Assembly (NCBI GenBank): GCA_025786725.1
Contig: JAHLTZ010000012.1
Location: forward strand, 1-64,000
DNA from: Syncephalis fuscata
Taxonomy: Eukaryota > Zoopagomycota > Zoopagomycetes > Zoopagales > Piptocephalidaceae
Length of the DNA: 64,000 nucleotides
Direction: 5' to 3'
Position numbers and translations under genes: made by a program. The notes under the pieces are model-generated. The model made no database searches. It saw only the letters and a list, made by a program, of their open reading frames with translations, and was not told the origin of the DNA. Below, one piece after another: positions 1 to 64,000 of the stretch (within the stretch, counting starts at the first letter, position 1; each line of letters opens with the position of its first letter).

Positions 1-3000
1 TAAATACAAGGGATACCCTTACATTTCTAGTTAAATATTACTTAACTTTTTACTTAACTTTAGTTAACTTTTAATTAACTTTTTTAGCCGTATATTTGGT
101 CGATTTTTGTTGGATTTTTGTTGGATTTTTTTGGAAAAAACGGCCCAACTCCCCGTATTTTTAATTCCACGGATACTTGTCCTAAAAATACACGGTGCCA
201 CTTGTTCGAACCGCAAGAAGCAGGCGCGTCGATCCTGATATGCTAAAAATCGCCAAAAATCGTGGGAATGCGTGAAAAATACGCGGAGTTGGCCTCCATA
301 CAAAAAACGGCACTTTTTGCATGTTTTGATTTTTAATTCATTGGATAAATTTTTGGCGATTTTTTCGAATATATAGATCGACGCACCATATCATTGCGGT
401 CAGAACGAGTGGTCCTGTGTATTTTTAGAGCAATTATCCGTAGAGTTAAAAATACGTGAAGTTTGATGACTAGTTTATAGTGGCATATTTCACGAAATCC
501 TAAGAATATCCCCTATAACTAGCAAACTAGAACTCCCGTATTTTTAATTCTACGGATACTTGCTCTAAAAATACACAGGACCACTCGTTCGGACCGCAAT
601 GACATGGTGCGTCGATCTATATTCGAAAAAATCGCCAAAAATTTATCCAATGAATTAAAAATCAAAACATGCAAAAAGTGCCGTTTTTTGTATGGAGGCC
701 AACTCCGCGTATTTTTCACGCATTCCCACGATTTTTGGCGATTTTTAGCATATCAGGATCGACGCGCCTGCTTCTTGCGGTTCGAACAAGTGGCACGTGT
801 ATTTTTAGGACAAGTATCCGTGGAATTAAAAATACGGGGAGTTGGGCCGTTTTTCCAAAAAAATCCACAAAAATCCAACAAAAATCGACCAAATATACGG
901 CTAAAAAAGTTAATTAAAAGTTAACTAAAGTTAAGTAAAAAGTTAAGTAATATTTAACTAGAAATATAAGGGTATCTTGCATTTGTTAATAAAATATAAC
1001 TAAAAGTTAATTGTTAATGTTAGTTAATTAACTAATGGTAATGATAACCGTTTAACAACTAGTTAACTTTTAATTACTTAACTAATTACTTAACTTTAGT
1101 TAACTTTGTCTATTTTATTAACAAAATGCAAGGATACCCTTACATTTCTAGTTAAATATTACTTAACTTTTTACTTAACTTTAGTTAACTTTTATTAACT
1201 TTTTTAGCCGTATATTTGGTCGATTTTTGTTGGATTTTTGTCGATTTTTTTGGAAAAAACGGCCCAACTCCCCGTATTTTTAATTCCACGGATACTTGAC
1301 CTAAAAATACACGGTGCCACTTGTTCGAACCGCAAGAAGCAGGCGCGTCGATCCTGATATGCTAAAAATCGCCAAAAATCGTGGGAATGCGTGAAAAATA
1401 CGCGGAGTTGGCCTCCATACAAAAAACGGCACTTTTTGCATGTTTTGATTTTTAATTCATTGGATAAATTTTTGGCGATTTTTTCGAATATATAGATCGA
1501 CGCACCATATCATTGCGGTCGAACGAGTGGTCCTGTGTATTTTTAGAGCAATTATCCGTAGAATTAAAAATACGGGAGTTCTAGTTTGCTGGTTATAGGG
1601 GGATATCTTAGGATTTCGTGAAATATGCCACTATAAACTAGTCATCAAACTCACGTATTTTTAACTCTACGGATATTGCTCTAAAAATACACAGGACCAC
1701 TCGTTCTGACCGCAATGATATGGTGCGTCGATCTATATATTCAAAAAATCGCCAAAAATTTATCCAATGAATTAAAAATCAAAACATGCAAAAAGTGCCG
1801 TTTTTTGTATGGAGGTCCAACTCCGCGTATTTTTCACGCATTCCCACGATTTTTGGCGATTTTTAGCATATCAGGATCGACGCGCCTGCTTCTTGCGGTT
1901 CGAACAAGTGGCACCGTGTATTTTTAGGACAAGTATCCGTGGAATTAAAAATACGGGGAGTTGGGCCGTTTTTCCAAAAAATCCACAAAAATCCAACAAA
2001 AATCGACCAAATATACGGCTAAAAAAGTTAACTAAAAGTTAACTAAAGTTAAGTAAAAAGTTAAGTAATATTGACTAGAAATGTAAGGGTATCCTTGCTA
2101 TTTTGTAATAAAATATAGACTAAAAGTTAACTAAAAGTTAAGTAATTAGTTAGTAATTAACTAATGGTAATGATAACGTTTAACACTTAGTTAACTTGTT
2201 AATTACTTAACTAATTACTTAACTTTTAGTTAACTTTAGTCTATATTTATTAACAAAATAGCAAGGATACCCTTACATTTTAGTCAAATATTACTTAACT
2301 TTTTACTTAACTTTAGTTAACTTTTAATTAACTTTTTTAGCCGTATATTTGGTCGATTTTTGTTGGATTTTTGTCGGATTTTTTGGGAAAAACGGCCCAA
2401 CTCCCCGTATTTTTAATTCCACGGATACTTGTCCTAAAAATACACGGTGCCACTTGTTCGAACCGCAAGAAGCAGGCGCGTCGATCCTGATATGCTAAAA
2501 ATCGCCAAAAATCGTGGGAATGCGTGAAAAATACGCGGAGTTGGACCTCCATACAAAAAACGGCACTTTTTGCATGTTTTGATTTTTAATTCATTGGATA
2601 AATTTTTGGCGATTTTTTCGAATATATAGATCGACGCACCATATTATTGCGGTCGAACGAGTGGTCCTGTGTATTTTTAGAGCAATATCCGTAGATTAAA
2701 AATACGGAAGTTTGTTGCTGGTTATAGGGGATATTTAGGATTCGTGAAATATGCCCTATAACTAGCATCAAACTCCCGTATTTTTAATCTACGGATAATT
2801 GCTCTAAAAATACACAGGACCACTCGTTCGACCGCAATGATATGGTGCGTCGATCCTATATATTCAAAAAATCGCCAAAAATTTATCCAATGAATTAAAA
2901 ATCAAAACATGCAAAAAGTGCCGTTTTTTGTATGGAGGTCCAACTCCGCGTATTTTTCACGCATTCCCACGATTTTTGGCGATTTTTAGCATATCAGGAT

Positions 3001-4330
3001 CGACGCGCCTGCTTCTTGCGGTTCGAACAAGTGGCACCGTGTATTTTTAGGACAAGTATCCGTGGAATTAAAAATACGGGGAGTTGGGCCGTTTTTCCCA
3101 AAAAATCCGACAAAAATCCAACAAAAATCGACCAAATATACGGCTAAAAAAGTTAATTAAAAGTTAACTAAAGTTAAGTAAAAGTTAAGTAATATTGACT
3201 AAAATGTAAGGGTATCCTTGCTATTTTGAATAAATATAGACTAAAAGTTAACTAAAAGTTAAGTAATTAGTTAAGTAATTAACTAATGGTATGATAACCG
3301 TTAACATTAGTTACTTGTTAATTACTTAACTAATTACTTAACTTTATTAACTTTTAGTCTATATTTATTAACAAAATAGCAAGGGATACCCTTACATTTT
3401 AGTCAAATATTACTTAACTTTTTACTTAACTTTAGTTAACTTTTAATTAACTTTTTTAGCCGTATATTTGGTCGATTTTTGTTGGATTTTTGTGGATTTT
3501 TTGGGAAAAACGGCCCAACTCCCCGTATTTTTAATTCCACGGATACTTGTCCTAAAAATACACGGTGCCACTTGTTCGAACCGCAAGAAGCAGGCGCGTC
3601 GATCCTGATATGCTAAAAAATCGCCAAAAATCGTGGGAATGCGTGAAAAATACGCGGAGTTGGACCTCCATACAAAAAACGGCACTTTTTGCATGTTTTG
3701 ATTTTTAATTCATTGGATAAATTTTTGGCGATTTTTTGAATATATAGATCGACGCATCATATCATTGCGGTCGAACGAGTGGTCCTGTGTATTTTTAGAG
3801 CAATTATCCGTAGAATTAAAAATACGGGAGTTTAGTTGCTGGTTATAGGGGATATTTAGGATTCGTGAAATATGCCACTATAAACTAGTCATCAAACTTC
3901 CGTATTTTTAACTCTACGGATAATTGCTCTAAAAATACACAGGACCACTCGTTCGACCGCAATATATGTGCGTCGATCTATATATTCAAAAAATCGCCAA
4001 AAATTTATCCAATGAATTAAAAATCAAAACATGCAAAAAGTGCCGTTTTTTGTATGGAGGCCAACTCCGCGTATTTTTCACGCATTCCCACGATTTTTGG
4101 CGATTTTTAGCATATCAGGATCGACGCGCCTGCTTCTTGCGGTCCGAACAAGTGGCACCGTGTATTTTTAGGACAAGTATCCGTGGAATTAAAAATACGG
4201 GGAGTTGGGCCGTTTTTCCCAAAAAATCCGACAAAAATCCAACAAAAATCGACCAAATATACGGCTAAAAAAGTTAATTAAAAGTTAACTAAAGTTAAGT
4301 AAAAAGTTAAGTAATATTTAACTAGAAATG
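1..4330. repeat. Tandem array of ~1.1-kb palindromic repeat units
   Basis: Four successive units start their left core near 64, 1204, 2337 and 3443, a period of about 1.11-1.14 kb. Each unit has two inverted arms of ~430 bp joined at a short centre near 500, 1640, 2760 and 3870. The units are separated by AT-rich linkers made of permutations of AGTTAACT and TTAAGTAAT. The arms carry repeated words such as AAAAATACGG and AAAAATCGCC. Translations of 60-106 codons recur on both strands only because the repeat recurs, and no protein family is visible. The array touches the left edge, so it probably continues outside. This is seen directly; the nature of the repeat (satellite or nested foldback elements) is inference. 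Confidence 0.9.
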
Positions 4331-5807
4331 TAAGGATATCCCTTGCATTTTGAATAAATATAGACTAAAAGTTAGTAACTTGTTAATTACTTAACTAATT
4401 ACTTAACTTTAATTAAGTTGTTAAATAGTTATCATTACCATTAGTTAATTAACTAACTAATTATTAACTAATTAATTATGCTATGCTTAATAATTAGTTT
4501 ATTGGTTATTTATTAATGATTACTACTGATTATTTGTTTATATTGATTAAATAGCACTAATATTATGGTTGGCGTATTAGTGCCATTAGTAACATATGAT
4601 TGTGCATTGCAGCATTGGCGCTAGATAATGCATAAACCATTAGCAGTATATATGCTGGACATATCCAATTATAGTGGCGCTAGCTATCGTATGATCATAG
4701 CAACTGTGTCAACTATTAGCATTGTGTGTACACTTGCATATTCATCAGTAATTGTATATTGGTGTATACCATACCTAAAATTTAGGATATATAAACTACG
4801 CAATTGTATAGTATTATGTAGAAGTATAACTGCTATGGTTGGACTATAGTATAACAGGGAAGACAAATGAGTGTTTGATAAAGGTTGGTTTTTTATTTGA
4901 TATGATAATTATTACTACATTTATAGCAATGTTGGATATAGAGAAGAGAAAAAAGTAAACCAATTATTAAGTATTTGTAAATTTGTGATAAAATGTTGTA
5001 GAGTATCTGTTGATGTCATAAACATAACAAATGTTAGCAATCTGTTTAACATATGTAATAGTTAGAATTAGGTAATATTAACCGTGTAAATTTGAAATTA
5101 TAATGATTTTTAAATATAGTAATCATCATATAGTGAGTTGTATAGATTCTATAAATAAATTTTCAATAAGATAGCAGAATATTGATGTATATACAATACT
5201 TGTATCTGTAGCTATATCCGTTAGTATTAAGCATCAATTGTAATTACCCCCAAGTGCTATGATATGGATTAGAAACTGATTGTCTATCAATAGATCATTG
5301 ACGCTTTATATGATTTTAGATAGTTTAACGCTTCATTATATGAGTTGACCAGTATTATAGCAAAACAGCAAATATGTTGTAGTATTTTCAAGTGGATAAA
5401 CACATTTATAATTGATTGATAATGTATTATGACATAAATGCCTATAATACTATTATTGATACACTTATAGTTTGTCGTTATGCTTGAGCGACTATAAAAC
5501 ACTTTATATATTTTACAATAAACAATATGCATTACATGTATGGCTAGTATTGATCTTATAGCCATGACCTTGATGAAGGTGTACGAATAGCAATGCCGAA
5601 ATTATAGTGCATGCAGCTCAATGGAAGAATTAAGTTGAAATATATTACTAATGAAGCTACAAACAAACAAACAATAGTTCTTAATAAAGTGTTAATACTT
5701 ATAATAAAATAGTGTACAAGCGAATAAGTATATAATAGGAAAGACATAAATAACAGTCGCAAAATCACTGAGCATATATACTTAAATAGATGAGCGATAT
5801 TAGTTGA
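4331..5807. other. AT-rich intergenic DNA, no gene seen
   Basis: Only short, low-complexity open frames on both strands, no recognisable domain and no convincing splice structure. The left part (4331-4560) is a decaying edge of the preceding TTAACT-type linker repeat. Confidence 0.6.
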
Positions 5808-7250
5808 AATTTTATTAATAATAGTGCTAGAACAAAAATAAATATACTTTGGATAGAGGAAGGCTAGCAATTATAGCATGATATATAAAATGATAAATGT
5901 ACGGTAAGAAAGTTATAAAACAACGTTGATGTTATAGTGTGCATAGTGGAATGAGCGGAATGAGTAAAGTATATTGCCGCATATAATAAATAGAATGTGT
6001 TTAGTATATCATAGAATGATATATGGTAGTGTAGAATAGAGTGGGAATGATATAGGCGAATAGAGGATATATGTGTACTGAATATATGCATCTGGATAAT
6101 AAATCTACAATGATGAGTATTTGATAACTGATGTCATTCACCACCCATTATCATGTTCAGTAGACTGGATGTTATTAAATATTAGTCATTTAACCACCAA
6201 ATAACAATAAATGTAATGATGTGATGATTAAATAAAATTCACCACTTGTTTCCGTGTTCAATAGAACAAAATGTAGTTCAACTACGCGAACGTTATTAAA
6301 AAAAGTCATTTGACCACCAAATCACATTGCATGTAATGATATAATAATTAAACAAATATAATATAATAAATGACATGATACACGTTGGTTCAATGAGCAG
6401 ATGTTTATAACAAGGTTATAATTAAAACCAGTAGACTATTGAAAATAGATAATCAGATAAATATACAGTGATATAGAAAACTGTTAAATGGAAAAGAATA
6501 TAACATGTTGATAACATACAACCAGCTAGATCATCATATGATTATATAGCTATATGAGTAATTATATGGTTATATTGTCAACCAGCTATTTTAACTATTG
6601 GACAGGTTAATATACAGCTATATGACCAACTATAAATATATATATATACAAATAAATAAACAAACAGCTATAAGACTGTATATACCGCACTATAACTAAT
6701 TTTATTTACTAATAGTTGTTTATTGTTTAGTGTGATTTGGGGCCCAAATGATTAGTTTTAATAACATTCGCGTAGTTGAACTACATTTTGTTCTATTGAA
6801 CACGGAAACAAGTGGTGAGTTTTATTTAATCATCACATCATTACATTTATTGTATTTGGTGGTTAAATGACTAATATTTAATAACATCCAGTCTACTGAA
6901 CATGATAATGGGTGGTGAATGACATCAGTTATCAAATACTCATCATTGTAGATTTATTATCCAGATGCATATATTCAGTACACATATATCCTCTATTCGC
7001 CTATATCATTCCCACTCTATTCTACACTACCATATATCATTCTATGATATACTAAACACATTCTATTTATTATATGCGGCAATATACTTTACTCATTCCG
7101 CTCATTCCACTATGCACACTATAACATCAACGTTGTTTTATAAACTTTCTTACCGTACATTTAGCATTTTATATATCATGCTATAATCGCCTAGCCTTCC
7201 TCTATCCAAAAGTATATTATTTTTGTTCTAGCACTATTATTAATAAAATT
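5808..7250. repeat. Foldback element with ~510-bp inverted arms
   Basis: The arms at about 5808-6330 and 6745-7250 are inverted copies of each other with few differences. They are separated by ~415 bp of AT-rich spacer (6330-6745). The same 75-codon open frame appears on the minus strand at 5864-6091 and on the plus strand at 6965-7186 because of the inversion. Diverged relatives of the arm sequence are seen at 15960-16570, 21180-21610 and 40440-40860, so this is a dispersed family. No transposase frame is seen inside, so a non-autonomous foldback or MITE-like element is the best inference. Confidence 0.8.
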
Positions 7251-8265
7251 GACCTATTTTGCTCATGCACATACATATATGTTTAGTAACTTTAACAAGG
7301 CTAATCGTCGCTCAACATTGGATATTTATTATATTGTATATCGCTCCGTTATATAGCGTCAAAGCTATCCAAAACCGCTGTTTATTTGTCGCTAGCTGTT
7401 TTGGCTGTAAAGATCAGCTTATTCTGTTTATTTTATTCATATATACATACACTATAATGTCAGCACTATTACTCATACCCTTTTCATTATACATTGTTTT
7501 GTTTCATATCTTGTTATTCTCGCTTGGCTATGCACTATTCAAAATCATTTCCCGCTTATTCTGGTGCTATTATTTACAAGCTGTGACTTATTGCGTTCAG
7601 CCCACTCATTGAGCTATATACACTATAATCTCAATAACGCTATCCATAGTCTCCTCTGTATATTTGTCCTACTACATATCGTTGTATATTATAAAAGCTG
7701 TATATTTGTTACTCGCTGCATTTTTATATAGTTCAATACAGCTGGTTCATTCACTGCTATACACATTATAGCTTTATCGCTATCATTCATATATCATCAT
7801 CCCCCTATTCATTCTACTATATATTGTAGATTTTAATTCGAGTCATTTAGGTCTGTACATACTGTATGTTTATTCTCTATAGCAAATATATCAATAAATA
7901 AATCATATAACTACAGCATATTTTAATGTCCAGTAAAATCATTATACGACATTGGAACTAGAATATTGCACTGTTGTTAAACGAGCCTCAAAAAAGTCGT
8001 ACAAATGTGAAATTCCTAATTGAGGCAACAGAGCTGCAATTTTCACTTTACAAATGGCTACAAATTTTATTCATTGTCACTAGAAAAGCTTTTATCTTTG
8101 ATTGAATCCTAATTGTGTGCATCAACCTTTATTGCATTAGTAGAGTGAGTACGTGTGCAATCACTCATCGTCTTGCTACTCTATCGCAACTCGAGTAAGC
8201 GTGTGTATACTCGTATGACCATCCATACAACAACGCCGATACTATAGCAATATAAGGGCAACAGT
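7251..8265. other. Intergenic DNA upstream of the SUMO ligase gene
   Basis: Contains a 117-codon hydrophobic open frame (7259-7612) in low-complexity AT-rich DNA that I do not accept as a gene, and then sequence resembling its own left half (7620-7860). The last ~300 bp presumably hold the promoter of the gene starting at 8266. No clear TATA box was seen. Confidence 0.5.
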
Positions 8266-11200
8266 ATGGATAACCGACAAGTAAGTGATGACTCAGGAGG
8301 ACAATCGCCGCATAGACACTCTCCAGTACTGACCACGTCCACTGCTAGAGATTGTCTCGTCTATTACTTCGGCGGCTAAAAGAACGAACGCGCGAGCTGA
8401 ACGACCAACTAGGCAGCCGTGTACTTATAACAGGCACCAAAGGTCTACTTATAGATCGCCTACTAACCTATATAATTTCGCTTGAAGAATCTGGATCGCA
8501 TGAACAGCTACAAAAAACTTGGTCCATACTGGAGCGGTAAGTTGCAAATAACGATGACAACCATCACAGACCCACAACAGTTAGACTATGTCTTGTTAAC
8601 GATGAATGGTACTGTACAGCGAAGAAGAAGGACACCAAAGCTGGTCGTCTATGTCAGCGGCTGTTAATGCGCACACAGCCAATTCGCTGTCCACTACATC
8701 CAACACCTCTTGCTCGCCGATCCACTACGAGCTACTAAATCGGCTAGGCGATGATGCTCATTCGTCGCCATCCTTGCTATCTAGCCAAGGCTATCGACAC
8801 ACAGTTGACTTATCCCGGTATGCAGATTCAAACTATATGATGTTCAAACAGCTTGATCTAACAAACAGTCTTATTACACCAATGAATACCAATAGTAGTA
8901 GTAGCGCGAATAATGGTACATCACATTTATCTCTTTCATTTCGTTCCTGTCCGTTCTACACTGATCCTCAGCCACTATCAGATATAGTGTACGCGGAAGG
9001 TAAGTAAATAGATATAGCGTATTTATGTGTCACTAATTGTATCTGTCAGTATCAAATGTTAAAATGACCAGTGTGGCACGATTTTCACTTAATTCGAAGA
9101 ATATTGAAACATTAACTGGTAGTTCGTAAGTTGGCATTTACTTATTTGGTGATTATAAAGTTAATAATGGATTTACTAAATAGATATGTACCAAGTCGTA
9201 AAACACCAAAATTCTCCTCTCATCGTGTTATGGTCTACTGCGTTGATGCGGACCAGTGGCGCACCATGCCACATGAGCCACTTTCGTTGGAATTTCCACC
9301 TGTAGTTGAATTATCTATTAACCATACGGTTATTCGTAAAGTAAGTGTTATAATATGCTATAAACGCTACTAATTATAATACTGTCATTTATAGAATCTA
9401 AGAGGCATTAAAAATCGTCCAGGTACTGTCCATCCCGTGGACATTACACCGCACTGCTGTTTGAAGCCAGGTGCTGTTAATCAATTGGACATTTCATATA
9501 TTAATACACCCAAGGTAACTTACCACTATAAGCTAAATAGATATCATATTAATATCAATTAGAAATATGTATTTGTCGTATGCTTGTCAAAAGTAACACA
9601 AACATCGGAATTGGTTGATAAGTTAAAAGGACGGAAACCACTTGAGAAATCCAATGTACAGCAGTTATGTAAGTAACATGTAATTACAACATATCAATTA
9701 ATGTAATAATTTTATAATATTAATATCAATAGTAAATCGAATCGCCAGTGATACCGAAATTACCACCACCTTATCCAATGTTCTTTAAAATGCCCTGTAA
9801 GTTAGCAATAATTGTATTGATTAGTATGAACATTTATTGACTATTATCTATAGTTGACCCATATGAGAATACAACTACCATGTCGATCACGAAAATGTCA
9901 GCATATTCAATGTTTTGATGCCACATCATTTCTTGAATTGAATGCACAGACACCAACTTGGCAATGTCCCATCTGCAATCGATTACTACAGTCATGGGAG
10001 GAATTGGTATGGGATACGTAAGTGTTATTACTAATCATTTATATAATTTATTTACATTCTTTGACTAGCTATTTTAAAGAAATATTAGATAGCACAACCA
10101 CATCAGTGGACAGTATTGTAATGGATGATCAAGGGAATGGTCAATACGGCCTAATTCAACAGGTGCACGGACATCACCTAAAACGCCCTCTACTCGTCAA
10201 GACACCGTTGGAGGAGAAAAAAGAAAGCGGCTGCTATTTGATATTGAAGATAATTCACTGCCATCTTCACCGACTTCACCTCGTTCTCCGTCATCTTCAA
10301 TAGCGGGCAATAGTAATGGCGATACTAGTAACACATCTAATACGGCACAGATCATTGATTTGACGTTAAGTAGTAGCGAGGATGAACTTGAAGATGAATC
10401 AGAAAAGGAAATACCAGTATTGAATAAAAAGTCTAAAGCGACCAACGAGTCTATTTCTATAAAGACGGAATCACAGCTAGATTCAACGGCCACCACTCAC
10501 GAAAATGGCCACGATAATAACAATAATACTGATGAAAATGAGACTGGCAACCATAGCAGACCTAGTGACTGGATCCGACGGTATCTTGGTGGCTATGTCT
10601 CTACGCCATCCAGTTCCTCTACTGCACCCACTTCATTGCCAACAACTGTATCAGTAACGGCTGAGGTAGTAGAACCAACTACATCGGCACCAGCACCGGT
10701 AGGGACAACAACAACATCTGAACTGTTACGTAAATTGAATAATCTTAATGAACGTATTCAACATGCTCGAATACCTGTATCTTCAGTGTCTACAGCGGAT
10801 GATGTTGCAACAAATGGTATTACAAATAATACGGGTGCAACAACACCATCTATTTCACCTACATCGGATACGGGACAGACACAATGGTATTCACCAAATG
10901 CATCTCCTTCTTCTAATGCTAATACTAATGCTACTACTACTAATACTGCTGAAATGATACCACTTAATACAACTATTCGGCCCACATCACACGGTACAAT
11001 TACGACAACACTATTGTCATCCACACTACCAGTAAATAGAAATGTATTAGATGATCGAGTGACACCGCCCACTAATAGCAGTAATGGCCATCACAGAAAT
11101 ACACCAACTCAGTGGTACACGCCATCAAGTGATCTGGCACAACGACAACCACAACGCCGTCTATATAACAATACTGACAATGATGGTGGTGCAGTCTACA

Positions 11201-11538
11201 GGGATAGACTAGAACCGTCCCATCTATCTCTCTATTCAACCCATCCTCGACATCTTTCCTATGATGAATGGTATCGCTGTACATTGCCAACACCTTCATC
11301 ACCAATAGATAGTCAATTGATAAGTCAAGGATCTGATATGCTTGCTTATTATTCATCTTATAATAATATAGCAGCATCCAATTCTCATAATACTGATTCA
11401 TATCCACATCAGTATCAGCGGCCACCATTACCACCACACCAACAACAGCAGTCGCAGTCACAACGGTATCAGCAGCAGCAGTATCAGCAGCAGCAACAAC
11501 CATATCATTCGCAGTATCAGCAACATCACCGTCAATAG
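8266..11538 (+). CDS. Siz/PIAS-type SUMO E3 ligase
   Basis: Likely transfers SUMO to nuclear substrates. Domains in order: a SAP helix pair in exon 2 (8349-8536, LKERTRELNDQLG), a Ser-rich linker, a PINIT domain (about 9050-9670, VMVYCVDADQWR), and an SP-RING zinc finger (9853-10018) with the Cys/His ligands PCRSRKCQH, QCFDA and WQCPICN. A SUMO-interacting motif follows (IIDLTLSSSEDE, about 10350), then a long Asn/Ser/Thr tail ending in a poly-Gln stretch. The start is the ATG at 8266; a perfect GTAAGT after five codons and an acceptor at 8348 join it to the SAP exon. Exons: 8266-8280, 8349-8536, 8620-8999, 9050-9125, 9184-9340, 9395-9514, 9563-9668, 9733-about 9796, about 9853-10018, about 10070-11538. 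A one-base deletion near 9783 (TTCTTTAAAA) breaks the frame just before the SP-RING. A second shift near 10152 is either another deletion or a 50-nt intron (10113-10162). Confidence 0.9.
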
Positions 11539-11653
11539 TAACGGCATCAATACGATGGACCGTCAACCTACTATAATATTCGATGTTTTTTTGTAATAAT
11601 AATAATAAATAGTAGTGTAACATTTATTCTGAAATACTAGATTAGCTAGCTAC

Positions 11654-12713
11654 TTAAGACGAGGGTGGCATGGGATGTTGGATGGCTGTATCGTAATCAG
11701 GTGGTGCTTCCTGAGGAACAGTATGAGATGGAGGCGGTCCAGCCACCGATAAAGGTGTAGAAGAGGCTATGTGTTCTGTAGCTATAGCCGATGAATTTCC
11801 TATATTATAAACAGTATATTATATTAGGTAATTAATAAAGTAATATAGCGCACTGTATGTAGAGTTACCTGTCATGCTATTACGATTACCATTGATGCCT
11901 GGTATTGGATGATTTGTAGGAGCAGCAGTTGAAGTGGAGGCATTTGCTGCTATTCCTTCAGCCCGTGGTGTATAGGCAGGTAACTGCTCAAGTGTATCTG
12001 GTAATTCACCAAGCTCTAACGCATCATTAATATCAATAAATAATACGTATTATTCATTATTACCTTGAATACGTTCACGTAATTGTCTATAAATAGTGGA
12101 GAATTCAAATGCGCCTAATTATCAATGCAGTTATAGCTGTATGAATTATTACTATACTCATTATGACCTACCTCCTTCTTTAAAGTATAATTTAACCTGC
12201 ATCGCTGCCGGCAATCCACCTTGATACACCTAACAGTATTATTACAAATAATTAAATATAGCCTATTTGCACTGTTGTAATACTTACTGGCTCCACTGTA
12301 CATGAATAGTAATTGGCGTTAAACCAAGGCTGATTTAACTTGCCTTCATGTATATTTAGCAAAGGCATCGATAATGACTGAAATCCAACTAGACTTGGCT
12401 GTGCCAAGTAAACAATCCGCTGATTCGATAAATAGACATGACCAGAAGCTGCATTATAGCAACCGCTATATATAACAATACAAATTAGCAAGTTTAACTA
12501 TTTGTGTGTTAGAGTAGACCAGTACTTGCCTACTACCAGGAAAACCACTAATACAGCGACGATAAGTATATAGAGTTACTTGACAAGCTACAGCACTTAC
12601 TTTCCATAGACTGATTCCAAACAAACGCCTGTTTTCTCAAGAAATACCTTTTCATTAGGTAAAAGTATAATGGCAGTGCCATCGGCACTTAATGCAGCTT
12701 GGTTAATCGACAT
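11654..12713 (-). CDS. WBP2-like protein (GRAM domain plus PPxY motif)
   Basis: Resembles the WW-domain-binding protein 2 family, adaptors that bind WW-domain proteins such as Rsp5/NEDD4-type ubiquitin ligases. The N-terminal exon begins at the ATG at 12711-12713 and reads into LLPNEKVFLEKTGVCLES. The GRAM/PH-like core follows (about 12300-12470): GHVYLSNQRIVYLAQPS, SLSMPLLNIHEGKLNQPWF. The C-terminal part is Pro/Ser/Asn-rich and ends in APPDYDTAIQHP, which contains a true PPxY (PPDY) WW-binding motif, before TAA at 11654. Several introns split it, and the exon near 12530-12600 is not firmly resolved. It lies tail-to-tail with the SUMO ligase (115 bp apart). Function is inferred from the family. 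Confidence 0.8.
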
Positions 12714-12890
12714 TGTACGCAAGAAAGATAAAGAAAGGTGTACCAAGAACAGTATACTGTTGTGATAATGGTGGTGGTGGTGATATGTTTAAAACAAAAA
12801 AAGTGTCAATAAGAAGCAATAGACTGCAACGGTCACATGTGTAAAACATTCTATTTATTGTTAATATATCAGCACACAAATCCGCGACTT

Positions 12891-14576
12891 CTAATGTACC
12901 CTTTGCCGTCTTGATTGTCTTGGTGTTGCTCTTACGGGTGTTGCTTCTTTGTGGGTGGGCCGGTTTTCTATTCATATCGTTAATATGGTGGTAAGTAAAT
13001 AGTACAACTACAATTACCTGAATAGTCGTCGTTGTTATCGTCGTCGTCATCTTCATTGGAATATAGACGATCTTCTTGTTCATAGACACCTAATCGCCTA
13101 TTCATCAATTAGTATAACTAGCACATGTATATCAAATAAATTACTTACTTTCTACGTGCTGCAACTGATGTAGGTGTTACTTGGTGTTCAGAAAGTGTTC
13201 GTTGACGATTTAAACCATTGCTCATAGCTGTTGTCGTTGTTGTTGCACCTGGTTGTTGCTGTTGTCGTCGCCGTCTACCACTATTGGCCATTGTAGTAAA
13301 TGAGAACGATTTGGTCATTGGTTGGTCATAAACTGGCACAGATGACATACTGAATGTTCGTCGATTATTACTGTCGGAAAGTGTGCTTTGTTCTCTCGAT
13401 AAAAGACCAATACTTTTGTTAACAAACTTAGTGTTATATTCGCTGTAAACTTGTCCAAATAGCAGCTGCTTGTCTTTAACGTGTTGTACATAGGTTCTAC
13501 ACAAATAATAAGTCTACTCAACAGTATTAGCTTAATTGTATCAATAAAAGGACTAGCTTACCTGTAATGCTACAGCCAAGGCTACTGGAAGGAAAAAGGG
13601 CCAATTTTCGGCATTTAAGCCAAAATAAACGGCTAATTGTGGTGGTGACCACCAGCTAAAGATGATGTAACTGTTAAATATCATAATACTGGTAAATAAA
13701 CAACGACTTACCAGAAAATATTGAGTGAAAATACAGGCGAATCCCACATGTACAGTATATGAACCTGTCGTTCATCATCGGGTGTATACTGAATTATCCT
13801 CCATACCGGACGCCTATAATTGATCATCAGCATATGATTGCCATATACTGTTGCCACACTTACATAATAAAGCGGAATAAACGAGTACATAGACTGGATG
13901 GTTTGTCATAAACACGTTTTGTACGTACATTTGGATTTTGAATGGTTGACTAGCATACGATGTTAATAAAGCTACTACTAACCAGCTAGCTTGCTACACT
14001 ATTTGGCTGCTTATAAATAGCACATACCTCTGCAGATGAATCAAATAGCTGATAGTGGCGGCTGCGTGTAAACAAATAAACAGTATTGGCTAGACTTAGC
14101 ACGAAAAATACTACTTCTAGTAGGTTAATCTATAAGCATAGTTAGATAACAACATGGCTGCAGTTACAGCAATCGCTGCAGTAGCAAGTACCCAGAACAT
14201 AGTATTCGCATCTATCCAGCCACTTGGTACAGGTTTTCCATACCCAAATCTAACTTGTTCAGGCGATTCTAACGAATGGCTTAGGCGTAGAAAAAGAAAT
14301 GCGCCGTTAAGTATAATAGCCGCGGGCCAACTAAACAATAGATGAATAACCATATATGTATACACACATACAAGCCGTTAAGTTACCGCTACGCCACAAG
14401 CAATCGCCGCATTCTTACCTAAGTGTTTCTTGTAACGAGTCCCAGTCAAGTGTCTCCCAGTCCTCTTGAATGCGCATGAGCCAGTCGTGTGGCGCGGAAC
14501 GAACGCGATCGCTCAACGATTCTTTACGTACTAAACGGCCACTTTCCGATAGTGACGGTGAACCCGGCTCCGTCAT
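12891..14576 (-). CDS. Nur1/Mug154-family nuclear rim protein (DUF2418)
   Basis: Family members sit in the inner nuclear membrane and help anchor rDNA and heterochromatin at the nuclear rim. The order of motifs fits the family: an N-terminal Ser/Arg-rich stretch with EDWETLDWDSLQ, two transmembrane segments (LEVVFFVLSLANTVYLF; SWPAAIILNGAFLFLRL), a further pair between about 14350 and 13550 (WSPPQLAVYFGLNAENWPFF), the loop RPVWRIIQYTPDDERQVHIL, and the hallmark YSEYNTKFVNKS. After this comes a basic, Ser-rich tail (RRRRQQQQP), then an acidic exon (DDDDDNNDDYS) and a short basic last exon ending at 12891. The start is the ATG at 14574-14576. At least seven exons, all GT-AG, with no frame breaks noted. 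Confidence 0.85.
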
Positions 14577-14893
14577 CGTATTGATATGTTTACAGACAAA
14601 ATATAAAACGTATTAAGCTTACTAAACTCGAAAAGAATAACTACGTGGCGGAGTCGTGTAGCAAAAGAAAGCGGCTGACTACGCTGCACACCAGTAAAAG
14701 AACGAAAATAGTACGAGCGTGTTTTTGTGGTGTGATGAGTGGGGGTGGTGTGGTAAAATCAGTCTTAAATTATTGATTGCAGATCTGAATAAATTAAAAA
14801 TTACTTACTGCTACAGTACCTGCTAGATTTATACAGCATATCATCTGTATTTACGCGTACGTAAAAATATAGCTCTACGAAGCAAAAAGGTAT
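14577..14893. other. Intergenic, upstream of the Nur1 gene
   Basis: 317 bp with a GT-rich stretch (14700-14760) and otherwise unremarkable AT-rich sequence. Likely holds the Nur1 promoter and the 3' flank of the tRNA gene. No motif is supported. Confidence 0.4.
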
Positions 14894-14966
14894 TGCCTTC
14901 TGGCGGAATCGAACCGCCGACCTTCTGCTTACTAGGCAGACGCTCTGCCAACTGAGCCAAGAAGGC
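14894..14966 (-). tRNA. tRNA-Thr (anticodon AGT)
   Basis: The minus strand folds as a complete cloverleaf: acceptor stem GCCTTCT/AGAAGGC, D arm GCTC..AGC, anticodon stem TCTGC/GCAGA with loop CTAGTAA (AGT at positions 34-36), and T arm GGCGG-TTCGATT-CCGCC. The discriminator base is A at 14894. There is no intron and no encoded CCA. A34 would be modified to inosine to read ACU/ACC/ACA. Confidence 0.96.
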
Positions 14967-15959
14967 AAGTGTATTGCATTCGCTTGTTTCGAAGCCGGTT
15001 TTTAAATATATATGGCAAAAAATATTGGACTTGTTTTGCTAAAAATAGAACTTAACGAGTAGCTGATTTTTAATTCTATACTCTATCGTATTCTACTATG
15101 CAAACATTATATTATTTGGCCTAACTGAATATACAGATATATATTTTTTACTTGTAACAATATAATTTAAGACAAAAAATGGCAAATGTAGATTATATCA
15201 CTATTAAATCAGTAATGATACAAATGGTGTTAATTAACAAGCATTGTGTAGTGGAACTAATATATTAACAATATTGATAAGTGGGTAATAAAAATAACTA
15301 ATTAATATGTAAATCAAATAGCTAAATAAGGTATTGCACATAAAGAGATTATAAATAGACTAGTTAATACCAAATAATTATTAGGTTGCTATATGGTATT
15401 GGTATTTTTTATAGAAATGACTGTTTTCTAAATACAATGGCTATCTATTAAAGTTTTTAGTGACGTATAAATAATGTTATCATTGTTTTTTAATAATGCA
15501 AACAAAGACACAATAATACTTTAGTAGTAGATAGATAAATAGTATGAGTATGTTGATTACCTGATATTGTTTATTAGCTATATTATGAATGTGTATTACG
15601 CCCAATCTTTTTAAAAAGTTTCTATTAGTTGAGACAAATGTACGAATAGTGTATAAACAATGCTAATACATTAACTTTATATCTATAAACTAGGGCAATA
15701 GGTAAGCAAGAAACGGATTGTATAAGCCAAAAAAACGATAGTTTAATATATTTGCATTGTCTTTTATTCCTAGTCTATTCGCTTTATATTAATATGTTTT
15801 TAAATTTGTTATTTCTATAAATACCCACCGCTTGGTTTAAGTATCACCATAGTCATAATAGCTGATTTTAGCTAATTCAGTCATAATTGGCTATAAATAA
15901 CCAACCCAGTAAATACTTTTAATGATGCAATGAGTTTACTCATATTTGTATCATCTGTG
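14967..15959. other. AT-rich intergenic DNA, no gene seen
   Basis: No open frame with domain-like composition, no tRNA-like structure and no clear repeat. A T-rich stretch after 15000 could serve as the Pol III terminator of the tRNA, although it lies upstream of it in transcript orientation and so is more likely flanking. Confidence 0.4.
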
Positions 15960-16570
15960 CTATCAGTATAACTCAGTGAGCAAATTAAGCGCGATAAACA
16001 GACTTTTATTATTAATACAGCTATACCCAAACAACACGACCTTATACGGCACATAACCAATGTATAATAAGATAGTATACAATATAATGATTATACAATA
16101 CAAAGCGGCGATTAGCAGTGTTGAGGTAAATGAGCATATATATATGAACTGATGAGCGGAATTAGTCAAAATTTGTTAATAATAAAGCTAGGACAAAAAC
16201 AAAAACAGCTTTAGATAGAGTGAGGCTAGGTGAGTATAGAATGATATATAAAATAATAAATATATGGTAAGAAAGCATATAAACCGATGTCAAAGTTATA
16301 GTGTATATAACATAATGAGTGGAATGAGTGAAGTATATTGGAACATATAAACAATAAAATGTGTCTAGTATATCATAGAATGATACACAATAGTCTGGAT
16401 ATACAACAGAAATGATATAGGTGAATAAAGTATATATATACATACTGGATAATGAATCTACAATGATAAATATTTTGATGATTGATGTCACTCACCACTC
16501 ATCATCATGTTCAGTAGATTGGGCGTTATTGAATATTAGTCATTTGAACACCAAAGCACATTAAATTATT
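15960..16570. repeat. Diverged copy of the foldback-element arm
   Basis: About 600 bp clearly related to the arms at 5808-6330 and 6745-7250, in the same order of words (TCACTCACCAC, TCATGTTCAGTAGA, GTCATTTGA). Many substitutions separate it from those arms. The hydrophobic 109-codon frame at 16162-16491 is the decayed equivalent of the arm's frame and is not accepted as a gene. Confidence 0.7.
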
Positions 16571-17237
16571 AATAAATTGTTCATATGTGCAAAAAAGCTA
16601 ACTTTATTTAGTTAATAATATCATATAATCTTATAACATACATAACATACGCATATATATCTCTCTGTTAACCAGCTAACAAACAACATACTAACGCTAT
16701 TCTAGCATGTAATATACCTTCAATTTACTCTACAACAGCAATAAATAAAGCATTGTATGATATATTAGTCATCCATATTCATTATACAGTCGGCGGCTTA
16801 TCCGGCTTACTCGGCTGTTATTTGCAAAAAATTTAACGACCAGACTCTGTTTATTGAAGGCACTTTGGTCAAACAACAGCTGAATGCACAAAGTATAAAG
16901 ACACAAAAGACCAGCCAGAATGGCCCAACCACACAAACGGAAACGAAAAGAATAATTGATACGCACGCGGCATGTCGGCCTGCCATCATTAGATCAGCAT
17001 CCACAAGAAGAGAGCGACACGAACGAAAAGAAATATAGCGGATAGATAAACACGTCGTGTCTAGAAGAGAGAAGCCAAGAAAAATGTCGGTGGTCGACCG
17101 CTGTGCCAACATACAGGTGAGATTACGATAAACGACCGATAAATATATGCCATCGAACAAGCACCACGCCAAGGATTGTTCACGCCATTGTACACCAACA
17201 AAGTATCGTACTCGTTTCTAATGAAAGTCATTGTATA

Positions 17238-18608
17238 TTACGCCCAGATCTAATAATGCGGTGTTACAAAGCACATCATATAGTGTCATTAGTATTGAGT
17301 AGATTGGCGCATAGCGTTCAATGCTATATAAACCTACCTTTAATAAGCTGTCCCAACTGCCTGTGCAAAGGGCCATGCCGTCGGAGCTGACGCCAAGACA
17401 GCTGACACGATTGTCGTGTGCAGCCAAAACGCCAACACGTTCGCCTTTAAGCGTGTCCCAAACATTACAGTTGAAATCGTCGTAGCCGGCAAACAATAGA
17501 CGGCCCGAGATAGAGAACGCCACTGATGTAATACCACACAGAATGTTGTCATGTGTATACTGATTAAGTTCGCGATCAGCACGTAGATCGAATAGACGAC
17601 AACTGGCATCGTCAGATCCCGTACCAAAAGCATTGCCATCCGGAAGAATTGTACTGCGTTAATATCCGATTCGTGACCAATAAATGTCTGGACACAGCGT
17701 CCAGAGCGGATATCCCATACTTTAGCTGTGGCATCGCATGCTCCTGATACGAAAATGTTATTGCCAGGGGCCAACGACAAGCTATTAGTTGTAGTGTTAG
17801 CATTGCTATCTACACCATATATACATATATTATCTATTTACCTCATTACATCACCAGTATGATCGTTGAATTCAAGTATTTTTACGCCAGCATCAATATC
17901 CCATAGCATGCATGACATATCACCCGAACTTGTTAAAATCTGACGATCGCTAATAAACCGACAGCAGGATAGATAGCCGGTGTGTGCACTTAGTTCACGA
18001 GCCACTTTAACCGATCCTTCCTTTGTCTTCAAATTGTAAATAGAACAGATGTTGTCCAGACCACCACAAGCGACATAGTTACCGCTTGGTGCATAGGCGC
18101 AAGTCATGACCCAGCTAGAGCGCAAGGGAATGGCGTGGATTTTGTTGGTTGTATGTGCATCCCAGACGATAAGTTTGCCGTCTTGTGAGGCCGATACCAA
18201 GTGTTTGTGGTCACAGGCCCAATGCATAGCATAGATTTTGGCCAAATGGCCTTTAAGAGTACGTCGTACTTTCATCATAATTCGTGGCAATGGTTCTAAT
18301 TCTGCGGCGACCGCGCGGACTATAATAATAATATAATAATAATAATAAAATTATTAATAAATAAGTTAAATAAGTAAATATTAACAATTGATTAGTTAAT
18401 TTGTTAATTAATATATAGTTAGTTGATCATTCATCTTTATAAAAGCTATAAAACAAAGAATGTGTACAACACCAATCATCACACCATGCACACCGACTGT
18501 CAACTTACGTGTTGTGTCGCTAAGTGACTCCTTTCGCGCCTTGATTTTCTCTTTAAGAGAATCTGCCTCCCGGCGTGCTACTGTGATTCTTTCGGCAATC
18601 TCATTCAT
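17238..18608 (-). CDS. Heterotrimeric G-protein beta subunit (seven WD40 repeats)
   Basis: Partner of G-alpha and G-gamma in receptor signalling (mating, nutrient or stress sensing in fungi). An N-terminal coiled-coil helix (exon 18509-18608) is followed by seven WD repeats. Diagnostic pieces: [76 protein letters not shown]. Exons: 18509-18608, 17842-18319, 17338-17781, 17238-17249. The last exon encodes only I-W-A-stop, the usual Gβ ending after SWDSLLK. The summed length is 1034 nt, exactly one short of 345 codons. The missing base lies near 17643, where CAATTCTTCCGG needs one more base to continue ...QFF-PDGNAF. With it the protein is 344 residues, the normal family length. I read the break as a sequence error, not decay. 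Confidence 0.95.
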
Positions 18609-20239
18609 ATTGACTGTGTAGTTAAAAGACTATATTATAATCAAGATAATAAACTGCGTTTGTTTCACCAGCCCAAGTGATGAACAAAAGTATATAGACG
18701 GTGCAATAGAAGACGAGTCTTCTAGTCAAAGTGATGAAAAGTGTTAGTAACTGGATATTTATAGACACCAATAGTTGGTCATCTAGTCATCACTAGATAT
18801 AGTGTGCAATAGAACCGTTGACTTTACTCAATATTGCCATCATTCAATATATATAAGTCAATTCCTTCAATACAGCCATTTACAATACATATTGTCTTGA
18901 ATAATAGACAAATGCTTGCGTGCAGACCATATCTATCTCATCTAACCTGGGTACTGAGGCCCTATACCATTTCTACTCACAATTGAAATAAAAAACTAAA
19001 TGGCCAACAGTATCACCATAAATTATTAAACGAGTAAGTTAAAAGGTATTCCCTTGAAGAAGAGAATAGAGGACTAGAATAGTAATAGAGTTGTAGTAAT
19101 AGATGGAGAACGAAGAGAGGAGGAGAGAAAGAAAGGAGAGGTGAGGCAAGGAAGGTAAAAAGATGGGTGTGAACACACACACACACGCAGAAAAGACAGA
19201 GATAGACACAAAGCGTCTATCCTCCCATTTCTGGTGTCCCCACCACGCCACACCGAATTCGAAATAGTTGGCGGGTATTCAAAATGGCTAAGAAGATTAT
19301 CAAATAGTTTAATGATGGTAGTAGACATGCAGGCGTAGTCTATGCTCATTAAAGGTGTGTAACTGTGTCGAGTTTATTACGCTGAAATATTATTCAAACA
19401 GCAGTTGCACAAATATTTATAAATAAAACGATATAAAGCCTATATTTAACATATGGAGAAGCAGCTATAACAGCGGTTATCGTTGTATTGCTACAAATAA
19501 AGCAATAAAAGCGCAATAGTAACCAACTTATCGTCCCTGCAGGAGCAATAAGGTTGAAACCACTAGTGGATACTTATATTACTCATCTGGGAAGGGTGTG
19601 CGTCATTAGATAAACATACAAGTCGGCGCGTGTCACTGACACCTTTCTACTCGATAAAAAGACAGTTTGCCACTGACGTACCGTATGGTAAAAAGCAATG
19701 GTAGACAAATAAGCAATAAAGTCCGTAAAAGATTACAAAATACGAATAGAAAAAAGAAAGTCTAAAGCGCGCAATTCGAGCTGTTACTTACCTTTGTTTG
19801 ATTAAGCGTGGACACGTATATCAATAAGTAACGAGAGGGTAGCTGTAGCGGTAATAGCTTGTTATTAGCTGGACGGGCGGCAGGAGTAGGAAGAAAAGAA
19901 TTAAGAAGGCAAAAGGCGACAGCAACACGTATTTTTGCACAAACCGGCTGAAGCAAGGACTTAGAAAGAAGGCAAGTAAGATTGGAGGTGATAGCGCGGA
20001 GGTATTGTAGTATGGCGTGTCAATGTTTGTGCAAGTTTACTGCCTTCTTTTTCTCCATCCACCCTCTTTATTCATTCACTGTGCAGCCATGTGCTGGTGG
20101 CAAATCGTGGGTCACGCAGTGCATAATATACTGCATGCATATGTTGGCAATAGAGCGTTGTTCCAATAAAGCCATAAGCTACGGTAGCAATAAATAAGAG
20201 ATTTTATCTACTAAACAGAAAATAACTGCGCCCATCAGT
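18609..20239. other. Intergenic DNA with purine-rich tract
   Basis: A strongly purine-rich tract (GAGGAGAGAAAGAAAGGAGAGG-like) lies at about 19100-19200, with a short AC microsatellite at 19175-19190. A 64-codon minus frame at 19762-19956 begins with a hydrophobic N-terminus and ends against a GTAAGT. It could be a first exon, but no continuation is visible. Nothing else is supported. Confidence 0.4.
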
Positions 20240-20697
20240 TTTTTAAATAACTTAATTTATCTTCAATAAAGCATAGGTTATAATTGAACTTTGAAACAAT
20301 TTGCACGTGTAAAGGAACGTGCTGGCCAGATGCCATTTAAAACATAGTAATGCACATATTCGATAATACGGTGGCTGTTCATAACAAATACGCAATGTTC
20401 ATTTTTGTAAGATTTGTAAATGGATACGTGGCTATGACCCGACGAAGGTATTGTGTTAAAAGTGTGATTTAGTAAATACAAAATAAGCAAAGTACTGTTT
20501 TTTAAACCTATCTCCAATACGAATAAATAAGGTGTTATAGATGCCATAAATGCTATATTATTTATTAATTAACTGAATGATTGTATATAAATGTATTATT
20601 ATTGTGCCAACATTAATTATAACTAACTAATAAACTATCGACATATCAGTTAGCAGCGTGGTTAATTATACAATGGCTAGTTATAAGCGAGTACTTT
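20240..20697 (-). repeat. Left arm of a 460-bp inverted repeat (partner 35292-35752)
   Basis: Nearly identical, in opposite orientation, to 35292-35752. An 89-codon frame (minus, 20278-20547) is translated identically in the partner (plus, 35442-35711). The frame has no recognisable domain. The high identity argues for a recent duplication or gene conversion between arms. Confidence 0.9.
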
Positions 20698-22139
20698 GAT
20701 TTAATTGAATTTTACTTTGACTCTCACATTTTGAGTCCTCAAAGCAAATTCGTTTTAATCAGTGTCATGTCATTGATATACGCAACATAATTATATTGCT
20801 TCCTACTAAAATATTGCTAATAAGTTGATTTAAATACATAATGTAGTATACTATTTGATTTCTTTGAAACATTTAAAGCCGATTATTATTATTGTTGTTG
20901 TTGGCCATGTGTAGAAAGATTGATTGAATATTAATAGAAGTCATATGATTCCAATTCCATGTCATTTTGCATTGATTGTTGTTGCATCTATGTACAGCAT
21001 GTATTATTGCGTTTAAATGGTCTCTTCTATTTTTTAATATTCTACTATTGCATTTTGAGCATATTTATGATGTAAGATCAAGATTAATATAATTAGTATA
21101 AAAGCCGTTTATTAAACAGCCAATTCCCCTACCGTTTTTAAATAGGGTGTATTTAATACAAAACAAACTTATAAAAATAAATATACAATGAAAAAATACA
21201 AATAACGATGTTAAAGTTATAGTGCATACAACACAATGAATGGAATGAATGAAGTATATTAAAACATATAATGAATAGAATGCGTCTAGTATATCATAGC
21301 GTGGGATAGAATGGAAATGTTATAGGGGTAATAGATGATATATGCATATTGGATAATAAATCTACAATAATGAGCATTTTGGACTCTGACGTCACTTAGT
21401 TTTATACTCAATAGAAAGAATGTTTAGTTTAAATGTATGAATAATCAATATAGTCCTTTGACCACCAAATTACAATATAATTAAACAATATAATTATTAA
21501 CAAAACTTATTATCCACCCCATATTTACTAAAACAAGGGTCAGTTTAATTGCGCAAATATGATTAAACATAGCCATTTGACCCATGAATCACATTTAATT
21601 ATTAATAAAATGTTACTATCAACGCAATAACCTTAACGTAAATAATACAATCAGCAATATATAACATACACCAATATATATATATATATAGTACTTCGTC
21701 CAATACTCATGCATTAATGATGAGCTTTATTTAGCATTAAATTGTAGCAATATTCATTAATGCAACGCTAATAATTACAATACAACAATGTTCAGCTACT
21801 ACTTGAAAATACATGTGGGCAATATTAACGACTTTACACAGTTTAAATAACTAAATAACTATTTTTTAATTTAGTGTTTTATTTTATTTGAATATTTAAG
21901 ATATATGGTATGCAAATAAAGCTGTTTATTTAGAATAAATATAATTTGTGTGTTCATCCGTCAATTTTACCAATAACACTGTTTGATACATTATATATTT
22001 TTATTTCGAGCTGGTAAGTGTGTTACTTCAATAGAATCTAAAGGTTTATTTCCAATGGTGTCTTCAGATTGCTTGCTAATAAAACACACTGTTGCGTTAT
22101 AAATGCAATTATTGTGTGTGTCAAACAGCCAGCTTTAAT
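20698..22139. other. Intergenic DNA with relic foldback repeat
   Basis: About 21180-21610 holds a diverged copy of the dispersed foldback-arm repeat (TCATTTGACC, CACCAAAT words). The rest is AT-rich without recognisable genes. Confidence 0.5.
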
Positions 22140-23400
22140 CGTTTCTTTCATCAAGCATTGCAAGTAAGGATTCAGTAAACAAAACACTGTTAACGGAATC
22201 TAGACGAATAATTGAACGTAATGAAGTTCCATTTCGGGCATCCAGTGCATCAAATGTCTTCTATTGATAATCAATGATTAGTTTCTCACTCGATAGTTCT
22301 ACAAAATAAAAGGTATTTGTAAATCGACTTTATAATATACGCTATTTGTCAGAACCATTAACTGGCAACACTTGGCCGTAATTTCTAGCATCAAATAGTA
22401 ATTGTGGTGAAATATTTTATGAAAATCGTAAACACAAAAATAATAGTAAATTATCAAGTAATTCATTGCCATCGTCTTCATCATAGTTGTTTGCATCAGA
22501 TACAATGATTAGACACATTTTTTCTGTATATAGCTTAACATCAAGACTAGCTTTGCCTAATATGAAATGTTGATTTGGTTCGATAGTATTCTCTTACTCT
22601 AAGACTGATTCTTTTAAGTGCGAAATAGCTTCCACTGAAGGTTTAATGGCCGACTACCACGACCAACAGCCTGCAAACCTTGAGTAGCAACAAACGTAGA
22701 GGTAGTATCAGCTTCTGCGTAGTCATTTATTAGTGTTCATGTTAAAAAATGACGTCGGTTGCAAGAAGCAAATTGAATACAGGCTGATAAACTGTATTCG
22801 CCCAATTTTGATCATTCTATTCATCGATTTCAATTTAAATCAAATAAATTGAATCGTTGATATGGTTTTTATGAATAACTACAATATAAAAGTATCTATT
22901 TATTATGAATATTAAAAATGTTTTAGGTTTTTTCTATTTCGTTTTGATATATTTGTGCTGAAGATAAATCATTTTGGGGGATGAGATGCAAATAATAGGC
23001 CATGCCAAAATAGTCACTTGCTGATTACTTTTCATTCAATAAAAATATAATGTTTATGGATGTACTAAAGTGTTGAGTTGAAGTATTAAAAATTTTAAAT
23101 TCAGTTTCTTTATTGTACTGTGCTTCTAGTTCAGCTACAACTATTATTAATAGCGTTAGTATATATTCAATATAATTATAGCTATTGATTGAATCACCAG
23201 GGATAGTGCTCTTTACGTCATTGTATGTATTTATCTGAAAATTGGCAACAATAAATTGATGTGTCATAAAAGCGCGCTTAAGATTGACTTCACTATTAAA
23301 TAAATATGGCGATAGAGAAAAACTCAATTCTTTTCAAATCGATTTCATGCTATTGCATCCAAATTTCTTGTTAAAAAATATGCCGAATTAACCAGGCTTT
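22140..23400 (-). pseudogene. Decayed protein-coding gene, family not recognised
   Basis: On the minus strand several stretches read like real protein in shifting frames with in-frame stops. Examples are TTSTFVATQGLQAVGRG and PSVEAISHLKESVLE near 22760-22600, then CLIIVSDANNYDEDDGNELL near 22500, and FDALDARNGTSLRSIIRLD ending in MLDERND-stop near 22140. An upstream frame at 23025-23327 (YLFNSEVNLKRAF; VVAELEAQYNKETEF) may be part of the same gene. Unlike the single-base breaks elsewhere, there are also nonsense codons here. I do not recognise the family. Composition and the acidic patches suggest an ordinary cytosolic protein gene that has been lost or partly deleted. Confidence 0.45.
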
Positions 23401-23425
23401 TATCCTTCTTTTTCCAATACCAGTA

Positions 23426-23905
23426 TTATCTACCATGCGATTGATTCATAACATCCACCATGTAATCAAATAGCATGCTAACGATAACATGTGAATAGCC
23501 ACGACAACCATATACTAAATAGTAGTACTAACGATTATAAACAAACAGCTACCCAAGGACACAGTTAGTAAATACTTGTTATTCACTGACATATGAGCGA
23601 CCACATGGACAAGACTCAAGTTCCATTAACAATAATATTTACTATAAAATGCTAGCTTTATTGGAATTATAATAAATATATGTGTTTGATTCTATATTTT
23701 TTCTTTGCTTTAGTTACAAGTGTTATTTAGTTATTAAAAGCCTAACTGTGGTAATCGATAGTTAAACAGAGGAATTGTTTATTGTTTATGTTATAATAGC
23801 ATTAAATTCATATTATACTAATGTAAGCAATTGATTAGTAGCCACTAACGCTTGGGCGATAGAAGTAAGCGTATGCAAGACGGTAGTCATTAAGTTACTA
23901 GTTGC
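23426..23905 (+). repeat. Left copy of a ~480-bp direct repeat flanking microexon gene A
   Basis: Almost identical, in the same orientation, to 29958-30433. The copies share the block from CATGTAATCAAATAGCATGC to CTTGGGCGATAGAAGTAAGC and diverge at both ends. No coding content. The pair brackets the gene at 24457-27880. Confidence 0.9.
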
Positions 23906-24456
23906 TAAAATTTAGTGCTAGGTTGTTAAAAATTAACAATTATTCTTATATCAATACCAGTACAATATCATTTCATTATATGATAGTAATAGATTTATTG
24001 CTATCCATGGTATATTTACAAATAAACACAGGCAATTTTATTGCCAATATACATCACCACAATATCCACATTTAACATCGATATATTCATACCAATCTAT
24101 GCTTATAGCTTAGGCGATATAATTATACACATTTTGTTATTAATTTAACCATTTAATTAATAATTGTCATTATTGGATGCAAATAAAGTATGATTATAAA
24201 TATGGCAATTTGATTGTATATAGTTAAGATGAAGCCATAAGTTTATTACGATAAGCTCACACAGTTGAATAGAAACAACTGGATGCAAGATTGTTGATAA
24301 AACAATGATTCCATTGATTAAAGACTGGATAAACCGGAGCATTAGCCAAAACTTGATATATAAATAGACTGGACGGCGTAGTTGTCAAATGGTCTTGCTT
24401 TTCACCGAATATATACCTAAAATGTACTGGAATAGTGGCTTGATCGCACTACCAAT
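23906..24456. other. 3' flank of microexon gene A
   Basis: AT-rich, no gene. On the minus strand it would contain the 3' untranslated region of the gene ending at 24457. No confident polyadenylation signal is assigned. Confidence 0.4.
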
Positions 24457-27400
24457 GCTAACGTCTTGAAACCGTCGGGTATGCTGTATTTAAAAATAAA
24501 GATATTACACATGGTTAATGTATAAGTCATCAATATACAATAGCACTTACAGCCTATTAATATTAGTATATTGGTGTACACAATACATGGTATATAATTA
24601 GTGCATAAACCAGAAATATACAATATACTTACCTTCTATTATATTAAGGTGTTGTTATACATGGTACATGGTGTAATTAATTTATAGCAGAAATATACAA
24701 TTCTACTTACGGCCTATTAATATTAAGTTGTTGGCGCACATAGCACATCGTATACAATCAGTGGATGATCAATTAATATATAATACCACTTACAAACTAT
24801 TAATATTAGACAATGAATACACATGGTGCATCGTATACAATTAGTGAATGGTCAATCAATGTGCAGTACCACTTACAATCTATTATATTGAGTTGTTGAT
24901 ACACACAACACATGGTATATAATTAGCCAACAGTCAATTAATATACAATATCACTTGCCTCCTATCATATTAAGTTGTTGATGTATACAATACATGTTAC
25001 ATAATTAGTCAATAGTAAATCAATGCATAATACAACTTACTGTCTATTATATTAAGTTAATTCATACAATGAATAGCATGTAATTATTTATAGTCAATTA
25101 ATATACAATACCACTTACCATCTATCATATTAAGTTGTGATGTATACAATACACGTTATATAATTAGTCAATAGTAAATCAATATATAATACAACTTACT
25201 ACCTATTATATTAAATTATTGATGCACACAATGAATAGCATGCGGTTAGTGCATGATCAATCAATATACAATACCACTTACAATCTGTTAGTTTGTTAAC
25301 GCATACATTACATAGTGTATAATTAGTGTATAGTTCATTGATATACAACACCACTTACAATCTATTAATTTGTTAACATACACGGTACATAGCATGTGAT
25401 TAGTATAGTCAGTTAATATACAATACCACTTACCCCCTATTAATATTAAATAGTTGGTACAATCAATCAATAGCATAGTTAATATATAATTAATTAACAC
25501 ATAGTACAACTTACGGCCTATCAGTATTATATAATCAGCACAATCAATCAATAGCACGTGGTTAGTAAGTAAGCAATTAATACATAATATAACTTACGGC
25601 CTATTAATATTAAATAGTTAGTACAATTAGTAAATAGCAAGTTAATGTATAGCCCTTTAATATACAATACCACTTACATTCTATTAATATTAAGTAATCG
25701 GTGCAATCAACAAATAGCATAGTTAGTGTATAGTTAACTAATATACAATACAACTTACTATCTATTAATATTAAATAATTAGTACAATTAGTAAATAGCA
25801 TAGTTAATATATATCCAGTTAATTATAATACAACTTACATCCTATTAATATTAAATAATTGGTACGGTTAGTAAATAGTATAGTTAATGTGCAGTCAGTT
25901 AATATATATTGCCACTTACTGCCTATTAATATTAAATAAATAATACCACCAGTAAATAGCAATTAATATATAGTCAGTCGATATACAATACCACTTACTC
26001 CCTATTAATATTAAATAATTGGTACGAGCAGTAAATAGCATATAATTAGTAAATAACCAATTAATACATAATACAACTTACAAACTATTGATATTAAATA
26101 AGCGGTACAGTCAGTAAATAGTATAGTTAATATATAGTCAATCGATATACAATACAACTTACGATCTATTAATATTAAATAATTGGTATTATTGATAAAT
26201 CGCATAGTTAATGTATAGTCGATTAATATACAATGCCACTTACTCCCTATTAATATTAAATAGTTGGTATCATTAGTAGATAACATAGTTAATATATTGT
26301 TAATTAATATAAAATACCACTTACATTCTATTATATTAAATAATCAGTAAATCAATCAATAGCATGTGGTTAGTGCGTAATCAATTAATATAAAGTACCA
26401 CTTACTATCTATTGATATTAAATAATCGGTACAATCAATCAATAACACGTGATTAATGAGTAATCAATTAATATAAAATACCACTTACGCTCTGTTAATA
26501 TTAAATAATTGGTACAATTAGTAAATAGTATAGTTAATTTATAGTCAGTTAATATACAATATCGCTTACTTTCTATTAATATTAAATAATTGGTACAATC
26601 AGTAAATAGCATAGTTAATGTATGTTCAGTCAATACACAATGCCACTTACTGCCTATTAATATTAAATAAATAATACCATCAATAAATGGCATAATTAAC
26701 GCACAGTCAGTTAATATACAATGCAACTTACTGCCTATTAACGTTAAATTGTTAATCACACAATATGCAATATGTAATTAGCTAATAGTCAGTTAATATA
26801 CAATGCCACTTACATCCTATATCATCAAGTTGTCGATACACATAATAAATAGTATGGAGTGAGTGCTAATCAGTTAATATACAATACAACTTACCATCTA
26901 TGGCATTGGATTATTGATACACACAATAAATCATATATAATTAGTGCATAGAAGTTAATATGCAATAAAAATTACCCCCTATTACAGGAAATTGTTAATA
27001 CCATCAGTAAATAGCATAATTAATGTATAGTCAATCGATATACAATGCCACTTACTGCCTATTAGTATTAAGTTGTTGATACACATAGTGCATAATATAT
27101 AATTAGCTGGTGTTCAATTAATATACAATAACTTACATGCTATCGATATTAAGTTGTTGATATACACGGTGCATGGTATAACATTAGTTTATAGTCAATT
27201 AATACATAATACACCTTACCCTCTATGGCATTAAGTTGTTGATACACACAATACATGGTATATAATTAGTTTATAAGTTAGCAATATGTAATAGCACTTA
27301 CGACCTATTAGTATTAAGTTATTGACACACATGGTGCATAGCATGTAATTAGCTAATGTTTGTTAATATACAATATAACTTACATTTCGCTAATATTAGG

Positions 27401-27880
27401 TTGTTAATGAACACAGTATATGACATACAATTAGTATATGTTCTATTGACATGTAACATAACCTACCAGCTATTGATATTAATTTATTGATGCAACCAGT
27501 AAATAACGTAGTCGATATAGTCAATTAATATGTGATATCACTTACAAACTATTAATAGTAAATAGTTGGTACAATTAGTAAATAGCATGTGATTAGTGAG
27601 TACTTGATTAATATAAAATACTACTTACCTTTTATTAATAGTAAATAGTTGGTACAATCAACAAATAGCATGTGATTAGTGCAGTCAGTTAGTACGCAAC
27701 ACAACTTACTGCCTATTATAATCATGATTTAGGAATACTGTTAGTAAACAAAATTCTATGCTATATTTATTAACATTTCAACATACCACGACGAACTAAG
27801 GCTGGGTTAGCATCCACCATGATTGTAGCGGCTATCAAAGCCACAATGATGGTGCAAACGACGGCAATGGAGAGCTTCAT
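24457..27880 (-). CDS. Secreted six-cysteine peptide encoded by 39 microexons (gene A)
   Basis: Exon 1 (27787-27880) encodes a signal peptide, MKLSIAVVCTIIVALIAA, then NPALVRR, and stops in phase 1. On the minus strand an AG acceptor and a GTAAGT-like donor then recur every ~81 bp, enclosing just 3 nt each time (6 nt once). Lowest coordinate of each microexon: 27710, 27546, 27467, 27384 (6 nt), 27302, 27220, 27137, 27056, 26976, 26895, 26814, 26732, 26651, 26570, 26489, 26406, 26325, 26244, 26163, 26082, 25999, 25920, 25839, 25759, 25678, 25598, 25515, 25434, 25359, 25282, 25200, 25119, 25041, 24959, 24877, 24794, 24711, 24633, 24550. The last exon is 24457-24482 (TAG stop). Joined: 240 nt, 79 residues, no internal stop. 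The mature part has C-x2-C-x3-C-x13-C-x4-C-x5-C (starting KCQACRDGC, ending CQGSYPTVSRR) and is basic. No known family. A unit at 27629 lacks a normal acceptor. Splicing is inferred from sequence only. Confidence 0.8.
24483..27786 (-). repeat. Tandem array of ~81-bp intron-plus-microexon units
   Basis: Forty-one related introns of about 67-81 nt lie head to tail. The minus-strand consensus starts GTAAGTGGTATTGTATATTAA and ends near TTTAATATTAATAG, with ACTAATTGTACC-like words before the end. The intron bodies are clearly related to one another, most strongly between 25430 and 26760, while the three bases between them differ from unit to unit. Variant donors are GCAAGT (24953-24958), GTAAGC (26564-26569), GTAATT (26970-26975), GTAAGG (27214-27219) and GTAGGT (27461-27466). 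The pattern is what tandem duplication of an intron carrying a minimal exon would leave. Confidence 0.85.
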
Positions 27881-28017
27881 GATGATATTGATTTGTTAAG
27901 ACAAACAAATAAAAGAGATCGTAGAGTGTGGGTGGTATAAAGTGGAGAGTAGTGCGTGTATAGCAAGAAGTAGAGTGTAATGATGATATCGCAGTTGGTT
28001 GTGTGTATTTTGTGGAC

Positions 28018-28027
28018 TATTTATACT
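28018..28027 (-). promoter_or_regulatory. TATA-like box upstream of gene A
   Basis: The minus strand reads GTATAAATAG about 140 bp upstream of the ATG at 27880. The related gene B has a similar AT core (CCTAAATAGG) about 115 bp upstream of its ATG. The position suits a core promoter element, but this is motif-based inference only. Confidence 0.4.
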
Positions 28028-28164
28028 TATGATTATGCCGAAATGCTAGTATACTGCAGTATACGAGATATACCATTAATGTGTAGTATGGACCAATAAA
28101 GCAATCCGAATAATGGTTTGAGGTGTGCGTGTACTAATAGCTTCGTGGCGTGATAGCATGCTTT

Positions 28165-28730
28165 CCAGTCTTGGTTTCAACCTACCCAGTTTTGATTTTA
28201 ACCTGCTCGGCATTTACACAAATGACGCGGCAATCCCAATCAGTAGTGCATATGAAATAGGGGCATGTACGTCATCCTGTATTTTCTATTACATGGTCTA
28301 ACTATTTGGTAAAAGTAAGATATTGTTTGGTTTTTGAAAAACGATAATAATGTCTTTTCTGTTGCTTCCACCGAATGACTTGGTCTCCAATATCTGCATG
28401 CATACAAAATAGCGCATAACCTACCCGGTCTATACTTCAACTTGACCAGCCTTAGTTTTAACGACCTGCCCAGTTTTTATTTCAATCTGCTAGTCATTTG
28501 CGCAAATGATGTAACAGTGTTTATAATCCAATACGTATGGGATAAGACTAGGCATACTAGCATGTGTTTTCTATTACACGGTCTAAACACTTGGTAAAAA
28601 CAAGTATATTGCTTGGTTTTGTAGAAACAATAATGATGTCTTTGCTACCATTTCTACCAATGCGGTCCTCAATATCTGCATGCATACAGAATAGCACACA
28701 ATACTGACGCAAAAACAAGCTTAATGTATT
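28165..28730. repeat. Diverged tandem duplication, ~285-bp unit
   Basis: Two copies start near 28165 and 28447. Both run through TTTTAAC-CTGC, CATTTrCrCAAATGA, TTTTCTATTACA-GGTCTAA and CAATATCTGCATGCATACA, in the same order and orientation. It lies just upstream of microexon gene A. No coding capacity was recognised; the 66-codon minus frame at 28240-28440 is not conserved in the second copy. Confidence 0.7.
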
Positions 28731-29957
28731 AAACTGGTATTTTTATATAGATTTTTACTACCATACATAGGTCAGCCATAATTCCTTAAATTATAAAATG
28801 TGTTGATTGGTACATGTATGCATTTCATTCGACACTATGCCCATTGTTATGGGATAATCATTGTTTTGAATTCACAAATACATCACATCCAGGCATATCA
28901 TGCTACATGTGGTGCAACCATCAGCATTTAGAGGGCGGCTAATTCGAATCACCTGAAACTGCCTATACAATAAGTACTGTTTGTATCATGATGTATCACA
29001 GCATTTTGAGCAGTGAAACACACCAACAAGTCATCTTCGCCACCAGTTTCAGCTGTAAACTAGATTTTATTGGCTAAACTACACGCAATGCAATATGCAG
29101 ATACTAGACTAGACACAATAGAAAGTACTAACCAAATACCAGCAGTTTCGAGTGCATAGTGGTAATAGATTGCATATTAACTAGTAATCGTCTAGAGCTC
29201 AGGTACTGTTCAAACTACTAAAAATAATTTTGACAAAAATTCAAAAATTGCATACAGAAAAGCAAGTCAAAGCAGAAACCAATAGAAAAACAATTGGCAG
29301 CTTGAAGGCTTACTGGTTTGGCTTACAGCAAATCATTATTGTCATACCATGTTAGGCTGTGTTTATCACCGACCTAACTATTAATGATGCAGCTAGAATG
29401 ATAGCGCTAAACGAAAGTAAAGCATGAAAGCAAAGCATTGTACATAGCATTCAATAAAACTTCAAATACACACATGCTGTTATGCTTTGGATTCTATAAG
29501 GGGAATACTTGAGGGAAGGGTGAATGGATAAGGGGAAATCAGACAATAGCGGATGATATTGTCAACAAATGTCTATTCATGAGAGCATTGACCAGTTAAA
29601 ATAAGGATTGATATAGTTATATATCACAAGCAATGATTTCATGCTGTTTTAAGTTATCAAACAGAAGAAAAAAAAACATTTATTTGATCGAAATGCGCGT
29701 TCAGAACCATTATTTCATTCATTTGTTACATAAAAGCATGTACAGCTAAAGCAAATAGTAAAGTATTATTGAAGCCATTCTCAATTATAAAATATACAGT
29801 TTATACTATGTGTAAATGCGCAGCAATACAATATCATATATTGTACCAAACAGGTATCAGTTTTATTGTTATAATGTCGGTCATCTATTTAATTCACTTG
29901 ACAATAAAAATTACAGGATGTTGTTACGGTACAGAATTACAGTATTATGGTTGCCTA
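28731..29957. other. Intergenic DNA, no gene seen
   Basis: No frame with domain-like composition on either strand. The 71-codon plus frame at 29769-29984 runs into the direct repeat and is not supported. Confidence 0.45.
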
Positions 29958-30433
29958 ATTATCTACCATGCAATTAATCCATGATATCCACCATGTAATC
30001 AAATAGCATGCTAACGATAACATGTGAATAGCCACGACAACCATATACTAAATAGTAGTACTAACGATTATAAACAAACAGCTACCCAAGGACACAGTTA
30101 GTAAATACTTGTTATTCACTGACATATGAGCGACCACATGGACAAGACTCAAGTTCCATTAACAATAATATTTACTATAAAATGCTAGCTTTATTGGAAT
30201 TATAATAAATATATGTGTTTGATTCTATATTTTTTCTTTGCTTTAGTTACAAGTGTTATTTAGTTATTAAAAGCCTAACTGTGGTAATCGATAGTTAAAC
30301 AGAAGAATCATTTATTGTTTATGTTATAATAGCATTAAATTCATATCATACTAATTTAAGCAATTGATTAGTAGCTACTAACGCTTGGGCGATAGAAGTA
30401 AGCGTGAATAAGACGGTAGCTATTAAGTTGTTA
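29958..30433 (+). repeat. Right copy of the ~480-bp direct repeat
   Basis: Matches 23426-23905 in the same orientation with only a few differences in the core. Together the copies bound a ~6.5-kb segment carrying gene A. Confidence 0.9.
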
Positions 30434-31290
30434 GTCATCACATCATGTCATTCTTATTACATTCATTGTTCTGGTGACGACACTATTCGATAGCCATATT
30501 TGCATTTATGCAACTAATTTTTACTCTTTGCACCAGTATTCATATATTCTTTTTGATTGTTCATTTGAATTTGTAATATTATAAATTTTAATTAATTAAA
30601 AAAAGTTTTCTAAATCTTGACTTATTGCTACAACTTCAGTATTAATAAAAACAACAACTAAAAGAGCAAAATCAAATGCATTTTTTATATTGAATTATAA
30701 CTTCAACAACGGTCATATTACACCGTAATGATATTAATAGGATAGACTATCTGACACTGCTTGTAATTTACTAGTTGTGTTTATAATTCAATTAAAATAC
30801 ACATTTAAATTCATAATTGCTTATTTGGCTATAGAGAATAAATTTGGATACTTGTATAATAAATCGCCATTAGATTTACCATTTTGCTACATGCTATTTG
30901 CACACTTGAGTATTATTACTATTTGATTTACTAAGCACATATAAATAATCCACATGGTATGCAAACATAACTGTATAATTTACACACCAAATAATAAGCA
31001 AATGGCTGTCTATATCCACATGCTAATTACTACACCAATAATGCCATTCACCCATTTATTCGAGTATTCAGTTGAGTGTTATTTCTAATATATTCTATTT
31101 AATTTTCCGATAGCTGTATATTAGAGCAATTTATTAACCAATAAATAAACATGGTTTTTATTTCGCATGAATTTGTATACGGTAGATAAAGGTACTTGGC
31201 GGCTAATGATACTTGTTGGCCATATATACGCTAAAAACACACGGCTTTAACCTTAATTGCATTTCTTTACCGGCCAGTCATGCTTATTGT
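30434..31290. other. Intergenic DNA downstream of gene B
   Basis: AT-rich, with no gene recognised. It holds the presumed 3' untranslated region of gene B on the minus strand. Confidence 0.45.
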
Positions 31291-32683
31291 TTAATGATCT
31301 GGAACACATACTGCAATATCAAATTTGTAATGTTATTTGCTAGTTAGTATTGGGTATTTGGTTGGTATTCTAACATACCGTCCTCTATATTTAATATTTA
31401 TCCATGAGTGATAATGAATAAGATAAAATAATTAGGCTTTTATAATAGTTGCTTACCAGTTTCCGGTACTAGTTTCCATGATTATACCAAGAAGCATTAT
31501 TTATTAGTGTTTGGGATATAATTTTATAATTTGACTCACAGCCTATTATTTTTAATTAATGGTTATGGTATTTGTTAGTACTAGTAAATGTATTCTAAAA
31601 TTACTTAGGTTTTAGCTTACACGGTGCTAATATTAATTTAACAAATATGACATTGAAAAAATGCAATATTAGTAACTTGCACGAGCAATTTACAGTGTAA
31701 CTTACGGCCTAGTAGTAATTTATTAGCATGATGGTAAGCAAATTGTTATTAAATCCAATAGTTGCTAAATAAATTAACTTACATGCTGTTGGTAATGATG
31801 TAAAATACTACAAGTTAATATGCTATCTTAATGTTTTATTTTGAACTTACGCGCTATTGGTATTAATTTATGGTATGTAATATTAGTAGGTATTATACTA
31901 TTAAATGTTTTGTATCAACTAATCAAAAAAACATCTTACCAACTTTTGAATTGAATTAAAAGGGCCATAATATTAAATATTCTTGATTAAAATTTTCCAT
32001 AAAGTATAATAATTTAACTTACCAACTAAAATAATCATTTAGGGATTACATTTGAATAATCATTCTTATTTAGTACATACATCTCACTTAAATAATCCAA
32101 CTTACAACCTATTGGTATTAACAGGTCAGTATCATGCGAATAAATAAATAACACATAGTATACAACTTACATTGTATTGGTTCTAATGGTTATAGTATTG
32201 ATGATTATTTACAGTTAACAATCTAAATTAATAGTTTAAACAAGACTTATTACCACCTATTGACATATACATTTATGTATATATATATGCATTACAATAG
32301 CAATACGTTAGTTAGTAGAATAATGTTTATTAGCCTATATCTTACATTCTTTTGTATTTGTCAACCGCATTTACATATATTTGATTAGCTAAAGCTTAAT
32401 AGCCAAAAAATGCAACCTACTTTGGACTTTTGTAGTGAATTAATGCAACGTTTGGAAGTATTATTTCATTAGTTATCAAATAAATATGTAAATTGTAATA
32501 GCACACCTTTTTCAATTCTCCCTATTAAATTAATCACCATCAATACAAGTTAATATAATTGCAGAGCCGCTATAGCTGTGTCGTACCATTGCAGACTTCG
32601 GCAGGAACGGCCTCTATTATAGTCGCACCTACTGCGAGGAAGACAGTAATAAGAGTGCAGATAGTAGCAACTGAGATCTTCAT
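31291..32683 (-). CDS. Secreted six-cysteine peptide encoded by microexons (gene B)
   Basis: Exon 1 (32587-32683) encodes a signal peptide similar to that of gene A (MKISVATICTLITVFLAVGA) and ends in phase 1 within VPAEVCN-G. Fifteen internal exons follow, all multiples of 3 and all phase 1: 32507-32521, 32421-32426, 32346-32348, 32254-32256, 32171-32182, 32106-32108, 32023-32025, 31940-31942, 31851-31853, 31783-31785, 31706-31708, 31621-31626, 31540-31542, 31457-31468, 31379-31384. The last exon is 31291-31310 (TAA). Introns are 62-89 nt, all GT-AG. The joined 201 nt give 66 residues without an internal stop. After the signal sequence the cysteine pattern is C-x9-C-x4-C-x4-C-x2-C-x7-C, with the stretches KCEPIQCFVAPCPPC and VCVPDH. 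The exon 1 donor (GTACGA) and the acceptors at 32427 and 31943 (AAAAG) are weak, so those joins are less certain. No known family. Confidence 0.72.
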
Positions 32684-32795
32684 GATGATACTGGCCTTGT
32701 AGAGCAGCTAATGGAACGAGAATGGCAATTGATAATAGGTGGTGAAAGCTAAAAAAGCAAAGGTGATGATTCTTTAACAACTAACAAAAACATGG

Positions 32796-32805
32796 CCTAT
32801 TTAGG
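32796..32805 (-). promoter_or_regulatory. TATA-like box upstream of gene B
   Basis: The minus strand reads CCTAAATAGG about 115 bp upstream of the ATG at 32683. It shares the TAAATAG core with the box upstream of gene A. Inference from motif and spacing only. Confidence 0.35.
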
Positions 32806-33403
32806 TCTTTTTGTTATGATGGGCTGCTGCATGGCTGCTCTTTACGCGTTATGCTGATGCGTGGATGAATTGCAAACGCATGATTTACGCGAATAGAAAC
32901 TGTCCACATGGCATCATAACAGGTATATGTCTAAACTAGTAACTCATTTAAAAAGGTTCCATATGTTTTTTGAATATCGTTTTTACTATTTAGCCTTGGA
33001 TCTACCATTCGTAGCTGTATAAGCTTTGGTGTGTTAGTTTGTAGTAAAGTTTTGTTTACAGGATATGCTACTAATATTGTTTTTGCTGTTGTTATTACGC
33101 AACTAATTTAAATCTTATATATATTATAATATTTAACTTTATATTTTAATAAACATCTGCAACTGCTATTATCCAGATAAATATCATTATGCGAATATAC
33201 AGACAGAATAGCAATTCACATACGATATATAAACTGCTCATTGGTTATAATGACATTATGTTTGTTTTTTATATAAACATTTAAAACATATTAGCCTGCC
33301 ATTGATTTATTGTTATTGTTATTGTTATTGTTATTGTTATTTCAAAACATTATTTATTTCATAAATCCAGCTGCAATTAGTATCTAGTACTCAATAGCAG
33401 TAC
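32806..33403. other. Intergenic DNA with a hexanucleotide microsatellite
   Basis: A TTATTG tandem repeat of about five to six units lies at roughly 33307-33342, just past the 3' end of the acyl-CoA dehydrogenase gene. No gene recognised. Confidence 0.6.
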
Positions 33404-34941
33404 TTATAGTTTAGCATTGTTGCGCTTTGCCGCACGCTCACGAAGCTCCTTAACACGACGCAACTCCAATCGGCCAATCTGTGCAATATGCACGGCATCC
33501 GGTCCATCGGCCAAACGAAGCGTACGCATACCAGCCCACAACATTGGCAATTCAACATCGCCGTTAACACCAGCACCGCCGTGTATTTGAATGGCACGAT
33601 CGAGACATTTAAACTGATGTTTGGCACAATAACCTTAACCATGGCAATTTCCTTAAGAGCATGCTTGGCACCAACACGATCAATCATATCGGCCGCCTTA
33701 AGCACCAACTGACGTGCCTGATCAATCTCCATGCGTGACTGAGCAATTTCAGCGATAACAGTGCCGTGTTCTGCTAGCTTCTTGCCAAATGTTTCACGCT
33801 CTGTAGCACGCAACAACATGCTGTCAATAGCACGCTCAGCTACACCAATAGCACGCATACAATGATGAATACGGCCTAGATGATCAAATTCATATTGATG
33901 GTTAGAAACAGCGCTATAACATCAATGCTAATGATGACGACTTACCTGGTCCAAGTCGGCCCTGGATAATTTCAAAACCACGTCCTTCACCCAGTACTAG
34001 ATTTTCTTTTGGAACAAATACATTTTCAAACAATATTTCACAATGGCCAATGGGAGCATCATCATAGCCGAATACAGTCAATGGACGCACAACTGTAACG
34101 CCGGGAGCGTCGCGAGGTATAAGTACAATAGACTGACGACGATGTACACTGGGGTTGGTGGGATCGGTCATACCCATGGCGATAAAGACGCTGCAGCGAG
34201 GATCGCCAGCACCGCTAATCCACCACTTGCGGCCCGTCACTGTGTAGCCACGACCATCGGCCGTCTTTGTGATGGCCATTCGGATGTTGGTGGCATCTGA
34301 TGAGGCGACGGCAGGCTCAGTCATGGCAAATGCCGAGCGGATTTCACCGGCAAGCAATGGCTTCAACCAGCGCTCTTTTTGTGCAGGTGAGCCGTATTTT
34401 GCCAACACTTCCATATTACCCGTGTCTGGGGCAGAGCAATTGCAAGCCTATAACATAAACAAGCCATTAATAAACATAGTATTATTCTTCATTACTCTAT
34501 TTACCTCTGGTGCAATGTTAATGCTACGGCCCATAATCTCACAGAGTGGTGCGTATTCCAAGTTGGTGAGACCGGCTCCTTCTGGATACTCCTTCGGCAA
34601 GAACAGGTTCCATAGGCCGAGTTCGCGTGCACGTTTCTTAAGCTTCTCCATAATAGGCGGAATCACCTATGTTGACAATGGCCGTTCCATTAGATTAAAT
34701 ATGACTTATAGACAGCCACTCTATGCTTACCTTCCAGCGTTGGTCGCCCTTGCCAATCTGCTCCTCGTAAATCTTTTCGGCTGGAAGGCACTCATTCTAT
34801 ACAGTAGGTCAAATTGTAAGTATTATAGTCAGTTATTTGCTGGTAAATACCAGCTGAGAAAATGCCATCACTTACTTCTACAAATTCCGTGAGCACTTTT
34901 GCGAGCTTCTGCACGCGCTCAGACTGTTGAGAAATATCCAT
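33404..34941 (-). CDS. Acyl-CoA dehydrogenase, ACAD10/11-like, with peroxisomal targeting signal
   Basis: FAD flavoprotein oxidising acyl-CoA at the alpha-beta bond. Start at the ATG at 34939-34941 ([17 protein letters not shown]), then short exons encoding [12 protein letters not shown] and [16 protein letters not shown]. The central beta domain shows [18 protein letters not shown] and [17 protein letters not shown]. The C-terminal helical domain shows [26 protein letters not shown] and, after a frame break, [20 protein letters not shown]. The protein ends RNNAKL; A-K-L fits the PTS1 consensus, so a peroxisomal location is likely. There is no kinase (APH) domain, unlike animal ACAD10/11. A single-base deletion near 33619 (CCAAACAT, where CCAAAACAT is expected) splits the last domain. 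At least five exons, GT-AG. Confidence 0.92.
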
Positions 34942-35291
34942 AATGACGGTTCAAATGGTAGAAAAGAGGTGGAGAAAACAATGCGCAAGAAGGTAAACGT
35001 AGGCCTGCAAATATAAGTGGGGTGTGGGAAGAACTCACTGACGTTGGCAGTATGGTGTTTATAAATACGTCGTACTGACACTACGGAGACGGCACTTATC
35101 GGCACCGAAGAAGCCGACTGAACAACAAAAGCAACTGGCAAGGTCGTTTCCTATAGGATAAAACTCTTTATTCCCAGTAATTACTGGTTATAACTGCATG
35201 GATATAACAATATTGGGGCTGTTACCAGCTAGATAGCAATAATAGCAAGATCATTATCAGTGATTTGAATGATGTAAAATAATGTTATTTT
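34942..35291. other. Intergenic, promoter side of the acyl-CoA dehydrogenase gene
   Basis: About 350 bp. No supported gene. Presumably carries the promoter of the minus-strand gene that starts at 34941. Confidence 0.4.
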
Positions 35292-35752
35292 CAAGTACTC
35301 GCTTATAACTACCCATTGTATAATTAACCACACTGCTAACTGATATCTCGATAGTTTATTAGTTAGTTATAATTAATGTTGGCACAATAATAATACATTT
35401 ATATACAATCATTCAGTTAATTAATAAATAATATAGCATTTATGGCATCTATAACACCTTATTTATTCGTATTGGAGATAGGTTTAAAAAACAGTACTTT
35501 GCTTATTTTGTATTTACTAAATCACACTTTTAACACAATACCTTCGTCGGGTCATAGCCACGTATCCATTTACAAATCTTACAAAAATGAACATTGCGTA
35601 TTTGTTATGAACAGCCACCGTATTATCGAATATGTGCATTACTATGTTTTAAATGGCATCTGGCCAGCACGTTCCTTTACACGTGCAAATTGTTTCAAAG
35701 TTCAATTATAACCTATGTTTTATTGAAGATAAATTAACTTATTTAAAAAAAG
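35292..35752 (+). repeat. Right arm of the 460-bp inverted repeat
   Basis: Inverted, near-identical copy of 20240-20697, carrying the same 89-codon frame (35442-35711). Together the arms enclose ~15 kb with both microexon genes and the acyl-CoA dehydrogenase gene. Confidence 0.9.
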
Positions 35753-36876
35753 TAGTCAAATGTTTCATGTCATTTCCAATTTATCTATAAGCCACCATAA
35801 TAGTGTTAATATATATAGCTAGTTAAGTATTAGTATTCCGCACTAATTACTGATGGTCTGATTAGGCAGTATTTACAAATGCTGTTGACTAGTGTATTAA
35901 CCGATTGGTCATAATCAATATGCTGCTATGTCAGTGTTTTATTAAGTAAATATGCTAGTAATAGCGGATTAGCACCAACATATCATCAATATTTTATAAC
36001 TCGATAGCCATCATTATATTAGCCAGATGTCTATTAATCAAATGAAATACAGTATCGATAACAGTTAGTTATACGTTAATGAACATGTAACATCACTATC
36101 AGCTAATTATTTGATTGTATTTACGCTATCTATTTATTGTGCATCACTAGTCACTAATGTACAGTTAGTGTTAAATATGCTGCGTAAATCATTGGCATGA
36201 TATAGCCACTGATATTAATAGTCAGCAAGTGCTATTTATACAACTTAATGCCACTATAAAGTAATGATATGTATTGCAGTGTAACAACTAAGAGTTAGAA
36301 AAATGCCATTTGTATTGACAACGGCAATGGTATAATTTGTTTACTAAAATATTTTAACCAAAGCTATTGTTTATACATTGTTAGCTATTAACATAAGCAT
36401 GAATATTACTACTAATTGTTGAAAATAGTATGCCAGTTATTACTAAATAGTTAGCAACCGAAATGATGCAGCTATTAGTGGTATTGGCCAATCTGCAACA
36501 TACCTACAGATAACATGAGCACTTGGTGTATACTTACCGCTAGCTATCAATCAGCCTACTGCCGTCATAAATTAGCATAAATGTCTACTTGTTTAGTAAG
36601 TGGCAGCATGACATGCATTGCTACCAACCGATGACTGTTCACGAGATTTGATGTTGTACAACAGCAATGATATGACGTGCGCCCCAATGGTTAGTAATAT
36701 ACTAATAGCTGTTATTAGTATACATTTGGATAGTGGCTATTTAGTGACCAGAAGTAATGTCGCATAATATGGCCTACCAATAATGTTGCTTATGCTTACT
36801 TCACATTACCATTGATGCTAATAATATACTTAATATATATTAGCTAATATTGTGTCAACAATAATGATATAGTTAG
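35753..36876. other. AT-rich intergenic DNA, no gene seen
   Basis: Mixed-sequence AT-rich DNA with no open frame of note and no clear repeat. Confidence 0.45.
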
Positions 36877-37549
36877 AAATAAACAACGGGTATTAATGGC
36901 CATTTATGGCATATAAATCAATACTAATCATGAATAACTACTACCAAGTAATTAATTAAATAATCAACACACTTTTTGATTTGTGTGTTTTTGAGCATTT
37001 TTGGCAAAATCGGTAATGGTCCCCCGTTACAGCTTTTTCAATAAATCAAGTATTTTTTACCATCGTTTAATTCCATCAATAATGCAGCTGGAGATACGTA
37101 ATAACATCCATTATAACTGCATATGCTTGGAGCATTGACACACAAATAACATGCAGTCTCGATGCATTTGGAATTGTGCTAGATATATAAATAGCAATAC
37201 CATTACACAAAAATGGCATTTAAATTACCTTTTAGTTTCTATTATTCCCCAAAATGCATCGAGACTGCATGCTATTTGTGTGTCAATGATCCGAGTATAT
37301 GCAGTTATAATGAATGCTATTACGTATGTCCAGCTGCATTATTGATGGAATTAAACGATGGTAAAAAATACTTGATTTATTGAAAAAGCTGTAACGGGGG
37401 ACCATTACCGATTTTGCCAAAAATGCTCAAAAACACACAAATCAAAAAGTGTGTTGATTATTTAATTAATTACTTGGTAGTAGTTATTCATGATTAGTAT
37501 TGATTTATATGCCATAAATGGCCATTAATACCCGTTGTTTATTTCTACC
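36877..37549. repeat. ~670-bp palindromic element, copy 1
   Basis: The two arms (about 290 bp each, outer ends GAAATAAACAACGGG and its complement) flank a ~90-bp spacer near 37166-37255. Conserved words include GGTCCCCCGTTACAGC and CTCGATGCAT. Further copies are at 54941-55516 and 55613-56193. No transposase is encoded; the 64-codon frame is a by-product of the repeat. Confidence 0.88.
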
Positions 37550-38307
37550 TCTACTAACTAACAAATACATTATCGATTGTTATTACATATTGTCACAGCG
37601 TGTACAATAGCCTAATATCATGCTGTTAAAGTTATAGTTTACGCATTCTATAAACAATGTGCTATTTATGTGTAGTTATTGCTTTATTGGCATGAATAAT
37701 GGCGTATATAAACATAGCCAATGCCATTAGTAGGTCGTGTAGTTATGCAACATAGTTAATGTCTAATATATAACCAATAGTATGCACCAATAACAGCATT
37801 GATATTGGCAATGGCTGTTGATATATCATGCAGTTAACAATAGTTGGTGCTTTTAATAACAAAAGTGAAAACTAAAAATGTCCAATGTATTTATAACTAT
37901 GTCAGTTGCATATATATCTTATTTGCAATCAACTATGCCATGGCGCAAAGCGTTATTTTACTTGCTTGTTGTTAGAGTAGTCGTATAAACACTGTCACTT
38001 ATTTGTGACAAGTATAGTCAACTACAGGCATGTTGGTTAGGCACATATCCCACTTACCATTAACTATGAACATCATGTAGATATCTGCTTGTTTGTTTAT
38101 AAGCAGGACAATTGTATTAGCACTTTGCCATTGATGCAGAATAGCCATGGTCATTGTAAAAGTGTATTATTTGTTATTTCTAGTAGCTATAAACATTGTA
38201 AAAATGCAATGTTATCATTTTAATAGCTATGAATGTAGCAGAATGCACATTTTATTTCTAGTACTCTGAATGCCGATATAATGCTAGCTCAAACTCTTAA
38301 GCGTAAA
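37550..38307 (+). repeat. Duplicated unique segment between palindromes, copy a
   Basis: Direct, highly similar copy of 56194-56949. With the neighbouring palindromes it makes a ~3.1-kb segmental duplication (36877-40022 and 55613-58658). No gene recognised. Confidence 0.85.
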
Positions 38308-40022
38308 ACTATTACATTAGTGATGTGACAATAAGTGGCGTATTGAAAGAGTGCGTTTAGCATAACTAAGTGACAAAATGCAATAAAAAATCAATAAAAC
38401 TAATTTATTTAATAAATCGTTACTAGAATTAGGTACAACTTTACATAAAATAGCTCAAAATACATGGTGTTTTGCACAAGTATGCAGATAACATATGTAC
38501 GACTATTGGCAACTTATAATGTAATTGTGTTGCGGGATGATGCAATGATAGTGATGATACGTTAATAAATTTGTAAAAATAGCTGTTTTTTACTGTTTAT
38601 GGTTTGTATAGTTAAAACACAGCAAAATGATTGCCGGATTCGAGTTCTCCATGCTTGGATGTATCGTTTGGTATGACTTATAAAACAATAATTTTTGCGA
38701 AAAATGTTGACCAAAAATGCAATTTACGTTATTTTTAATACATCTAGTAAATCGTTGCTAATACTACGTATAACTTTACGTAAAATGACGCAGATTGCCT
38801 GATATTTTGCACAAGTATGCATATGGCATATAGCTATCTATTGACAAAGCATAGTATTGTTGTATTGCGCATTGATGCAATGGTTGCAACAATACACTAG
38901 TGAATGTGCAAAAATAGCAGTTTTATGCCGTTCATGGCTTATATAAGCAAAATACAACAGAATGGTTGTTAGATTCCGGTTTTCCATGTTTGGATGTATC
39001 GTTTGATATAAGATTTAGAACAATGATTTTTGCAAAAAATGTTAGTCAAAAATGCAATTTACGTAAAGTCTATTAACAAGAAAATGACCAAGTTTCATAA
39101 TATTAGAAAATTTAATATTAAGAATGAGTCTATATAAAGTGAATTTAAAGCCCTCTAAAGTGTTAAAACAAAAATAATAGCAAGTTAATAAGAATAAACG
39201 ACGATGCGCTGTGACAATCTATGTCATTTATACATAAATACAACAAAGGTTTGTTAATAAACTTTACGTAAATTGCATTTTTGACTAACATTTTTTGCAA
39301 AAATCATTGTTCTAAATCTTATATCAAACGATACATCCAAACATGGAAAACCCGAATCTAACAACCATTCTGTTGTATTTTACTTATATAAGCCATGAAC
39401 GGCATAAAACTGCTATTTTTGCACATTTACTAGTGTATTGTTGCAACCATTGCATCAATGCGCAATACAACAATACTATGCTTTGTCAATAGATAGCTAT
39501 ATGCCATATGCATACTTGTGCAAAATATCAGGCAATCTGCGTCATTTTACGTAAAGTTATACGTAGTATTAGCAACGATTTACTAGATGTATTAAAAATA
39601 ACGTAAATTGCATTTTTGGTCAACATTTTTCGCAAAAATTATTGTTTTATAAGTCATACCAAACAATACATCCAAACATGGAGAACTCGAATCCGGCAAT
39701 CATTTTGCTGTGTTTTAACTATACAAACCATAAACAGTAAAAAACAGCTATTTTTACAAATTTATTAACGTATCATCACTATCATTGCATCATCCCGCAA
39801 CACAATTACATTATAAGTTGCCAATAGTCGTACATATGTTATCTGCATACTTGTGCAAAACACCATGTATTTTGAGCTATTTTATGTAAAGTTGTACCTA
39901 ATTCTAGTAACGATTTATTAAATAAATTAGTTTTATTGATTTTTTATTGCATTTTGTCACTTAGTTATGCTAAACGCACTCTTTCAATACGCCACTTATT
40001 GTCACATCACTAATGTAATAGT
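38308..40022. repeat. 1.7-kb palindromic element, copy a
   Basis: The arms of about 760 bp are inverted copies with few differences (outer ends ACTATTACATTAGTGATGTG and its complement). The ~190-bp central spacer lies around 39075-39270. Arms carry GATACATCCAAACATGG and its inverse. Copy b is at 56950-58658 with its spacer in the opposite orientation. No transposase frame; a foldback-type element is the best guess. Confidence 0.9.
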
Positions 40023-41068
40023 CTTACAATGTTTTGTAAAATAACGCTCTATTGCCAATTCAAGATATTATACATAAAAATAAAGTATTTGCTGTAATCA
40101 TAGCTATCAGAAATAATAACATTACATTTATATAATGATTCTATATATTTAAAATAACGAATAATCCGATTTACAATGTTTATAAATATTGTGTATCAAT
40201 AGCAGGGGTTTCTGCATTATCTACTCAACACAATTGTTCATTCTATTTTATCATTTATTTTGTAATAGCCAAGTACTATTCATAGCTATTGGCCGTTTGG
40301 CTCTAATCCAATTACTAATAAATTTGATTAACTTTGCTTATTGAGCCATACATACGAATAAAACAAACAATATAGGTATGCATAAATTTATTGCTTAATT
40401 AAAAACATTTATTAAACTAGTCATTTATGACTAATGGTTACTGGACTAGTTGACACCAAATAGATCGACACGGAGTTGTAAAAAGTTATAGAATAAAAAC
40501 AATAAGAATATTCATATTGCAATATTACGAAAATATAACGATATGACAGTATCTGTAATAAATGTATTTATACAAAAATAATTAGAATCAGAAATTTGAT
40601 GACCAATATAACTCACCATCCGCCCCATGTTCAATAAAACAAATATTTAATTCAATTACGCGAATTTTATTAAAAATAGTCATTTGACACCCTCAAATCG
40701 CAGTATAATTTAATGGCTTGATTATTCAATAAAACTCACCACTTATCTCCATGTTCACTAGAACAAACTTTTAGTTCAAGTGTACAAATGTTATCATACT
40801 TAGTCATTTGACACCAAATTACATTAAATTATTAATAAGCTGTTTATAAGGACAAAGTACACTGCAATATGAAATAAAGCGCAATGTAGCAACCGTTTGT
40901 AATGTTAAATTAACTATAATGCTGACCGTTTTGTAGTTATGCCAATTATTACAAATGCATGCTTGCTACTAAAAGATTTTATTTGTTATCATTGATGGAT
41001 GGCCGCTAATCATAGAGAATGGTAGGCTAGAATACCAACCATGTATTCGATGCTAACTAAAAATAACA
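40023..41068. other. Intergenic DNA with relic foldback-family repeat
   Basis: About 40610-40830 matches the dispersed foldback-arm family (CACCAC, CATGTTCA-TAGAACAAA, GTCATTTGACACC). The rest is AT-rich with no gene recognised. Confidence 0.5.
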
Positions 41069-41675
41069 TTATAAATTTGATATTGCAGCATGTGTTCTAA
41101 TAAATAAGCAATGAGCATAACCGCCTAGTAAATAAACACAACTCAAGGCCAAGGCCACGTGCGTTTGGCGTATGTATATGGTCGACAGGTGCTGTTGGCT
41201 GCCAAGTACATTCATCCATTGTATGCAGGTTTCTATGCAATCTTCTAATGTACATTTCAAATCATAATCGATATTAAAACCATCTATCTAGCGGAAGCAA
41301 AAAACTAAACTGGTTTACAAGAGCGCTGATCCTACTACTAATAGATACGCTTTATTAATTGCTTTACTTCAGCTTATACAGCTGAAACAATTGAACAGTG
41401 CGTTTTAACTGTACCATATATGGATTTAGGGAACCTAGGCCATTGATCCGCCTGTCCATTTTCACATGAATTCAAGTAGCGATGCTTTATTACACGTAGC
41501 TGTATCTACCCAGATAAACACAGCAATGTCCATTCGTGGCACGCGGTAATGCCGGTGTACCAACTGAAGTAGTAAATCCACGCTTTGTTGTATTCAGCTG
41601 CAATGCCGTGTGACATAGGATATTTTCGGTATATATATCAAGTGACTCAGACCCATTGGTACAACACATATTCAC
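41069..41675 (-). other. Possible broken or unresolved gene, family unknown
   Basis: Minus-strand frames of 61 codons (41490-41675) and 63 codons (41069-41260) have mixed, protein-like composition. A shifted frame between them reads NGLGSLNPYMVQLKRTVQLF. The ATG at 41675 would lie only 53 bp from the divergent start at 41729. I could not join these pieces into one gene or recognise a family. A small gene with indels, or non-coding DNA, are both possible. Confidence 0.25.
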
Positions 41676-41728
41676 ACAATTTGTTTACTCGCTCTTAACT
41701 CTTTCTTAATTCCTCATTTTCAATTATA

Positions 41729-42994
41729 ATGGTACGCATTTTACTTGGACCAACACGCGAAGAGCTTCAAACTGCTCGTGTCAATGATGCTGAACACCCA
41801 CACTGGATTGTGTCTGAACACTTCCGTGGCTTTGTAACGGTACGAGTGAAGGACTTTGATGCGGATGCACCATCGCCAGCCATAGAGCGCATGCGGGCGG
41901 CTATGGCACAAAAAGAAACTGCATCCGTTAGTACAAGTACTGCAGGGTCGGATACTAGCAGTGGTGCCTATGAATCCGCTCCCGAGGAGCAAGAGGAAGA
42001 GGATGCTACAGCCGCTGCAACAGCAGCAAAAGCACTAGATGTCGTTGATAAAAACGACCCAGAACGAATCGCCTGGCGAAAGGATGTACGCCGCCAGCAC
42101 GATAATTATTTTAATAACCGAAACCGCATGTTCGTTATTCAGTGGAGTGGACAGTATTTGCCCACAAAACCAACAGGCGGTGCGAAAGAAGAAAAAACAG
42201 CTTGGACGGCCGATGATGTTTGGTTTACCCAGGAGGTAGATCGTGGCATTCCCCTGCCATGGGTAAGTACAATGTTACGCCGAGCGGGTCTTTAACAAAC
42301 AGATGTTTGTATCAATTCACTCCACAATAACACTAACAATACGTGTCTATTTGTAATTATTGTGTACATATAGGGATTTAATATATTATTAAATGTGTGC
42401 CGTCTTATCGTGCCATCATTTTACGCTGACCATGCGGTGGATCCAGTTAGACCGTGGACAGGCTCTCGCATGGTTTGCCACGTTAATTTAATGAATGCCA
42501 GCGATCCAGTACTGCCATCACCGCCTGAAATAGGCCCCAGCGATGAAAACAATGATGATGGGCCGTCAAAAGAACATCCGCACTTTGACGAGGAAGCCAT
42601 TCAGCAAATTATTACAGATCAATGGCAGCCAGATGGCATAGTAGAAAATGATTTCATAGAACAGAAAAAGACGAAAAAGAAGTCTATTAAATCGCAATTA
42701 AGGCCACGTAAGGCCAATCGATCAGAAGAAGAGGTATCGAAGACGCGAGGACGACAAAGACGTAAACATTTCCACCAAGAAGTAGAACGCAAAAACTTTG
42801 AATTGGCACCTGAATGTGTTTACAGTTGCGAATTTTTTAGCGATCAATTAGATCCGTGGCGTATGAATCTTAAACTTGGTATTAGCTTAGATGTAGCCTC
42901 TACACTAGGCGACCAGCCATTGCGATTTATTTTACGCTCACGCACCAACCCAGAAGTTGTATTCTTTGTTGTTCAGCTTGAATACTATCCTTAG
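41729..42994 (+). CDS. DUF1769-family protein
   Basis: Two exons, 41729-42262 and 42374-42994, joined at TGG|GTAAGT to TAG|GGA in phase 0, give 384 residues. The N-terminal half has an acidic low-complexity stretch (PEEQEEEDATAAATAAKAL), then NRNRMFVIQWSGQYLP, DDVWFTQEVDRGIPLPWGF, LNVCRLIVPSFYADHAVD and VRPWTGSRMV. This order fits the fungal DUF1769 domain. A lysine/arginine-rich insert (KKTKKKSIKSQLRPRKANR) separates it from the C-terminal part, which ends FILRSRTNPEVVFFVVQLE. The S. pombe member Duc1 is reported to bind PI(4,5)P2 at the cell cortex. Function here is unknown, and the family assignment rests on motif memory. Confidence 0.65.
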
Positions 42995-43194
42995 TTGTCA
43001 CTCATTTTGATTTACACATAATATTAGTAATAAACAACACTATAACATAGATATAATAATATGCAGACATCCGCTCAATACGCAAATGCGATTTCGTATG
43101 TATTCCGAAAAGAAAGCGATACACCAAACTATAAATGTGAATTCACACATAGCACAAGCATGACACGCGATCGAAGGGTGAATAAGCCAATGGC

Positions 43195-44693
43195 TTAAAC
43201 TTCTTCGAGGATAGCTGGCTCAAACTTGTCCTTTTGAGTTACTTTGGCACCAAGGTCGTCAGCATCGCTACCGTGGAGTTCAAGCAACTTTTGCACTATT
43301 AATTAATAGCCATTGGGTTAGCAAATATGTTGCAGCTGTGGTATATTATAGTGTAATATACTTACAGTCGAATTTGGGCGACTTAAGGATCTTGACCTTG
43401 CGAGTGTAGACGTTTTGGAGTGGGAAAATACCTTGGCAGGCCTTTTCGATTTCACGACCAATGGACTCTGGAATGCTGTAGGCGAGCATTGTAGTAATAT
43501 TAATTAATAAATTGTATAATGACTTTATAATACCGTTTTGTGTATAATTACTTACAATTTTTGGACAAGGTCCTTCAAGTCACATGAAGAGGCTTCCTTG
43601 GTGATGATTTCGAACATCTTCTTGCGGATTTGACGAATCTGGGAGCTTGATGCGTAGGTCGTCTTGCGGAGCTGGTTAGGACGACGACGGGTGAAAGCAA
43701 TGGCAAACAAGCGCAAGACGTAACCGTCGGTAGTTTTGACATCAACGTGAGCCTCAATCATTGATTGCCACTTCTTGACCATGGAGCGCAACTTATCAGA
43801 AGTGAAATCCATACCGTGGAAGTTGGTAAGGCAGTTCTTGCCTTGTACTTCATCAATGCGAAGACGGATGTTGCGGAAAGCAAGATCTTCGTTCTTGTTC
43901 AAATCGGCCAGCGAGACCTCAAGCACGCGACCTTTAAGCGAGTCATTGGCGTTCTCTGTACACGGTTGTAACAATCAATTATCGCTACGTTAGTATATGC
44001 GTACTTTCACACTAAATGCCACCACAATACTTACTCAAACCTTGGGTGCGGTTGACAAGTGTCTTGCCAACGTTCTTCACGTTAAAGATGGAAGGCGCTT
44101 TGATATCATACCAGTCCTTGCGGGTGAATGGGTCGACGCTGTTCGATAAAAAGAAAAAAGCATACAGCCATTAGTATATGCTTATTACTGACGTGTATAT
44201 TCGCGATCGCGCATCATTACAAACAGCAAGCGTGGAATCGTCTACCAACATGCATATATGCACACCTGCGCATGCACACTGCCGCAATTCTAGCACTAAT
44301 CTGGCGTATGTAGTTTACATATTTCTAATTGTTGCTATAACCATTTTTGCGGTAAGATTCCACTTTCTTGCAACCTTCAATGCATCGACTGTCGCCTAGC
44401 ATCTAAATATATCCCACACGCTCTATAGTACTTACATCTTCTTCTTCAATCCCTTCTTGCCCTTAGACAGGCGCCTAGAAATATACAATAAACATCAATG
44501 GATGGATGGATGGATGGATGGAGTAATTCATTCGTTAGTATATGCATCTATATTAATACGATATATGCCCAGCTTCCCCGGATGATCTATTCAACTACTA
44601 CGTGTATGTTGCTTGATTCATCCATCCATCTATGCATCTATCCTCTTCTCCACCTGTATGTTTGTGTACGCACTTGTTCTTGCCAACGGCCAT
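43195..44693 (-). CDS. RPS1: 40S ribosomal protein eS1 (S3Ae)
   Basis: Structural protein of the small ribosomal subunit near the mRNA exit. The start at 44691-44693 reads [19 protein letters not shown], spread over two tiny first exons. It continues [124 protein letters not shown] and [11 protein letters not shown], and ends EPAILEEV at 43195. Length and order match the eS1 family throughout. At least six exons with GT-AG introns. It shares a 208-bp divergent promoter with the Rrn7 gene. Confidence 0.97.
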
Positions 44694-44901
44694 GATGAAT
44701 AGTGCGCGTGCGATATACGATTCGCTCCTATGGGATCAGCGCGGAAAGAGGCCGACTTGATTGATCAGTCGTTTGGCTCGTATAGTTTGTACACTCACAC
44801 CCAACCCAGCTCGACTCATAGTTTTAGATGATCACGTGATACTATTGTTTTTTTTGGTGTCCATTGTCAGTCATGGCAACACTTTCGCTTTTCTCTAAGC
44901 A
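44694..44901. promoter_or_regulatory. Divergent promoter between eS1 and Rrn7 genes
   Basis: Only 208 bp separate the two ATGs. The pairing of a ribosomal-protein gene with a Pol I initiation factor suggests shared control of ribosome production. ACACTCACACCCAACCCAGC at 44791-44810 resembles Rap1/telobox-like promoter boxes only loosely; no specific site is claimed. Confidence 0.45.
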
Positions 44902-47259
44902 ATGAATCGTCGTAGTGAATCACAGTTTGTCGCTCGACCGCGTAAGAACCGAAAGCCTCCTTGTAGCGTTTGTGGCTCAAGAAGATATAGAAAGAATGGA
45001 CTTGGCTTCTACTTTTGCGAACAAGGCCATCAATTAGAGGTAAGGTACGGTCGTGGTGGCGGCTGCTTGCATTCTTATTGTACTGGTGCACTTGTAACAT
45101 AGAACTATGTGCCCGAAGAAGCCGATCCGCTTGATATGCACTTCGTGCGCAATAGACGGTTAAAACAAGACACTTTGTTGGTAAATGAGCGACGTGCTTT
45201 AAAAGCAATGTCCACTGGTAAGCAGCAATGTGATATTACTTGACAGTAATTATTATAATGAATTTATTAGTATTGTATGGACAAGAAGCCAAATTTCATT
45301 TCTACCAATGTCTGCAGTACATTATAAAGCTACAATGTAATGCGTTGATTAATAAATTTGGTTTACCTGCTGCACTTGAGGTAAATAAATAGTGTATTAT
45401 TTTATTTGAGACTAATGAGTAGCTAGACGGTTGTTCAAGAGCTTTGGGTACTTTATTTGTCGTTTTGTAATGTTTCACTGCCTGCCGATCTGGCAGAGTA
45501 TAATACAGCATCATCAGGACGACATGATATTAACGATACAGAGAATAATAACGACGAAGAAATAGATAAAACGGATGAATGGGTGGATATGCAACATCAT
45601 CTTAATACAATGGGATTTGATAATGGAAGTACAGAGCAAGATGAAGATAGATCAGAATTGATAGGAAGTGAAGTCGAAGAAGAAGAAGAAGAAGAGGGAG
45701 AAAAAGGTGCTACAAATAATACACTGCTATGACATTGGAAGAGCAACTACAGCAGCGTAGAAAAAAAGCTATGACAGCGGGCAAAAGCCATGCAGCAATG
45801 CATATAGATAGTTTAACAAATCCTACTATGCACCATTCTATTGCTATTTGCTATTTGGCATGTATTCAGTTACGCTGTCCAGTGATGCTAGCTGATCTAC
45901 ACCGGTAATAAAGATTGCATGTAACTGCATTATTAGATGGTAGATTAACAGTATTTAGATGGATCTACGATGGACAGTTACCGTATTTAAATGCCTATTC
46001 ACAACTACCCGATGAGTATCGATTACGTATTAATCGACAATATCGCACCAAATGGCAGATAATTGTAAGTTAGATGAGCCATAGCACACAAGCGATACTT
46101 AATTTCTACAGGTTAATCCATCATGTTCTGATTTCCATCGACATATACGTGTTATGGCTGAGATGTACTATAGCCAGTATAGCATTCAATTTCCCTTGCC
46201 TAATAAGCCATTATTTATTTATCGATATCTTTCTGAATTGTCGCTGCCAAGTAAGTTTAGAATAGCCAATATATCAAGTACTGATAGATGCATTCTAGTC
46301 CATTTATATCCAGTAGCAAAGTATTTATTAGAAGTTGGCCAACCAACATTAGAAATACAAAAGTGTATTCATTCATCCTGTAGTGTTTTGTTGGTAGCAG
46401 TGATGCTAGCAGCCAAAATACGCTATGGACTTCACATGTGGTGCAAGTAAGTGCATTAATAAGCCATTGGCTATTAATGTATTCTAATTACCGTATAGAC
46501 CTATGGATGACTTGTGTCCAGCCATATCATTAAATGATTGGCTAAATAAATTAGACGAAAAAAATAGCACTTATTTATCACGACCATGGGTTGAATGGTA
46601 ACTATAATAGTAATTGGTGTGTTTCAATTTGTATTAATAATGCAATATTAGTGATATCACACAATGGTCTGATAAACATTCTAAAGAATATTTGATTATT
46701 GTGAAAATGTAGTGCTTGGACAACATGCCGCTAAAGAACTCAATCCTAAATGTAAGAAGCTGAAATAGCTATAGTTTATTACTTAAGATACCATTAGTAT
46801 ACGGAATGATATGTGATGTTAAGAATATTCTACGCATAGCCAGCATACAGTGGATAAGTCCATGCCATTAAAGGAGAAATTACAAACGGATGCCATTAAT
46901 AACGAAAAGCCAAATAAATTAAAGGAGCAGATATACGATAATAGGTAATTACTTTGTATTTATTAAAACGGTATTTGACCCTAATTAAATGTAGATCGAG
47001 TTTAACAAGTATGCCACCACGATTATATGATATTTTACAACCGGCCGAACCATTTTGGGATCAACGATACTGGCATCCAGGTTATGCTCGCTTACTAGAA
47101 TACTGTTCCCAGTTTTCCGGTTTAACTATGGACCAACTTAATTACCAGGTTCATTCTATGGCAGTTAAAATACGTGACAATATTGCACAAACTGCGAATA
47201 CTGACGATGATAATTATACTGATTTACATTTACTATCCAGTAATGATATTAATGAATAG
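44902..47259 (+). CDS. RNA polymerase I initiation factor Rrn7/TAF1B
   Basis: TFIIB-related subunit of the Pol I core factor, acting at rDNA promoters. The N-terminal zinc ribbon is clear (PCSVCGSRRYRKNG, then FYFCEQGHQLE: C-x2-C...C-x3-H). It is followed by YVPEEADPLDMHFV and RRALKAMSTVLYGQEAKFHF, and by cyclin-fold sequence (FGLPAALEELWVLYLSF; SIAICYLACIQLRCPVMLAD; YLNAYSQLPDEYRL; VMAEMYYSQYSIQFPLPN). An acidic insert (EVEEEEEEEGEKG) sits before the first fold. The C-terminus includes RLYDILQPAEPFWDQRYW. About ten exons with GT-AG introns. A single-base deletion near 45727 (ACACTGCTATGACATTGG) interrupts the frame after the acidic insert. Confidence 0.88.
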
Positions 47260-47393
47260 ATAGTATAATACAATTTGTTTATTATAATAATGATATTACT
47301 AATAGTTGCTGTGTAAAAGTGTTGTCATATATATGTAATCAAATCTGATTTGATCTATTTACAATTGATTATTAATCAATGCTATAAGGTAAA

Positions 47394-48143
47394 TTACCAA
47401 GGAGATGAGCCGTGTGAACGATGTTGTATTGATCCTTCTACTGGATAGCCTCGATGGCCACGGCCACGTCCACCACGACCACCACGACCACGACCACGAC
47501 CACGACTTAATTGTCTTGATGTTGCACCGGTTGTTGTTAGTGATCGTTCTGGCTTGGGTGGTGTATAGCGAACAAATCGTAATCGATCACCATTATGTAG
47601 ACCCAATTCATGAATACGCTGTTTCGTGTCAAGTAGACGCTGACTATTCACCATTAAACAGTATCGCTGCCATGTATATGACCTATAAATTACATTATTG
47701 CTCGATTAGTTAAATGTTGTCTTATGTTAACACTCTTTAGCAGAAGTGTTAATAGAATAGTAAAAATAGCATACCAATTTGCTGATCGAGATCGACCATG
47801 CATCAATGTTGTTGTATCACGGATATGACGATCTACAGCTAGCTGTACTAGACGTTTGAGCACGGCCACAGTGATCGTTTGACTTGCGGTTATTTCTAAA
47901 TAGCCGTTAAATGTTATGTAATGTATCATACCAATACAACTTACCTAGACTTTTTTGTAGTGCACCACGATCAAGCACAAGACGAATGGCATGGCCCTGC
48001 TCATACGCAAGTAGCTGTTCAACTTCGAGTGGCGTTACTTGTTGTGGTAGATCACTTAAAAGGGGATCTTGCAACAAAACCGTTAACTGTCGGTCAAGTG
48101 TCGTTGTCTCTGTCTCTGTCTCTGTCATTGCTGGGCTCGTCAT
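47394..48143 (-). CDS. SNRNP25: U11/U12 snRNP 25 kDa protein with RGG tail (minor spliceosome)
   Basis: Component of the U11/U12 di-snRNP that recognises U12-type introns. Motifs match the animal and plant protein in order: LQDPLLSDLPQQVTPLEVEQ, AIRLVLDRG, a ubiquitin-like fold with ITVAVLKRLVQLAVDRHI, the signature NWSYTWQRYCL, and RIHELGLHNGDRLRFVRY. Three exons: the first begins at the ATG at 48141-48143 and ends QKSLG, the second begins EITASQ and ends in the NW of the signature, and the third starts at SYTW. Unlike the ~130-residue human protein, it carries an Arg-Gly-rich C-terminal tail (RGRGRGGRGGRGRG). All introns seen in it are GT-AG with U2-like donors. Confidence 0.88.
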
Positions 48144-49004
48144 ATCGCGATAAACACCGCCTAGTTGTTACAAACAAGCGTGGTTGAAGCCGGTATATGG
48201 TAAGCAGCGGGTCTATAATGATAACAAGAATAGTAATGTAGATTGGTAAAACAGAAGGCTATTTTTATTGATTGTCGCAATTAATATTCACGCATGTGGA
48301 TATCAAACAAAAATAGCTGCATTGTTTTTATCTATTCGTAGAATTGTCGAGAAAATTAACAAGTCCACATTCAATGGATGGATGGAAGATGTCTAAACTG
48401 AGGCGATAACCTGTCGGTGTTCTAATTATTGACATGCCACGCCTTCTTTCTGCTTCTCCGTTTTTTATTACTTCTAGTCCACCCACCCACACAGACATAT
48501 CACACATCTAGTGCGCACTGTTTTTAGTCTTTTTTCCTCTCTTCTCTAAATTCATCCGTCTTGGTCATTGTCGTGACTAGTGCTTATTATTACACGCTAA
48601 CTGCTGCAACGTGTTCGTCTAGTCTAACTTACACTTGTGACGCTTAGTCCACAGTCATCTTTTACAGGCAAGTTACTACGAGATTGATGTGTCAGCCATA
48701 CGACCCTATGCATAGTGGCGCGGAGTCGTTTCAGTCTCTATTACGTGTGTGTGTGTGTGAGTGAGATTACTTACCTATTAGCTGGTTATACGTGTATCTA
48801 TACATACATACATACATACATATATAGTAGATAGCGAGTACTGAGTGGTTAACAGGGGGATGCACTTTAATACTTTAATACTAACACTTTCTTGGGTGGT
48901 GATTAGATTTATTAATTCGTTATTATTCACCGTCTAGTTGTGAGGTCGTCTACATTTTTGTCGTTTCTATTTTATACTGTAGTAGTCTAGTACCACATAT
49001 CAAC
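48144..49004. other. Divergent intergenic region, SNRNP25 and Sho1
   Basis: 861 bp. Short GT (about 48745-48760) and CATA (about 48800-48825) microsatellites and a pyrimidine-rich stretch (48510-48560). It probably contains both promoters. The last 100 bp before 49005 look like the 5' untranslated region of Sho1. Confidence 0.45.
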
Positions 49005-49959
49005 ATGGTATTCGCGGTTGATCATTTAAAACGAGCACCCTTTTATCTTGCTACATCCTTGGTAGCTTTTGTAAGTCTACATGTCCGCTATTGATTATTT
49101 GATAAATGATGCTAATTAATTATACTATAATGCTTGAATATTAGACTGGGTTCTTCCTAGCGCTTATTGGCGCTGGTGTGGCATCCGCCGGCCCTTATGT
49201 ATGGCTTTCCGTCATTTATACATTTATACAGATCTTGGCGGTATTATACTGCGTGGGCGCTAATGTACTGGCCCAATATAGACTAGCCTTGTTGACCTGT
49301 TTGGCAGTTAACATTATGTTGGCCATTAGCAATGCCAATGCGTTTATTTATGGATCAAGCGCATCGACCGCATTGGTCGGTGTTGGTTTCATTTTCGTAG
49401 CACTTATTGAGGTAAGTAGTGTGAATAATCACGTTGACAGCTGTTATAATATAACCTATCGCTAATTAACTCACTATACCATTATTAGTTATTATGGGTT
49501 ATTGTTATTGGATCTGAAGATAGCTCCTATATCTACACATTGGTTAATGATACCATTTCTCTTCAACCTACAAGTCTACAATCAGGTCCCTCTGCTGCCT
49601 ATCCTATGACCTCGGTTAATCATAGCATGCCACAAGCCCATACGGTCATTCCTATGCCATCTGCAACAATGCCCGGCGGTGTAGGTAGCGTCTTACCTAA
49701 TGGCGCTCCAGTCGTTCCTTCACCAGGAGCAGCTGTCATCAGTAATGTATCCGATATCCAATATCTATACAAGGCTCGTGCCAAGTATGCCTACACTGCT
49801 AATCCAGAGGACAATACCGAATTAAGCTTTGCCAAGGAAGAAGTCCTTGATATTGCCGATAATAAGGGCAAATGGTGGCATGCCCGTAAAGCAGATGGAG
49901 CCATCGGTGTTGTACCCAGTAACTATCTCGAGTTAATAGGCCCCGCCAATAATGCTTAA
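49005..49959 (+). CDS. SHO1: High-osmolarity sensor Sho1 (four transmembrane segments plus SH3)
   Basis: Plasma-membrane scaffold of the HOG osmostress MAP-kinase pathway; in yeast its SH3 domain binds the MAPKK Pbs2. Three exons: 49005-49070, 49145-49411, 49489-49959 (phase 0 joins), giving 267 residues. Four hydrophobic segments: FYLATSLVAFTGFFLALIGA, VWLSVIYTFIQILAVLYCVG, ALLTCLAVNIMLAISNANAF and VGVGFIFVALIELLWVIVIG. A Ser/Pro-rich linker follows, then an SH3 domain (ARAKYAYTANPEDNTELSF, GKWWHARKADGAIGVVPSNY). The architecture matches fungal Sho1, shorter than the yeast protein in the linker. The frame is intact. Confidence 0.95.
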
Positions 49960-50751
49960 GTAATTCGTATTCACCACCACCACCACCATCACACTTGCTT
50001 TATCTTCGTATTGTCGTTCTCTATCAGTCTGCATTGAAGTATTACTTTTTATTGCGTATTGTCAGTCATATGCGTATGTGACACTGTTCACTTTGTTCTT
50101 CTCTACTAAGATTTGAGGTTTATTATGGTGTATTTATCATATAATCTTCAATGACAAGCATCAAGTGAATGGATAAAATAAGTATGTTTACTTGAGTTGT
50201 CTTTTATCTTTGGTAATAAATAAAGTTGATGACGAAGTTATAAAATGGAATAGCATTAAACATTAATATATGTGTTTAATTCGTTTATTGTGTATTAGTG
50301 TTATTGTTAGTATTTTATGTATTGTGTATTAATACTGATCTAATTAGTATTGGTGTTTAATCAGTGTTGTTATGACTATAAACTGAGATTTGTTTTGTTT
50401 ATAAATCGGAGTTTTCGACTATTCTGCTATTCTACATCTTCTATTCAAACACCCGTCTTCATCATTTCTTGTGATTCTGTTTACCTATAAATCTGGCTTG
50501 GTAAATACATAGTAACCGGATAGTGGCTTGTCGCAGAGTATAGCTGTACTCCTTGTTCTTTTTGTTCTGTCGTCAGTCGCAGAGCGGTAGCAACATCCTT
50601 GTTTGTGGTGACTTCATAGCATACAGCGCTAAGACCGTTTAGTTGCGTGCCACTCCCTCAATCTATTTAAATTCCAGCAATTGCGCTACTTTTCTTCTCT
50701 TGAACGCGTATTCATTCAATTCCTTGCTACGATTTATCTTTGTATTAACTC
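49960..50751. other. Intergenic DNA upstream of allantoicase
   Basis: A CAC microsatellite lies at about 49972-49990. The remainder is AT-rich and presumably contains the Sho1 3' end and the allantoicase promoter. GATAA-type words occur, as expected by chance in such sequence, so no GATA-factor site is claimed. Confidence 0.4.
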
Positions 50752-52452
50752 ATGGGAAACCAGCAAAGCACTCTAAAAACCACGCTTGGTTATTCGCGTC
50801 TAAGCACCGATACCGAAAATGGCAAGCCTTTTGCAGCCTATACTGGTAAGTGTGCTGTAATCTAGCCTGGCAAATAAGTAGTCGACAGTGTGTTTATTAA
50901 AATTGGATAAGCAACTTAATAAAGCTATTAGTCATTTTAATTTATTGTGATTTATTAAGTAAATATATTAACTGATTGGTTATTTTAAATTAGATTTGGC
51001 AGGGCGTGCTCAAGGTGGCCGTATAGTCGATGTTAGCGATGAATTCTTTGCTATGGCCGATAATCTACTTCAAACACACGACCCAGTCAGCAAACCAAAT
51101 ACCTACACGGAAAATGGCGCTTGGATGGATGGCTGGGAAAGTCGTCGTCATAATCCAGATCATGACTGGCAAGTGTTTATTAACAACAAATTAGCTTAAT
51201 CATCTAAATATTATACAATATTCAGGGTAATTATTAAATTGGGATTCCCTGGAAGTATTGCTGGATTTGACATTGATACCGGCTTCTTCAATGGCAACCA
51301 AGCGCCAGCTGCCACTGTTGAGGCTTGTTTTATCAATGAAAAGAAATTAAAACAAGGCGGCGATATCGATTTTGACTGGGATCCAGTACTGCCCCGTGTT
51401 GAATTAGGACCAGCAAGCAAGCACTATTTCTTACTTGATGAACCGACACCTGTTTATAACTTTGTCCGTTTGAGAATCTATCCAGATGGCGGCGTAGGAA
51501 GATTCCGTGTTTATGGCACGGTGCGTCCTACCTGGCCGTTAACTGCCAGTAAACAGCTTATGGATCTGGCATATGTAGGCAATGGTGGCCGTGTAGTTGC
51601 TCAAAGTGACCAGCATTACACGCCATCAAGTAATGTTATTCTGCCTGGTCGTGGCCATAATATGGGCGATGGCTGGGAAACGAAACGAAGCCGTATTCCT
51701 AATCATTGTGACTGGGTTCTAGTGCGATTAGGCACGACAGGCAAGCTGGAGAAGTGTGAAATTGATACACACTATTACAAGGGCAATTTCCCTGATGGTG
51801 TTGAACTCGATGCTTGCTACTCTGACCTCGAAGATCCCAGTCTTGATACGGATGTTGCTTGGTTCCAAATATTGCCACGTCAGCGACTATCTGCACATCA
51901 GCAGCATCATTTTTCACTTGATTTACGTGATAGACCATTCACGCATGTTCGTATGACGATCTATCCCGACGGCGGCATAATGCGCCTAAGAATCTACGGT
52001 CGTCCTTTACTAGCAGACAATCCCGATGCGGATGAAGGAGCTGTTTGGGAAACGGCTAGCAAGTCATCGGCCGCTTCTACGCCTAATCCATCGTCACGTA
52101 CCCGCATGGATGGCGATGCCACCACCGCTTCCGAATAGCAAGTGGTGCAAAGGAAGAGCAGAACGGTGTAGCGCCATCGATTGCGGCTGCTGCTGCGGCT
52201 GCTGCTCGATCCACACAGCGTAAGCGATCACGTCGTGAACGGGCAGCCAAGGCCGATGATGATGATGAAGACTACACAGAGGACTCGGTGTGACCACGCC
52301 GTCTGTTAATGGTAAAGCAAGTGCTCGCAAGCCAAAGCGTCGAGCGGTAAATACGCCAGCAAAGCCCAAAAAAGAGCGTGTTTCTGCCAAGAGCAAAAAC
52401 GATGATGGCGATGAAGTTGCCGATAATGCCAATAGCGACGATAAAGAGTAAT
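50752..52452 (+). CDS. Allantoicase with unusual N-terminus and basic C-terminal tail
   Basis: Hydrolyses allantoate to ureidoglycolate and urea in purine breakdown. Exon 1 (50752-50845) encodes MGNQQSTLKTTLGYSRLST. Exon 2 (50994-51168) has GGRIVDVSDEFFAMADNLL, TENGAWMDGWESRRHNPDHD. It ends at a GC donor (GCAAGT) and joins exon 3 from 51226 (VIIKLGFPGSIAGFDIDTGF). The second allantoicase repeat reads MGDGWETKRSRIPNHCDWVL, GTTGKLEKCEIDTHYYKGNF and TIYPDGGIMRLRIYGRPL. The canonical enzyme ends near 52020. The frame meets TAG at 52136, but one extra base there and one near 52291 would open a further tail to TAA at 52452, rich in Ala, Lys/Arg (QRKRSRRERAAK) and Asp/Glu. Tail translation is inference. 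The neighbouring gene encodes the next enzyme of the pathway. Confidence 0.9.
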
Positions 52453-52743
52453 TCTGCTGATGTCTAATAAACTTATACACATTTTTACATAGTTATCTAT
52501 ATTTTACTAACAACAGCAATGCTAAATAGTAATATTGACGTTCAATAAATTTACAAATTATTTCTATTTTAGCAATAATAGCAGCACTAAATAGTAATGT
52601 GTTAACGCTTAATAAACCAGCACGTATTTTTACGCAGCCATATCATTTTTGTCAATAATAGCGGTGTTGGAGAGCAATGATGTTAATGTTCAATAAATCC
52701 ACGCATATTTCTACACAACTATTTCTACTTTATTAACAGTTTG

Positions 52744-53541
52744 CTATTCTAAATTGATCATGACTTCAACGGTCAGATTCACTTCTTGGCAGTCTTCTTC
52801 TGCTACACCGTTCTCCCATACAAGGCATGCAAAATCCATAGGCTAAACATAATGATGGCATTAGTTAATAACATCAACTTGATAAAGCAACTTACTGTTT
52901 TTAATACAATCATAGGATGATGCCAAACATTGGCATTGTAATTAACGCCTTGTAATGAATTTGCACGGAATGCTGCTAGTGTGATAGCTCAGGACGGTCA
53001 TCTAATTTAAACATTAGTAAAGGTGCGTAAACTATAGTAATTCAATTAGCTTGCCTGGCCCATTGAGCGCCACAACAACAAGATAGTTGCTCGAGGTGGG
53101 TTCTGGTGTTGAGGCAATGGGTATAAATGCCTGGGTGCTCCATTGGTGTCGTTCAAGAATATACACCGAGTGGTGTGTAGCATCAGGCGCCATAGAAGCC
53201 GGTGGTACGCATCGAAATAAAGCAAGGTTGGCCTGAGCAGCGAGCGATGTAGTACTCGATACTGGTCGAAGATTGCTAAGATTTGCCGTGTGATTGACGC
53301 GGCGGGCCGTACCATGGTTTGCTGAGATACCCATGGCATCTGTTGTATGTGGAAATTCTATCACCTGGCCATAGGCGGCAAACCCCTCAGCGGATAATGG
53401 CGTCAATTTTAATTGCACCACGTTAGGTGCTGGAATTATCGTTAATAAATATAATTTATATAGGTATGTATATGTGTATAGCTAGTGATACACTGAATAC
53501 TTACCAGGGCCAGTATGGGTCGGTGATAGTGCTGCTTCCAT
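52744..53541 (-). CDS. Ureidoglycolate lyase
   Basis: Splits ureidoglycolate into glyoxylate and urea, the step after allantoicase. Start at the ATG at 53539-53541 (MEAALSPTHTGP). Exon 2 begins APNVVQLKLTPLSAEGFAAYGQVI and includes NHGTARRVNHTANLSNL, ALFRCVPPASM, HHSVYILERHQWSTQAFIP and YLVVVALNGPGKLIEL. It continues (in shifted frames) YAPLLMFKLDDRPELS and LAAFRANSLQGVNYNANVWH, then HPMIVLKT. The last exon reads MDFACLVWENGVAEEDCQEV and stops at 52744. Two single-base deletions near 53033 and 52982 interrupt exon 2; every motif is otherwise conserved. Lies tail-to-tail with the allantoicase gene (about 290 bp apart), a small catabolic cluster. Confidence 0.88.
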
Positions 53542-54837
53542 TTTCAACTATTGTTTTTACTTCTTTACTGCTGCTATTACTATTGATATGGTTGATTAAA
53601 AAAAGAACAAAATGAAGTAAAGCTATGCTTGCGTGTACAATTTCCAACAAATAAACAGGTGAGATTTTATGCACAATGTCGTGTTACCATGTGTTGAGTA
53701 GCGAATAGATAAGAATCGGCATAGGTGAAATACAACCCATGGGTGCGTCATTGATAAGATCATAATGGTGGATTTGTTTGTAAATGTAACTTAGCAAGTT
53801 CATGCACTTGTAATTTGATATTCTACTATTATTAATATCATTACTATTATCACTACAAGTATATTAATACCATTTGGGTTATATTGTCCAAGTTTAAAAT
53901 CACGTGATTGATAGCATTATCTCATTACTTAAATCGCAAGTACAGTGTAAAATAACGTCAGCATAATGAATAGACGAGAAATTGATTCAAGGCATTTTAG
54001 CGTCTTAAAAACACCAGTTAATACGCGTATTGCAATTTCGCTATTGTACTACCTATTAATAATACAGATCATGTATATCATGCTATTACAACTTTATTTT
54101 AGAGTCAGCAGCTTAGATGACCAAGCAACATCTTATCCTGACGTTATACTATAATGTCAATCTTTTACTTTTAATCTTTATTTTAACGTTTAAAATACAA
54201 CGCTTTGGTTAATTAATAGCAAATAAATGTTTAGATTACTTCAAAACTATCGTTAATCCTCATAGTCAACTATAATAAACTGAATAGTTTGCATAACATT
54301 AAGTAGAAGCAGGATTAGCTAGAAACAATTATATTTTTTATTAATACTAATGAAGCTATTATTTATATTAAACATAGCTAATAATAAATTTGAATAATTC
54401 GTATTATTCTATCATTAACACAGCATATTAGTTAATGTGATTGCTCGTACGTTTATAGCAAACAAGTAGTCACTTTCTATATTCTTGTAATAGACGCTTG
54501 GTACTAGTAATTAGCGCCATTATCTGATAGATATACTATTTTTGTAACCTATCATATGCAACTTTAACTGATAATTTAATTACACGGTATATTTTTAGTC
54601 CCACTTTCACAAGATCTTGTTTAGAATATCAGTATAATAACAGTATAACAATATATGCTTATTTCATTTATACTTTATTTGTGGCACTTGATATTATTAT
54701 GATCTAACTAAATAATATATTTGATAGTGAACAACCAAAAATTTTATTAAAGGTGCTAATTATTAGCAATATTAAAAGATAAAGATATAGGACAACGCTA
54801 GGATAAGCCAAGATAAAGTATTGCTTGATCATCTAAC
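53542..54837. other. AT-rich intergenic DNA, no gene seen
   Basis: No frame with recognisable domain. Short frames at 53427-53615 and 53966-54154 are hydrophobic or low-complexity and are not accepted. Confidence 0.45.
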
Positions 54838-56193
54838 ATAAACATTATAAACTATAACTTTAACAGCATGATATTATGCTATTGTACACGCTGTGACAAT
54901 ATGTAATAACAATCGATAATGTATTTGTTAGTTAGTAGAGGTAGAAATAAACAACGGGTATTAATGGCCATTTATGGCATATAAATCAATACTAATCATG
55001 AATAACTACTACCAAGTAATTAATTAAATAATTAACACACTTTTTGATTTGTGTGTTTTTAAGCATTTTTGGCAAAATCGGTAATGGTCCCCCGTTACAG
55101 CTTTTCAATAAACAAGTATTTTTTACCATCGTTTAATTCCATCAATAATGCAGCTGTAAATACGTAATAACATCCATTATAACTGCATATGCTTGGAGCA
55201 TTGACACACAAATAACATGCAGTCTCGATGCATTTTGGGGAATAATAGAAACTAAAAGGTAATTTAAATGCCATTTTTGTGTAATGGTATTGCTATTTAT
55301 ATATCTAGCACAATTCCAAATGCATCGAGACTGCATGTTATTCGTGTGTCAATGCTCCAAGTATATGCAGTTATAATGGATGTTATTACGTATCTCCAGC
55401 TGCATTATTGATGGAATTAAACGCTGATAAAAAAATACTTGATTTATTGAAAAAGCTGTAACGGGGGACCATTACCGATTTTGCCAAAAATGCTTAAAAA
55501 CACACAAATCAAAAAGTATGTTATTTAGTTAGCTGTTTAACAAGTAGTTGATTAGACATTGCTAACATCAATTCGCATAGCCATAGCTGACTATAGTAAT
55601 TAATATTAACTAATTAGTACACTTTTTGATTGTTATTTTTTAAGCATTTTTGGCAAAATCGGTAATGGTCCCCCGTTACAGCTTTTTCAATAAATCAAGT
55701 ATTTTTTATCAGCGTTTAATTCCATCAATAATGCAGCTGGAGATACGTAATACATCCATTATAACTGCATATGCTTGGAGCATTGACACACAAATAACAT
55801 GCAGTCTCGATGCATTTGGAATTGTGCTAGATATATAAATGCAATACCATTACACAAAAATGGCATTTAAATTACCTTTTAGTTTCTATTATTCCCCAAA
55901 ATGCATCGAAACTACATGCTATTTGTGTGTCAGTGCTCCAAGCATATGCAGTTATAATGGATGTTATTACGTATTTACAGCTGTATTACTGATGGAATTA
56001 AACGCTAGTAAAAAATACTTGATTTATTGAAAAAGCTGTAACGGGGGACCATTACCGATTTTGCCAAAAATGCTTAAAAACACACAAATCAAAAAGTGTG
56101 TTAATTATTTAATTAATTACTTGGTAGTAGTTATTCATGATTAGTATTGATTTATATGCCATAAATGGCCATTAATACCCGTTGTTTATTTCT
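54838..56193. repeat. Two further copies of the ~670-bp palindromic element
   Basis: Copy 2 runs about 54941-55516 and copy 3 about 55613-56193, separated by ~100 bp of unrelated AT-rich DNA. Copy 2 is preceded (54838-54940) by an inverted copy of the start of the segment at 37550 and 56194. The central ~90-bp spacer of copy 2 is inverted relative to copies 1 and 3. Confidence 0.88.
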
Positions 56194-56949
56194 ACCTCTA
56201 CTAACTAACAAATACATTATCGATTGTTATTACATATTGTCACAGCGTGTACAATAGCATAATATCATGCTGTTAAAGTTATAGTTTACGCATTCTATAA
56301 ACAATGTGCTATTTATGTGTAGTTATTGCTTTATTGGCATGAATAATGGCGTATATAAACATAGCCAATGCCATTAGTAGGTCGTGTAGTTATGCAACAT
56401 AGTTAATGTCTAATATATAACCAATAGCATGCACCAATAACAGCATTGATATTGGCAATGGCTGTCGATATATCATGCAGTTAACAATAATTGGTGCTTT
56501 TAATAACAAAAGTGAAAACTAAAAATGTCCAATGTATTTATAACTATGTCAGTTGCATATATATCTTATTTGCAATCAACTATGCTATGGCGCAAAGCGT
56601 TGTTTTACTTGCTTGCTGTTAGAGTAGTCGTATAAACACTGTCACTTATTTGTGACAAGTATAATCAACTACAGGCATGTTGGTTAGGCACATATCCACT
56701 TACATTAACTATAACATCATGTAGATATCTGCTTGTTTGTTTATAAGCAGGACAATGGTATTAGCACTTGCCATTGATGCAGAATAGCCATGGTCATTGT
56801 AAAAGTGTATTATTTGTTATTTCTAATAGCTATAACATTGTAAAAATGCAATGTTATCATTTTAATAGCTATGAATGTAGCAGAATGCACATTTTATTTC
56901 TAGTACTCTGAATGCCGATATAATGCTAGCTCAAACTCTTAAGCGTAAA
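56194..56949 (+). repeat. Duplicated unique segment between palindromes, copy b
   Basis: Direct copy of 37550-38307 with scattered substitutions and small indels. No gene recognised. Confidence 0.85.
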
Positions 56950-58658
56950 ACTATTACATTAGTGATGTGACAATGAGTGGCGTATTGAAAGAGTGCGTTT
57001 AGCATAACTAAGTGACAAAATGCAATAAAAAATCAATAAAACTAATTTATTTAATAAATCGTTACTAGAATTATGTACACTTTACATAAAATAGCTCAAA
57101 ATACATGGTGTTTTGCACAAGTATGCAGATAACATATGTACAACTATTGGCAACTTATAATGTAATTGTGTTGCGGGATAATGCAATGGTAGTGACGATA
57201 CGTTAATAAATTTGTAAAAATAGCTGTTTTTTACTGTTTATGGTTTGTATAGTTAAAACACAGCAAAATGATTGCCGGATTCGAGTTCTTTATGCTTGGA
57301 TGTATCGTTTGGTATGACTTATAAAACAATAATTTTTGCGAAAAATGTTGACCAAAAATGCAATTTACGTTATTTTTAATACATCTAGTAAATCGTTGCT
57401 AATACTACGTATAACTTTACGTAAAATGACGCAGATTGCCTGATATTTTGCACAAGTATGCATATGGCATATAGCTATCTATTGACAAAGCATAGTATTG
57501 TTGTATTGCGCATTGATGCAATGGTTGCAACAATACACTAGTAAATGTGCAAAAATAGCAGTTTTATGCCGTTCATGGCTTATATAAGCAAAATACAACA
57601 GAATGGTTGTTAGATTCGGGTTTTCCATGCTTGGATGTATCGTTTGATATAAGATTTAGAACAATGATTTTTGCAAAAAATGTTAGTCAAAAATGCAATT
57701 TACGTAAAGTTTACTAACAAACCTTGTTATATTTATGTATAAATGACATAGATTGCACAGCGCATCGTCGTTTATTCTTATTAACTTGCTATTATTTTTG
57801 TTTTAACACTTTAGAGGGCTTTAGATTCACTTTATATAGACTCATTCTTAATATTAAATTTTCTAATATTATGAAACTTGGTCATTTTCTTGTTAATAAA
57901 CTTTACGTAAATTGCATTTTTGACTAACATTTTTTGCAAAAATCATTGTTCTAAATCTTATATCAAACGATACATCCAAGCATGGAAAACCCGAATCTAA
58001 CAACCATTCTGTTGTATTTTGCTTATATAAGCCATGAACGGCATAAAACTGCTATTTTTGTACATTTACTAGTGTATTGTTGCAACCATTGCATCAATGC
58101 GCAATACAACAATACTATGCTTTGTCAATAGATAGCTATATGCCATATGCATACTTGTGCAAAATATCAGGCAATCTGCGTCATTTTACGTAAAGTTATA
58201 CGTAGTATTAGCAACGATTTACTAGATGTATTAAAAATAACGTAAATTGCATTTTTGGTCAACATTTTTCGCAAAAATTATTGTTTTATAAGTCATACCA
58301 AACGATACATCCAAGCATGGAGAACTCGAATCCGGCAATCATTTTGCTGTGTTTTAACTATACAAACCATAAACAGTAAAAAACAGCTATTTTTACAAAT
58401 TTATTAACGTATCGTCACTACCATTGCATTATCCCACAACACAATTACATTATAAGTTGCCAATAGTTGTACATATGTTATCTGCATACTTGTGCAAAAC
58501 ACCATGTATTTTGAGCTATTTTATGTAAAGCTGTACATAATTCTAGTAACGATTTATTAAATAAATTAGTTTTATTGATTTTTTATTGCATTTTGTCACT
58601 TAGTTATGCTAAACGCACTCTTTCAATACGCCACTCATTGTCACATCATTAATGTAGT
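56950..58658. repeat. 1.7-kb palindromic element, copy b
   Basis: Same arms and ends as 38308-40022. The central spacer (about 57715-57905, containing a 67-codon frame) is in the opposite orientation to that in copy a. Confidence 0.9.
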
Positions 58659-60146
58659 TATATTACATTTAAATTGTAAATTAGCGTTCTATTACCATTT
58701 TAAAATATTATAAATAAAATTTAGCTGCAATCATATTTATTAGAAATAAATATATTATAATTACGATGGTTATATTGTTACTATCCCGAAATTTAGTTGG
58801 TGTTGTAACCGTGTAACTGAGAAGCAAACCTTATTTACCGTTAGCATTAGTATTTGTACCCAATTTATGTACTATTCTTATGTCTACTCGCATGTGATCT
58901 TGACAAGATGTTTAGGCAAATAATGCGCGTTTTAGTCACGTTATCATAACAATGTACCCAAGATATCAGGATAGTAATAGTACAAAATAAATCGCATTTA
59001 ATTGTAAATAATTAGCTAAAGTACTAAAACATAGAATAGAATTAGCTTTATAACTAAACAAGATGAATTAGATGCTATTTATAAAATAGTCGTTATGTAT
59101 AGCAGTTTTATATGTAGACAAGAATAGACTTGCATAGATCAAGTGACCATTGTATAAGCTTTTACAAAATAGTAATTCAAATGGTAAGATTGCCAAAATA
59201 GCGTATTTGATATAGTAAATGGTTTTGCATTTGATACCATAGTATTGGGTTGAACAGTGCAATTACAATATTTACCAATAATAGTTAGAAATTGTTAGGT
59301 TTTATAATTTAGTATTATTACTTTAAAAGTTTATTAAGTTCTTATGACCATGTATAGCCATAGATAAAAAAGAATGCATCTTTTCCTGAATTTAATAAAC
59401 CTTTAGTAAAACTATCGGCATAACTAATGCAGCCTATATACTCTGATTTACTATGTCGTGTGTCTCAGTAAAAGTTATGCTATAAATTTCATGTATTTGA
59501 TGAATAAATACAATGAAGCATTTTAAATCTTTAGTATTATTGTTAAATCAGTAGCTGATACTTGTGTGCATATGCAATATATTTAAATAACGTGCATCTA
59601 GTGCCACCAAATCCACATAAAAGCATAATACTTTGTTTTAGTATTGATGGATTAGCAATCAAAACTGGTCATACGGATTTTATGCTATTTTATCTGTCTA
59701 GCATTAGCTGGTTTTATTCTACATAATATATTCTGTATTCTATGGTATAAGCTACAGCATCACAATCTACGCAATATTTTTAATATAAAACCTAACTAAA
59801 TAAATAACATGTTGGATAAAAGCACGCCATGACAATGTTGGAGTATAGTCATTTAACAATCAATATTGTTTTGTGTAATGATTATACAAAGTCTTTTATT
59901 TTAACAATGCAAATATTAAACATAATCAATTAAATTGGAAATATAAGTAATAATTTACTACACTAATTCTGATAAACAATCAAAAGAACAATTCAGCAAC
60001 AATATATATATAGTAGCAATACTAAAGGCGGATTAAAGTCATAAATTTAAACTAACAGACTAATCAACTGATGTGCTGGTAGCTAAAAAAAACAGTTTAA
60101 TTAAACATAAAATCATATGAATGCAGTATATTCAATTATACGCTTT
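58659..60146. other. AT-rich intergenic DNA, no gene seen
   Basis: No recognisable gene, RNA or repeat relation to the rest of the window was found here. Confidence 0.45.
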
Positions 60147-61337
60147 CTAGTTGGTAAAACCTTCGGGTCTTTTTTGTTTAAAACGGAGTAAAGGCGCCAA
60201 ACTATCTCTCTTGTTTAATTGTTGTTCGCGAGGAAGTGGAGCCACCACAGGATTTTCTCCCCTTGATAACGCCATTTGACGATTACGAGCAGCATTAGCA
60301 CGATATGCCTTGTATAGAGGGCTAGAAGTGGGTGGATTATCTACTATTATCCCCAAATCCCAGTATATGTTTTCAATATACTGTAGCGCCTCACTAAATG
60401 CATTGCTAGATTGAGTTTTCATATAAAACTCGATTAAGTTTTTCCATAGTAAAATATTTATGTTGAGGATTTCGTAATCATTTGCTCGATCAGAAATGAG
60501 ATTCTTTATAGAGCGCACACGATCAACGGTAGTAAATACTATGTGGTTATTTGTGATACACGCATCTAATAATTATATTAGTATATTACTAGTGTAAACA
60601 ATTAAAATGTAACTAACCACTTTCAATAGCTTCAGAAATTGTCCAATCTTTTGCCTTCATGTTGCGTATAACTATTCAATTATGCATTAATAGCTTATTA
60701 GTATAAATAGTATTTACTTACTTGTTACAAGTTCTGAAAATAGAAATGATGCTGTTTGTCGGCTGAAAAAGCCATGATCTATACGATCAGCAAGTTTCCC
60801 TTCACATTCTGGCTTAACAATGAAATAACATTTATCTCCTTTCTTGGTGGGAAACAGCTTAATAGCATGATAGAATGGCTGTGACGGAGAAATATCTTGA
60901 GGAATGTTATGATTTCCCGTATACAGCGTCTATCAATAAAGTTATTATGTCAACAACTCAAACTAGCAATAAATTTACATACATCGTATAAATTAAAGGG
61001 AAAATAATTAGCAGCTTCCTTCTTTCTACATATAACTTCACCGGTAAGTATACGATTATTCTCTGCAAAATATTTTGCTTTCATCACATATCCATTGCTA
61101 TGTTCTGTTGGACGTGATTTGATGATAAGGCCCTTGTCACCAAATGCACCAGGTTGATTTAATTCATATTCACCAACTAGAGTTGTCGCTATAATATAAA
61201 GGTTATTGGATTGATAGTAATTTCTCCAAATTTTTACCTTTTTGTTTAATAGACATGCGTGGTGATGCAGCCATACTCTGGCCAACTGATAGCAGCACTA
61301 GCAGTGCTAGAAGATATTTGTTTTTAGATAGCATCAT
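60147..61337 (-). CDS. Secreted protein of unknown family, 328 residues
   Basis: Five exons: 61238-61337, 60983-61188, 60722-60929, 60618-60671, 60147-60565. They total 987 nt, join in consistent phases and have no internal stop. The first exon encodes a clear signal peptide (after MMLSKNKY: LLALLVLLSVGQSMAA). Mature-part landmarks: LVGEYELNQPGAFGDKGLI, GDKCYFIVKPECEG, RIDHGFFSRQTASFLFSEL, DWTISEAIES, WKNLIEFYMKTQSSNAFSEA. The C-terminal tail is basic and Pro/Asn-rich and ends RFKQKRPEGFTN. Only four cysteines fall in the mature part, and no transmembrane helix is seen after the signal peptide. I do not recognise a family. A secreted protein, possibly host- or environment-facing, is the only supportable inference. 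Confidence 0.8.
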
Positions 61338-62229
61338 TGATTTTGTAAAATGCCTAGGTTTTTGTACTTTTGTAAAATACTGTAGTAGCAACAATAAAAA
61401 TGACTAAAGTAAAGCGATTTGTTATGATAAAGCAATAAACAGTGGCGAATTATTTGATTATTTATAGCAAGTTGCAGTACAGGGCAGCCAATGTGGAGTT
61501 TATTATTTAAGCAAAAAAGGCACGTTCGGATGGTGACCAACATGGAAGTGAAAAAGTTAATGGTTCGATAATCCAAAATAGTATAACGTAAACATGGATA
61601 ATAATCAAAATGCTGGATAAAATCTAGATACCGTTTTTGAATACCTGAGCTACCACGTTGATGGTCTCGTACAAATATAGTAGTGAAAATCCGAGTGTAT
61701 CTAAAAAAGAATAATTGAATATAATAATTAATTCAGCTTTCTAATATATGAATCTGATCATAAAGCTATTGTTTTTTCAATTTAATATTTTTATAAGTTT
61801 TATGATTAAAACTTTGACTATATAACATTCATTCCAGGATGGCACAATTGCAGCACATATATCGGCTTATGGCCTTTATCATCCTTTCATTTTATTCAAT
61901 TATAACATATTGCTACGTCTGATTTTAAAGTTTGTAGTCGAGATGGCTAAATGACGCATAACCCTGGCGTTATTTCATAATGCTAGGCTTTGATGTTTGC
62001 TAATACCTGTCTTAGTGCATAGAATACAGCTGTAGGTTGGCTACTACTATTATTATTGCCATCCATGCTTAATGCATAGTGTCGACTGATTAAAAGATTT
62101 ATTTTACTGCTATTTAAAACATGGTGCTATTTGTTTATTCAGAGTTATTTTATAAATGGACAAAGCTTAATGATTTACTAATAATAATGGCAAGATGATG
62201 ATGACTGTAAATAAGTCATGCTATAATAG
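61338..62229. other. Intergenic DNA
   Basis: The 5' flank of the secreted-protein gene and the 3' flank of the transporter gene. No further gene recognised. Confidence 0.45.
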
Positions 62230-63538
62230 TTAAATGTGATATTCTCCTCGTCTTGTTAGTAGTTGTGCATATTTTGGGTCAATGCCATTGCTAAGTAGAC
62301 CTCGTCCATTGTTAATAACTGTGCTTTTATCGTAAAATGAATGAACGAGCGTTTCTGTTACCGGGCTGATATGTTTATCGTCAATACGTTGCTGATGCAT
62401 CCGATTGTCCAATTTCCCGTACAGTGTCGATGCAGCTATTACTATAGCGGTACCAAATAGAAATAGACCACTGGGCTGAAACCCAAAGAACATATAGCTA
62501 ATGACACCTGATAAAATAATGCTAATACTCGTGGCAAATCCTTTAAGAATGTTATCGGCATACTTAACAACAATGGCCACAAGTATACCACCAAGTGCCT
62601 GGTTGGTCAATACAAGCCAAGTAAACATGTTGTAGCCCTGTAACATGCCGTCCTTCATGATGGCATGTCGGTCCTGCACTAACATGGCTAGTATGGAGAA
62701 TAGCCCACCGGAAATGCCTAGTTGAATATTGCGTATCCACATACTTGTGCTGGTCGTTTTAAGAACGCGCTCAAAGTAACAGCCTGCAAATCCCGATAAC
62801 AAACACGCTATCATTACAGCACCAAAGCCAATCAATGGATCTTGTGCAAGATGGAACTGTGTCTGTTTTTTATCTACACCTTGATTTAAATCCTTTTCTG
62901 AGGCATGTGATGCAACCGATGTGCTAGTCACCGTTTGTAATTGTACAAATGTAACACCCAGCATTAGTAGTCCCAAGGATAGCCATTGTAGAGGCATAAT
63001 GCGTCGACCCAATATAATGACGGAGAAAATGGCTGTAGATAGGATCTTGACTTGATAAATGACTTGAAATGAAGCCGCCTCTAAATTAGACAGTGCAATG
63101 TAAAGTAGGTTATTTTGAATTGCGTACAATGCCGATGGAACCGCCATGAGCAGCAGATCCTTTGGTTGCTGTAAAATATCGCGCTTCACTCGTCGCTGAA
63201 ACGAGGCCCAGGAACTCGATTGTTTATACAAAATAAATAAGCAAGTAGGCAGTTTAATAATCTCAGCCAATACAACAGCCGTTGAGGCAATGTATACAGA
63301 CTGATCGGGTGATCGTACCATGCGAGAATACCGCATCATAAGAACTAGTGCGCTATTCTGCAAAATAAGCACAATGAGCGATAGATATTTTATCGGTAAA
63401 TTAAACATAAAAGGCTCGTTTGCAGCTAACACGTAAATTGGTTGTTATTATTCAATCGATATAAACATCAGGTAAACGCCTACCTTTTGCTGTTGATATA
63501 CGCGCCAATGGCAAGGAACTTGGCCGCGAGTACTTCAT
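62230..63538 (-). CDS. Nucleotide-sugar transporter, SLC35A (UDP-Gal/UDP-GlcNAc) type
   Basis: Golgi/ER antiporter importing UDP-sugars in exchange for UMP. Two exons, 63484-63538 (MKYSRPSSLPLARISTAK) and 62230-63425, joined in phase 1 (1251 nt, 416 residues). The spliced start is preferred over the downstream ATG at 63432, which lies in the intron. About ten hydrophobic segments are seen. Family marks: LVLMMRYSRM, VVLAEIIKLPTCLFILY, VPSALYAIQNNLLYIALSNL, EAASFQVIYQVKILSTAIFS, GFAGCYFERVLKTTSTSMWI, RNIQLGISGGLFS and VVKYADNILKGFATSISIIL. The substrate cannot be fixed from sequence. The frame is intact. Confidence 0.92.
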
Positions 63539-64000
63539 GGTTTGCAACGCGTTAAAGAAACGCAAGTGCTGTGTAGTGGCAATTATGAATTAGCAAAAAT
63601 TGCCAGTATATTAAACTAAAACTAAAATAGTATTACTGAAAGGAAGATTGCGTTTGTATAATAATAATAATAATAATAATGGAATAATGAAAGAGTTAAT
63701 AGAGATGACTGTGTACTTGCCGCTATTGGTGTACAGCTTATTAGAAATATGAAGTAAAAAATTGCAAAAACAAGAAGACTTACAGAAAGGCAACACTGTC
63801 TCGTTTGATTGCCGAAGTGAGACAACATTTTCACGAGCTTTAATATCCGATATTGTGTGTGTGTGTTCTGTTGTGGTAAAAAGCATGCGCCTGAAGCTGT
63901 GCCTATTTTCTTTTTCTTGGTCCAACAAACCTTATCCCTTAATGCGTTCACCTAAGTTTCTTCCTACAGCTTGTCTCTTTTCTTTTTCTTTTCCTTTTCA
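63539..64000. other. Intergenic DNA at right edge
   Basis: An AAT microsatellite lies at about 63659-63682 and a pyrimidine-rich stretch at the very end (63975-64000). No gene is supported. Confidence 0.5.

Follow-up and report, generated by a model that had tools for sequence, protein, structure and literature searches.

The exons of schistosome micro-exon genes (MEGs) range in size from 6 to 36 nt, those of the aphid bicycle genes are longer than 3 nt, and bicycle proteins, which are of hemipteran source, carry two Cys-Tyr-Cys motifs. MEGs encode secreted parasite proteins and their coding regions are described as consisting mostly of very small symmetrical exons (PMC4350168), while bicycle genes are reported to have about 17 exons on average (PMC9168663). 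One 3-nt exon has been described in mouse Ncam (PMC8042270) and two in fungal lipS genes (PMC5639578), and fungal stwintrons and introner-like introns form families of similar introns (PMC9024468, PMC12403724).

The locus described here lies in a 64,000-nt stretch of contig JAHLTZ010000012.1 (the window) from the mycoparasitic fungus Syncephalis fuscata. Nearly every residue that follows the signal peptide in this peptide family seems to have its own 3-nt exon, so that making one short peptide would take the splicing of about 20-40 tiny exons. In architecture the genes can be likened to MEGs, with their very small symmetrical exons and diversification at the host interface (PMC4350168), to the bicycle genes and megacycle, which are large families of effector candidates with many small internal exons, nearly all of one phase (PMC9168663), and to the KQY/KHI cassette effectors of the pea aphid, in which a highly conserved signal-peptide region is combined with a divergent mature part made from miniature exons (PMC7495047). 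Unlike those of MEGs, however, the Syncephalis exons are of 3 nt, one codon each, and stand in runs of about 20-40, the introns are tandem repeats of one another, the organism is a fungus and there are uninterrupted paralogues. The bicycle genes differ in exon size and in their protein; the organism here is a fungus and CYC was found in 0 of 20 joined peptides. The KQY/KHI genes are insect genes, and single-codon mature exons are not mentioned in the available parts of that account (PMC7495047). Isolated 3-nt exons elsewhere number one or two, whereas the Syncephalis arrays have dozens consecutively, and in contrast to stwintrons and introners no nested introns were seen in the arrays and the repeats lie in tandem inside one gene. 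The Syncephalis design may thus work like MEGs and aphid cassette effectors, extended to one codon per exon. We found no description of a one-codon-per-exon gene design, and none of the papers listed by a literature search dealt with Syncephalis, a result that could not establish absence.

An earlier note had proposed a signal-peptide exon followed by 39 microexons at this locus. A splicing model blind to the reading frame reproduced the signal exon, the 38 3-nt exons and the one 6-nt exon, phase 1 at every junction, and the joined frame of 79 codons with 6 Cys in its 48-residue mature part (Table 1). The regular units of acceptor, 3 nt (once 6 nt) and donor held for the 39 microexons but not for unit 2 near 27628, where AATAA replaces the acceptor. 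In the closest other copy, L021 (contig C201), unit 2 has an acceptor and the 3-nt exon AAG, so the window codon would be either skipped in frame or a zero-length site. The joined frame has no internal stop, as had been claimed. The last exon stops at a TAA after two bases in 13 of 24 modelled arrays; that of the window copy reads CATACCCG, with six further residues and then TAG. At the level of sequence the array observation was confirmed and is larger than first described.

Table 1. Features of the two genes in the window.
Feature	Positions	Strand	Remarks
TATA-box-like TATAAATAG upstream of exon 1	28017..28025	-	from sequence; putative promoter
Exon 1, 94 nt	27787..27880	-	ends in phase 1; MKLSIAVVCTIIVALIAATIMVDANPALVRR + first base of next codon
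First intron, 74 nt	27713..27786	-	GTATGT...ATAG
Microexon array	24551..27712	-	38 exons of 3 nt, one of 6 nt
Microexon first bases, part 1	27712 27548 27469 27389(6 nt) 27304 27222 27139 27058 26978 26897 26816 26734 26653	-	
Microexon first bases, part 2	26572 26491 26408 26327 26246 26165 26084 26001 25922 25841 25761 25680 25600	-	
Microexon first bases, part 3	25517 25436 25361 25284 25202 25121 25043 24961 24879 24796 24713 24635 24553	-	
Degenerate unit 2	27624..27634	-	AATAA-AAG-GTAAGT; no AG acceptor before AAG
Single 6-nt exon CGAAAT	27384..27389	-	preceded by ATATTAG, not TTAATAG
Last exon	24458..24483	-	to stop TAG
Second gene of same design, divergent: signal exon	32587..32683	-	MKISVATICTLITVFLAVGATIIEAVPAEVCN
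Second gene, 15 microexons	31379..32521	-	9 of 3, 3 of 6, 2 of 12, 1 of 15 nt; all phase 1
Second gene, microexon first bases	32521 32426 32348 32256 32182 32108 32025 31942 31853 31785 31708 31626 31542 31468 31384	-	
Second gene, last exon	31291..31310	-	to TAA; first of three acceptors

The product of exon 1 looks like a signal peptide followed by a short pro-region and then Arg-Arg, which we take to be a Kex2-type site. The first intron is of a distinct type that is similar from array to array; the array introns of the window are of ~78 nt and run GTAAGT...TAG. An early 6-nt exon was present in 20/24 modelled arrays and absent from L024, L025, L044 and L045. Among the upstream flanks of seven uninterrupted loci TATAAATAG was found in three (L026, L027, L030) and TTTAAATAG in four (L028, L029, L031, L032). 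TAG-NNN-GTAAGT occurred 37 times in the window, 31 of them inside the array, against 0.75 expected (100 shuffles). As a control, the splicing model was run from 178 further GTA[A/T]G sites, drawn at random from the window outside both gene regions; none reached 10 exons (median 0), and the six best-scoring control chains had 1-4 exons each compared with 40 chain members in the array. A chance origin of the pattern was rejected by shuffles and pattern counts.

Beyond what had been claimed earlier, the array is one member of a large family with small, cysteine-rich, probably secreted products. The signal exon has at least 150 matches in its own genome, alleles and broken copies included, and the 44 places that were read comprised 29 with an array, 13 uninterrupted and 2 unclear; open-frame length was dropped as a proxy for the two forms, since an open frame may also extend through upstream sequence. 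Searching the whole genome for AATAG-NNN-GTAAGTNGTATTGTATATTA gave 274 places, or 275 when NNN was replaced by 0-20 bases, and 0 for the reversed control. An uninterrupted member used as query matched 4 annotated proteins (candidates restricted to lengths of about 38-120 residues) versus the at least 150 genomic places; this suggests that most of the family has been missed by gene callers and RNA aligners.

The splicing model, which allowed any exon length between 0 and 12 nt, was applied to further arrays. After removal of a one-base member at the end of the chain in each of L043 and L046, 654 of the 691 exons in 22 modelled arrays were of 3 nt, 32 of 6 nt and 5 of other lengths, so that 686/691 were of 3 or 6 nt, in the window copy in phase 1 from the signal exon onwards. 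Although 3-nt sites had served to train the matrices for acceptor and donor, exon length was unconstrained, and simple counts of the pattern gave the same picture: TAG-k-GTAAG was found in 20 arrays 529 times with k=3, 24 times with k=6 and twice with all other k up to 30. Intron lengths fall in all residues modulo 3 while exon length stays 3. The ends of the model are unsure in 7/24 arrays (L024, L037, L043, L046, L047, L061, C239), and in L022 the first donor is without GT. Open frames were analysed in 18 arrays, after four presumed allelic pairs had each been reduced to a single member by removal of WIN (the window copy), L022, L024 and L039. In the phase of the signal exon there were 0 stops in 585 codons; the two remaining frames had 10 and 50, and 5000 shuffles of exon order gave a mean of 41 (minimum 26). 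The joined arrays contained 100 Cys (shuffles 48, maximum 66), and C-x2-C-x3-C was present in 13/18 against a shuffle mean of 0.24 and maximum of 3. The exact motif was missing in L037, L038, L040, L043 and L047, and fewer than six Cys were found in L037, L040 and L047, also in L061.

Comparison of the four presumed allelic pairs revealed differences at 5/797 donor, 12/798 acceptor and 451/9646 intron-interior positions (splice sites versus interiors, P 2e-14; P 9e-5 with the window pair omitted). The triplets were not more conserved than the introns (32/402 versus 451/9646; 9/285 versus 176/6938, P 0.45, without the window pair). A CTRAY branch motif was found in 419/521 introns versus 128 after shuffling, and with a GTAAGT donor, a CTRAY-like branch site and a YAG acceptor the array introns would be classed by their sequence as U2-type spliceosomal introns. 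Intron comparisons, from which L037 and L047 were left out besides WIN, L022, L024 and L039, showed that similarity within an array falls with distance, from 0.602 between neighbours to 0.532 at 12 units. The nearest relative of an intron lay in another array in 386/521 cases and in its own in 135, which points to much spread by whole-array copying.

Three public proteins (P0002, P0003, P0004) lie at array loci. The gene model of P0003, at the C239 locus, splices two consecutive 3-nt exons, CCA and AAG, flanked by introns of 74, 78 and 75 nt; this was the single encoding found with GT/GC-AG introns of 30-1500 nt allowed, and the model reads through after three units. The P0002 model takes a path other than the predicted triplet joining. 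In P0004 (58 residues), which could not be reproduced, an N stands in place of the D predicted from the joined triplets.

Uninterrupted paralogues have the same cysteine framework as the joined arrays. Joined across 35 microexons, array C239 gives AKDPAKCNQCMSQCYGNYPYPSQAINDCPKRCAKQC, which aligns end to end with uninterrupted L027, AKDQAKCNRCINECEGVPKPDAKEKCNKPGRCKAEC; the protein alignment score is 79, with maxima of 47 in 500 exon shuffles and 55 in 500 residue shuffles, and the DNA is alignable as well as the protein. Together with the P0003 model, the uninterrupted paralogues lend indirect support to the predicted removal of the array introns from RNA. Similarity to an uninterrupted paralogue exceeded all 500 exon shuffles in only 7/20 arrays, and for L038, L040 and L043 it did not stand out. 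No contiguous genomic copy of 15 joined mature DNAs was found, an empty answer to such a search being uninformative. Phylogenetic analysis of signal exon plus 3'UTR was attempted with 35 sequences (L037, L049, L053, L054, L058, L059 and L061 were outside the input), of which L024, L043, L046 and C239 were dropped with an unrecognised 3'UTR. The tree of 31 has 6 state changes between array and uninterrupted forms, with printed support at few of the nodes separating them. A Pfam scan of five peptides gave nothing above cut-off. The N-terminus is hydrophobic by sequence, with a predicted helix at 5-20, and a low-confidence model of uninterrupted L050 suggests a helical hairpin, with helices at 37-48 and 54-64 (mean pLDDT 67.9, pTM 0.35, 8-sequence alignment). 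Alpha-hairpinin-like disulfide peptides have a helix-loop-helix fold.

We interpret the array as a protein-coding gene body of tandem repeats of intron plus one codon that is spliced into a secreted mini-protein, with a probability of about 0.92. Each unit would consist of a GT-AG intron of the ordinary kind, about 78 nt long, and a 3-nt phase-1 exon. Some 20-40 short introns would be recognised by intron definition and removed by the spliceosome, presumably one step at a time, as a 3-nt exon leaves little room for its two ends to be bound together, and signal-peptide exon, 20-40 triplets and short last exon would be joined in the mRNA. The peptide predicted from this is secreted, probably cut by a Kex2-type protease and about 20-50 residues long, and in most cases its cysteines number six, in the framework C-x2-C-x3-C-x(n)-C-x(about 3)-C-x(n)-C. 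Since every unit encodes a single residue and leaves the frame intact, single residues would be inserted, deleted or swapped whenever units are gained, lost or converted between similar introns, and such turnover could rapidly diversify a host-facing peptide family. A bolder version, offered tentatively, makes the codon at once the unit of exon, repeat and evolution, with in-frame skipping and with arrays sometimes replaced by reverse-transcribed spliced copies. Codon skipping would then give combinatorial peptide repertoires, the uninterrupted paralogues would be the spliced copies, and duplication, deletion and conversion of units would alter peptides in length and sequence one residue at a time. 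One-codon exons, about 20-40 consecutively in a large gene family, would be a limit case of exon-intron structure that tests the smallest size and greatest number of exons a fungal spliceosome can manage, and might allow the quality of splice sites, the sequence of intron removal and the skipping of exons to be followed at the level of single codons. Beside schistosomes and aphids it would add a further, apparently unrelated lineage with a secreted parasite peptide family made from microexons.

That the array is a minisatellite within one long intron, its triplets never entering the mRNA, is very improbable. The units are indeed tandem repeats, and of the public models at array loci P0002 and P0004 deviate from the exact joining predicted, but a stop-free frame with a cysteine framework unlike that of shuffles, the homology of joined C239 to an uninterrupted paralogue and an exon length fixed at 3 amid introns of every residue modulo 3 all argue against it. 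Insertion of introner-like elements at every codon of an uninterrupted gene would accord with the position of uninterrupted L056, L057 and L060 outside the arrays in the midpoint-rooted tree. We regard it as quite unlikely, as tandem duplication better fits the identical phase at all codons, the decay of intron similarity with array distance and identical neighbouring triplets such as GCG GCG GCG in L036.

Two other proposals concern the use of the arrays and both seem unlikely. Every codon might be an optional cassette, alternative splicing yielding many peptides per gene as has been proposed for schistosome micro-exon genes, since skipping of a 3-nt exon is frame-neutral; in the 22 modelled arrays just three exons have a length not divisible by 3, and the exons are of one phase, and the window frame stayed open where unit 2 lost its acceptor. 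The cysteine framework, however, belongs to the all-exon product. Alternatively many copies could be decaying pseudogenes, the peptide coming from some arrays and the uninterrupted genes. The window copy, with its lost unit-2 acceptor and altered stop, may be a weakened copy, L022 has lost its first donor, the arrays of L037 and L047 are short or odd, and inserted segments of roughly 400 and 800 bp occur in several arrays. Against general decay, splice sites are ~3-4x less diverged than intron interiors between presumed alleles, and joined microexons were stop-free in 18/18 arrays tested.

The window also contains the second, divergent gene of Table 1. A protein-family search with its joined product, which ends ...CLPETEDVCVPDH when the first of three acceptors is used, gave no candidate sharing three words. 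Shuffles gave a probability of 0.0034 for a stop-free product with five or more Cys, with a splicing model that favoured lengths divisible by 3.

The window, on contig C24 (726,019 bases; assembly total 28.95 Mb), carries the repeat unit claimed in the earlier note: at a period of ~75-84 bp, an acceptor, TTAATAG in most units, is separated by exactly three bases from a GTAAGT donor. The single exon of six bases was confirmed at 27389-27384 on the minus strand, and joining the exons under the splicing model recovered the 79 codons and six mature cysteines that had been described. Chance does not readily produce such a pattern, with TAG-NNN-GTAAGT occurring 37 times in the window against 0.75 expected. 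None of 178 other donor-like sites in the window reached 10 exons when used as starts under the splicing model with exon length left free. A genome-wide scan for the acceptor-triplet-donor core plus the typical intron start gave 274 matches at a spacing of exactly three bases and 275 when spacing was relaxed to 0-20 bases (reversed control 0), the pattern being blind to 6-nt exons with a differing acceptor (ATATTAG). The window also encodes a nucleotide-sugar transporter, which has 100% identity with a protein of S. fuscata.

Features of the two microexon genes in the window
Feature	Position	Length	Strand	Remark
Array gene, exon 1 (signal exon)	27880-27787	94 nt	minus	encodes MKLSIAVVCTIIVALIAATIMVDANPALVRR + one base
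Array gene, first intron		74 nt	minus	directly after exon 1
Array gene, last exon	24483-24458		minus	
Second microexon gene	32683-31291		minus	signal exon MKISVATICTLITVFLAVGATIIEAVPAEVCN

Two versions of the signal exon used as protein queries each gave at least 150 scored places, presumed alleles included, from 309 and 343 first-look candidates. Downstream DNA was examined at 44 places, several presumed allelic pairs among them, namely the window and the matching places L021-L064 less L062, an extension of L052. An array was present at 29, 13 were open in frame without introns (L026-L032, L050, L051, L055, L056, L057, L060), and L058 and L059 were ambiguous and assigned to neither form. Models were made for 24 of the 29 arrays, with ends unsure in seven (L024, L037, L043, L046, L047, L061 and that on contig C239), and five (L049, L053, L054, L063, L064) were viewed over 760-841 bases only. 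The first-intron pattern alone, signal exon not required, had 74 genomic matches and none in the reversed control. Three uninterrupted members (L056, L057, L060) combined a like signal exon with quite different mature parts and were outermost in a midpoint-rooted tree; they are perhaps older or recombined family members.

Exon length was almost invariant, 654 of 691 exons in 22 arrays being of 3 nt, 32 of 6, two of zero, one of one and two of two. Frame and cysteine content were tested on 18 arrays, presumed alleles removed, against 5000 shuffles of exon order within each array. The 585 joined codons held no stop in the phase of the signal exon, 10 and 50 in the other two frames, and a mean of 41 (minimum 26) after shuffling. 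Cysteines totalled 100 against 48 in shuffles (maximum 66), and C-x2-C-x3-C was present in 13 of the 18 against 0.24 (maximum 3). Six or seven cysteines were found in 15 arrays, the exceptions being L037 (three), L040 (four) and L047 (two). The C-x2-C-x3-C spacing recurs in uninterrupted paralogues, for example ACQDCSNGC...CSRNCKKFC in L030, RCTDCIDAC...CLNQCTNQKKC in L031 and ECEECLNIC...CYSSCRPKC in L050.

One comparison was made between the C239 array gene (L052 plus L062), whose 35 microexons join to AKDPAKCNQCMSQCYGNYPYPSQAINDCPKRCAKQC, and uninterrupted L027, which encodes AKDQAKCNRCINECEGVPKPDAKEKCNKPGRCKAEC within a single open frame. The two proteins aligned along their length with a score of 79, against maxima of 47 in 500 exon shuffles and 55 in 500 residue shuffles, and the joined DNA could be aligned to that of L027 across the junctions. 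At the level of sequence, the pair is a natural control for splicing. In similarity to nine uninterrupted peptides, 7 of 20 arrays beat all 500 exon shuffles, and L038, L040 and L043 showed no excess over them. A search of annotated proteins with an uninterrupted member found four matches, all from S. fuscata. P0001 is uninterrupted and identical to L028 and L029. For P0003, at the C239 locus, a search over GT/GC-AG introns found a single encoding, in which three introns (74, 78 and 75 nt) follow exon 1 and are separated by CCA and AAG as 3-nt exons; the last exon starts at the third triplet, ATC, and reads across the intron behind it until it meets a stop. The independent public annotation, a gene model only, thus already joins consecutive 3-nt exons. 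P0004, at L063 (C289:358934-359026), takes the same form, a signal exon followed by three triplets and then read-through; its one departure is an N in place of D, encoded neither by the L063 contig nor by the similar copy L064 on C290. P0002 follows a path different from this form.

Four presumed allelic pairs were compared (window/L021, L022/L023, L024/L025, L036/L039). Donors showed 5/797 differences, acceptors 12/798, the signal exon 2/382, triplets 32/402 and intron interiors 451/9646; 30 of 31 indels also start in the interiors, some in the window pair covering most of a unit. Donors plus acceptors differed from interiors at P 2e-14 (P 9e-5 with the window pair excluded). Triplets exceeded introns in divergence solely via the window pair (P 0.006 with it, 0.45 without), whose arrays differ in unit number; the window copy may be a weakened allele. 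The splice sites are therefore under constraint, and change in the coding triplets is either tolerated or driven; positive selection on them is not claimed.

Introns were short, 684 of 691 being ≤90 nt (57-85) and 442 of these 78-80 nt, with lengths in every residue modulo 3. CTRAY occurred in 419 of 521 introns (16 arrays) against 128 after shuffling. Similarity within arrays was highest between neighbours (0.602) and fell to 0.532 at 12 units, against 0.537 between arrays, a decay that is a signature of duplication in tandem or of conversion. Copying of whole arrays also took place, since for 386 of 521 introns the closest relative sat in a different array. The first intron and the last are each a distinct type, alike between arrays (0.72, 0.76). 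Neighbouring identical triplets, GCG GCG GCG in L036 and ATT ATT in L034, are compatible with recent unit duplication. Eight long introns (450-901 nt) contain insertions that fall into two related types, one of about 400 bp and one of about 800 bp, and recur at different loci (L021, L024, L025, L034, L047, L048, L061), the array grammar resuming on either side. A 31-member tree gave six changes between array and uninterrupted form under parsimony, with support too thin for polarity; for simultaneous loss of all introns the simplest source would be reverse-transcribed spliced mRNA.

S. fuscata parasitizes other fungi. Its array introns would be removed stepwise by intron definition, and the product would be secreted, cleaved by Kex2 after Arg-Arg and released as a six-cysteine mini-protein. 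The predicted structure of an uninterrupted member was a helical hairpin behind the signal helix, at low confidence (mean pLDDT 67.9, pTM 0.35). The fungus's way of life and the size of the family prompt the guess that the peptides may act like effectors on the host fungus. Among the papers listed in searches of open-access full text, no design like the one-codon-exon arrays was found, most subscription papers and preprints lying outside that scope. Schistosome MEGs and aphid bicycle genes, proposed earlier as the nearest concepts, are indeed among the closest designs (PMC4350168, PMC9168663), as are pea aphid cassette effectors (PMC7495047), and two 3-nt exons are reported in a fungal gene (PMC5639578). 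The arrays are classed here as an extreme, new form of micro-exon gene design, the likeness being one of design with no kinship claimed.

The second microexon gene is divergent from the array family and of the same design, its 15 microexons of 3, 6, 12 and 15 nt joining to the cysteine-rich CNGRIEKVQKCEPIQCFVAPCPPCLPETEDVCVPDH. Under a splicing model that favoured multiples of three, no stop together with at least five cysteines had P 0.0034 against shuffles. A genome search with its signal exon gave one strong match, itself, and seven weak; the gene may represent an older, less regular stage of the design. Elsewhere, window positions 1-4500 carry short repeats rich in A/T, both TTACTTAACTT and the complementary sequence, with a period of about 1.1 kb that suggests a tandem of larger units. 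A near-identical 335-bp unit stands in about 1.9 copies at both 39266-39917 and 57905-58556, 18.6 kb apart.
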